This document shows, in pieces, positions 1 to 40,396 of a stretch of DNA of 40,396 nt. The notes beneath the pieces are model-generated. The model searched no databases. It worked only from the letters and a program-made list of their open reading frames with translations, and was not told the DNA's origin. Positions within the stretch are counted from its first letter, which is position 1, and the number at the start of each line of letters is the position of its first letter. This stretch comes from Thermoplasmata archaeon (lineage in GTDB: Archaea; Thermoplasmatota; Thermoplasmata; Thermoplasmatales; Thermoplasmataceae): contig JAJYEP010000005.1 in assembly GCA_021785735.1 (NCBI GenBank), positions 1 through 40,396 of the forward strand. Reading direction: 5' to 3'. A program made the translations under genes and the position numbers.

Positions 1-469
1 AAGGATATCCGTAAAGGGTCTCATTATAGATATAAAGCGGGATAAAATGCACATTGATTCCCTGAGTACTGAAGCTGATTCCAGAATTAAACAGAATGCC
101 TGGAAGATTCGGGACCGAAGCCTCGTTGGGATCTGAATAATGATAGGTTACATCACTTATCATGTTTACCCCATAGTTTGATAGTGTTCCATAAATGACC
201 CAGGAGTTTGCCGCGCCGATCGGACATCCAATCCAGGAGTCAAAATAGATGCTGACAGCATTTTGTCCGGCATAATCCTGATTGCTAATCTCCACGAATG
301 AATTTCCGTAAGGGATCTGCGAAGGAGGTGTGAATTTATTCGATGAGGGTGACGTTGATGGTTGACCAATGTGTATAATGCCGGTACCTATCAGAACAGA
401 AAATATGAATATGGCACCAACTACTATTACCAGCACTCGGGCAATCAGGTTTTTTTGATTACTATTCAA
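1..469 (-). CDS. DUF929-family thiol-type secreted protein (3' part missing)
   Basis: The frame is open from a TTG at 469 to the window edge, so the C-terminus is missing; about 156 residues are visible. The N-terminus has one hydrophobic helix (roughly residues 8-32), which should anchor or export the protein, followed by a Ser/Pro-rich linker. The segment around residue 85 reads DSWIGCPIGAANSW, which resembles the single-cysteine region of DUF929 proteins, a family known from Sulfolobus and Thermoplasma relatives and distantly like thioredoxin-fold proteins. TTG is chosen because the codon three positions upstream is an in-frame TAA, a GGTGG Shine-Dalgarno-like sequence lies just upstream, and a TATA box is at 523-532. 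The role is unknown; thiol redox chemistry outside the membrane is inference. The short frame at 166-369 is an out-of-frame shadow. Confidence 0.7.
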   Translation of the reverse strand, partial: MNSNQKNLIARVLVIVVGAIFIFSVLIGTGIIHIGQPSTSPSSNKFTPPSQIPYGNSFVEISNQDYAGQNAVSIYFDSWIGCPIGAANSWVIYGTLSNYGVNMISDVTYHYSDPNEASVPNLPGILFNSGISFSTQGINVHFIPLYIYNETLYGYP

Positions 470-522
470 ATCTTTTTACCACCCACTTACATCGAAAACA
501 ATAATGGCGTATTACCACACCG

Positions 523-532
523 ATTTAAATAT
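523..532 (-). promoter_or_regulatory. TATA box of the DUF929 gene
   Basis: Minus-strand ATATTTAAAT, 55-60 bases ahead of the TTG start, predicts transcription starting near 500 and a short leader holding the GGTGG ribosome site. The 470-724 stretch holds nothing else that I can support. Confidence 0.5.
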
Positions 533-724
533 GACGTCCATTTGCGCAGGATCACTTGTCCTATTGTGCAGTTATTTTGATCCTGTCCCAAAGACGTGGA
601 TGCACTTAACCTGTTATCCAACAGAATGTTGCATTCTTATGAAGGTTAAAAATGATATCGTTAGATGGTAAGCTGACTCATCGGCAGGCTGAACTGGAAT
701 GACTGTTGAAAAACAAGTTTATGT

Positions 725-1024
725 TCATCCTTTCCATACACCAATTGCCACGCCGACGGCGAAAATGACAAATCCAAAAGTGATGACCGGTTCTGTGAAA
801 TGTACAAGAGTAATATAGGATGACGCAGAATTAACGAGTGATTGATAATCTATAACCGGAAAATACGGTAAACCAATGAATGAGGCGACCAAAAATGCAG
901 CGACAATAAGAACAATGGCTACAATGCCTTTTTTTATTGCAAGACCCAACATGAGACCTACAGCAAAAGTCAGAACAAGAAATATTTCATCAGCGTATGG
1001 ACCAAGGTAAGAAGGTAAAACCAT
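725..1024 (-). CDS. small three-helix membrane protein, unknown function
   Basis: A protein of 99 residues made almost entirely of three hydrophobic segments (about residues 10-28, 31-50 and 76-97), with a short hydrophilic loop between the second and third. No catalytic motif or metal-binding pattern is visible and I do not recognise a family. The ATG at 1024 fits a leaderless transcript because a TATA box lies about 30 bases upstream (1048-1058). It is separated from the copper operon by about 130 bases and has its own promoter, so a shared function is not implied. Confidence 0.65.
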   Translation of the reverse strand: MVLPSYLGPYADEIFLVLTFAVGLMLGLAIKKGIVAIVLIVAAFLVASFIGLPYFPVIDYQSLVNSASSYITLVHFTEPVITFGFVIFAVGVAIGVWKG

Positions 1025-1047
1025 GATACTTCTAAATGCTAATTCTT

Positions 1048-1058
1048 ATTATATATAG
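1048..1058 (-). promoter_or_regulatory. TATA box of the 99-residue membrane protein gene
   Basis: Minus-strand ACTATATATAA, centred about 28 bases from the ATG at 1024, implies a leaderless mRNA. Confidence 0.5.
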
Positions 1059-1157
1059 TAATGTTTGTATCTTGCGCGATCTGGAAACGAAATTCCAGTT
1101 TGACAAATACAACTTGCGTTCCAGGAAGATTCTGATTACAATGGCAAACTACAGTTT

Positions 1158-1484
1158 TTAGGTAATTATGGATATCCCGCTTACGACTACTTTACCGGAG
1201 CGCATCACTTTTGCTCTAACGTTGGATCTTCCCCTGTCTATTGAATCAAATACCTCTCTCTCCAGATAAACAGTTATTCCAGAAACTGCTAGAGTTATGT
1301 ACCTGCTCAGGTCTGCTGGCTTAGACAGTCTTGCTACTACCTTTCGTATGATCTGACATGATTCGTCACTGCATGGTCCGTTCACTGAAACCATGGATAT
1401 CTCAAGAAATTTCCTCTCAGGCGAATCCATTAGCCCGTATATGCGGAGGGTCCCAAGTCCAACTTTCAGATCTATTGTTCCCAT
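1158..1484 (-). CDS. uncharacterised protein with CxxxxC motif, coupled to copA
   Basis: The frame is open from 1556, but the first 24 codons would overlap the end of copA. I prefer the ATG at 1484 (alternative 1490), just after the copA stop, with a GTGAT ribosome-site-like sequence in front; this gives 108 residues. The protein is mostly predicted beta with one helical stretch. Its only notable motif is GPCSDESC, a C-x4-C pair near residue 40, plus charged Arg-rich segments at the C-terminal end. I do not recognise the family. Its place as last gene of a copper operon suggests a metal- or thiol-related role, but this is inference from context alone. Confidence 0.65.
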   Translation of the reverse strand: MGTIDLKVGLGTLRIYGLMDSPERKFLEISMVSVNGPCSDESCQIIRKVVARLSKPADLSRYITLAVSGITVYLEREVFDSIDRGRSNVRAKVMRSGKVVVSGISIIT

Positions 1485-1500
1485 TATCATCACTAACGGT

Positions 1501-3594
1501 TCAGTGAGCTGGTGATGCCTGCGTTTTATTGGGTTTCGATGCTGCATTCCAACCATATGGTGATAATGATCTTCGAATCTTCCCGTTAAGCCTAAGAGAA
1601 TTTAGAACTACTGAAGTGGAGCTCATTCCCATGGCCAGTGCTGCCAGTATTGGAAGCAGAGAGTAAATGTACAATCCAGTAAGCGGAACCAGGGCACCGG
1701 CAGCTACCGGCAAGAGAACAGAGTTGTATCCAATTGCCCATCCAATGTTCTGTTTCACCTTTGAGATTGTTTTCGCACCGATAATCACTGAGTAAACAAC
1801 ATGATTCAAGTCATTGTTGAGCAGTATTATATCTCCGCTTTCCCTGGCTATGTCAAGACCAGATCCCATTGATATGCCAACGTCTGCAGTTTCAAGAGCT
1901 ACGCTGTCGTTTATTCCATCCCCAACGAATACCACATATTCGCCGGATTCCTGATATTGCCGAATGATCTCTGATTTGTCTGCCGGCATTGCCCCCCAGT
2001 GTACATCCTCAATACCCAGGGTCTGAGCAATTCTTTTGGCCTGATCTTCGGAATCACCAGTAACCATTGAGACTTTCTTGCCCATTGATTTCAGGGAACT
2101 TATTGCAGCAAAGGCAGAATCCCTTATTCTGTATGAAAGGAGTATATGTCCCATATCTTTTCCGTCAACAGAAATTGTGATACCCGTGATGCCCGCTTTT
2201 GTTGACCTTGAAACCTGGATTTTTTTCCCTTCAACATTTCCCATTATTCCTAAACCTGGAATCTCCTTGATTTCGTTGGCAGTTTTGAGTTTAATTTTCT
2301 TATCCTGCGAAAGGCTGACAATTGCTTTTGCAATGGGATGATCAGAATATTTTTCCAGAGATGCAGCCATGGTCACAATATCTTCGTAGGATATCCCTTC
2401 CTCCGGAAGTACATTTTCGACGACCGGATCGGGCATGGTCAACGTGCCAGTCTTGTCAAATACAATCGTTGTTGCCTTGGCAAGTCTGTCAAAAGATCCA
2501 GAATTTTTTACGATTATACCGTTCTGGGAGGATATGTTGGAAGAGATGAGAAGTGTTATCGGTCCTGCAAGTCCTATTGCACATGGACATGCAATCACCA
2601 CAACCGAAACAAAAACAAGTATAGCTATCTCCCAAGGATAAATAAATCCCGTGGAGACAAGATAGAAATACCAGAAGAGTGATGATGAAAATGCAACCGC
2701 GAGCACAACTGGTATGAATATTGATGAAAATACGTCAGCTATCCTTTGCACCTTCACCCTACCCATGGAAGCGGATTGAATGAGCCTGTACACCTCATTT
2801 ATAGTGCTGTTTTTACCAGGTTTTTCTGCCCTGATCTTCAGGATACCATTGAGGTTCCTCGTACCTGAGACCACCATATCGCCTTCGCCTCTTAACACAG
2901 GGTCCTGTTCACCAGTTATAACGGATTGGTCTACCTCGCTCTTTCCTTCAACCACCTTTCCATCGCATGATACGATTTCTCCGGGCCTGACAAGAATGAT
3001 GTCTCCAACCTCTATGTCGTCCGGTTTTATTTCAGTCTCTGATCCGTCACCCGCAAGCTTGTGTGCTACGTCAGGTAAAAGGGTCTCAAGCTTTCTTGCT
3101 GAAGAATTCGCTCTTTCTTTGGTTACCGTTTCTATGTAATTCCCGGTCAGAATGAGAGTGATTATGAAAGCAGCAGCGTCAAAATACACTGATGAACCAT
3201 AGAAAGTGAAGAATGTCAGATAAGCTGAGAAGAAAAAGGCTGTCAGGGTACCCATTGATACCAGTAGATCCATGTTGCCGGTGTGCATCTTGATTGAATG
3301 ATATGCCCCCTTGTAGAAAAGCGATCCCGAATATGCCATTACCGGGATAGAAAGCAGAAGTTCGATCAGATTATGGAAGAGAATCCCCGGAAAACCGTAC
3401 TGTACAATCATGATCGGGATCGTGAAGACCCACGCCACAACCAGCTTTCTCTTTATCTTTCCAGATTCTGCCTCAGGAGACAGGAATTTGTCCATGCATG
3501 CCTGTGAACAGAAGTAATATTTCTGCCCGTCTTTCTCAACAAAGAGATCACTGCTTTCAGGTACAAACATGCCGCAGACAGGATCGTTGGGCAA
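1501..3594 (-). CDS. copA: copper-exporting P1B-type ATPase CopA with N-terminal YHS/TRASH domain
   Basis: This 697-residue membrane pump should expel Cu(I) using ATP. Visible elements: an N-terminal YHS/TRASH-like metal site (Cys7, Cys29, Cys33) in place of the usual CxxC HMA domain; the TGE motif near 227-229; the transmembrane CPC metal site at 336-338; the phosphorylated Asp380 in DKTGT; the HP motif at 419-420; a GDGIND hinge near 575; and, in the last helices, the YN and MxxSS residues typical of Cu+-ATPases. The start is a TTG at 3594, because the codon just upstream is an in-frame TGA. It follows the small TRASH protein gene by five bases and is followed by the CxxxxC gene. The order chaperone-pump resembles the copM-copA pair of Sulfolobus. 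Copper specificity rests on the CPC/YN/MxxSS set. Confidence 0.93.
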   Translation of the reverse strand: MPNDPVCGMFVPESSDLFVEKDGQKYYFCSQACMDKFLSPEAESGKIKRKLVVAWVFTIPIMIVQYGFPGILFHNLIELLLSIPVMAYSGSLFYKGAYHSIKMHTGNMDLLVSMGTLTAFFFSAYLTFFTFYGSSVYFDAAAFIITLILTGNYIETVTKERANSSARKLETLLPDVAHKLAGDGSETEIKPDDIEVGDIILVRPGEIVSCDGKVVEGKSEVDQSVITGEQDPVLRGEGDMVVSGTRNLNGILKIRAEKPGKNSTINEVYRLIQSASMGRVKVQRIADVFSSIFIPVVLAVAFSSSLFWYFYLVSTGFIYPWEIAILVFVSVVVIACPCAIGLAGPITLLISSNISSQNGIIVKNSGSFDRLAKATTIVFDKTGTLTMPDPVVENVLPEEGISYEDIVTMAASLEKYSDHPIAKAIVSLSQDKKIKLKTANEIKEIPGLGIMGNVEGKKIQVSRSTKAGITGITISVDGKDMGHILLSYRIRDSAFAAISSLKSMGKKVSMVTGDSEDQAKRIAQTLGIEDVHWGAMPADKSEIIRQYQESGEYVVFVGDGINDSVALETADVGISMGSGLDIARESGDIILLNNDLNHVVYSVIIGAKTISKVKQNIGWAIGYNSVLLPVAAGALVPLTGLYIYSLLPILAALAMGMSSTSVVLNSLRLNGKIRRSLSPYGWNAASKPNKTQASPAH

Positions 3595-3599
3595 TCACA

Positions 3600-3743
3600 T
3601 CATCTTCTTGAATACTTGATGGGGTTCTTATCAAACTCTGTCTTGCATCCAGCGTTGCAGAAATAAAATGTCTTGCCCTGAAACTCACTCTTGTAAGGTG
3701 TATCCTCCTTCACTTTCATTCCACACACTACGTCTTCTTTCAT
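3600..3743 (-). CDS. small YHS/TRASH metal-binding protein (CopM-like metallochaperone)
   Basis: A 47-residue protein with CGM near the start (Cys7) and FCNAGC further on (Cys29 and Cys33), exactly the cysteine layout of TRASH/YHS domains and closely similar to the first 40 residues of the CopA encoded directly downstream. Such stand-alone domains next to copA (CopM of Sulfolobus) are thought to carry copper ions to the pump or the sensor. The ATG at 3743 fits a leaderless mRNA from the TATA box at 3763-3770. The gene ends five bases before the copA start, so the two are very probably co-transcribed. Confidence 0.85.
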   Translation of the reverse strand: MKEDVVCGMKVKEDTPYKSEFQGKTFYFCNAGCKTEFDKNPIKYSRR

Positions 3744-3762
3744 AAATCAGAATCCCTACAGG

Positions 3763-3770
3763 ATATTTAA
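3763..3770 (-). promoter_or_regulatory. TATA box of the copper operon
   Basis: Minus-strand TTAAATAT about 24 bases ahead of the ATG at 3743 predicts a leaderless start for the small TRASH gene and copA. A 15-bp palindrome lies ten bases further upstream. Confidence 0.55.
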
Positions 3771-3778
3771 CTCATCAT

Positions 3779-3793
3779 TGTGCAGACTGCACA
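3779..3793. promoter_or_regulatory. 15-bp palindrome ahead of the copper operon, candidate operator
   Basis: TGTGCAGACTGCACA is a perfect inverted repeat (7-bp arms around one base) just upstream of the copper TATA box. A second perfect palindrome, ATATTGCGCAATAT, lies at 3806-3819, and a third, GAAGATATCTTC, at 3840-3851. The first is placed where an archaeal activator or metal sensor would sit. The third could instead belong to the 3' end of the upstream SDR gene. Confidence 0.45.
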
Positions 3794-3865
3794 CCTGCAT
3801 TGTTAATATTGCGCAATATATCTATTGGTTTTCTTATCCGAAGATATCTTCTTAAAGACCTCTTC

Positions 3866-4636
3866 TCAGATGCCATGAGTGAGATTATCTGTTCTCCCAC
3901 CGTCAATGACCATAACCTGTCCCGTCATGTATGAAGAATCCTCGCTTGCCAGAAACAACACTGCTTTAGCTATGTCTTCTGTTTTACCTGTCATTCCCAG
4001 GATTGTGCGCTCTCTGAACCACTTTATGGTATCGTTAATCTGATCCTGAGTCTTTCCGCCTGTTGTCATTTCCGTATTGATCCAGCCTGGCGCAACCGCA
4101 TTAACTCGTATGCCAAAACCTCTCAGATCGAACGCGAGCCGTTTGGTGAGCATAATGACCCCTGCTTTGCTGATTGCATAGAATGTTGTGTTGTCTGCTG
4201 ATGTCCCTATCCCGGCATTGGACGTAATGTTTATCACATTTCCTCTGGTCTTTTTTAGATCGCTAAGAAATGCTCTTACTGTATTGATTGGACCCAATTG
4301 ATTTATGGAAAACATCCTGTTAACCATCATTTCGTCGTAGTTTTCCCAACCGCACAGGTACATTATTCCTGCGTTATTCACGAGAATGTCAATTTCGCCC
4401 ATCGTATCGTGGATAATATCCGCCATAGACTTAACCGATGTAAAGTCTGAAACGTCTGCCTGAAAAAGACCTATGTCCGGAAACTCCTTCTTTAATTCTG
4501 CTGCGTCTCTGTCGCTTCTATTGAAATTCACTGCGACTTTTGCCCCCTCAGCGAGAAATGATAAGGCTATTGATCTACCAATTCCCCTTGCACCACCTGT
4601 CACCAATGCCAGTTTCCCCTGTATTCTCTTAGCCAT
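3866..4636 (-). CDS. short-chain dehydrogenase/reductase (SDR)
   Basis: A classical SDR of 256 residues. The NAD(P)-binding glycine motif is at G14-G20 (GGARGIG), the structural NNAG motif at 87-90, and the catalytic Ser139, Tyr153 and Lys157 are all present in the expected order. The C-terminal part has the usual NAVAPGWINTEMT loop and the final VIDGG motif. SDRs of this type reduce 3-oxoacyl groups or oxidise sugars; Thermoplasma has a related D-aldohexose dehydrogenase. The substrate cannot be read from the sequence. The gene follows a hypothetical gene by about 50 bases on the same strand. Confidence 0.88.
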   Translation of the reverse strand: MAKRIQGKLALVTGGARGIGRSIALSFLAEGAKVAVNFNRSDRDAAELKKEFPDIGLFQADVSDFTSVKSMADIIHDTMGEIDILVNNAGIMYLCGWENYDEMMVNRMFSINQLGPINTVRAFLSDLKKTRGNVINITSNAGIGTSADNTTFYAISKAGVIMLTKRLAFDLRGFGIRVNAVAPGWINTEMTTGGKTQDQINDTIKWFRERTILGMTGKTEDIAKAVLFLASEDSSYMTGQVMVIDGGRTDNLTHGI

Positions 4637-4684
4637 GGGTTAATGATTAATTCGTAGTGTAAAAATCTTCATGAGAAATAAAGT

Positions 4685-5092
4685 TCAGAAGTATGCCCAG
4701 AAATTATCCTGCCATAAATCGTACTCTTCCTTTAACTCCCGAATCCTGATCGGTTTAAATTCGTGACTTCTTTTAGCATCCTCGTATCTCCTCATCAAAT
4801 TGCTGTAAGCAAGATGAGCCAACTCATCAAATTTTTCTCGTATCATCCTGTCGTTATGAGGATGCAGCTTGGTTACCTTCGGACCACTGTAAAGTATTTT
4901 GAAAAACTTGTTTTCGCCCAGAGTCACGTGAAACACTCTCCAGTCAACTTCCAGATCTGCTGATACCTCATAACCGGTCAGATCAGCAAGTGCTTCAACT
5001 GTTTTCACACCCTCACTGTCATCGTTAAGCTGAAATGAAATCTCTACACCTTTCTCCATGCGTGAGGCTATCGAAATCATTGTATTTATCAT
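4685..5092 (-). CDS. hypothetical protein
   Basis: The frame is open further, with a TTG at 5185, but I prefer the ATG at 5092 (135 residues). A good TATA box (5125-5134) and a GTGAT sequence lie directly ahead of it, and the translated upstream 31 residues look non-coding. The C-terminal half is rich in charged, aromatic helical sequence (Arg/Lys/Glu with several Tyr and Trp). No motif or transmembrane segment is seen and I do not recognise the family. It lies upstream of the SDR gene in the same direction. Confidence 0.55.
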   Translation of the reverse strand: MINTMISIASRMEKGVEISFQLNDDSEGVKTVEALADLTGYEVSADLEVDWRVFHVTLGENKFFKILYSGPKVTKLHPHNDRMIREKFDELAHLAYSNLMRRYEDAKRSHEFKPIRIRELKEEYDLWQDNFWAYF

Positions 5093-5124
5093 ATCACTTT
5101 TGCAAAGGGCTGCTGCAAATATCT

Positions 5125-5134
5125 GTATATATGG
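5125..5134 (-). promoter_or_regulatory. TATA box inside the extended hypothetical frame
   Basis: Minus-strand CCATATATAC about 35 bases ahead of the ATG at 5092. It argues for the shorter version of the hypothetical protein. Confidence 0.4.
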
Positions 5135-5357
5135 AAAAAAGTACTGATCATGATGCTCCAGTGCAATTTCAGGCTGGTAATTCAAGTTCCAGAATTGGAG
5201 AACCAGTATTGGTTGGAATCTATTTTCTCCGCCCTTGTTCGATACAGGGTAAAAATATGAGAGATTCCACTGAAAGCCAAGTGAATTTGACCAATTCCAC
5301 TGACTTTAAACCCATCTGCGGGATGATTTGAAAAAATTAGCGAAACAAAAATTCATA

Positions 5358-6095
5358 TCATTTCCATTCTGTCAGAATCCTTTCTCTGTTAAAAGTTGCC
5401 TTGCTTAGATAATAAACAATTAAAACAGCAATGAATATTCCCAGAGAGATTATAAGGAGATTTGTGTTTGTTGTCAGTGACACCAGATTTGCTTCGCCCA
5501 TGATATACAAGATATAAAAGGGTATTAAAGAAGCAGCCCCGATCTGGTAAGCTGTCTGTACGTTGTTCACCTTTGCAGAAATAAAAATACCAAAGCTGGT
5601 TCCGTACATAATTGCGAGAGGTACTCCAATGAATAATATTATGCCAATGTTCCAGTTGGGATAAAATGCATATCCCAAAACATGGGAGGTCATAACATCC
5701 GCCAGTATCATAAAGAGTGCAAGACCGAAATAAATCGAAAGTATCATAGGCAGAAATGATGAAATATATTTCCCAACAAGTATCTCTCCGTCAGAAGTAG
5801 GCGTCGCAAGTAACGGTTCGAGACTCCTTTCTACCTTCTCCCCGACGATTCCGTAAGAGGATATGTAAAGCGGCAGCAAAGCAGATATGATGATGAAGAA
5901 GAATGAAAAAGATGCCAGCAGCTCTGCTACAAAAGACGGGGGTGCAGATTTTCTGACCGCAACATACGAAACAAGAACTGGTAATGCAGTGCCCAGCAGA
6001 ACAGGGGCCGCGATAATGGACGCCATCAGCGTTTTACGTCTTTTCAGAACCGCCAGATCCTTCTTTGCCACAATCCAGGATTTCCACAGTCTCAT
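5358..6095 (-). CDS. ABC-2 type transporter permease
   Basis: A membrane protein of 245 residues with six hydrophobic segments. The conserved ABC-2 feature GEKVERSLEPLLATPTS follows the second helix (residues about 85-101); this cytoplasmic coupling motif is typical of NatB-like and drug/antibiotic export permeases. It pairs with the ATP-binding subunit encoded just upstream; the spacing is four bases. The ribosome site GGAGTGATC overlaps the ATPase stop codon and is nearly identical to the archaeal consensus, so the two genes are translationally coupled. The substrate is unknown. Confidence 0.88.
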   Translation of the reverse strand: MRLWKSWIVAKKDLAVLKRRKTLMASIIAAPVLLGTALPVLVSYVAVRKSAPPSFVAELLASFSFFFIIISALLPLYISSYGIVGEKVERSLEPLLATPTSDGEILVGKYISSFLPMILSIYFGLALFMILADVMTSHVLGYAFYPNWNIGIILFIGVPLAIMYGTSFGIFISAKVNNVQTAYQIGAASLIPFYILYIMGEANLVSLTTNTNLLIISLGIFIAVLIVYYLSKATFNRERILTEWK

Positions 6096-6099
6096 GGGA

Positions 6100-7023
6100 T
6101 CACTCCTTCACCAGTTTAAGATATACATCCTCAAGCGAAGCTCTCGTTTCACTGACGGATTTTATCCTGCCACCGGCTGCAGTTATGGAACTGACGATTG
6201 ACGGGGTATCTCTGTCAGGATCTTTCATTTCTATCATCATTTTATCTCCATTGATCTCGATGTTAAGCGGATGTTCTAGCTTTACTGCATTCACGATACT
6301 TTCATTGATATTCTCAACAATGATTTCCGTCTTTCTTCCATACATGGTTCGTTCCAGACTCGCGGGCGTATCGATTGCCAGTAGCTTTGTCTTGAGGATG
6401 CCTATCCTGTCACATATCCGCTGTGCTTCATCCAGATTGTGCGTATTCAGCATTATTGTTCGGTTATCTTTCTTTAGATCGAGAATAACCTCCCTTATTG
6501 TTTTTGCTGCCTCAGGATCGAGATTCGCGGTAGGTTCATCCATTATGAGCAAATCGGGATCATGCACCAGGGCTCTCACAACGGCAACTTTCTGTTTCAT
6601 TCCCTTTGAAAATGTGCCGACAGCCTGATCCCTGTTATTCCATAGGTCCAGCATTTTCAGATACTTTTCTATGTTTTCCTTTATGACCTGCATTGGTGCT
6701 TCATACATTCTCCCAAAGAACTCAAGGTTTTTGACAACACTCAGTGACTCATACAGTCCAACATTGTCGGGTACCAGACCGATCATTTTCCTTATTTTCA
6801 TTGATCCATTTATGTCAGTGACGTCATAGTCACCCACTTTAGCAGTTCCGCTGGACGGACTAATAAGGCAGCAAAGCATTCTTATGGTGGTGGTTTTTCC
6901 CGCTCCATTTGGTCCAAGAAGTCCAAAAACCTCTCCTTTATTGATATCGAATGAAAGGTCTTCAACCGCAGTATTGCCATTATATTTCTTCGTGAGATTA
7001 TGAGCCTCTATTATTGTACTCAT
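6100..7023 (-). CDS. ABC transporter ATP-binding protein
   Basis: The nucleotide-binding subunit (307 residues) of an exporter. It has Walker A GPNGAGKT (37-44), the signature FSKGMKQK (138-145), Walker B LLIMDEP (158-164) and a switch His in NTHN near 195. The roughly 80 residues after the ATPase core match the C-terminal extension common in NatA/CcmA/DrrA-type proteins. The permease of the pair is encoded immediately downstream. The ATG at 7023 lies about 30 bases after a TATA-like sequence that overlaps a 17-bp palindrome (7054-7070), so repression by a dedicated factor is likely. Confidence 0.93.
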   Translation of the reverse strand: MSTIIEAHNLTKKYNGNTAVEDLSFDINKGEVFGLLGPNGAGKTTTIRMLCCLISPSSGTAKVGDYDVTDINGSMKIRKMIGLVPDNVGLYESLSVVKNLEFFGRMYEAPMQVIKENIEKYLKMLDLWNNRDQAVGTFSKGMKQKVAVVRALVHDPDLLIMDEPTANLDPEAAKTIREVILDLKKDNRTIMLNTHNLDEAQRICDRIGILKTKLLAIDTPASLERTMYGRKTEIIVENINESIVNAVKLEHPLNIEINGDKMMIEMKDPDRDTPSIVSSITAAGGRIKSVSETRASLEDVYLKLVKE

Positions 7024-7053
7024 TTTTTCGCATCTTTTATTTTATCTGCAATA

Positions 7054-7070
7054 TTAAAGTTGTACTTTAA
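7054..7070. promoter_or_regulatory. palindrome overlapping the ABC operon promoter
   Basis: TTAAAGT, three bases, ACTTTAA: perfect 7-bp arms. On the minus strand it overlaps the TATA-like TTTAATAT (7051-7058), which is at the right distance from the ATG at 7023. A factor bound here would block TBP/TFB. Confidence 0.45.
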
Positions 7071-7330
7071 CACTTACCTTATTACATGAAGATCTTTTAT
7101 AAAATTTTGATTGAAATGTTTGAGAGTATACTTCATTCCCTTGAAACAAATATTCCCATCAGTACGAATATACTTTAAAGGTGGTAATTATAAAGTGAAG
7201 GGCCAATTCCAGTAAGAAGCCTAATTAAAACCGTCTTTAGAATTCATGCTGGGCAGAAATAGAATATGCGATCATACAATCCAGTCAGCCCTGCTGCGAT
7301 CAACAAAATAAAAAGTTCATGGTTTAAAAT
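7071..7330. other. intergenic stretch without a supported gene
   Basis: The roughly 300 bases between the ABC operon and the aldo/keto reductase gene hold only the palindrome at 7054-7070 and AT-rich sequence. A 30-codon plus-strand frame at 7086-7178 has no supporting signal. Confidence 0.4.
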
Positions 7331-8383
7331 TTATGGAATCTGCCTGTCTCGCTTCTGCTGTTCCTCCGCCCTCTGATCATATGGATATGTGACTTCCATG
7401 TTGCTTGCATCGTTTATGGCATCTATCTGATCAGTTGTGAGTTTCCATCCTTCAGATCCAAGGTTATCATCCAACTGTTCAATGGTCCTTGCCCCTATGA
7501 TGGGTGATGTAACAGCCGGGTTGCATAAAACCCAGTTCAAGGCAATCTCTGCCATGGTTTTTCCAGTTTCTTTTGAAATCTTCGCAAGTTCTAATAGCAC
7601 CCTTGCAGTCCTTTCATTTTCATATCTGCCGTAATACTCCTTGGATGAAGAGTCGCCAACCCTTGTCCCTGCAGGTGCGTTGGTGATCCCTGACTTGTAT
7701 TTACCCGTTAATATTCCACCGGCAAGTGGACTCCAGGGCATTACTGCAATGTTCTCTGCTAGGGCCATGGGAAGGATCTCATATTCTGTCGCCCTGACGA
7801 GTATATTGTAGTGAGATTGAATGCTGACAGGCTCATGCCATCCTTTGTTCCTGCACAGTTGCAGTGCTTTCTCAAACTGCCATCCCCGGTAGTTGCTTAT
7901 CCCCACATATCTGATCAACCCATCCTCGACAAGTGAATTTAGTGCACCGAATGTTTCCTCAAGTGGAGTAAGCGGATCCCATGCATGAACCTGCAGCAGG
8001 TCAATATAATCTGTGTGCAGTCTCTTGAGGCTATTTCTAACAGAAGAGAACAGATGCTTTCTCGAAAGCCCGACCCCGTTGGGAAAATCTGTAGTCCTGA
8101 ATCTGGCCTTGGTAGCCAGTACAATACTTTCCCTATCCTGTCCCTTAAGCCAGTTTCCGACTATCTCCTCTGACTTTCCATTAGAATAAACGTTTGCAGT
8201 GTCCAGAAAATTTCCACCATTCTCAATGTACCTTGAGATGATCTTGTGGCTTGTATTTTCGTCCGCCTGCCAGCCAAATGTCATGGTTCCAAGGCAAAGT
8301 TCGCTCACAATGATTCCTGTGTTTCCGAATTTTCTTAGCTTCATGTTTTTTGTAGTGAAACACTCAATAAAACCTTTATCCAT
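7331..8383 (-). CDS. aldo/keto reductase
   Basis: A TIM-barrel NADPH-dependent oxidoreductase of 350 residues. The catalytic tetrad is visible as Asp61, Tyr66, Lys92 and His133, and the cofactor-binding C-terminal region contains SPIIGARTIEQL. It resembles the YajO/Tas-like group (FGNTGIIVSELCLGTMTFG at the start). The physiological carbonyl substrate is not evident. I keep the ATG at 8383 because a TATA box (8411-8418) lies about 30 bases upstream and a GGAG sits seven bases before it; an internal ATG at 8344 matches the usual family start and remains possible. Single gene, separate from its neighbours. Confidence 0.9.
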   Translation of the reverse strand: MDKGFIECFTTKNMKLRKFGNTGIIVSELCLGTMTFGWQADENTSHKIISRYIENGGNFLDTANVYSNGKSEEIVGNWLKGQDRESIVLATKARFRTTDFPNGVGLSRKHLFSSVRNSLKRLHTDYIDLLQVHAWDPLTPLEETFGALNSLVEDGLIRYVGISNYRGWQFEKALQLCRNKGWHEPVSIQSHYNILVRATEYEILPMALAENIAVMPWSPLAGGILTGKYKSGITNAPAGTRVGDSSSKEYYGRYENERTARVLLELAKISKETGKTMAEIALNWVLCNPAVTSPIIGARTIEQLDDNLGSEGWKLTTDQIDAINDASNMEVTYPYDQRAEEQQKRDRQIP

Positions 8384-8410
8384 TTTAGACTCCTTGGATT
8401 TGTAAATAGC

Positions 8411-8418
8411 GTATAAAC
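8411..8418 (-). promoter_or_regulatory. TATA box of the aldo/keto reductase gene
   Basis: Minus-strand TTTATAC about 30 bases ahead of the ATG at 8383, favouring the longer start with little or no leader. Confidence 0.45.
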
Positions 8419-8504
8419 ATGCAAATTCTGATTTTTCGTTGACGAAATTATGTGAATGAAAACGTTAAAGTTCCTCAAATCACTCATAAGTCAGGTGTGA
8501 GGTC

Positions 8505-8645
8505 TTGAAAGAACTAAGCAAGAAGGAGGTTAAGCAAATACGAAAGCTCCTCAAGGACGGAATAGACGTACCTGAGATATGTAAACAGTTTGATATAGAG
8601 CCGGAACACTGGCGTGACATGGTCATAAAATACGATCTATTCTAG
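8505..8645 (+). CDS. 46-residue helix-turn-helix-like protein
   Basis: A short frame starting at TTG 8505 with an AGGTG ribosome site seven bases upstream; no other start is available in frame. The product is very charged and predicted helical. The stretch from residue 17 (DGIDVPEICKQFDIEPEHW) has the spacing of a helix-turn-helix: helix, turn at Gly/Asp, then a recognition-like helix. Proteins of this size can act as DNA-binding regulators or as partners of larger complexes. It stands alone on the plus strand between two minus-strand genes. No family is recognised; the coding call rests on the ribosome site and the well-formed amphipathic sequence. Confidence 0.6.
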   Translation: MKELSKKEVKQIRKLLKDGIDVPEICKQFDIEPEHWRDMVIKYDLF

Positions 8646-8677
8646 CCCATGAATATTCATCCATGCCCCTAGAACAG

Positions 8678-9352
8678 TCAGTTCGCAACTCGAGACGGTT
8701 CTATATTATGAGAGGAAACGACATATACTACGAAGAAGAATACCAGGAAAATCGGGATGAGCAGGAGATCGTTCACTAATACGGCCGACTCAAGATACCA
8801 GAATGTGGAGAACGTAAGGAGTAGAGCCGAAACTGTCACCTTCATAATCGCCTGCTTTATCTTCCTGATCTGGGAATGCAGGATGAACGAAAAGGCGATT
8901 ACTGCGATTATACCGATGGAAACTCCAATGAGGGTTGAATCATAATTATTTGGATAGAGAGCAACCAGCACAATTGCCGCTTCAAATGCCTCCACAGCTC
9001 CGACAGAAAGTGCAGTCACCATGAGGCCTTTCTCATGTGTTTCCTCTGGCTTACCCTTGAACCCCTGTCTCTGGTATCTGAAGGATCGTCTGGCACTTCT
9101 TACCAGCCGTAGTCCAAAATACAGAAGAAGTGTTGCAGAAAACAGCCTGACGTATACGAGTGGAAATATTGAAATAAAGCTTCCGGCCAGTGCGGTTGGA
9201 ATAAATATAACTGCCACGCCTATGGCGACAGATAGGAATACCATTTTACGCTTGGATTCAGCATACAGGGCTATTCCAACGGCCGAGGCTTCTGCCAGTT
9301 CAAGAGTTGTTATTCCAACAGCGGCAAGAAGAATTCCTGGGTCTACATACAT
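8678..9352 (-). CDS. COG4280-like multi-pass membrane protein
   Basis: An integral membrane protein of 224 residues with about seven hydrophobic segments. Two related motifs occur, LELAEASAVGIAL in the first helix (about residues 16-28) and AVEAFEAAIVLVAL in the middle (about 119-132). Each has two acidic residues three positions apart and heads one half of the protein, so the protein looks like an inverted duplication, as in cation transporters of the LysE/TerC/FTR1 type. Such paired Glu residues could bind a metal or proton; the substrate is unknown. The ATG at 9352 is preceded by AT-rich promoter sequence shared with the divergent HIT gene. Confidence 0.72.
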   Translation of the reverse strand: MYVDPGILLAAVGITTLELAEASAVGIALYAESKRKMVFLSVAIGVAVIFIPTALAGSFISIFPLVYVRLFSATLLLYFGLRLVRSARRSFRYQRQGFKGKPEETHEKGLMVTALSVGAVEAFEAAIVLVALYPNNYDSTLIGVSIGIIAVIAFSFILHSQIRKIKQAIMKVTVSALLLTFSTFWYLESAVLVNDLLLIPIFLVFFFVVYVVSSHNIEPSRVAN

Positions 9353-9400
9353 GATAAGGGATGGTATAGTATCACCGATTTATTTTTTTGGAAGGAATTG

Positions 9401-9408
9401 ATATATAG
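9401..9408 (+). promoter_or_regulatory. TATA box of the HIT gene
   Basis: ATATATAG at 9401-9408 predicts transcription starting near 9428, downstream of the TTG at 9415 and just ahead of the ATG at 9439. It therefore decides the start of the HIT protein. Confidence 0.5.
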
Positions 9409-9438
9409 GAGTGTTTGAATAGGTCATTAGGCATCCAG

Positions 9439-9861
9439 ATGAACGAAAACTGCGTATTTTGTGACATAGTTGCCGGCCGGCTCCCATCCTACAAGGTTTA
9501 CGAAGATCGTGAGATACTGGGTTTTCTAGATATAAATCCTCTTGCACCGGGGCACACACTGGTTGTACCCAAAAAACATTATGTTGACGTATTTGACATA
9601 CCCGCTGATACCCTGGAATCCATAGCAGGAGTTGCGCAAAGCGTTGCAAGGAAAATCAGAGAAAGCGGGCTCGGACAGGATGTGAATTTATTCAATGCAA
9701 GCGGCGTATCTGCAGAACAGAGCGTTTTTCATTTTCATGTTCATGTAATCCCGAGAAACCCCACGGACTCCATAGGAGTCCATGGTTGGTGGAATCCGAA
9801 AGTTATCCACCTCAGCACTGCAGAGTTGGAATCTGCCTGCAGAAAGCTGTCAATAGAATGA
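9439..9861 (+). CDS. HIT-family nucleotide hydrolase/transferase
   Basis: A 140-residue histidine-triad protein. Near the N-terminus are the zinc-type CVFC cysteines, followed by the LDINPLAPGHTLVVPKKH segment. The catalytic HxHxH triad is at about residues 98, 100 and 102 (HFHVHVIPR). HIT proteins hydrolyse nucleoside phosphoramidates, acyl-adenylates or dinucleoside polyphosphates, acting on the alpha phosphate. The longer frame begins with TTG at 9415, but the TATA box at 9401-9408 places the transcript start after it, so ATG 9439 is preferred. An imperfect inverted repeat lies inside the coding sequence at 9761-9785. Confidence 0.9.
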   Translation: MNENCVFCDIVAGRLPSYKVYEDREILGFLDINPLAPGHTLVVPKKHYVDVFDIPADTLESIAGVAQSVARKIRESGLGQDVNLFNASGVSAEQSVFHFHVHVIPRNPTDSIGVHGWWNPKVIHLSTAELESACRKLSIE

Positions 9862-9870
9862 AATATCTGT

Positions 9871-10026
9871 TCAGAGCTGATAATCTGTGACCGTAGGGCT
9901 CTTTTCACATTTTGAATATAGCCGGAACCGGTGGTATCCATTTGTTAACACTAATACAGTCATCAATACGCCCATTGCTATTGACAGGTCAATGAAAAGT
10001 TTGAAGGGAGATATCGCGATAACCAT
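9871..10026 (-). CDS. possible 51-residue single-helix membrane protein
   Basis: A short minus-strand frame from ATG 10026 to TGA 9871. The first 30 residues form one strongly hydrophobic helix (segment LFIDLSIAMGVLMTVLVL); the tail is basic and polar with one Cys. It fills the gap between the HIT and MBL genes, and its start is only three bases from the divergent MBL start, so both cannot have ordinary upstream promoters without overlapping each other's coding sequence. No ribosome site or clear TATA box is seen. Chance cannot be excluded. Confidence 0.28.
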   Translation of the reverse strand: MVIAISPFKLFIDLSIAMGVLMTVLVLTNGYHRFRLYSKCEKSPTVTDYQL

Positions 10027-10029
10027 AGG

Positions 10030-10983
10030 TTGACCGTGAAGATTTTACGATATGAGGTCCCCATTGAAATAAGGGCGCTGAAGACTGCCAACGTTTATGT
10101 TGTTGATGATGACAGAAAGATTCTGGTGGATACGGGAATGTCAGATAATTCCTACAGATCTCTTGTTTCCCAGGGAGTTAAGCTTCAGGATATAGATATT
10201 GTTTACATCACACACCTTCATATTGACCATATAGGAAACGCGCGCAGGATACACGACGAGTTTTCAATTCCTTTAGCTATGGGGGAAGGTGATGTGGCCC
10301 GGGTTGATGCAATCCAGAGCGACCCTCAAGCCTTCAATCGCCACACTATGAACATGATGAGGTCAAACGGGACTCCTTCAGGAATTGTGGAAGAGATAGT
10401 TAGGCATCACTCTGTGCTCGATCATCTGGGCACTTACAGGGACCTTAAAATCGATATCACCCTTAAGGGTGGGGAAAATATTTCGACAGGCACTACTGCC
10501 ATAAGCAATCCCGGTCATTCCCCAGGTTCCTTTTCTCTGTATGCGGAGAAAATAAATTCACTGCTCAGTGGTGACCATGTGCTTCCCGGAATAACTCCAA
10601 ATATAAGTCCATACGATGAAACGACAGATATGCTCGGGTTGTACCTTGAGAGCCTGAATTCGACCTCGAAAATCAAAGCCAGTACGGTTTATCCAGGACA
10701 CAGATCCCCATTCGAAAATGCGAATCATAGAATCGCGCAGATCATTGAACACCACAACCAGAGGATGAAAGAAATATCTGAAATTCTGAAGGATTGGAAA
10801 TCTGCATACACCGTCGCAACATTGATGACCTGGAGCAAAAACAGGGAATTCGGGACTATGAACTATATGGAGATGAACTTCGCCATAGGTGAGGCGATTT
10901 CACATCTGATGCACATGGAGATCGTTGGAACTGTTGAACAAAGGGAAAATGATGGTATCATAGAATACAGAGCGACAGCTTAG
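10030..10983 (+). CDS. metallo-beta-lactamase-fold hydrolase
   Basis: A 317-residue MBL-fold protein. The metal ligands THLHIDH are at residues 61-67 (His62, His64, Asp66, His67), followed by GHSPG (third-site His) and SGDHVLPG (bridging Asp). The first part, with a DTGMS loop, is the standard beta-sandwich. The C-terminal 80 residues are helical with HNQRMKEI and an M-rich tail, as in the LACTB2/YcbL-like branch whose members hydrolyse thioesters or nucleic acid; the specificity cannot be read. TTG 10030 and GTG 10036 are both possible starts, and no clear promoter distinguishes them. Confidence 0.88.
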   Translation: MTVKILRYEVPIEIRALKTANVYVVDDDRKILVDTGMSDNSYRSLVSQGVKLQDIDIVYITHLHIDHIGNARRIHDEFSIPLAMGEGDVARVDAIQSDPQAFNRHTMNMMRSNGTPSGIVEEIVRHHSVLDHLGTYRDLKIDITLKGGENISTGTTAISNPGHSPGSFSLYAEKINSLLSGDHVLPGITPNISPYDETTDMLGLYLESLNSTSKIKASTVYPGHRSPFENANHRIAQIIEHHNQRMKEISEILKDWKSAYTVATLMTWSKNREFGTMNYMEMNFAIGEAISHLMHMEIVGTVEQRENDGIIEYRATA

Positions 10984-11013
10984 AATTTTCGGCAAAATTG
11001 AGAATCAGTTCTT

Positions 11014-12015
11014 TCAACTTCTTGCATGAGATTTCTGTCTCAACACGTCAGTGAGACCTGAAGCAACATTCCATAACAGGATTCTTCTGTTTCTGTTCCC
11101 TATCACAACATATGACAGAATGTTTGGCAGAAGAAAGGCAGTGGAATGGTAAAGGGCCCTGATCATGAAATATTTCTCCCCAGCGTGAACTGACTTCATA
11201 TAGGTGAACCAGTCCACAATCTCCTCTCTGACTCTTTGAGGATCACTGATGCCATGCTCTGCCCAGAGCCCAAATTCACCTGGAAGAGCAACATCATGGT
11301 AAATGAAAGCTCCGGAAGTGGCAACTGCTCTCATTCCAAGCTTCTTTATTCTCATGGTGATGGTGCCCGAACTGTTAATCTTGAGATTTTCATCAAAACC
11401 TGCTGTCTTTTTAAGCACCTCCAGAGGAATCAGACTTGCGTTTGGTAGGGCGTCGACATCATACATTTTCCCCTCAAGAAGAGGATTCCTTTGCATGTTT
11501 CTTCCTATTAATTCATGTCCCCATCTGTTTCTGCTGAATGGAGTTGCGTATACCCATACCAGATTCCTGTTCCTCTGATAAAGTACAGATGGCATTGCAG
11601 CGCCAATATTGTCACTTTCACCAAATATCTTTAATGTCCCGTAGAGGGTGTCCTTGTCAATCCGGTTATCATCGTCAATGAAGAAGACTAATCTGGAAGA
11701 AGCAAGTTTCCAACCAATATTCTTTGCTTTTGATATGAAGACCCTGTCTTTGAGTTTTACGTGTATGACTTTCACATCTATGCCGAAATTTATCTCATCC
11801 TGATCAGTGGAGTCATCGACTATGATAATCTCCTTCAGCTGCTTTATAGCAAATTTCCTGATACTATCAAGAAGATTCATCAATAGATCGTGGCGATTGT
11901 GTGTCGGTATCACTATTGAAATTGAGACATTTTCTATATCCTCTTTCATTTCCTGACCCTTTCTCTTGCCATTCAAATTACTTCCTGCGCGTTGTATAAT
12001 AAGGTTCAGGGTCAT
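11014..12015 (-). CDS. family 2 glycosyltransferase
   Basis: A 333-residue GT-A fold sugar transferase. The start of the catalytic domain is SIVIPTHNR, followed by IIIVDDS (nucleotide-sugar site), FIDDDNRI (the metal-binding DxD, near residue 120) and an acceptor-side motif around GFDENL. Such enzymes add sugars to lipid carriers or surface glycans on the cytoplasmic face. The C-terminal 70 residues contain a hydrophobic stretch that may touch the membrane. The ATG at 12015 has a TATA-like sequence 40-50 bases upstream; the ATG at 11949 (MKEDIENVSIS) matches the usual family start and is the alternative. Single gene, away from the larger glycan cluster at 34.5-40.4 kb. Confidence 0.88.
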   Translation of the reverse strand: MTLNLIIQRAGSNLNGKRKGQEMKEDIENVSISIVIPTHNRHDLLMNLLDSIRKFAIKQLKEIIIVDDSTDQDEINFGIDVKVIHVKLKDRVFISKAKNIGWKLASSRLVFFIDDDNRIDKDTLYGTLKIFGESDNIGAAMPSVLYQRNRNLVWVYATPFSRNRWGHELIGRNMQRNPLLEGKMYDVDALPNASLIPLEVLKKTAGFDENLKINSSGTITMRIKKLGMRAVATSGAFIYHDVALPGEFGLWAEHGISDPQRVREEIVDWFTYMKSVHAGEKYFMIRALYHSTAFLLPNILSYVVIGNRNRRILLWNVASGLTDVLRQKSHARS

Positions 12016-12245
12016 AGAACTTCCTGTGGGATATGCAGAGATCTCCTATCTGTTAATATAAATCCAGATATTACAACAATAATTGCGGTGCCCACTTAAT
12101 GATTACAAGTTAGAAATCAATTTTCAATGAAAAGAAGGAGTTACCTCTCCAAAATTAGATGGCTCCCAGACAACAAGGTCTGCGATCTCTGTAAAAATAG
12201 ACTATTAAAATCTAATTGCAGGGGAAGGTTTGCAATAAAGTTGGA

Positions 12246-13370
12246 TTAGTGCAATAGCAAAGTAACAATTACGACTGCTATTGGAATGCATATAATCAAG
12301 GAAAAAATGGCCCAAGATCCCCAATGACCCATATTAAAAGTGTACCCCACGCCGAATCGCTTCGGGACGAGGATTCTTTTATCATTCTTGTTTACGTATA
12401 TAACTCCCCCACGCCAGTATAAATCATCGTCCTTTACTCCTGCGGAACTGGAGCCGATAGGATATGGACGATCATTGTTCTCATTTTTAAGTTTCAGATT
12501 GCTTCCTAGCTGACCCGTCTTTAGGGATACAAAAATTATTACGACCAACATGACGAAAACCGGGAGTAGCAGAAATATGGTAAGACTGTTGGAATTAACG
12601 CTCAGAATTCCCCATTCACTGTAGCTCCCGAGGATAAAGATCAAATTTATAAAAACCGGGATAATCAATATGACTTCCGTCATCCTTTTCCTGAAAATTG
12701 TGGCTCTTTCCTGATCTGCTAATGATGGACTGGAAATTCTAAGAGGAGTTTTCTCTATTGCATAGGCAATGAGAATCAGTAACGAGGTAACTGCGGTGGA
12801 TATGAAGCCAAGCAAAAACACACTTATTATAGATTTTGCAGAATATTCATTCGGTAAACCGTTTATTCCGTAATGTGTTGGAAATACCGCCGGTATGGAA
12901 GGATAGTATGCCAAACCGGTCACGATCAGAAGTACAACTTCTATAATACCTGGAATAGCAAAAAACCACGGAAAAGGATCCGATCTCCCTGAGACGAAGT
13001 TTGCTGTTATCGTGCTGCTGGATTCACCGATCCAGTTTTCCGCTTTTTTTACTTTTTCGATGCGGTAATGTTCGGGAAGATACGTGAAAAAAGATAGGGC
13101 CACTAAAAGCAATGGTAATAATGCAAGCAGGAATATGTAATTTGTGGGAATAAATAGTCCCGCAGCAACCAGTATTGCTGTAAAAACAAGAACAAAAGCT
13201 GTATAAGTCTCTTTCGCGCTTTTGATAACCTTTGAGTCCAGATGGCTTTCTGGTATACGAACTCCAAAATTAACAGTTTTCTCCGTCATGTAAGGGACAA
13301 GTGAAATTATTAAGCCTACGATCGCTGTCAGCGCGATCTCTATCATGTTGAATTCGTTTATTCCGGTCAT
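12246..13370 (-). CDS. DUF1648 / DUF5808 multi-pass membrane protein
   Basis: A membrane protein of 374 residues with about eight hydrophobic segments. A DUF1648-like loop (PTHYGINGLPNEYSAKS, about residues 175-191) follows the first helices, and the C-terminal part has the DUF5808-like DDDLYWRGGVIYVNKNDKR motif. Bacterial relatives include SdpI-type immunity and signalling proteins, commonly encoded next to a small GntR repressor, as here. The overlap of four bases (ATGA) with the regulator gene shows translational coupling. A sensor or immunity role in the membrane is inference from this pairing. Confidence 0.8.
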   Translation of the reverse strand: MTGINEFNMIEIALTAIVGLIISLVPYMTEKTVNFGVRIPESHLDSKVIKSAKETYTAFVLVFTAILVAAGLFIPTNYIFLLALLPLLLVALSFFTYLPEHYRIEKVKKAENWIGESSSTITANFVSGRSDPFPWFFAIPGIIEVVLLIVTGLAYYPSIPAVFPTHYGINGLPNEYSAKSIISVFLLGFISTAVTSLLILIAYAIEKTPLRISSPSLADQERATIFRKRMTEVILIIPVFINLIFILGSYSEWGILSVNSNSLTIFLLLPVFVMLVVIIFVSLKTGQLGSNLKLKNENNDRPYPIGSSSAGVKDDDLYWRGGVIYVNKNDKRILVPKRFGVGYTFNMGHWGSWAIFSLIICIPIAVVIVTLLLH

Positions 13371-13765
13371 TTTTTTAATGCCCCCTTATTCTTTCGGTTG
13401 CGTGATTTGATGATTCCAGTGATAAAATCATGGATCTCCTTCTCATTGAACCCTCTGGCAAAGGCTTCATCGATTATTTCGCTTTCTCTTTCTTCAAGTC
13501 TATGCAAAGACAAATCGTCCATAGGACTATTCTTTACCACGTATTTCTTGTTGCGCGAGAGAGCAATGATTCCCTGATCACGCAAAATATCGTATGCCTT
13601 ATTGACCGTGTGAAAATTGACATCCAGTATCCCCGCCATGGTTCTGGAAGCAGGCAAATAATTACCGGGCTGGAGTTCACCTATGGAGATATGGTGAACT
13701 ATCTGATCGAAAATTTGTTTGTATATAGGAGTTTTTGCGTTGTGGTCAACGCTTATTGTGAGCAT
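13367..13765 (-). CDS. GntR-family (YtrA-type) transcriptional regulator
   Basis: A short GntR repressor of 132 residues: the winged helix fills residues 8-75 (YKQIFDQIVHHISIGELQPGNYLPASRTMA, the usual GntR signature), and it lacks a large effector-binding domain, as in YtrA-type members. The C-terminal 50 residues are charged and helical and probably dimerise. It is the first gene of a two-gene operon with the DUF1648 protein. A 21-bp palindrome between its TATA box and its start (13775-13795) is a strong candidate autoregulatory operator. Confidence 0.9.
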   Translation of the reverse strand: MLTISVDHNAKTPIYKQIFDQIVHHISIGELQPGNYLPASRTMAGILDVNFHTVNKAYDILRDQGIIALSRNKKYVVKNSPMDDLSLHRLEERESEIIDEAFARGFNEKEIHDFITGIIKSRNRKNKGALKK

Positions 13766-13774
13766 TTTAAATGA

Positions 13775-13795
13775 TGTACTATATGATATAGAACA
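13775..13795. promoter_or_regulatory. 21-bp palindromic operator of the GntR operon
   Basis: The inverted repeat has outer TGT/ACA and inner CTATAT/ATATAG arms, broken only by one mismatched pair and the central base. It lies directly between the TATA box (13795-13801) and the start at 13765, so bound repressor would occlude the start of transcription. Confidence 0.65.
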
Positions 13796-13801
13796 TATAA
13801 A
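13795..13801 (-). promoter_or_regulatory. TATA box of the GntR operon
   Basis: Minus-strand TTTATAT at 13795-13801, about 32 bases from the ATG at 13765 and abutting the palindrome. Confidence 0.5.
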
Positions 13802-13906
13802 CGTTATGCATCAATATCTTTACTAATAACTGTTTCCGATATCGTCGAAAATGTTCCTCCGCATTATACATTCAGGGTTGAGTGAATGAAGTGTTCAGTA
13901 AAGGTA

Positions 13907-14191
13907 TTATTTATCCCCTGAGCGAGAACTCACAGTAATCATTATTTGATGACTTCTTGGGAATTCATTTTTAATGATCTCCCTGAGAGTTTTCTTGATT
14001 CTATCAATTTCAACAGAATAAATTACTTTCCTGAAGCCATTTTCCTCAACTAGGAAGCTTTTCTCTGTTCTGATTATTGTAACAATTCTGTCCTTCTTGA
14101 AGCTCTTCATTGAGATGAGATTGTCTTTTTCATTGCTGAATAAAATATTCATAACCGTTTTTTCCACAGATCTTACGGGTACCCATGGCAT
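13907..14191 (-). CDS. small conserved-looking hypothetical protein
   Basis: A 94-residue protein with a beta-rich, basic sequence (start MPWVPVRSVEKTVMNIL, then several Ile/Val-rich strands, a Lys/Arg-rich helix near residues 62-78 and an SSRSGDK tail). No cysteines, catalytic motif or membrane segment. It ends 140 bases from the GntR start on the same strand but is probably a separate unit. The coding call rests on the open frame and codon texture. I do not recognise a family. Confidence 0.55.
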   Translation of the reverse strand: MPWVPVRSVEKTVMNILFSNEKDNLISMKSFKKDRIVTIIRTEKSFLVEENGFRKVIYSVEIDRIKKTLREIIKNEFPRSHQIMITVSSRSGDK

Positions 14192-14385
14192 GATCTTCCA
14201 AATGTGGACATACCCAAAACCTTTGGCACACGTATATCCACTACGATATCTGCTGGAACAACATTCGAAAGGAGAATATTGTAAAAACTCGAGCTAAAAT
14301 TTCCTCGAGTTGAGCGAAATCATCATAAAGAATTGAATAAAACAAGATAAGTCATGGAACATCCTGTTGCTGCAAATTGTGAAGA

Positions 14386-15432
14386 TTATATCATTCCCCT
14401 GGAAATAAGTATCCCAGCCTGGACCAGTGCCGATCCTGCGCCGCCAAGAATGGTATTGTGGCTGAGTGTAGTAAACGATAACCAGTTTCCGGAAAGCTTG
14501 AATCCACCTGCTATGACGGACATTCCACCGTTCAATCTTCTGTCGAGTCTGGGCTGGGGCCTGCCTTTATTTAGATTCACCATCAGTAATTTCTCTGGAA
14601 AAAGAGGTATTTTAGTATCTATAATCAGGTTCCTCTGTGAAGACATTCGCTTGACAATTTCATCCAGCTCAGGAGGATCGTTGAGTTTCATAAACACGGT
14701 TTCCATGTGTCCGTCGGTAACGTTTACCCGGTTGCACATGGCAGTAATGTTCAAGTTCATTGGAATGATAGTTCCGGATCTGTGCTTTCCCATTATTTTT
14801 GGCGTTTCCGTTATTATCTTCTCATCTTCTTTCTCTATGTACGGAATAACGTTATCGGCTATATCCATGGACGATAACCCTGGATAGCCTGATCCACTAA
14901 TTGCCTGCATTGTGTCGACCACAATATCATCAATGGATAGATCAATAAGTGGTTTTATCGCTATGCTAAGCTGCGTCGAAGAACAGTTCGCATCACATGT
15001 GATAAAGCCAGAATAATTGTTATTCCTCCGCTGATAATGCAGAATTTCCAGCTGATCGTGACTGACCCCGGGAACAAATAATGGAACGTCGGGCAGCATT
15101 CTATTCAGACTGGATTTTGAAATCACTGGAATCTTTTTTGCAAATTCTATCTCGACCGATGAAGCGTCTGTTGGTAAGGCTGAGAACACAATGTCCGATT
15201 CCCTCGAGATCGTACCTATATCGTGGGTATTGTCGATCTTGAAGTCACCATATTCCTCAGGGTAATCATCATCTATTATCCATTTTACTGAATTTGACAA
15301 ACGTTTCCCGTATTTAGAATCTGATGAACTTATGTGCGAAAGCTCAAAGTTGGGAAGTTTAGAAATTAGAGATAGAAATCTTTGACCAAGTATGCCGGTG
15401 GACCCTAGCACAGAAACTCTGAAACTCTCCAT
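14386..15432 (-). CDS. asd: aspartate-semialdehyde dehydrogenase
   Basis: This 348-residue enzyme reduces aspartyl phosphate to aspartate semialdehyde with NADPH, the second step of the lysine/threonine/methionine pathway. Motifs: the nucleotide loop GSTGILG near the N-terminus, catalytic Cys150 in CDANCSSTQL and the catalytic His242 in RVNVTDGHMETVF. It belongs to the archaeal/fungal-type branch related to malonyl-CoA reductase. Its ATG is only a couple of bases from the aspartate kinase stop, so the kinase and dehydrogenase are one operon. Confidence 0.94.
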   Translation of the reverse strand: MESFRVSVLGSTGILGQRFLSLISKLPNFELSHISSSDSKYGKRLSNSVKWIIDDDYPEEYGDFKIDNTHDIGTISRESDIVFSALPTDASSVEIEFAKKIPVISKSSLNRMLPDVPLFVPGVSHDQLEILHYQRRNNNYSGFITCDANCSSTQLSIAIKPLIDLSIDDIVVDTMQAISGSGYPGLSSMDIADNVIPYIEKEDEKIITETPKIMGKHRSGTIIPMNLNITAMCNRVNVTDGHMETVFMKLNDPPELDEIVKRMSSQRNLIIDTKIPLFPEKLLMVNLNKGRPQPRLDRRLNGGMSVIAGGFKLSGNWLSFTTLSHNTILGGAGSALVQAGILISRGMI

Positions 15433-15433
15433 T

Positions 15434-16843
15434 CTAAATCATTAATTCCACTATTTTTGAATGAATTTCCTCCGCTACTGTCTGAAGTAATTCCCGTTTG
15501 ACTAAAAGTATCCTGCTTCTGCCCTTAAACGCCATCTCCCTGACCCCCGTATTCCTGAATCTGTTGTAAGTTTCCGTAACTACATCGTCAAACAATTCAT
15601 CTCTGAACGAGCCCTCATTGACTAGAACTATCACTGCATGCTCACTGTTTACGGAAGCTGTTACTCTTGTGAAATCCTCGGGCAATACCGATGCATAACA
15701 TTTTGCTCCGGGATGCAGAACAATAACGCTGTTTCTGATTATTCCCCTGTAGACCCAAAGGCCCTCATTCTCTGAAGATATGAATTTTTCTAAATCTTCC
15801 ATCACTTGGGAATGATCTTGGCGGAATTCGAGGCCGTCTACGAATTCGGTAAATTCATTGACAACGATCAGAAAGAATTTGTCAGTATGTTCTCTGACTA
15901 TCTCAGTTCCTTCGATGGATGGACCTTTTATTCCGCGGACGCAAATTCTGGACTTTTCCAGATCAACATGTTTCAGTGCAAGTGGATGAATAATCTTGGC
16001 CTTCAATGACATCATCCTTTCGGCGAGGTCTATGGATATTCTGTTAAACCTTACTGCGCTGTATATGAAAGAAGGGTCTGCAGAATAGATACCATCGACA
16101 TCCTTCCAAAGATCAAGCGATGTGGAGCCAGCCGCTTTTGAGATCAGTGCGGCAGTTAAATCGGATCCACCCCTTCCCAGAGTCCTGACATTACCATCAG
16201 GGTCAGATCCGTAAAATCCAGGAACAATAATAATCCTGGAATATGTTGAATAAAGCATTTTTTCAATTGAGTATTTAATAACCTCACTTCTCGGATTACC
16301 ATCCTCGTCAACCCTTATTAGATCAAATGCATCCACAATCACATTTTCGAACCCATGATTGGCGAACCGGCTTGAAAGTATTAATGCGGAGAGGCGTTCA
16401 CCATATGATAGAATCTTATCCTGGAGAGACGTTTCGCCGCTCTCCTCAAGGATCCTAAGATCGACCCTCAGCTCTTCTATGTAGCGATCAATTTCAAATG
16501 ACTTGAGAAGATTCAAATGGAGTTTACTGATGTTATCAAGCAATTTCTCAGCCTCGGTGGTACCATTCCTCTCAATGAGCCTGTATAGAATGTCGGTTAC
16601 TCCTCTGAGCGCAGAGTTAACAATTATGTACCTCACATTTCGTCTGTAACTGAAAGAAAATGTACCGATTGCCCTTTCTATGGACTCATCAGAAAACAGC
16701 ACACTCCCGCCCATCTTTATGACATGGACCTGATCTGCAACGTTTGCATAGACTTCCTGCGAACCATTCTTATCCCCGTTAAAACTGTTGGTTTCTATCA
16801 ATATGAATGACAGTAATTTTCTCTTTGATTTAAGTCTTGCCAT
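15434..16843 (-). CDS. lysC: aspartate kinase
   Basis: A 469-residue kinase that phosphorylates aspartate. The kinase core starts with VIKMGGSV (Lys43; a variant of the usual KFGGSS), continues with an ATP-binding region around GFYGSDPDGN and GRGGSDLTAA, and has DLWKDVDGIYSADP. The last 150 residues look like regulatory ACT-type beta-alpha repeats, through which threonine or lysine could inhibit, though this is inferred. The 38 residues before the core are unusually long and polar. The start at 16843 has AT-rich TATA-like sequence upstream. The gene is divergent from thrB. Confidence 0.93.
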   Translation of the reverse strand: MARLKSKRKLLSFILIETNSFNGDKNGSQEVYANVADQVHVIKMGGSVLFSDESIERAIGTFSFSYRRNVRYIIVNSALRGVTDILYRLIERNGTTEAEKLLDNISKLHLNLLKSFEIDRYIEELRVDLRILEESGETSLQDKILSYGERLSALILSSRFANHGFENVIVDAFDLIRVDEDGNPRSEVIKYSIEKMLYSTYSRIIIVPGFYGSDPDGNVRTLGRGGSDLTAALISKAAGSTSLDLWKDVDGIYSADPSFIYSAVRFNRISIDLAERMMSLKAKIIHPLALKHVDLEKSRICVRGIKGPSIEGTEIVREHTDKFFLIVVNEFTEFVDGLEFRQDHSQVMEDLEKFISSENEGLWVYRGIIRNSVIVLHPGAKCYASVLPEDFTRVTASVNSEHAVIVLVNEGSFRDELFDDVVTETYNRFRNTGVREMAFKGRSRILLVKRELLQTVAEEIHSKIVELMI

Positions 16844-17009
16844 TAGTAGTTACTATAAATTATTATTACCAATCATTAATCTCTTTTCAAAAGCCAAAAA
16901 TCTGGTTTCGTCTTTCAATTTTAGGTCATGAATTTTTTAGAATGCCAAATATATTATAAGAACTCGTTCAAAACAAAAATAACTACTGGTAATATTCGAT
17001 ACAAAACCG

Positions 17010-17017
17010 ATTTAAAT
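17010..17017 (+). promoter_or_regulatory. TATA box deciding the thrB start
   Basis: ATTTAAAT at 17010-17017, about 25 bases ahead of ATG 17039, implies a leaderless thrB-CGS mRNA and rules out the longer frame from 16928. Confidence 0.6.
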
Positions 17018-17038
17018 CTATATCATATCAAGCAAAGC

Positions 17039-17959
17039 ATGAATGAAATTTCAGTCCGTGTTTTTTCATCGTCTGCCAATGTTGGATCAGGTTTTGACAT
17101 CTTTGCTGTTGCTACTGATGCATTCAGCGAAATCCTCACACTGAAATATTCCAAGAGTTCCGGTACGAAGATTGTGGTCAGATTCAACGGAGATTCAGTT
17201 GAACCGTTGAAAAATACAGCAGGGTACGCCATACATAGAGTAACGAATGATCTGCAAATAAAGGGACGAATTGAAGTCAAAACAATCAAAGAGATCCCGC
17301 CTGGTATGGGTCTTGGGAGCAGCGCGGCATCTTCAGCTGCCTCAGTGTTTGCCATTAACAGTCTTCTCGATCTTGGTCTCAAGGATTCTGACCTTATTAG
17401 ATATTCTATGATCGGGGATAGTGTAGCCAGTGGATCTGGCCATGCAGACAATGTTTCTGCGTCGCTCTTCGGAGGGTTTGAGCTGGTAACCGGCAACAAT
17501 TTGATGAAACCATATAAAATTCCAGTCAACATCGATCTGTTCTTTCTTATTGTTATACCAAAAATTCGCATAGATCAGAAAACAATGAAGGCAAGGATGA
17601 TAATCCCAGGATCCATTAGCAGAGATGCGCATGTTACAAATCTCGGGTATTTTGCATCGCTTCTCTATGGATTGATGAATGGTGACAGAGATTCAATATC
17701 TGATGGCCTCAATGATTCCTTTGCAGAGAGATCAAGAATAGTACTGTATCCATATCTTGATGATCTGAGGAAGGTCTCTCTGGAACACTTCTCTTTGGGA
17801 GCATTTCTGAGTGGGGCAGGTCCCTCCGTATCAATTGTGTGTGACGGTAAGACAGATATGCAGGGGTTACGACCTGGAATCGATAATGTAATGAGGAAAT
17901 ATGGTCTAGACTATTATACTAAGGAGTGCAAAACTGCAGGAGGGATTTCAATTGAATGA
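17039..17959 (+). CDS. thrB: homoserine kinase
   Basis: A GHMP-superfamily kinase of 306 residues that makes O-phosphohomoserine from homoserine. The substrate/ATP motif PPGMGLGSSAASSA (residues 87-100) is exactly the GHMP phosphate-binding loop; FSSSANVGSGFDIF at the start and LSGAGPSVSI near the C-terminus complete the fold. The frame is open from 16928, but the extra 37 residues look non-coding and the TATA box at 17010-17017 makes ATG 17039 the start. It overlaps the downstream CGS-like gene by eight bases. Confidence 0.94.
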   Translation: MNEISVRVFSSSANVGSGFDIFAVATDAFSEILTLKYSKSSGTKIVVRFNGDSVEPLKNTAGYAIHRVTNDLQIKGRIEVKTIKEIPPGMGLGSSAASSAASVFAINSLLDLGLKDSDLIRYSMIGDSVASGSGHADNVSASLFGGFELVTGNNLMKPYKIPVNIDLFFLIVIPKIRIDQKTMKARMIIPGSISRDAHVTNLGYFASLLYGLMNGDRDSISDGLNDSFAERSRIVLYPYLDDLRKVSLEHFSLGAFLSGAGPSVSIVCDGKTDMQGLRPGIDNVMRKYGLDYYTKECKTAGGISIE

Positions 17960-19085
17960 TTACAGCGACTATCTGTCTGAAGATGAGGAAAGCGAGTTCG
18001 GCTCCCTAACATATCCTATATTTCAAACTTCTGCGTTTATTATGCCAAAGGGTTTGAAATTCAGGTACACCCGTGAAAATAACCCGACCGTAGCAAATCT
18101 GGCGAGAAAAGTCAGTTTGCTGGAACATGCTGAATCCACCACCTGCTTCGCATCCGGCATGGGTGCAGTCACCACAACGTTGCTGACTTTACTGAAACCA
18201 GGCTCAAAACTCCTGATTCAGAGGGATGTGTTTTCCAGATCCTATACCTTTTCCAGGGATTTCCTGACAAAGTGGGGAGTCAGTACTTCATTTGCCCTGC
18301 CTGGAACCAAAAATACCATATCTTTGTTGAAAGATAAGCCTGATGTCATATTTGTGGAGTCCATCACAAATCCAATACTGCGGGTCAATGATATCAAACT
18401 CATGGGAGAGGAGATACACAATATCGGCGGAATACTTGTCGTGGATTCCACACTTAGCACTCCTCACAACATCAAGCCCATTGATCTTGGCGCTGATATA
18501 GTGATTCACAGTGCATCAAAATTCATGTCCGGCCATAACAATGTCATTGCCGGCACATGTTCAGGAAAAAATGAACTCGTTGAAAAGATCGATCTCATGA
18601 GGAGGACACTGGGTCCTTCTCTTGATCCGTTCAGCGCTTTTCTCGTTGACAACGGCATCAAGACCCTCGGTATCAGGATGGAGAGAATCAATAACAGCGC
18701 CATGCATATTGCCACAGAACTCAACAAAATAAAACAAATTGATAGCGTCATATATCCTGGTCTGAACGATCATCCCGACCATTCAATTGCATCTAAATTC
18801 ATGCACGGTTACAGTGGCGTTATTGCATTCAGGGTCAACAAATCCATTTCAGATCCGGAGAAAGTTTTTAGATATATGAAGTTGGTAAAGCCGGCCAATA
18901 CACTGGGTGGCCCCAATACAGTGATCTCTCACCCGGTAACGATGTCACACAGGAGCCTTAACGATGACGAAAAAAGACTCATTGGTATAGACACACATAT
19001 TTTTAGGCTCTCGATCGGCCTTGAGAATCCCGATGACATACTCAATGACATAAAGAACAGCTTGTCAAAGGTGACATCTGTCTGA
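17952..19085 (+). CDS. cystathionine gamma-synthase / gamma-lyase-like PLP enzyme
   Basis: A 377-residue Cys/Met-metabolism PLP enzyme of the trans-sulfuration family. Visible are the N-terminal Tyr/Arg phosphate-binding region FRYTRENNP (residues 37-45), Asp165 pairing with the cofactor ring nitrogen, Lys190 (HSASKFMSGH) for the internal aldimine and the NTLGG motif near 318-322. It begins at TTG 17952 inside the end of thrB, with a perfect GGAGG ribosome site eight bases upstream. The coupling to homoserine kinase suggests that it takes O-phosphohomoserine plus a sulfur donor (plant-like cystathionine synthesis). It could instead be a lyase or an O-acetylhomoserine enzyme. Confidence 0.88.
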   Translation: MNDYSDYLSEDEESEFGSLTYPIFQTSAFIMPKGLKFRYTRENNPTVANLARKVSLLEHAESTTCFASGMGAVTTTLLTLLKPGSKLLIQRDVFSRSYTFSRDFLTKWGVSTSFALPGTKNTISLLKDKPDVIFVESITNPILRVNDIKLMGEEIHNIGGILVVDSTLSTPHNIKPIDLGADIVIHSASKFMSGHNNVIAGTCSGKNELVEKIDLMRRTLGPSLDPFSAFLVDNGIKTLGIRMERINNSAMHIATELNKIKQIDSVIYPGLNDHPDHSIASKFMHGYSGVIAFRVNKSISDPEKVFRYMKLVKPANTLGGPNTVISHPVTMSHRSLNDDEKRLIGIDTHIFRLSIGLENPDDILNDIKNSLSKVTSV

Positions 19086-19094
19086 ATACAGGCC

Positions 19095-19433
19095 CTAGAA
19101 ATAACGGAATGTTGATAAATCAAGCAGATCCAGAAATTTCCTGAATTCTCCTATATTAGTGAAATCACCGGTAACTTGATCCCAGGAAATTTCAACTCTC
19201 ACCCCTTCTTCTGATTTTTTCCCGTTTACCAGTATTCTTAGGCTCTTGACCTTATCCAGTTGATCCTTCAATGGAAAATTTTTTGTGAAGGATTCTTCTT
19301 TTCCATCCAGAAGAATTACTCCACTGTACTTTATGTGATACCCGTGAATTTCCACTTCCTGGAGCTTTCTTGCTGCAAACAGCATAGAGAAATATTCCAG
19401 AAGCAAAGAGAAGTCATCGGTAATCTGCATCAC
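19095..19433 (-). CDS. hypothetical protein
   Basis: A 112-residue protein, convergent with the trans-sulfuration gene. It begins at GTG 19433 or ATG 19430. It has a helical N-terminus (DDFSLLLEYFSMLFAARKL) and then alternating strands with many Lys/Glu residues, ending in an aromatic FRKFLDLLDLSTFRYF tail. No motif, cysteine or membrane segment. Family not recognised. Confidence 0.55.
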   Translation of the reverse strand: MMQITDDFSLLLEYFSMLFAARKLQEVEIHGYHIKYSGVILLDGKEESFTKNFPLKDQLDKVKSLRILVNGKKSEEGVRVEISWDQVTGDFTNIGEFRKFLDLLDLSTFRYF

Positions 19434-19521
19434 ATCGTGATTGGGGTATAGGATTTCAATTTTTACAAACTATTTCATAATACTCAGAAAAACAGGTCCT
19501 CATAATTTGAAGGTTGCGTAA

Positions 19522-19530
19522 AAATATTAA
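19522..19530 (+). promoter_or_regulatory. TATA box of the epimerase-like gene
   Basis: AAATATTAA at 19522-19530 is about 25 bases before ATG 19552, again predicting a leaderless mRNA. Confidence 0.5.
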
Positions 19531-19551
19531 TGATAATTGGTATGCTCGTCA

Positions 19552-20412
19552 ATGAAAGTTTTAGTTATAGGCGGATCTGGATTCATTGGTAAGCATATCT
19601 GCCTTGGCATTAATGCCGATGAGATTGCCTATTATTCAAGATCAAGATCACCGGAACTTGAAGCACGGCACATAAAGTGGATTCCCGGATCAGTTCTGGA
19701 ACCTGAAAAGGTGGCATTAAACGTTGAGAAATATGACACCATAATTGATGTGGCAGGTATATGGGATGAGTCTCAACAGAAACATATGGATGTCAATGTC
19801 CAGGGCGTGAAAAATATTGTTTCTGCAATCAAAAATTTTGATAAAGATCAGAGGCTAGTTTATGTATCTGCCATTAACATCGATTACGGGTCTGATGAGT
19901 ATTTCCGTACAAGACGCATTGCAGAAGGCAACGTAAATCTCGTGAAGAACAGTGCGGTTGTTCGGCCATCTGTAGTTTTTGGAAACAGATCAAAGATTAT
20001 GGAGGATTTGTTGAAACTTGCAAAATCCCCCCTGAAAAAATTGCCTGAAACAGGCAATCTTGCACCAGTTTATGTGGAAGATTTTGTCACTGTGCTCAAT
20101 AAGACCATGGACTTCCGCGGTTCCATGAATGTTTGTTCCAAGGAACAGGTAAGTCTGGTGAGTGCGATCAATGCGATCAGGTCAGAGATCGGTGCAAATC
20201 CCCTGAAAGGAATCAGTATCAATCCCAAGAAGATCAATAAGTTTCTTGATAAGATCTCGGAGAAACTTCCGTTATCTAAAGACAGGATCAACATGCTTCT
20301 CCTTAACTATTACAGGGAAAACACCTCGCTACTCAGGTATGTCGATAATCCCGTCACATTCAAAGGATTTGTGGAACAGTACGCAAAGAGTAGCGGAATC
20401 GACCATGACTGA
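19552..20412 (+). CDS. NAD(P)-binding atypical SDR / epimerase-like protein
   Basis: A 286-residue Rossmann protein: GGSGFIG at residues 7-13 binds the dinucleotide, a VDVAG/YVSA core follows, and there is no complete YxxxK pair, so it belongs to the atypical SDRs (NDUFA9/NmrA or isoflavone-reductase-like). Such proteins may be reductases, regulators or membrane-complex accessory subunits. The frame is open from 19537, but the TATA box at 19522-19530 favours ATG 19552, where the glycine motif begins at the usual place. Single gene. Confidence 0.82.
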   Translation: MKVLVIGGSGFIGKHICLGINADEIAYYSRSRSPELEARHIKWIPGSVLEPEKVALNVEKYDTIIDVAGIWDESQQKHMDVNVQGVKNIVSAIKNFDKDQRLVYVSAINIDYGSDEYFRTRRIAEGNVNLVKNSAVVRPSVVFGNRSKIMEDLLKLAKSPLKKLPETGNLAPVYVEDFVTVLNKTMDFRGSMNVCSKEQVSLVSAINAIRSEIGANPLKGISINPKKINKFLDKISEKLPLSKDRINMLLLNYYRENTSLLRYVDNPVTFKGFVEQYAKSSGIDHD

Positions 20413-20417
20413 TATCA

Positions 20418-20894
20418 CTAAAGTAGAACATGACCCATGGCTTCCCTGTAAGTCATGATTGACAGCTTTCCCAGATAATTTATTAAATAATCCGACACCT
20501 TGTGTTTGAAAAGTGGATCGTTTCGCATCATGAGAAGATATCTCAATGCAAGCTTCATGTGCGCATGGGCAGATAACAGATTGGCGGATCTCAGATCCCC
20601 CTGTGACATTTTCTCCTTGAGGTCAAGCCAAACCTCCTGTTCGTGATTGAGAGGTTTCCTGAGATTGTCTGGAATCACAGAATCGCTGTCGAAGAGGTTT
20701 TCATAGAGGGTATCGAGGATATCTAACAGGGATCTTGTAACCATGACCCTCTTGCTGTCCGACGCGGCAATGCCAAGTGAGGCCTGGGCAATTCGCATTT
20801 CTGAAATGTAAGCAAAATAAGGGTTATCTGCAGGTATATCCATGTCAAGAAGTTCGCAGTAAGCTTTTGTTATGTCCTCATCCGATGGTTCCAA
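20418..20894 (-). CDS. hypothetical helical protein
   Basis: A protein of 158 residues, almost wholly helical by composition, rich in Leu, Met and Asp/Glu, with no cysteine pair, signal peptide or catalytic motif. Possible repeats of about 40 residues around RSLLDILDTLYENLF and RSANLLSAHAHMKLA suggest an alpha-helical bundle or scaffold. It lies 18 bases downstream of tRNA-Gln on the same strand and may be read through from that promoter. I considered the GINS replication family and found no convincing match. Confidence 0.6.
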   Translation of the reverse strand: MEPSDEDITKAYCELLDMDIPADNPYFAYISEMRIAQASLGIAASDSKRVMVTRSLLDILDTLYENLFDSDSVIPDNLRKPLNHEQEVWLDLKEKMSQGDLRSANLLSAHAHMKLALRYLLMMRNDPLFKHKVSDYLINYLGKLSIMTYREAMGHVLL

Positions 20895-20912
20895 AATTCA
20901 TCCTCTTTAAAA

Positions 20913-20985
20913 TAGCCCCGGGCAGATTCGAACTGCCGTCAACGGGTCCAGAGCCCGGTATGCTTGGCCACTACACCACGGGGCT
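20913..20985 (-). tRNA. tRNA-Gln (anticodon CUG)
   Basis: Minus-strand 73-base cloverleaf: acceptor AGCCCCG with CGGGGCT, discriminator A, T-loop TTCGAAT and the anticodon loop CTCTGGA. CUG reads the glutamine codon CAG. No CCA is encoded and no intron is seen. A TATA box for it lies at 21008-21019. Confidence 0.92.
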
Positions 20986-21007
20986 ATTCACGACTCTGCA
21001 TATTCCA

Positions 21008-21019
21008 CTATATCTTAAA
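21008..21019 (-). promoter_or_regulatory. TATA box of tRNA-Gln
   Basis: Minus-strand TTTAAGATATAG about 25-30 bases upstream of the tRNA 5' end. Confidence 0.5.
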
Positions 21020-21247
21020 TTTTTTTAATAAGTCTCCAGAGAGATATTAATTAACACTCAACCCTTTGTAGATCATTCCCAAAATTTTACTTCTCCTTCG
21101 ATAAAGAAATGTCCAAAAAGAACATTGAACAGTTATGGATCTTTGGACCACAATCTCTGGGTCATTTTGATCTTATAATTCTGAAAATAATTTTGTATTT
21201 TATAATTCACAAGAGTTAACTGTGTAATTTCATTTTTACACGCAAAA

Positions 21248-21257
21248 TTATTATAAA
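21248..21257 (+). promoter_or_regulatory. TATA box of the 130-residue hypothetical gene
   Basis: TTATTATAAA about 25 bases before ATG 21278. The roughly 230 bases between the tRNA-Gln promoter and this box hold no recognisable feature. Confidence 0.5.
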
Positions 21258-21277
21258 GAGCAACAATGAATTGACAG

Positions 21278-21670
21278 ATGAAAAATTGGAGCGGCCATAT
21301 TCAGTTTGACGATAAATTTGAATGGAAGGACCTGTCAAAGGCATTCCCTGATATATGGGAAATCATAACAAAGGAATCCAAGCTCAATCTCGAAGATGCA
21401 AATTATGACCAGCTCAATCTGGATCTCAATATGAAGGAAATTGGAAAGAACAAGAAGCCATATGGATATCTTAGGGACGGGGCAAAATTCAGGCTGATTT
21501 TTCCCATTGATCAGAAAGAGATGATTGTTTACAGGGGAATGCCTTCGGAGCAGATCAAGGATCTTACGGAAGCAATTGCCAAGGTCTTGAAGAGCAAGAA
21601 GATAAAATTTACAATAGCTTATGATAAAATGATTCTTATCGATATTAAGAGTCGAAGACGATATGGTTAA
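21278..21670 (+). CDS. hypothetical basic protein
   Basis: A 130-residue Lys-rich protein starting at a leaderless ATG. The sequence alternates short strands with two amphipathic helices: an N-terminal half with FEWKDLSKAFPDIWEII, and a C-terminal half in which SEQIKDLTEAIAKVLKSKK is followed by strand-like KIKFTIAYDKMILIDI. No metal, nucleotide or membrane motif. The tail RRRYG is basic. Family not recognised. It is a separate unit upstream of the ArsR gene. Confidence 0.62.
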   Translation: MKNWSGHIQFDDKFEWKDLSKAFPDIWEIITKESKLNLEDANYDQLNLDLNMKEIGKNKKPYGYLRDGAKFRLIFPIDQKEMIVYRGMPSEQIKDLTEAIAKVLKSKKIKFTIAYDKMILIDIKSRRRYG

Positions 21671-21726
21671 GCACACTTATTTTTATTCATAGCAAATAAT
21701 TATATCGCTTACTGCAATATACCGAC

Positions 21727-23270
<1,544 letters not shown>

Positions 23271-23315
23271 AAAAGCAAAAATTAAAGTTAAGCTTGAGTT
23301 AAACCCTAGTTGCCT

Positions 23316-23388
23316 GCCGCCGTAGCTTAGTTGGTAGAGCACCCGGCTGTTAACCGGGCGGTCGTCGGTTCAAATCCGTCCAGCGGCG
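23316..23388 (+). tRNA. tRNA-Asn (anticodon GUU)
   Basis: 73-base cloverleaf with acceptor GCCGCCG and a CTGTTAA anticodon loop, so GUU (Asn). The acceptor strand CAGCGGC leaves one C6-A67 mismatch, and the T-stem has a U50-U64 mismatch, while the neighbouring CAU tRNA is fully paired. Discriminator G; CCA not encoded. Confidence 0.9.
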
Positions 23389-23391
23389 TTT

Positions 23392-23465
23392 GGGGTCGTA
23401 GCTTAGCTCGGTAGAGCGCCTGGCTCATAACCAGGTGGTCGTCGGTTCAAACCCGACCGGCCCCA
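23392..23465 (+). tRNA. tRNA with CAU anticodon (elongator Met or Ile2)
   Basis: 74-base cloverleaf starting GGGGTCG and closing CGGCCCC with discriminator A; loop CTCATAA gives CAU. It lacks the initiator anticodon-stem GGG/CCC pattern, so it is elongator tRNA-Met or an Ile tRNA that becomes agmatidine-modified. Three bases separate it from tRNA-Asn, so the two are one transcript. Confidence 0.9.
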
Positions 23466-23535
23466 TTCCCTTGTTTATCGCGCTAAAGAAATAAAATAGG
23501 TATAATTTCCTGTAATGAGAATTTAGAATAAGCAG

Positions 23536-24651
23536 TCATCTTTTAATATCATTTTCATACATATCTGCAACATAAACCCCGATGGCAGGACTAGCTGTGA
23601 GCCCGGGTGATTCAATGCCGATTAGGTTCACAAAGCCTGGTAAACCATTGTCTTCTTCATGTTTAATGATAAAGTCCCTGAACGAGTTGTCCTGCGATTT
23701 CAGCTTTGGCCTTATGCCGGAAGAATCAGGGTGAATATTATAGCTGACAACAGATGGAAGATACCGCTTGACTGCGTCACGAAATTCTCTCTCACTGGAT
23801 TCTACCTTGTAATCGATGCCATCAACAAAGTATGTGTTGGGACCCAGTCTCACCGAACCAGAAAGATCAGGCGTCATGTGAATGCCAAGTCCATCTCTGG
23901 TGGGAACCGGATAGACGAGCATCTTTACAGGCGGTTTCCCTGATATTCTGAAATAGTCCCCTTTGCATAATCTGATCCGGTAACCCAGTTTCTCTATGTC
24001 CATGCCAGCCATTGCTGCAACTCTGTCCGCATAAAGACCAGAACAGTTTATAACAGTCTCTGCCTGCACGGAAAACCTTTCCCCAACACTTATCCCAATC
24101 AATTCATAACCATCATCATTTTTCTTTATATGTGTAATCTCCGTTTCTATTGCCACCGTCGCCCTGTTTTTTTGAATTTTTGTTAGAAAATGATTCATGA
24201 GATCTTCAGGTTCTATTATTCCAGTGGAGGGCGTGTAAATTGCTCTGTCTACAATGATATCGGGTTCAAGTTTCCTGACTTCATCAGTATCCAGTAATTT
24301 CAGGCCCTCAACACCGTTATCCTCCCCATTCTTTCTGAGACGTTCAAGCTCCCTGATCTCATCGTCTCCGACCGCCACGGTCAATTTTCCAAGTTTTTTA
24401 AACGGGATTCCATAATCCTTGCATAACTCATATATCATTGAATTTCCCTTGACGCATAACTCTGCTTTCAGTGACCCTCTTGGATAATGTATTCCGGAGT
24501 GTATAACTCCACTGTTATGGCTGCTTGTTTCCAGTCCGGTTCTTCTGTTTTTCTCAAAAACGTAAACTGAATCGTTAGAGTTGGAAAGTTCGGCCGCAAC
24601 AGCTAGGCCAATTATTCCAGCCCCTATGATTACAATCTTCGCTTTTTCCAT
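23536..24651 (-). CDS. lhgO: L-2-hydroxyglutarate oxidase/dehydrogenase-like FAD enzyme
   Basis: A 371-residue FAD-dependent oxidoreductase. The dinucleotide motif GAGIIG is at residues 10-15, and SSHNSGVIHSGIHYPRGSLKAEL (shown in parts: SSHNSGVIHSGI, then PRGSLKAEL), a signature of the L2HGDH/LhgO family, spans about 43-66. The C-terminal half has the substrate-side RLGPNTYFVDG and the final GIESPGLTASPAIG. It should oxidise L-2-hydroxyglutarate to 2-oxoglutarate, passing electrons to oxygen or the quinone pool. The ATG at 24651 fits a leaderless mRNA from the TATA box at 24673-24682. It is downstream of, but separate from, the thiolase/FAH operon. Confidence 0.88.
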   Translation of the reverse strand: MEKAKIVIIGAGIIGLAVAAELSNSNDSVYVFEKNRRTGLETSSHNSGVIHSGIHYPRGSLKAELCVKGNSMIYELCKDYGIPFKKLGKLTVAVGDDEIRELERLRKNGEDNGVEGLKLLDTDEVRKLEPDIIVDRAIYTPSTGIIEPEDLMNHFLTKIQKNRATVAIETEITHIKKNDDGYELIGISVGERFSVQAETVINCSGLYADRVAAMAGMDIEKLGYRIRLCKGDYFRISGKPPVKMLVYPVPTRDGLGIHMTPDLSGSVRLGPNTYFVDGIDYKVESSEREFRDAVKRYLPSVVSYNIHPDSSGIRPKLKSQDNSFRDFIIKHEEDNGLPGFVNLIGIESPGLTASPAIGVYVADMYENDIKR

Positions 24652-24672
24652 CTTTTTCCATTAAACTATTAG

Positions 24673-24682
24673 ATTTAATAAA
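24673..24682 (-). promoter_or_regulatory. TATA box of the lhgO-like gene
   Basis: Minus-strand TTTATTAAAT about 25 bases upstream of the ATG at 24651. The remaining 24683-24883 stretch shows no gene. Confidence 0.5.
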
Positions 24683-24883
24683 GATTGACAGATCAATCGA
24701 ACAGATATTGTTGCAGACAAAAGGGTGAACATCATTTTAATTTGACCGTGATAGTAGGAAATATATTTCTGGCCCAGAATTGAACTTTCACATGCTTTAA
24801 TAGAAGGAAAATGTCGACGTCATCTTTTTGGTTTCTTCCTTTGGGGATATGAAATGCGAAATAGTTGAAAAATATAAGATCAA

Positions 24884-25774
24884 CTAATTCTCTGCAATCA
24901 CGGGATTTCTAAGTGTAGCAAGGTTCCCGAGTGAAACTTCCACCTTATCGTCTTTGTTCAGGAAATTTCGCCTGTTGTAATATGCCACTCCACCAGGGGT
25001 ACCAGTTGATATAACATCGCCAGGTTTTAGTGTGATGCCCCTTGATATATTCTCCATGAGCACGTCAATCTTGAACACCATGTCGTCCACTAAAGAATCC
25101 TGCTCGGTTCTGCCGTTTACCTTAAGTGTCAGTTTCCTGGAATAAATGTCACCGACCTCATCCTTTGTTATGAGGACTGGGCCGAGTGGAAATGATGAGT
25201 CAAGCGTTTTTCCCGGAACCCAGTCTGTAAACCTTTTCCCTTCTCTGTCTGTCTTTATCTGCAAATCCCTGAAACTGATGTCGTTGGCTAACGTGTAGCC
25301 AGCTATGTAATCCTCGTAATTCTTTCTGTTTATGTACTTTGTCCTTTGCCCTATGATTACTCCCACTTCTCCCTCCCAGTCAACCATCTGTGATACTTTC
25401 GGTTTCAGGATCGGTTCCATGTGAGCAATAAGACTGTTCCTCATCCTTGTGAAAAACAACGGTTGAAGAGGGGGTTCTCTGTGCTGTTCCTTGAGGTGCC
25501 CGTAATAGTTTATCGCCACCATGAGTATTTTCTCAGGATTGTTAACAACCGGCAAATACCTAAATGATGATTCCGGCAACGGCGGAGTTGAGTCAACAAT
25601 TTCTCTTTCTTTTCCCTGAATCTTTTCCAGAAGATTGTTCGCAAGAATAAAGTCGATATCCAGGTCACCTTTAAGGTCTACTTTCAACAGACCAGCGTCT
25701 ATGATATGAAATCCATCGCCGGAAGATACGGAAGCACACTTTCTGTTGTTGTAATAAATGTTGGCGATTTTCAA
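24884..25774 (-). CDS. fumarylacetoacetate hydrolase (FAH)-family enzyme
   Basis: A 296-residue FAH-family protein. Residues about 140-165 hold the metal site DWEGEVGVIIGQ, followed by GYTLANDISFRDLQ and later the TGTPGG loop. Members hydrolyse or isomerise acylpyruvates or 2-hydroxy-hepta-dienedioates (C-C bond cleavage or isomerisation), which fits a catabolic operon. The start is TTG 25774, 12 bases after the DUF35 stop and lying in the middle of a perfect 22-base inverted repeat. The substrate is not evident. Confidence 0.9.
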   Translation of the reverse strand: MKIANIYYNNRKCASVSSGDGFHIIDAGLLKVDLKGDLDIDFILANNLLEKIQGKEREIVDSTPPLPESSFRYLPVVNNPEKILMVAINYYGHLKEQHREPPLQPLFFTRMRNSLIAHMEPILKPKVSQMVDWEGEVGVIIGQRTKYINRKNYEDYIAGYTLANDISFRDLQIKTDREGKRFTDWVPGKTLDSSFPLGPVLITKDEVGDIYSRKLTLKVNGRTEQDSLVDDMVFKIDVLMENISRGITLKPGDVISTGTPGGVAYYNRRNFLNKDDKVEVSLGNLATLRNPVIAEN

Positions 25775-25784
25775 GAAAATCGCC
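25763..25784. promoter_or_regulatory. perfect hairpin centred on the FAH start codon
   Basis: GGCGATTTTC, two bases, GAAAATCGCC: ten-base perfect arms. The TTG start of the FAH gene is in the loop and the GGGG ribosome-site-like run is at the edge of the 5' arm, so a folded mRNA would hide the start. Confidence 0.55.
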
Positions 25785-25786
25785 CC

Positions 25787-26296
25787 TTATCTCTTACGTT
25801 TGGCTTTTTCGCCAGTAGGCACAAAATAGACGTCTGTAGGGCTTATCTTGAGATTCCTCCTGAACTTTGCCCTTATTGGCATTCCCACGTAAAGATCTTC
25901 TGCATCCGCGCCTATGAGTCGAGCCATAAAAAGAGAATTCACGCCGTCAAACTCCACGAGCACAAGATGAAATGGTGTTTCTTTGAGAAACTCTTCGCTT
26001 CCAAAATAGCACGTTGTAAAGGAATGAATTCTTCCTTCCTTGGGAAGCTCGTACCATTCTGTCTCCGCACCGCACATCATGCAGTGGGACCGGGGAGTCG
26101 CATAGACATATCCACATTTTTTGCATTTGCTCCCCATAAGTTTCTTCTTTGCAAGAGACGTGAAGAAAAGTGAATCCTGTGCGTAACTGTGGATGTAGTC
26201 TATTTCATAATGGGATTTCACCACAAGTGGATCAAAACTATAGACCTCTGTACCTATCTGGGTTTCCTCCATCTTTGCTTGTGGATTGATCGTCAT
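25787..26296 (-). CDS. DUF35 zinc-ribbon/OB-fold protein, partner of the thiolase-like enzyme
   Basis: A 169-residue protein with an N-terminal rubredoxin-like zinc ribbon (CKKC near residue 58 and CMMC near 72) and a C-terminal OB-fold (VEFDGVNSLFMARLIG, VGMPIRAKF). DUF35 proteins bind the thiolase-fold enzyme encoded next to them and position its acyl-CoA or aldol substrate. The ATGA overlap of four bases with the upstream thiolase-like gene shows tight coupling. The N-terminal 50 residues before the ribbon are charged and may wrap the partner. Confidence 0.9.
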   Translation of the reverse strand: MTINPQAKMEETQIGTEVYSFDPLVVKSHYEIDYIHSYAQDSLFFTSLAKKKLMGSKCKKCGYVYATPRSHCMMCGAETEWYELPKEGRIHSFTTCYFGSEEFLKETPFHLVLVEFDGVNSLFMARLIGADAEDLYVGMPIRAKFRRNLKISPTDVYFVPTGEKAKRKR

Positions 26297-27555
26297 TTAA
26301 CCGCCTCCATTATTGACACCGTAACATATGTTCCTGTACCCGCATGACTGTGGATCAGTCCTGTCTTGGGATTCTTCAGTTGAAGTTTATCGTTTCCAAA
26401 GTGTTTCTTTATGGTTTTCTGGAGCTGCCAGAACATAAAGACTGACTGCATTATCCCAGTCGCGCCCACTGGATGACCACATGCAAGAAGACCTCCCGAA
26501 AAATTAACGGGCAATTTTCCATTCAGATTCGATTTGCCCTCCTCAATGAACTGACCGCCCTCACCGTATTTGCAGAGCCCAAGATCCTCGTAGGTCTGTA
26601 TTTCTGAAGAGGTATAGGCATCATGTAATTCAATTGCATCAAGCTGTTCAAGCGGATCTGTTATTCCTGCACCCTCGTATGCCTCCTTTGCAGCGGATCT
26701 TCCAGCCCTGAATGAATGAACACCCGGATATTGAAGATTCTTGTAATCTGAGGATTTCTCATTGGGAAGCAACGGTACTTTTCCAAACGGTCTGTCCGCA
26801 AGCCTCATTGTGTCTGTACCTGTTCCTATGCTCTTTACAAGCACAGGATGGTCTGTTATCTCGAAAGCTTTCTCCTCAGAAGCGAGGATAGCAACAGCAG
26901 CACCATCTGACATTGTGCACACGTCCAGTCTTGTAAGTGGTGAGGATACCATAGGCGAATTTCTGACATCTTCAACGGTAATATTCATGGGGCTCTGCGA
27001 GTAAGGATTATTCAACGCATTCTTGTGATTCTTAACTGAGACCTTAGCAAGTTGCTCAACCGTAGTTCCAAATTCATGCATATGTCTCCTGGCCATCATA
27101 GCATAATATCCTGTGTAGAAACCCCCCACTGGGTAATCAAAATTGGTATCGCTGGCAAGGGCGATGAATTCATTGCCCTTCCACGTGTTTACATGAGACA
27201 TACTCTCGAAACCGTATACTGCACACGTATCCATCCGGCCGGAAGCGATTTCCTCAAATCCGGTCTGGAATGCTAGTCCACCCGTGGCGCCTCCTCCCTC
27301 GACCCTTTTGCTTGGTTTTGGTGTAAGTCCAAGATAATCCTGTACCATTATTCCGGACATCAGTTGTCTCTGGAAATGATCAGAGAAATACGAGGCCACC
27401 GATCCATCTATGTCGTTCAGTGTCATCCCTGCATCTTTCATCGCGTAGTCAAATGCCTTTTTTACCCGCAGCCTGAAGTCCATATCCGGAGTGGCTTTAG
27501 CAAACTTTGTCACTCCGCCTGAGACCATATACACTTTCCGTCCTTCGTGCTTCAT
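26293..27555 (-). CDS. thiolase-like protein lacking the nucleophilic cysteine
   Basis: A 420-residue protein with the whole thiolase fold: the HDAYT segment near residue 311, the C-terminal CGHPVGATG motif near 358 and HAGTGTYVTV at the end. At the nucleophile position (residue 89) it has VEGGGATGGLAF where thiolases have a Cys, so residue 89 is Gly (codon GGC). It cannot use the ordinary acyl-enzyme mechanism. Together with the DUF35 partner it resembles steroid-side-chain retro-aldolases of the Ltp2/ChsH2 type, which also lack the cysteine. TATA-like sequence about 25 bases upstream. Confidence 0.88.
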   Translation of the reverse strand: MKHEGRKVYMVSGGVTKFAKATPDMDFRLRVKKAFDYAMKDAGMTLNDIDGSVASYFSDHFQRQLMSGIMVQDYLGLTPKPSKRVEGGGATGGLAFQTGFEEIASGRMDTCAVYGFESMSHVNTWKGNEFIALASDTNFDYPVGGFYTGYYAMMARRHMHEFGTTVEQLAKVSVKNHKNALNNPYSQSPMNITVEDVRNSPMVSSPLTRLDVCTMSDGAAVAILASEEKAFEITDHPVLVKSIGTGTDTMRLADRPFGKVPLLPNEKSSDYKNLQYPGVHSFRAGRSAAKEAYEGAGITDPLEQLDAIELHDAYTSSEIQTYEDLGLCKYGEGGQFIEEGKSNLNGKLPVNFSGGLLACGHPVGATGIMQSVFMFWQLQKTIKKHFGNDKLQLKNPKTGLIHSHAGTGTYVTVSIMEAVK

Positions 27556-27577
27556 AAAACCAATCGATTATACCTTC

Positions 27578-27591
27578 ACTTTTAATAAAGT
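27578..27591 (-). promoter_or_regulatory. TATA region of the thiolase-like operon with ACTTT/AAAGT repeat
   Basis: Minus-strand ACTTTATTAAAAGT includes a TATA-like CTTTATTAAAAG about 25 bases before ATG 27555, with short inverted ACTTT/AAAGT arms. Confidence 0.4.
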
Positions 27592-27643
27592 TAAGTTTAC
27601 GATCGACTGCACAAACTTTATCACTCTTATGAACGATAACTGA

Positions 27644-27715
27644 TGCGAGAGCCGGGATTTGAACCCGGGTTAAGGGCTTGGGAAGCCCCTGTGATAACCA
27701 CTACACTACTCTCGC
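27644..27715 (-). tRNA. tRNA-Gly (anticodon CCC)
   Basis: 72-base cloverleaf with acceptor GCGAGAG/CTCTCGC, discriminator A and the anticodon loop TTCCCAA, giving CCC for glycine GGG. No intron and no encoded CCA. AT-rich promoter sequence about 40 bases upstream (TTTAATAAAC near 27755). Confidence 0.92.
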
Positions 27716-27784
27716 AACCTGCCACTATCCCTTCGGAAAAGTATCGAGTTTATTAAATGATTGTGCCACCCGAATGTATAAATT

Positions 27785-27803
27785 TGATAAATAAGTTTTA
27801 TCA
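27785..27803. repeat. inverted repeat between tRNA-Gly and the secreted protein gene
   Basis: TGATAAA, five bases, TTTATCA with perfect 7-bp arms. It lies about 50-70 bases before the GTG start of the secreted protein gene. It could be an operator or simply AT-rich symmetry. Confidence 0.35.
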
Positions 27804-27854
27804 TAAACTGGATTGGGCGTAAGAGTCAAATAACCAGGAAAATATTACTACGAC

Positions 27855-29189
27855 GTGAGGCCCAAAATTGTATTACTAAGTGCAATATTTATTGTCACCG
27901 TTTTGGTAGGCTCATCTTTTGCGTACTTCTATACAGAATACTATTCTCCACCATTCAACAGAAACTGGAAGGTGGATCCTGGCAATATGGATTATTCACA
28001 AGAGATGGGTGAAATATCGATAAACGATACATTTTTCTGGATTGATTTTAATGGCTGGAGTCAGACAGGGACCGTGTTTAGTAATAATCAGTCTTTTTCT
28101 CTGAATGCTCTGGCACTCAATAATGGTACATTTTTATGGAGAGAAAATTTTATGCTCTCACTTTTTTCTGGTTCGCTTCCGCAGATTTACAATTACAAAG
28201 GGAACATAGGACTTTTAGTTCCAGCTTTTGACATCAATCTGCCGGGGTATGTTGTAAACTCCAATTCTTTGGCCCTCTATTTCATTCTTATAAGTGCAAG
28301 AAATGGAAGCATTATTTTCCATAGTAAAATCATTCCTCACAACGCTTATCCCTTTCCCATAATAAGTACATTTACTCTTGACGGAAACAATGTAATCTTC
28401 ACCAGCGTTGGATCCCTCGGCGAATTCCAGAACATCGTATGGACCATGTATGAAATTAACGTGACGGAATGGAACGTACCCAAGAATACCACATGGAACG
28501 AGAGCATTGATTGGAAGGTGGCTGCAAATTTCATGGGCAATCAGTTGGTATACACAGATTTTACGCCACAAGATTCAGTTCTGATGCTGGATGGGTTGTT
28601 AAATCCCGTTAGATCTTACTATAACTCTGAAGTCGTTGTACTTAACACTACCAACGGGAATGTGATTGCGAATGTTATGGTTAATGGTACATTAAGCAAC
28701 CCTCGATTGTATGATAAAAATCTCCTTTTTCTTGACTCGTTCAATGGCAGTTATGCGATGAGATCAATCAGCATTGCTTCTGGAAATTACACAAACAGGT
28801 TCTCTGTGTTTACAAATGAAGTTTATTATGTTGGTAACGACGTTATTTTCAGGAACGCAGAGAATATCTCCGCTTATACAGTTACGGGTAGCTTTGAATG
28901 GGTAGCAGGTATTCCAATGTCACAATATACAGATAATTATATGATTTTGACTCCAGTCCTGCCTGGATACTTATTGATATCTTTGATAGGAGACCATAGC
29001 CTATACACGATATTCAATCTCTCCAGCGGCCTGATGTTATGGCGCGTCCATTATGATTCTTCTCGTTTGTTTGGTACCCAAAATAAGATCTACACCCCGC
29101 TGACTTGTTCAAACGGCCTGTTGATTTATACTTTGACGGCAAACAACCAGGTCTCACTATTATCTGACAACGTGACGAACCTTCTGTGA
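27855..29189 (+). CDS. secreted or membrane-anchored glycoprotein-like protein
   Basis: A 444-residue protein with an N-terminal signal or anchor helix (residues 5-25: VLLSAIFIVTVLVGSSFAYF) and a long extracellular part rich in Asn, Ser, Thr and aromatic residues, with at least ten N-x-S/T sequons. Repeated strand-turn units such as VVLNTTNGNVIANV and NLSSGLMLWRV are the PQQ/WD-like blades of a beta-propeller. Such propellers in acidophilic archaea may bind metals, sugars or other surface proteins; the function is unknown. It starts at GTG 27855; the promoter is unclear. Confidence 0.72.
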   Translation: MRPKIVLLSAIFIVTVLVGSSFAYFYTEYYSPPFNRNWKVDPGNMDYSQEMGEISINDTFFWIDFNGWSQTGTVFSNNQSFSLNALALNNGTFLWRENFMLSLFSGSLPQIYNYKGNIGLLVPAFDINLPGYVVNSNSLALYFILISARNGSIIFHSKIIPHNAYPFPIISTFTLDGNNVIFTSVGSLGEFQNIVWTMYEINVTEWNVPKNTTWNESIDWKVAANFMGNQLVYTDFTPQDSVLMLDGLLNPVRSYYNSEVVVLNTTNGNVIANVMVNGTLSNPRLYDKNLLFLDSFNGSYAMRSISIASGNYTNRFSVFTNEVYYVGNDVIFRNAENISAYTVTGSFEWVAGIPMSQYTDNYMILTPVLPGYLLISLIGDHSLYTIFNLSSGLMLWRVHYDSSRLFGTQNKIYTPLTCSNGLLIYTLTANNQVSLLSDNVTNLL

Positions 29190-29296
29190 ATCTATCACAT
29201 GATTCTTTTACAGTGAGAACTGCCATCAGATATTTCGGAAGGGACCATTCAACCGGCTGAATAAAAAATCAATTCAACTTGTTTATGCAGGATTAT

Positions 29297-29310
29297 AAAA
29301 AATTTTAAAA
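29297..29310 (-). terminator. T-rich terminator of the glutamate dehydrogenase gene
   Basis: On the minus strand the sequence just after the stop is TTTTAAAATTTTTT, a run typical of archaeal transcription termination. Confidence 0.5.
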
Positions 29311-29319
29311 GAGGGTGGT

Positions 29320-30588
29320 TTAATACCAGCCTCTGAGTTTCATTGCGTCTGCAACTCTCTTTATGGAGATCGTGTAAGCTGCAGTCCTTGTGTCTATTTT
29401 CAAGTTTTTGGAGGTGTCAAGAACTTCTTTCGTGGCTTTCGTAAGCTTCTCATCCAGTCTCTTGTAGACCTCTTCCTCAGACCAGAAATACCCGCTTATG
29501 TCCTGAGCCCACTCAAAGTAGGAAACTGTCACACCACCGGAGTTTGCAAGGAAATCTGGAAGCAGGATGATACCCTTCTTGTAGAAGATCTCGTCCGCAT
29601 CCGGAGTTGTGGGGCCGTTTGCAAGTTCGAGAATAATCTTGGCCTTGACCTTGTCCGCATTGGCTGCAGTGAGTTGGTTCTCTATTGCTGCTGGTACGAG
29701 AACGTCGACACCAAGCTCAAGAAGCTCTTCGTTTGAAATCTTCTTTGAACCGGGGAATCCACTGACAGTACCATTCTTTGCCTTGTAGTCCATGAGGTCT
29801 TTGTATTTTATTCCACTTTCCAGGTAAATGCCACCCTTGGTGTCTGATACTGCAACGACTTTTGACCCAAACATTTCTTGAATAAGTCTGACTGCAAACT
29901 GCCCAGCGTTTCCAAATCCCTGTACTGCGACCTTTGCCTTGGAAAGATCGATGTTGTTCTTTTTTGCTGCTTCCCTGAGCACAAACATTCCACCTCTTGC
30001 AGTTGCGTCTCCTCTTCCAAGAGATCCGCCCAATTCTATTGGTTTACCTGTTATCATACCTGGCGCTGACTTTCTTACGATCATTTCGTATTCGTCCATC
30101 ATCCATGCCATAATCTGTGGAGTGGTGTAAACATCAGGTGCAGGGATATCAACTTCAGGACCCACGAATTCTCCAATTGCTCTTATGTAACCTCTGCTGA
30201 GCCTCTCTAACTCACCAGCACTCATTTTCTTTGTGTCACAGATAACTCCACCTTTAGCACCACCGAGAGGGATGTCTACTATTGCGGTCTTCCATGTCAT
30301 CCATGCTGAAAGTGCCTTCACTGTGGACAGGTTCTCTTCAGGGTGGAATCTGATGCCTCCCTTTACCGGTCCCCTCGCGTTGTTGTAGTGGACTCTGAAT
30401 CCCGTGAAGACTTTCGTCTCTCCGTTATCCATCTTCACTGGTATTCTTACCTGCAGTATCTGCTGTGGTTCTTTTAGAAGTTCCAGTGCCTGCTTGTCCA
30501 GTTTAATTACCTTTGCAGCCTTTTCGAGTTGTTTAACGGCTATATCAAAAGGATCAAGATCCTCTTTTTTTACCTCTTGTGCTATCAT
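29320..30588 (-). CDS. gdhA: glutamate dehydrogenase
   Basis: A 422-residue Glu/Leu/Phe/Val-type dehydrogenase that interconverts glutamate and 2-oxoglutarate plus ammonia. Substrate and catalytic lysines are visible (Lys76 in GPVKGGIR, Lys100 and Lys112 in PLGGAKGG), the catalytic Asp is in the PAPDVYT motif, and the Rossmann motif is QGFGNAGQ. Length and motifs are those of archaeal hexameric GDH. It has a clear TATA box (30635-30643) flanked by an inverted CCGGAA/TTCCGG repeat and a hairpin in the short leader (30599-30614). The divergent DUF998 gene shares the promoter region. Confidence 0.95.
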
Positions 30589-30625
30589 AGAGATTTTCCT
30601 GCCTGTTAAGGCAGTCCGTATATCG

Positions 30626-30649
30626 CCGGAACGGTATTTAAATTTCCGG
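30626..30649. promoter_or_regulatory. inverted CCGGAA/TTCCGG repeat flanking the GDH TATA box
   Basis: Perfect 6-bp arms (30626-30631 and 30644-30649) with a 12-base spacer that contains the TATA box ATTTAAAT. A bound regulator would compete with TBP. Confidence 0.4.
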
Positions 30650-30680
30650 CTAAAACAATAGGCGATCCATATAAGAAATG

Positions 30681-30688
30681 TTTATCTA
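30681..30688 (+). promoter_or_regulatory. TATA box of the DUF998 gene
   Basis: TTTATCTA about 25 bases before ATG 30710. Confidence 0.45.
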
Positions 30689-30709
30689 TACAATAAGACA
30701 TTAAACTGA

Positions 30710-31330
30710 ATGGATAGAAGCAGATCCATTTTACTGTTTGGACTTATTGGACCCCTATTAACACTTGTTTTAATATTCATAGATATAGCAATATCCCCCT
30801 GGTATTCATGGAGCAGCAATGCTCTGAGCGACCTTGGAGTTCACCCGTATTCCTATCTTTTTAATGGCGGAGTAATAATCGGTGGTCTTGCTGAGATGAT
30901 CTTTTTCGTCTACGTTGGGAGAAAAGTGAACTATTTTAGAGGAATATACCTAGTGCTCGCGGTGGGTGGTGTCTCGCTTGCTCTGGTAGGCGTTTTCAAT
31001 GAGAATTCTCCTGACGACCTGCACCTAATCTTTGCCCTTCTCTATTTTGTCCTTTTCCCGATATCGGCCATCATAGTGGGTGCAAGAACTGCCGGGAAAC
31101 ACAATGGATTTTCCATTTATTCGATCCTGAGTGGCATTATAGCCCTCGCTGTTATACTTTACGGCATAATGTTCATATTCAGGGTAGTAACACACACTGT
31201 TGGTCTGGGAGTCCCTGAAATAATTGAGGCTATGATTCTGGCCCTATGGTCTGCAGTCATTTCAATATCCCTTGCCAAAGATAACGGATTGTTCGAGGTT
31301 GTTGACAAGACAAATAGTACAAAGTCGTAG
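30710..31330 (+). CDS. DUF998-family membrane protein
   Basis: A 206-residue integral membrane protein with six hydrophobic segments; the early segment SWSSNALSDLGVHP (about residues 34-47) is the DUF998 signature. Its function is unknown; relatives are often predicted membrane sensors or regulators. It is divergent from glutamate dehydrogenase with about 120 bases between the starts, and its own TATA box is at 30681-30688. Confidence 0.82.
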   Translation: MDRSRSILLFGLIGPLLTLVLIFIDIAISPWYSWSSNALSDLGVHPYSYLFNGGVIIGGLAEMIFFVYVGRKVNYFRGIYLVLAVGGVSLALVGVFNENSPDDLHLIFALLYFVLFPISAIIVGARTAGKHNGFSIYSILSGIIALAVILYGIMFIFRVVTHTVGLGVPEIIEAMILALWSAVISISLAKDNGLFEVVDKTNSTKS

Positions 31331-31714
31331 GCACTTACCAATATTTTGTCTATCCTGAGTAAATGTTGGAAAATTGCTGAAACTACTCATTGTGTAATAT
31401 CTGCCTAAACCGAGATTATAGAATTTATAGTGTTTATGATTTAGGGCCGCCCTCAAACTTCCTTATCCTGAATTTCGTCATTCCTGGACCCTACAAAATC
31501 TGCATGAGGCAATCAACATGGCTTGTATCGTACCCACTTGGGGAATCGCGCTTCCTCGAGTGCTCTAATGGAGAAATTTAGATACACCATGCCAATACAG
31601 TCCGGTGATGGGCTATTATTTCACACGTCAGTAACTGTTGTAAACGTCAAGGAATGTCTCAATTAATCTTTCCAACGTGTACCATCACAGTATAATTGAT
31701 TGGAGTATGTTCAT
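31331..31714. other. intergenic stretch without a supported gene
   Basis: The 384 bases between the DUF998 gene and the ATPase gene hold only short frames (for example 31390-31581 and 31569-31667) without ribosome sites or coding character, and the ATPase promoter at 31690-31697. Confidence 0.4.
31690..31697 (+). promoter_or_regulatory. TATA box of the HerA-like ATPase gene
   Basis: GTATAATT predicts transcription from about 31716, at or beside ATG 31715 and after the TTG at 31700. Confidence 0.45.
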
Positions 31715-33706
31715 ATGTATAGATACAACCGAATAATGAAGAGGAATCCTTTGCGGTTCAGGGCACAAAATGGGATCGTAATGGGAAATGATTTTTTTGA
31801 AGGCACCGTAAGAATACCGGAATCTGATACCCCGGGGCATCTAATGGTTCTTGGGAAAAGTGGAACTGGAAAGTCCAATCTCCTCAGAAATATTTCCAGT
31901 TCTGTTCTTGAGTCCGGATCTACGCTCATAATGATTGACCCGCATGGTAAACTCGCTCATAGTGTGGTGTCTGACTACAACAGGGAATGTGTGTACTTGA
32001 CGCCATTTCCGTCCCAATCATCAAGATTTTTGGGCTTCAACATAGTCACCAACGATGGCTCCGAATATGACGTTGAGATTATAAGTCAGTGGATTAAGGA
32101 CCTGTTTTCAAGTTCATCAGAACTTTCCAGTAACACCTGGGGACCACGCCTTTCTCTAATTTTTGGTTCTTTGATGAAGGAATATCTAATTTCAAAAAGA
32201 GATGGAACCATTGGAGACTTCGCCAGAATAATCATCGACAGAAAGGAGATCAACCTGATGATGCAGGGAAGCCAGGCGCAGGAGCTGAAGAACTATGTTT
32301 CCTCCATAATATCTGACTGGAGAAGGTGGACCGATTATGTCTCCAGCAGCATGAACAAGCTCCTTCCCGTTCTTTCAAATTCCTTTACAAGACGCATGGT
32401 TTCTTCTCCAACCGATTCCTTCGATCTTTCCAGAATTTATGATGGCAAGGAAAAACTTGTTGTTATCGAGGCATCTAAATCATTGCTCCCGGAGGAGACA
32501 GCAAGGATCCTATCCTTACTGATGCTGATGAAGATGTGGATGATTGCTCTGAGGTATGGAAATGAGCAAAGCAGGATTTACATACTTATTGACGAGATTC
32601 AGAACATACCTGCAATAGTGCTTGAGAGGATGCTGAGCGAGGGGAGGAAATTTGGTATAAGACTTATCATGGCCACACAATTTCTGGATCAGCTTGACAA
32701 GAATTTTATTAAATCCATAATGGGAAACGTAAGAAACTTCGCGAGTTTCAATGTATCTGAATCTGATGCAAGGATACTCTCGTCTACCATTTCAGACAGG
32801 AAGATATCTGGAGAGTTATACGATACTCTGCTGTCACAGAATGTGCATACTTGTATTCTCTGGAACATGAATGATTCCGGGATCTCAGGACCAGTCAGCT
32901 TTACTTCTCCCGTTTCACAATCTCCGATTAATACTGAAAGGGTAAATGAGATCAGGGATTCTTTCATCGATCGCAACGGATTGAAGCAATTTACGGAGCC
33001 TATTGTGGAAGAGGAGAAGACCATTCATGAAGATATGATAGATATTTTTGATAAGTTCCTCTCCAGAAACAAGATAGCAATGGAGAGGAAGGCGAGAATA
33101 TCTGGCTCCATTCCTGACGGCCTGTTCTCAATAATGGGAAATGAGATCATACTGGAAACAGAAGTGTCTGATCTGGAAAAGAAGGTGAGAATAATCGAAA
33201 AACTTTCTCAGTATTCGGGAAGAAAAATTGCTTTTCTGACGGATAGGGATCAGACTCCCAGACTGATGTCGTACATACTTTCCGCTTCCAGCTTTGATAG
33301 AAAAGATGGCGTCATACATGAAAATGGCGCTAAGAGAGGAAAAGATACTTTCTACTTCTCTGATTTTGGAGACTTCTTCCGCAACGTTTATCTCATAGAG
33401 ATGAGGGGAAACAGGTTTTACCTCTTCCAGGTTAACAAATTTAAACCACTTTCTGTAAACGATTTCCTGAATCCTGGAAGCTTTTCAAGATTTTTAGAGG
33501 AATCTGATTTTGGTGCAATCGCTTCGTCAATATACGGCACGATGTTGAAGACCAGAACCTTTGGGATCGAACGTGGCAGAATCCAGATTCCTCACATTTC
33601 CAATGATAAGATGGATGTTTTTCTTTCTGATCTCGGAAAAGACGGAATCGTCACTCCAGAATTTCTCATAGATAGAGTGCGAATTCTTGCAGAACGGGTC
33701 CAGTGA
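31715..33706 (+). CDS. HerA/VirD4-VirB4-like DNA-translocase ATPase
   Basis: A 663-residue P-loop ATPase of the FtsK-HerA superfamily. Walker A is GKSGTGKS (about residues 47-54), Walker B YILIDE (289-294) with the following ATQ sensor (320-322) and a region of long alternating helices. The middle fold resembles conjugation coupling proteins that pump DNA. The last 220 residues, with VHENGAKRGKDTFYF and a mixed helical/strand part, match no domain I recognise and may be a partner or nuclease-like region. No nurA, integrase or pilus gene is next to it, so it is an orphan. The TATA box favours ATG 31715 over the TTG at 31700; ATG 31736 is also possible. Confidence 0.8.
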   Translation: MYRYNRIMKRNPLRFRAQNGIVMGNDFFEGTVRIPESDTPGHLMVLGKSGTGKSNLLRNISSSVLESGSTLIMIDPHGKLAHSVVSDYNRECVYLTPFPSQSSRFLGFNIVTNDGSEYDVEIISQWIKDLFSSSSELSSNTWGPRLSLIFGSLMKEYLISKRDGTIGDFARIIIDRKEINLMMQGSQAQELKNYVSSIISDWRRWTDYVSSSMNKLLPVLSNSFTRRMVSSPTDSFDLSRIYDGKEKLVVIEASKSLLPEETARILSLLMLMKMWMIALRYGNEQSRIYILIDEIQNIPAIVLERMLSEGRKFGIRLIMATQFLDQLDKNFIKSIMGNVRNFASFNVSESDARILSSTISDRKISGELYDTLLSQNVHTCILWNMNDSGISGPVSFTSPVSQSPINTERVNEIRDSFIDRNGLKQFTEPIVEEEKTIHEDMIDIFDKFLSRNKIAMERKARISGSIPDGLFSIMGNEIILETEVSDLEKKVRIIEKLSQYSGRKIAFLTDRDQTPRLMSYILSASSFDRKDGVIHENGAKRGKDTFYFSDFGDFFRNVYLIEMRGNRFYLFQVNKFKPLSVNDFLNPGSFSRFLEESDFGAIASSIYGTMLKTRTFGIERGRIQIPHISNDKMDVFLSDLGKDGIVTPEFLIDRVRILAERVQ

Positions 33707-33714
33707 AATCTACG

Positions 33715-33720
33715 TTTTTT
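33715..33720 (+). terminator. poly-T terminator after the ATPase gene
   Basis: T6 run about ten bases after the stop at 33706. Confidence 0.4.
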
Positions 33721-33792
33721 ATTGTTTGAATTGAAGTGGTCATCATTTAATAAATTACATTTGTTGTTATATTATAGCCTATATAACATAAG

Positions 33793-33801
33793 GTTTAATA
33801 C
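33793..33801 (+). promoter_or_regulatory. TATA box of the haem-oxygenase-like gene
   Basis: GTTTAATAC about 25 bases before ATG 33824. Confidence 0.45.
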
Positions 33802-33823
33802 TTATTAATACGTTTATCTATTC

Positions 33824-34531
33824 ATGGAAGTTAAGGTTCAGAACGGAGAAGACTTCTACAGAACGGCATATAATTTTGTGAAAAAGCATGCAGCAACCGA
33901 CAATGAGTTCATTAACAGGTTCGCGAAGGGAGAGATATCTAGGGATGAATTCATCAGGTTTTCAAAGGAGTTCTACCACTTTACACGAGAGTGGCCCTCT
34001 ATACTTTCGATACTCCTGGTGAATACGCCCGATGAAAACGATGCTGAGAACCTAACCACAATCCTCGTTTCTGAACTTGGCGATTCTGACCCTAAGAAAA
34101 GACACGAGCTTCTTTATAGAAAGTTCCTGAGAAGCATCGGAATAGATCCGAGTGATGTTGTGCTGAGCAAAAAAGTGAAGACAACAAAAGAGTGGCTCGA
34201 CGGGATGAGAGCATATTTTGCGTCGGACCATTTTGAGGCTCTCGGTGCCGAATTCGGCCTTGAGAACATGGCGATACCAATGTGGGACAAGTTGCTTGCC
34301 GGGCTGGATGTATGGGCGAAAAAGAACCCTGAATTCAGCAAGATGGATATTGAGTATTTCACCTTCCACAGGGAACTGGAAATCCATCACGAAGAGGCAA
34401 TGGAGGACGTACTTGGAACGCACAAGAATAACCCGGAAGCACAGAAAAAGTTCATATCCGGCGCTGATGGAATTCTTAATCTGGAGAAAAAGTTCTGGCT
34501 CGGTCTTTCAGACAAAATGAGCCACAACTGA
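33824..34531 (+). CDS. haem-oxygenase-like iron-containing redox protein
   Basis: A 235-residue all-helical protein of the TenA/PqqC/haem-oxygenase-like fold. Candidate metal ligands are in HFTREWPS (residues 52-59), TTILVSELGD (79-88) and FHRELEIHHEEAMED (about 185-199), the pattern of diiron-type haem-oxygenase-like oxygenases. It probably activates O2 on a small molecule; no partner gene is adjacent to show which. The ATG at 33824 is leaderless, with the TATA box at 33793-33801. It ends 12 bases from the convergent DPM1 gene, with a T7 run at 34556-34562. Confidence 0.78.
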   Translation: MEVKVQNGEDFYRTAYNFVKKHAATDNEFINRFAKGEISRDEFIRFSKEFYHFTREWPSILSILLVNTPDENDAENLTTILVSELGDSDPKKRHELLYRKFLRSIGIDPSDVVLSKKVKTTKEWLDGMRAYFASDHFEALGAEFGLENMAIPMWDKLLAGLDVWAKKNPEFSKMDIEYFTFHRELEIHHEEAMEDVLGTHKNNPEAQKKFISGADGILNLEKKFWLGLSDKMSHN

Positions 34532-34542
34532 GAATGCCTGTC

Positions 34543-35283
34543 TTATTTTCCGACCTTTTTTTCGTTATTTCGGTAGTTTATCATTTCCCGGATGAATATT
34601 TTCATGAATTTCATGTTCTGAGTGACCTTGCTTGATCCCGCAGTCCTTTCCTTGAACACGTATCCTATCTCGGCTATCTTCAGGTTTTTATTCGAACTCA
34701 TAATGCATAATGGTATCTCGAAGCCACGCCATTTCCGATCTATGATTATATTCAGGTCTCTCCGGAATCCGATAAAATTAGACATCGGATCTGAAATTCC
34801 CCTTGCGGACTTCAACAGGATCTTGCTTATAAATGAGGCAGCCCTGGAGATCACCCCCCTAATAGCTTTCCTGTCCCCGGTTGATCCTCCGGGAGCAAAT
34901 CTGCTCGCAATGACCATGTCATAACCTTCATTGAGCTTATTATAAATTTCAATTAGTTTCTCAGGAGGATGCTGAAGATCGCTGTCCATTATGACAACGA
35001 ATCTGCCGGTGGATGCCATAACCCCCCTGTACCTGGCTATGAGCGTTGTCTGTTTCACATCGCTTAATATGTACTTTCCGTTTGAATGGGTTGAACAGTA
35101 GTCGACAATAAATTCCTTTGTGCCGTCCTTACTCCCGTCGTCACAAAATATAATCTCATGATTAACTTTGAGTATTGCCGCAATTCTCCTTATCAGTTCC
35201 GGGAGATTATCTATCTCGTTATAAGTCGCAAGAACTATTGACAGGTCAGGAGGAACAGGTTCACTCATACTCCTGGTTGGCAT
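34543..35283 (-). CDS. DPM1-like polyprenyl-phosphate sugar transferase
   Basis: A 246-residue soluble GT2 enzyme of the dolichol-phosphate mannosyltransferase type: SIVLATYNE at residues 15-23, FCDDGSKDGT (47-55), the catalytic metal motif DSDLQHPPE (100-108), ASRF and the acceptor-side KERTAGSSK at the C-terminal end. It should load a sugar from a nucleotide donor onto a polyprenyl phosphate, on the cytoplasmic side. It begins at ATG 35283 (alternative ATG 35268 with AGGAG in front). It is the last gene of a glycan cluster; the GtrA protein upstream could flip its product. Confidence 0.92.
   Translation of the reverse strand: MPTRSMSEPVPPDLSIVLATYNEIDNLPELIRRIAAILKVNHEIIFCDDGSKDGTKEFIVDYCSTHSNGKYILSDVKQTTLIARYRGVMASTGRFVVIMDSDLQHPPEKLIEIYNKLNEGYDMVIASRFAPGGSTGDRKAIRGVISRAASFISKILLKSARGISDPMSNFIGFRRDLNIIIDRKWRGFEIPLCIMSSNKNLKIAEIGYVFKERTAGSSKVTQNMKFMKIFIREMINYRNNEKKVGK
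34556..34562 (+). terminator. T7 run after the haem-oxygenase-like gene
   Basis: Seven T residues on the plus strand 25 bases after the stop, inside the 3' end of the convergent gene. Confidence 0.35.
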
Positions 35284-35336
35284 TAGATCGGGATATTTGA
35301 TAATTTCTTAGAAATAATGCTAGGGTGATTCCAGAA

Positions 35337-35813
35337 CTATTCTCTGGTAACAGTTATTCCCCAGACCAGCTTCATTGAAACAATATAATTGGGAATTATG
35401 GCTACTATACTGCCTACAATATTTCCGTAATCAGGTATTATTCCATAAAATCTGTAAAGCGATAGCTGCACCGCAATCGATGTCAGATCACCAAGTACGT
35501 ACACTGCCTGAAATCTTACAAGTCTGCTGAGAAGACCAATATATCCAGGATTATGAACGCCCTGGTTCCTTGTTGACCACATGTCGTTGATAAAGAATCC
35601 AAAGGTGACGCTGATCACATTCGCTAATATCAGTACGAGTGTGATGTTCAGATATCCTTTCGCAAATAGCGTTCCCACGAATATCACGATCTCGGAAACT
35701 GTAAAGCCACCGCCACCGGTTATGATGAATTTTGTAGCACGAACCTTGTTAAGGCTGTAGAATCGACGTATTCCAGCCAGAAGACCGTTTCCTTCATAAT
35801 TCATCCGGACCAC
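35337..35813 (-). CDS. GtrA-family flippase-like membrane protein
   Basis: A 158-residue protein with four transmembrane helices and the GtrA features RATKFIITGGGGFTVSE (residues 24-40) and FGFFINDMWST (71-81). GtrA-type proteins are thought to flip polyprenyl-phosphate sugars across the membrane. The GTG start is two bases after the GT2-GtrA stop; ATG 35804 is the alternative. It is separated by 53 bases from the DPM1-like gene. Confidence 0.9.
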   Translation of the reverse strand: MVRMNYEGNGLLAGIRRFYSLNKVRATKFIITGGGGFTVSEIVIFVGTLFAKGYLNITLVLILANVISVTFGFFINDMWSTRNQGVHNPGYIGLLSRLVRFQAVYVLGDLTSIAVQLSLYRFYGIIPDYGNIVGSIVAIIPNYIVSMKLVWGITVTRE

Positions 35814-35815
35814 AC

Positions 35816-36862
35816 TTAATTTTCCAGTTTTCTTTCAACTTTCCATACCAGATAATCGCTGGAGAAGTAGTTGATCAGGAAACCGATGAATATTCCTGCT
35901 ATGTTGGCTATGAGATAGTCGGGTATTATACGGAAGTCTGTGAATGCAACTGTCGAAAAGATATTGACAACCGCACCGATCCCCGTAAATACGTTGTATT
36001 TGAAGAGTTTTACAAAGACATTTCCTCCTTTCCTGTCCGAAAACGTCCACTTATTGTTGAATGAAAAGTTCCATATTACGGAAGCTTCAATTGCTATCAC
36101 GAGCGAGACGGGCAAAATGAAAAAAGACAGCCCTGCATCATAAATACCAAGTATATTGTGAAACAGATACAGAAAGCCCTCATTGATCACAACGCCGCTA
36201 AGACCAACCAGGCCGAATTTTATAACCCTGAATTTTGACAGCTGAAGAATTGCATAAATGTATGAGAAATACTGTTTGATTGAAAGCATTCGCTTCGATC
36301 CGTGCCTATTAGTGGTGAAAGGCACCTCAGCAATGCGGGAAGCCTTGTTTCTGATCAGTATCTCTGCCAGCACGGTTTGAATACCTGTATTGAAATCCAG
36401 ATCTTCCAGTGCCCACCGCCTCACCACAAAAACGTTTGAAAGAGGATCGGAAAGGCCGGAAAGTTCCCTGACCAGGACCTTGGCAATTATTGTCTTCATA
36501 TCTCTTATCTTTCCTCGTGAGGCAACCACGAGATCGTATCCCTCATTTGCCTTATCCAGCATTCTCCTGACCAGATCTCCGTTAATGTGACTGCTCGCGT
36601 CAGATACGACGATAAAATCCCCTGTTGAACTCTTCATTGCCTCGCTAAAATTCTCGTTGAAATTTCCACAGTTCTTTATCCTGACAACCTTAAGCGATGA
36701 AGAAAATTCAGGATTTATGGATGAATAAGAAGAATTATCGTCGTCAATGATAACGATTTCGATTTTGTAATTAAGATCTTCAAGTGAAGTTGCAAAATCG
36801 CCGATGGGAAAATCACTCGAACCATGGTATATCTGCAAGGAAAGGGTTTCCATCTTAATCAC
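35816..36862 (-). CDS. GT2-GtrA fusion with degenerate catalytic motif
   Basis: A 348-residue fusion of a DPM1-like GT-A domain (residues 1-210) with a GtrA-like domain of four membrane helices (about 215-340). It is clearly a paralogue of the neighbouring DPM1-like and GtrA genes (RELSGLSDPLSN against ARGISDPMSN, and the GtrA part). The DxDLQHPPE metal motif is replaced by SDASSHING (residues 87-95) and the SIVLPTYNE start is lost, though the IIDDDNS site survives. It is probably catalytically dead or altered, with a structural, regulatory or flippase role. Its start GTG overlaps the upstream stop (GTGA). Confidence 0.87.
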   Translation of the reverse strand: MIKMETLSLQIYHGSSDFPIGDFATSLEDLNYKIEIVIIDDDNSSYSSINPEFSSSLKVVRIKNCGNFNENFSEAMKSSTGDFIVVSDASSHINGDLVRRMLDKANEGYDLVVASRGKIRDMKTIIAKVLVRELSGLSDPLSNVFVVRRWALEDLDFNTGIQTVLAEILIRNKASRIAEVPFTTNRHGSKRMLSIKQYFSYIYAILQLSKFRVIKFGLVGLSGVVINEGFLYLFHNILGIYDAGLSFFILPVSLVIAIEASVIWNFSFNNKWTFSDRKGGNVFVKLFKYNVFTGIGAVVNIFSTVAFTDFRIIPDYLIANIAGIFIGFLINYFSSDYLVWKVERKLEN

Positions 36863-39327
36863 TCTATTCTGACCGAATCAGCGGCAGGAATCACAGCCTC
36901 TGATATCCCTATACCATAATTAATGCTTTCATTTGAATAATAGGAACCTTGTAACAGGAAGGGACTTATTACAGTTGAACCGTTTTCATAAAGCGTAAAG
37001 TTGCTAAAAAAGACTGAATATGAAGCGTCTGAAGAATTTACAGACGCCACCACGCTGAAAGTCACCGTGTTGAGGGACACGTTCCACTGCGGCATCTGTT
37101 CGGCTATTTTTGCTGCCTGGGCAAAGCTGATGAGAGTACTGTTTGACTCCACAATATAAGATGAGCTATTCAGTTCCTGATATGAGAAGAGGTTCCCGGC
37201 ACTTCCACTGGCAGTCGAGTTATAACCAAACCACAAAAATTTTGAATTTTGTGATAAAGAGATAACAATGCCAAAGAATGATACCATTCTTCCATTTGTC
37301 ACCACTGTGTTGTAATTGCCTGATGCAACTTGGTTATGATAGTCATATGATAGGGAGAAATTATCATTTGCCAACATCGTAAGATTCAAAACAGTTGAAA
37401 GATTGGAATAAGTCGGACCCGTGTCTGTAACAGTATGGTTTCCCCTCAGGTTGATACCATACAGCCCATATTCGTACGAAGTAATGGTATTGGAAGCAGA
37501 GGTGGTAAGGTTCCAGGATGGGTAAATTTCTGGCGAAGAATATGTTGGATAACTCAGCGTTGGATTTTTCATAGGATAGACCGCCTTCAGATCAAACGGA
37601 ACTTTCTGGTCATAAAAAGACTGCATATTGTTACCGTAATATGCTTCAATCTTAAACGTAACGTTGTTTGGCAATATATCAACTGAGGTTCTCGGATATA
37701 TGGTTAGGGTGTTATTTCCTGCAGTCACTATTGAGTTTCTTGGACTCCACAAGAGGGAGTTTAAATTGCTTGTTGCCAGAGTATAATAGAATATTCTGAA
37801 GTTCATAGGAGTCGATGATGGCGATCCCTGTACGGGAACATATGTAAGGTTGACCTGCATCTGCGTTATAGAATTGGGAATAAGGTACGGGTCTGATGCG
37901 TTATATACAGAAGTAATATGAATCTCGTTCATTTGCGATGTGGATGAATAAGCATATCCTGCAGACGCAAAAGTTCCTGTCAGAACAATTGCAATGGAAA
38001 GTAAAAGCGTCACATTCTTCTTGCTCTTCAGCGCATTATCGATCTTTCCTAAAAATCCTCTAAAGGTATAGTTTAGGTGTTTGGTAGCACTTGTCCTGAA
38101 GTCGAGGATATAATCATGGGCGAAATCAGGCATCAGGAGAAATATCAAGTAAGGCCAATAAATAATGTAGTTTTCTAGGGACCTGTAATCGAAGAAGAAT
38201 ATTATCATTGGGAAGGCAAAAAAGGAATATTTCAGTTGGAAATAATACCCAATATAAATGAAAAGGAAGGCCAGCAACAGAAGAACCATTATTGCACCGA
38301 AGATAATTGACGGAATATACAGATAACCCGCAAAAGCCAATATTGAAGGACCTAGACCGACTCCTATTATTGGTTGGGAAGCGATCGAGGCGACATGAGT
38401 GAACCAAAGGTACGGACTCATCAGTATAAACGGAATGTTTGTGGCGAAGAAGCTCAGGAGCACAAATATGAAGAATATCACTACATCCTTCTTTTTCTGG
38501 TTATTTTCCATGAATACAAAATAAAGATAGAATGGGAAAATTATCGCCCCAATCTGCTTGTATGATAGGGAAAGCCCGAAGAAAAGACCTGATACCCATG
38601 GTTTCTTCCGAAATACATAGGAAAGACCAATGAAGGTGACCCAGATTATATCATCCCCTCCGTTGAACGAAAAATCAACATATTCCAGATTGATTAGCAT
38701 GACAATTATCAGGAACGGTATACTATTGGTGAAACCGGTCTTTTTGTAATAATAATAGATGATGAGTATGGAGACAAAGTTGAAGAAAAGTATGATCAGA
38801 TAACTTCTGAAGTTAAAAAATACAGCCGGAATGTATACCAGCACAGAAAGTCCTGGATAAACAAGGTAATTCACGGCTCCGCCTTTAAGAAGGGGCGTTA
38901 TCATGTAGGGGGGGAAATTGAGATTCGTGAACACACTTGCCATGTTGGCATCAATGTAAGGATTTCTGCCATGAAGAAACAGGTATGCAGCATATGTGTC
39001 TGCCGCAAGTTCATCCGTACCGTATGGGGGCACATATAATCCTATCACACCAGAGAAAATCGCAAATGCCAGTCCGAATCCGATCAATGGAAGTGATGAG
39101 ATGAGCTTCGATTCAGTGCCTATGAATACAGAATAGATAACAAGAACACCACCGACAAGGATTAGTGCCCACTGCAGTACTATAATCACCAGGTAAAGGT
39201 ACCCTACAACCATCCAAATTATGAACGAATAATTTATGAAAATTACTCCCAAAACAACGTAGAGAAGCCGCTTTGTTGGTATGGGAATCTTCAGTCTCTC
39301 CCCAACCAGATCCTTTTCATCTTCCAT
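36859..39327 (-). CDS. large GT-C-like membrane protein with glycosylated C-terminal ectodomain
   Basis: An 822-residue protein. About a dozen transmembrane helices fill residues 20-420; the first extracellular loop contains PPYGTDELAADTYAAY (acidic DE/AAD residues near 105-110, the place of the GT-C catalytic loop). After a final helix (about 445-465) a 350-residue extracellular, Ser/Thr/Asn-rich part has at least fifteen N-x-S/T sequons and strand-like repeats. This is the architecture of polyprenyl-phosphate sugar-dependent transferases that act outside the membrane. Donor and acceptor are unknown. TATA box 39381-39388. Confidence 0.8.
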   Translation of the reverse strand: MEDEKDLVGERLKIPIPTKRLLYVVLGVIFINYSFIIWMVVGYLYLVIIVLQWALILVGGVLVIYSVFIGTESKLISSLPLIGFGLAFAIFSGVIGLYVPPYGTDELAADTYAAYLFLHGRNPYIDANMASVFTNLNFPPYMITPLLKGGAVNYLVYPGLSVLVYIPAVFFNFRSYLIILFFNFVSILIIYYYYKKTGFTNSIPFLIIVMLINLEYVDFSFNGGDDIIWVTFIGLSYVFRKKPWVSGLFFGLSLSYKQIGAIIFPFYLYFVFMENNQKKKDVVIFFIFVLLSFFATNIPFILMSPYLWFTHVASIASQPIIGVGLGPSILAFAGYLYIPSIIFGAIMVLLLLAFLFIYIGYYFQLKYSFFAFPMIIFFFDYRSLENYIIYWPYLIFLLMPDFAHDYILDFRTSATKHLNYTFRGFLGKIDNALKSKKNVTLLLSIAIVLTGTFASAGYAYSSTSQMNEIHITSVYNASDPYLIPNSITQMQVNLTYVPVQGSPSSTPMNFRIFYYTLATSNLNSLLWSPRNSIVTAGNNTLTIYPRTSVDILPNNVTFKIEAYYGNNMQSFYDQKVPFDLKAVYPMKNPTLSYPTYSSPEIYPSWNLTTSASNTITSYEYGLYGINLRGNHTVTDTGPTYSNLSTVLNLTMLANDNFSLSYDYHNQVASGNYNTVVTNGRMVSFFGIVISLSQNSKFLWFGYNSTASGSAGNLFSYQELNSSSYIVESNSTLISFAQAAKIAEQMPQWNVSLNTVTFSVVASVNSSDASYSVFFSNFTLYENGSTVISPFLLQGSYYSNESINYGIGISEAVIPAADSVRIE

Positions 39328-39380
39328 TTTATGGCATACTCCATTCTTCTACGGGCAATGTTCATTCTGATCTCTTAAGA

Positions 39381-39388
39381 ATATAAAA
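39381..39388 (-). promoter_or_regulatory. TATA box of the GT-C-like gene
   Basis: Minus-strand TTTTATAT about 55 bases ahead of ATG 39327, giving a leader of about 30 bases with a GGAG. Confidence 0.45.
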
Positions 39389-39449
39389 GGATTTTATGAC
39401 TGCCTCATTGATTTGGTTGCCATGCTTAAGCAGCATCATTCTTTCTACT

Positions 39450-40396
39450 TTAAGGAACCCTGAACAAAATAAAATACTGGGATATATAAACCACACTATA
39501 CGAAGGGTCTATTCCCTGTGTATGTGCAGGAATAATAACATACGATACATTATATTCATGTATCAATGAATCAGTGTAGGAAACATTTTGAGACGAATTG
39601 TAAATCATTATGTAAGCTGCATAGTTCTCCGCCCATTCTACAGGCTGAGTAAGGTAATTGGAGGGTTGAAATGCCAGAACGGGATTCCCGGCATACCCCA
39701 TTATATCAAAGGCGAGTGGGACAGGCGCGGCTATAACCGCCTGACCTGATAGGTTTTTATGCACAAAATTCAGAAGTCCCATTGACTGTACATCAAGGGA
39801 CGCATTGCCAGTGTCAGATCCATAGAAAGTGTGACTCTCATAATTAAATGATAAGCCAGTTACAGCGTTGAGCAACACTAGGAGAATGATAGCATATCCT
39901 GCAATACGCCTGACTGTGATTTCCCGGCTATATGAGCCGATACGAGTAGAGGATTTCATTAGCTCTTTTACTCCGTAATACAGAGGGTTTATTGCAACAA
40001 TGAATCCAGTGAAGAGAACGAAATAGAACAACCTAACAAAGAGCACAGGATCCTTAAATTCAAGTAACGAAAGGACCAACGCGACTAACATGATAATGTA
40101 GGCAAAATCGATCTTTCTATTTTGCCTCAATTCACCCCTCATCTTGAATATCAGGAAAAACAGCAGGACAACGTACAATGCAAAGATAAAGACAAACATT
40201 GAAAGGGGACCGAGCGGTTGTTGCAAGCTGAAAATGTCAGAGCCAAGATCCTGCATTATTCCAGAGCTCGAAGGTATCCCGACACTGTATTTCAAAAACT
40301 CTGGAGAAGATGTTGGAAATGCAGAATCCTTCACCCACCAGATCCTCGGTGCATACCAGTATGCTCCAAACACAGAAGAGATTAGAACCGAAATCA
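39450..40396 (-). CDS. C-terminal part of a second membrane GT-like protein (5' end missing)
   Basis: The frame stays open to the window edge (a GTG at 40373 is only an internal codon candidate), so the N-terminus is missing; 315 residues are visible. It holds at least five hydrophobic helices (near LSMFVFIFALYVVLLFFLIF, then FAYIIMLVALVLSLL, and others) and then a C-terminal extracellular domain with several N-x-S/T sequons and EYNVSYVIIPAHTQGIDPSY. The arrangement matches GT39/STT3-like surface glycosyltransferases, as does its place upstream of the 822-residue protein; the family call is uncertain because the catalytic loop is not in the window. Confidence 0.65.
   Translation of the reverse strand, partial: ISVLISSVFGAYWYAPRIWWVKDSAFPTSSPEFLKYSVGIPSSSGIMQDLGSDIFSLQQPLGPLSMFVFIFALYVVLLFFLIFKMRGELRQNRKIDFAYIIMLVALVLSLLEFKDPVLFVRLFYFVLFTGFIVAINPLYYGVKELMKSSTRIGSYSREITVRRIAGYAIILLVLLNAVTGLSFNYESHTFYGSDTGNASLDVQSMGLLNFVHKNLSGQAVIAAPVPLAFDIMGYAGNPVLAFQPSNYLTQPVEWAENYAAYIMIYNSSQNVSYTDSLIHEYNVSYVIIPAHTQGIDPSYSVVYISQYFILFRVP

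Follow-up and report, generated by a model that had tools for sequence, protein, structure and literature searches.

A thiolase-fold protein that lacks the nucleophilic cysteine, encoded on the minus strand at positions 26293..27555 of the window (the whole stretch of 40,396 nucleotides that was analysed), probably makes or cuts carbon–carbon bonds by an unrecognised route, because it is strictly conserved together with a DUF35 helper and occurs near genes for branched-acid breakdown. Its database label is 'thiolase', whereas its active site excludes ordinary thiolase chemistry, since the usual acyl-enzyme cannot form without a cysteine at residue 89. As glycine at this residue turned out to be universal in a wide family, the sighting matters more than the preliminary description of this DNA had stated. 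We give an even chance to the reading that the protein is a DUF35-dependent thiolase-fold aldolase or retro-aldolase acting on short branched beta-hydroxyacyl-CoA, alongside an isobutyryl-CoA-type B12-dependent mutase and acyl-CoA dehydrogenases in a pathway for branched short-chain acyl-CoAs.

The contig bearing the gene pair (G000:C15) comes from a 1.17-Mb draft genome that is 77% complete. The thiolase-like protein (420 aa) belongs to the PRK06365 family, matching NCBIfam NF004982 over its full length (residues 1-419) with 788 bits against a cut-off of 695, and contains Pfam thiolase domains (108 bits for Thiolase_C_1). The family is named 'thiolase domain-containing protein' with no function stated, and its model description is silent on Gly89, on the spread into bacteria and on the mutase link described below. 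The AlphaFold2 model (pLDDT 83, pTM 0.90) predicts a thiolase fold. Its best PDB matches in structure comparison were 6et9_C and 7yvy_A (both Z 53), followed by SCP2 thiolases (Z 48-50), and then by Ltp2 and Sal (Z 42-43).

Codon 89 (27289..27291, minus strand) is GGC, and the codons around it, GTC GAG GGA GGA GGC GCC ACG, read V E G G G A T. In the alignment to solved structures, this column holds cysteine in the thiolases 6esq, 7yvy and 6hsj and glycine in the aldolases TcLtp2 and CtSal, which bears out the substitution reported in the preliminary description. Among the matches listed, all 81 sequences aligned (the query plus 80 named-genome homologues) had glycine at residue 89, with no homologue of the family carrying cysteine there, and all had histidine at residue 361; both residues were retained in remoter members too (37-60% identical). 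A local mutation is ruled out by these counts and by the glycine in all members of the remoter Gly clades. The window protein does have other cysteines, at C111, C213, C328 and C359, so that C359 of CGHPVGATG is not the only later one, as had been claimed, and none of these stands in the column of a catalytic thiolase cysteine.

Codon 361 (26473..26475, minus strand) encodes the histidine of GHP, in the column of Tyr344 of TcLtp2, and codon 311 (26623..26625, minus strand) the histidine of HDAY, in the column of the catalytic Tyr294 of TcLtp2 and Tyr302 of CtSal. Residue 311 was histidine in 79/81 aligned sequences and tyrosine in two; residue 313 was alanine in 78/81 and serine in three. At sites 89/311/313/361 the window protein thus reads G/H/A/H, most Cys thiolases of the same type C/H/C/H, the Pyrococcus one (7yvy) C/H/A/H, TcLtp2 G/Y/H/Y, CtSal G/Y/C/Q and the uncharacterised Sphaerobacter protein 4u4e G/Y/S/H. 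Judged from these columns, alanine at 313 is by itself uninformative, because 7yvy has it along with a cysteine at 89. The active-site residues have been maintained despite the lost nucleophile, which counts for an aldolase. So does the tyrosine at 311, seen only in Ferroplasma-type members (YDAY/YDSY): it is the aldolase hallmark, within the same family, and goes together with an acyl-CoA dehydrogenase gene alongside.

The DUF35 partner (169 aa, with a zinc ribbon and an OB fold; 25787..26296, minus strand; PF01796 54.6 bits, PF12172 33.7 bits) overlaps the stop of the thiolase-like gene by 4 nt (ATGA), as had been noticed before. Its four-cysteine zinc motif, C58-x2-C61-x10-C72-x2-C75 (26072..26125, minus strand), has the C-x2-C-x10-C-x2-C spacing given for TcChsH2 (PMC12329534). 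A DUF35 gene adjoined the thiolase-like gene in 30/30 loci (L007-L036), and it was the next downstream gene in 36 of the 45 loci sampled outside Thermoplasmatales.

The preliminary description had proposed a retro-aldolase of the Ltp2/ChsH2 type. The steroid side-chain aldolase Ltp2–ChsH2(DUF35) (6ok1) shares with the window pair the thiolase fold, the glycine at the nucleophile site, the DUF35 partner and its zinc motif, and relatives occur near dehydrogenases or a MaoC hydratase. However, the two proteins are only about 25% identical, and Tyr294 and Tyr344 of Ltp2 correspond to His311 and His361. The bile acid aldolase Sal–Shy(DUF35) (9myr) likewise has the fold, the glycine and a DUF35 partner, but Tyr302 and Cys304 of CtSal correspond to His311 and Ala313, and the zinc motif is C3H1 in Shy and C4 in the window DUF35 protein. 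The catalytic tyrosine of YDxF/Y is therefore absent, as is the second acid (Tyr344/Cys304, here His361/Ala313), and we rejected filing the protein as Ltp2 or Sal because both catalytic residues differ. Thus, the proposal stood as far as the fold, the Cys-to-Gly exchange, the DUF35 zinc motif and the dehydrogenase and hydratase genes near relatives are concerned, and failed at the catalytic residues: when set against Ltp2 and the thiolases of archaeal HMG-CoA clusters, the protein has glycine as in TcLtp2 and CtSal, but histidines at 311 and 361 as in Cys thiolases. The retro-aldolase idea as such is plausible and has been strengthened.

Two archaeal systems are close in other respects. The acetoacetyl-CoA thiolase/DUF35/HMG-CoA synthase complex (6esq, 6et9) provides the closest solved fold and also has a DUF35 partner, but its thiolase carries cysteine at sites 89 and 313, where the window protein has glycine and alanine. 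ST0096 of Sulfolobus tokodaii (4yzo) has a thiolase fold that lacks the nucleophilic cysteine and keeps both histidines, as does the window protein, but serine replaces the cysteine and the protein lies on a separate tree branch. Maximum-likelihood analysis of 60 sequences placed the 41 Gly proteins among them (the PRK06365 family and paralogue groups) in one group, with support 100/98. This group stood beside that of Ltp2, Sal and 4u4e with support of 90/87, which is not firm. As topologies joining the Gly clade to archaeal or haloarchaeal Cys thiolases were not rejected (p-AU 0.11 and 0.30, respectively), a single loss of the cysteine shared with the Ltp2/Sal aldolases is possible only.

If no acyl-enzyme can form, aldol or retro-aldol cleavage is the likeliest chemistry for this fold. 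For the glycine of Ltp2 and Sal, it has been proposed that its backbone NH binds the beta-hydroxyl (PMC12329534). If the window protein is an aldolase, the backbone NH of Gly89 would bind the beta-oxygen in the same manner, His311, at the position of the catalytic tyrosine of Ltp2 and Sal, would act as the base that deprotonates the beta-hydroxyl, and His361, at the position of Tyr344 of Ltp2, as the acid that protonates the departing acyl-CoA enolate, with DUF35 shaping the acyl pocket. The products would be an aldehyde or a ketone and a shorter acyl-CoA, the reverse condensation being equally possible. Such an enzyme would represent a third active-site solution (His/His), beside Tyr/Tyr of Ltp2 and Tyr/Cys of Sal, and would show an exchange of tyrosine and histidine within one family. 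Several points speak against an aldolase. The aldolase tyrosine is replaced by histidine at 311 in the window protein and in most members, and we know of no characterised aldolase of thiolase fold with histidine at this site. The kinship with Ltp2 and Sal is not firm, and the closest solved structures, 6et9 and 7yvy, are Cys thiolases. Finally, no hydratase gene adjoins the window pair, and the mutase link by itself requires no aldolase.

At 311 and 361 the protein has the histidines of a thiolase, and the solved structures nearest in fold are thiolases, so that a Claisen or retro-Claisen reaction with no acyl-enzyme is conceivable, CoA or water attacking a 3-ketoacyl-CoA directly with the help of the histidine pair. 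HDA in place of HDC occurs also in Cys-bearing thiolases of this type (7yvy; HDAF in 7pxp_C), implying a site that is otherwise thiolase-like. Nevertheless, we regard this direct reaction as unlikely: to our knowledge no Cys-less thiolase of that kind exists, Ferroplasma-type members have tyrosine at 311, and in several operons another thiolase-family gene already lies beside the Gly89 gene (L169, L170 and L183, the last encoding an acetyl-CoA acetyltransferase by NCBIfam).

The aldolase reading draws further on the gene neighbourhood of the family, which is widely spread. When 84,980 species genomes were scanned, at least 507 encoding stretches were confirmed. Among the matches listed, proteins of 68-85% identity come from named records such as Thermoplasma sp., Cuniculiplasma sp. 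and Ferroplasma acidarmanus Fer1, and the window's family, f1, accordingly behaves as the Thermoplasma/Cuniculiplasma/Ferroplasma group. Proteins 67-76% identical occur beyond Thermoplasmatota, in Desulfosporosinus, a Peptococcaceae bacterium, Nitrospirota, Geobacteraceae, anammox Planctomycetes, Methylomirabilota, Aminicenantes, Chloroflexi and others. Since a large share of these matches are metagenome bins, individual taxon labels can be wrong; genome records without a MAG mark exist, however, for Desulfosporosinus lacus DSM 15449, Desulfosporosinus sp. I2, Peptococcaceae CEB3 and F. acidarmanus. By alignment, the GGATGG loop and both histidines are kept in two domains of life.

In the 45 loci outside Thermoplasmatales, a B12-binding subunit gene was directly upstream of the thiolase-like gene in 16 and anywhere in the locus in 21, and genes for an acyl-CoA mutase large subunit (19/45), acyl-CoA dehydrogenase (22/45), enoyl-CoA hydratase (10/45), MeaB (7/45) and 3-hydroxyacyl-CoA dehydrogenase (6/45) were found as well. 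The gene run of bacterial members is mutase large subunit, B12 subunit, thiolase-like protein and DUF35. In anammox loci the order is enoyl-CoA hydratase, Cys-type thiolase, mutase, B12 subunit, Gly89 protein, DUF35 and 3-hydroxyacyl-CoA dehydrogenase, and in Firmicutes acyl-CoA ligase, Gly89 protein, DUF35 and acyl-CoA dehydrogenase. Ferroplasma-type loci, like several others from archaea, have an acyl-CoA dehydrogenase gene immediately upstream that overlaps or almost does so. Conserved partners are thus the isobutyryl-CoA-type B12 mutase, acyl-CoA dehydrogenases and acyl-CoA ligases, with a MaoC hydratase for a paralogue. That paralogous Gly clade (about 38% identical; L057, L058, L059, L060, L061, L062) is present also in a species of the window's genus, in the order acyl-CoA ligase, MaoC hydratase, Gly protein, DUF35 and acyl-CoA ligase, which would fit a hydratase followed by a retro-aldolase. 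Aldolase activity may be easier to prove with this second Gly-type thiolase/DUF35 pair. A third Gly-type group (KTGGATGG, 41% identical), also with DUF35, occurs in families f15 and f24 (L047, L048, L076).

A mutase from one of the bacterial operons had its best PDB score with 2-hydroxyisobutyryl-CoA mutase. At the positions of I90, D117 and Q208 of that enzyme, the operon mutases have F/A/Q in every sequence complete there. Phenylalanine and glutamine at the first and third of these specificity sites mark isobutyryl-CoA mutase, while methylmalonyl-CoA mutase has Y/A/R. The operon-linked mutase is accordingly predicted to be of the isobutyryl-CoA type; methylmalonyl-CoA mutase was rejected by these residues, and 2-hydroxyisobutyryl-CoA mutase, though the nearest solved structure, was rejected for the lack of its Ile90 and Asp117. 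A single mutase turned up in the window's genome (G000:C22); it is unlinked to the pair, has F/A/Q and is 53-59% identical to the operon mutases, and downstream of it lie 169-aa and 317-aa ORFs that, by size only, would suit the B12 subunit and MeaB. F/A/Q also occurs in every mutase sampled from families f1 (the window's), f3 and f4 of the same order, which makes the label 'methylmalonyl-CoA mutase' on them doubtful. All five sampled f2 mutases have Y/A/R, and family f2 is without PRK06365-level matches; Y/A/R is found in family f34 as well (mutase loci L219-L238, L198). An f3 genome (G252, 88% complete) has an F/A/Q mutase and no PRK06365-level match. The co-occurrence of F/A/Q mutases with PRK06365 proteins is suggestive but, as the lineages share ancestry, does not amount to a formal test. 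An isobutyryl-CoA mutase subunit is annotated in the proteome of Cuniculiplasma (PMC7285479).

The mutase type bears on another explanation, in which the protein is a CoA-thioester decarboxylase that stabilises the enolate after CO2 loss from a malonyl-CoA-type substrate, as in KS-Q enzymes. Both thiolase histidines are kept without the cysteine, slow decarboxylation of malonyl-CoA is reported for the Cys-less relative TbSLP (PMC12329534), and a malonyl-type product could come from the neighbouring B12 mutase. We nonetheless think a decarboxylase distinctly unlikely, as the linked mutase has F/A/Q, the isobutyryl-CoA type with no free carboxylate, rather than Y/A/R, the glutamine of KS-Q decarboxylases was not present at residue 89 in any of the 81 aligned sequences, and CtSal was reported to be without malonyl-CoA decarboxylation (PMC12329534).

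For an aldolase, the mutase, dehydrogenase and ligase partners point to short branched acyl-CoAs. A candidate substrate would be 3-hydroxyisovaleryl-CoA, cleaved to acetone and acetyl-CoA. This case is tempting, if unproven, because no HMG-CoA lyase above the cut-off was found in 41 genomes of the window's family; such a lack fits a leucine route without that enzyme and is weak support for any one substrate. Our literature search found nothing on Thermoplasma thiolase with DUF35, on acyl-CoA mutase with thiolase and DUF35, or on a 3-hydroxyisovaleryl-CoA/acetone aldolase. Pathway maps may lack a widely shared step of anaerobic branched-acid metabolism, given that the protein is highly conserved, about 70% identical between archaea and bacteria, and in bacteria associated with a B12 mutase. 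More tentatively, and with less than even confidence, we suggest a widespread class of His/His thiolase-fold aldolases in acidophilic archaea and many anaerobic bacteria, which, together with the isobutyryl-CoA-type B12 mutase and acyl-CoA dehydrogenases, would form a branched short-chain acyl-CoA pathway (e.g., for valine or leucine) that uses aldol chemistry instead of thiolysis or HMG-CoA lyase.

Next to the window pair there was no hydratase gene and no HMG-CoA synthase gene, and no steroid genes were seen nearby. HMG-CoA synthase as a partner of the pair is ruled out, as that cluster lies elsewhere in the genome (L067). The thiolase of the cluster (L067:6315-8928; G000:C5, ~44.3-46.9 kb), with DUF35 alongside, has Ser/Thr for the nucleophilic cysteine and GNP (in one case GYP) for GHP, both in the window's genome and in every aligned relative from the family (67-78% identical), and it looks, from these residues, like a dead subunit that has been kept. 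In a different genome (G126, family f10), a thiolase beside an HMG-CoA synthase-type gene (L064:1994-3205) has glycine (ESGGASGG), HDNY and GQP, apparently a separate loss of catalytic residues by its tree position.

The retention of a dead-looking subunit in the same family lends some support to the idea that the Gly89 protein, too, is a catalytically dead scaffold merely holding DUF35 and partner enzymes together. This is very unlikely in our view: the protein of the HMG-CoA synthase cluster lost the GHP histidine, whereas the Gly89 protein keeps both histidines and the GGATGG loop across two domains of life, and it is the best conserved among the proteins compared in its region (90% identity between two species of the window's genus, against 87% for DUF35 and 52-82% for the neighbours).

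An FAH-family protein (296 aa; 24884..25774, minus strand; PF01557 188 bits) is encoded from a TTG start 12 nt downstream of the DUF35 gene and is probably co-transcribed with the pair. The preliminary description had taken the three genes for an operon of an aldolase and a following C–C hydrolase. This could not be upheld, as the FAH gene is beside the pair only in genus g1 (3/3 genomes), with a 39% identical relative nearby in g7, and the pair persists almost everywhere in its absence. Confined to two genera, FAH is ruled out as a core partner: it is a genus-level accessory outside the conserved core, and its step a local addition. That the thiolase-like aldolase, DUF35 and FAH hydrolase form one unit acting in sequence is thus highly improbable despite their adjacency in all three g1 genomes, given that no FAH of such kind was near the pair outside the two genera in the loci examined, and that FAH has diverged most among the three (52% identity between the two species of the window's genus).

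Further downstream, the same strand encodes an FAD-dependent DAO-family oxidoreductase resembling L-2-hydroxyglutarate oxidase (23536..24651, minus strand; PF01266 222 bits; NF008726 243 bits, under the cut-off of 299), and possibly shares a transcript with the pair. Upstream of the thiolase-like gene, on the opposite strand, there is a 444-aa ORF that begins with GTG and matches no Pfam family (27855-29189, plus strand). In another plus-strand ORF of the window (22236-23270), an aTrm56 tRNA methyltransferase domain is fused with an HD domain.
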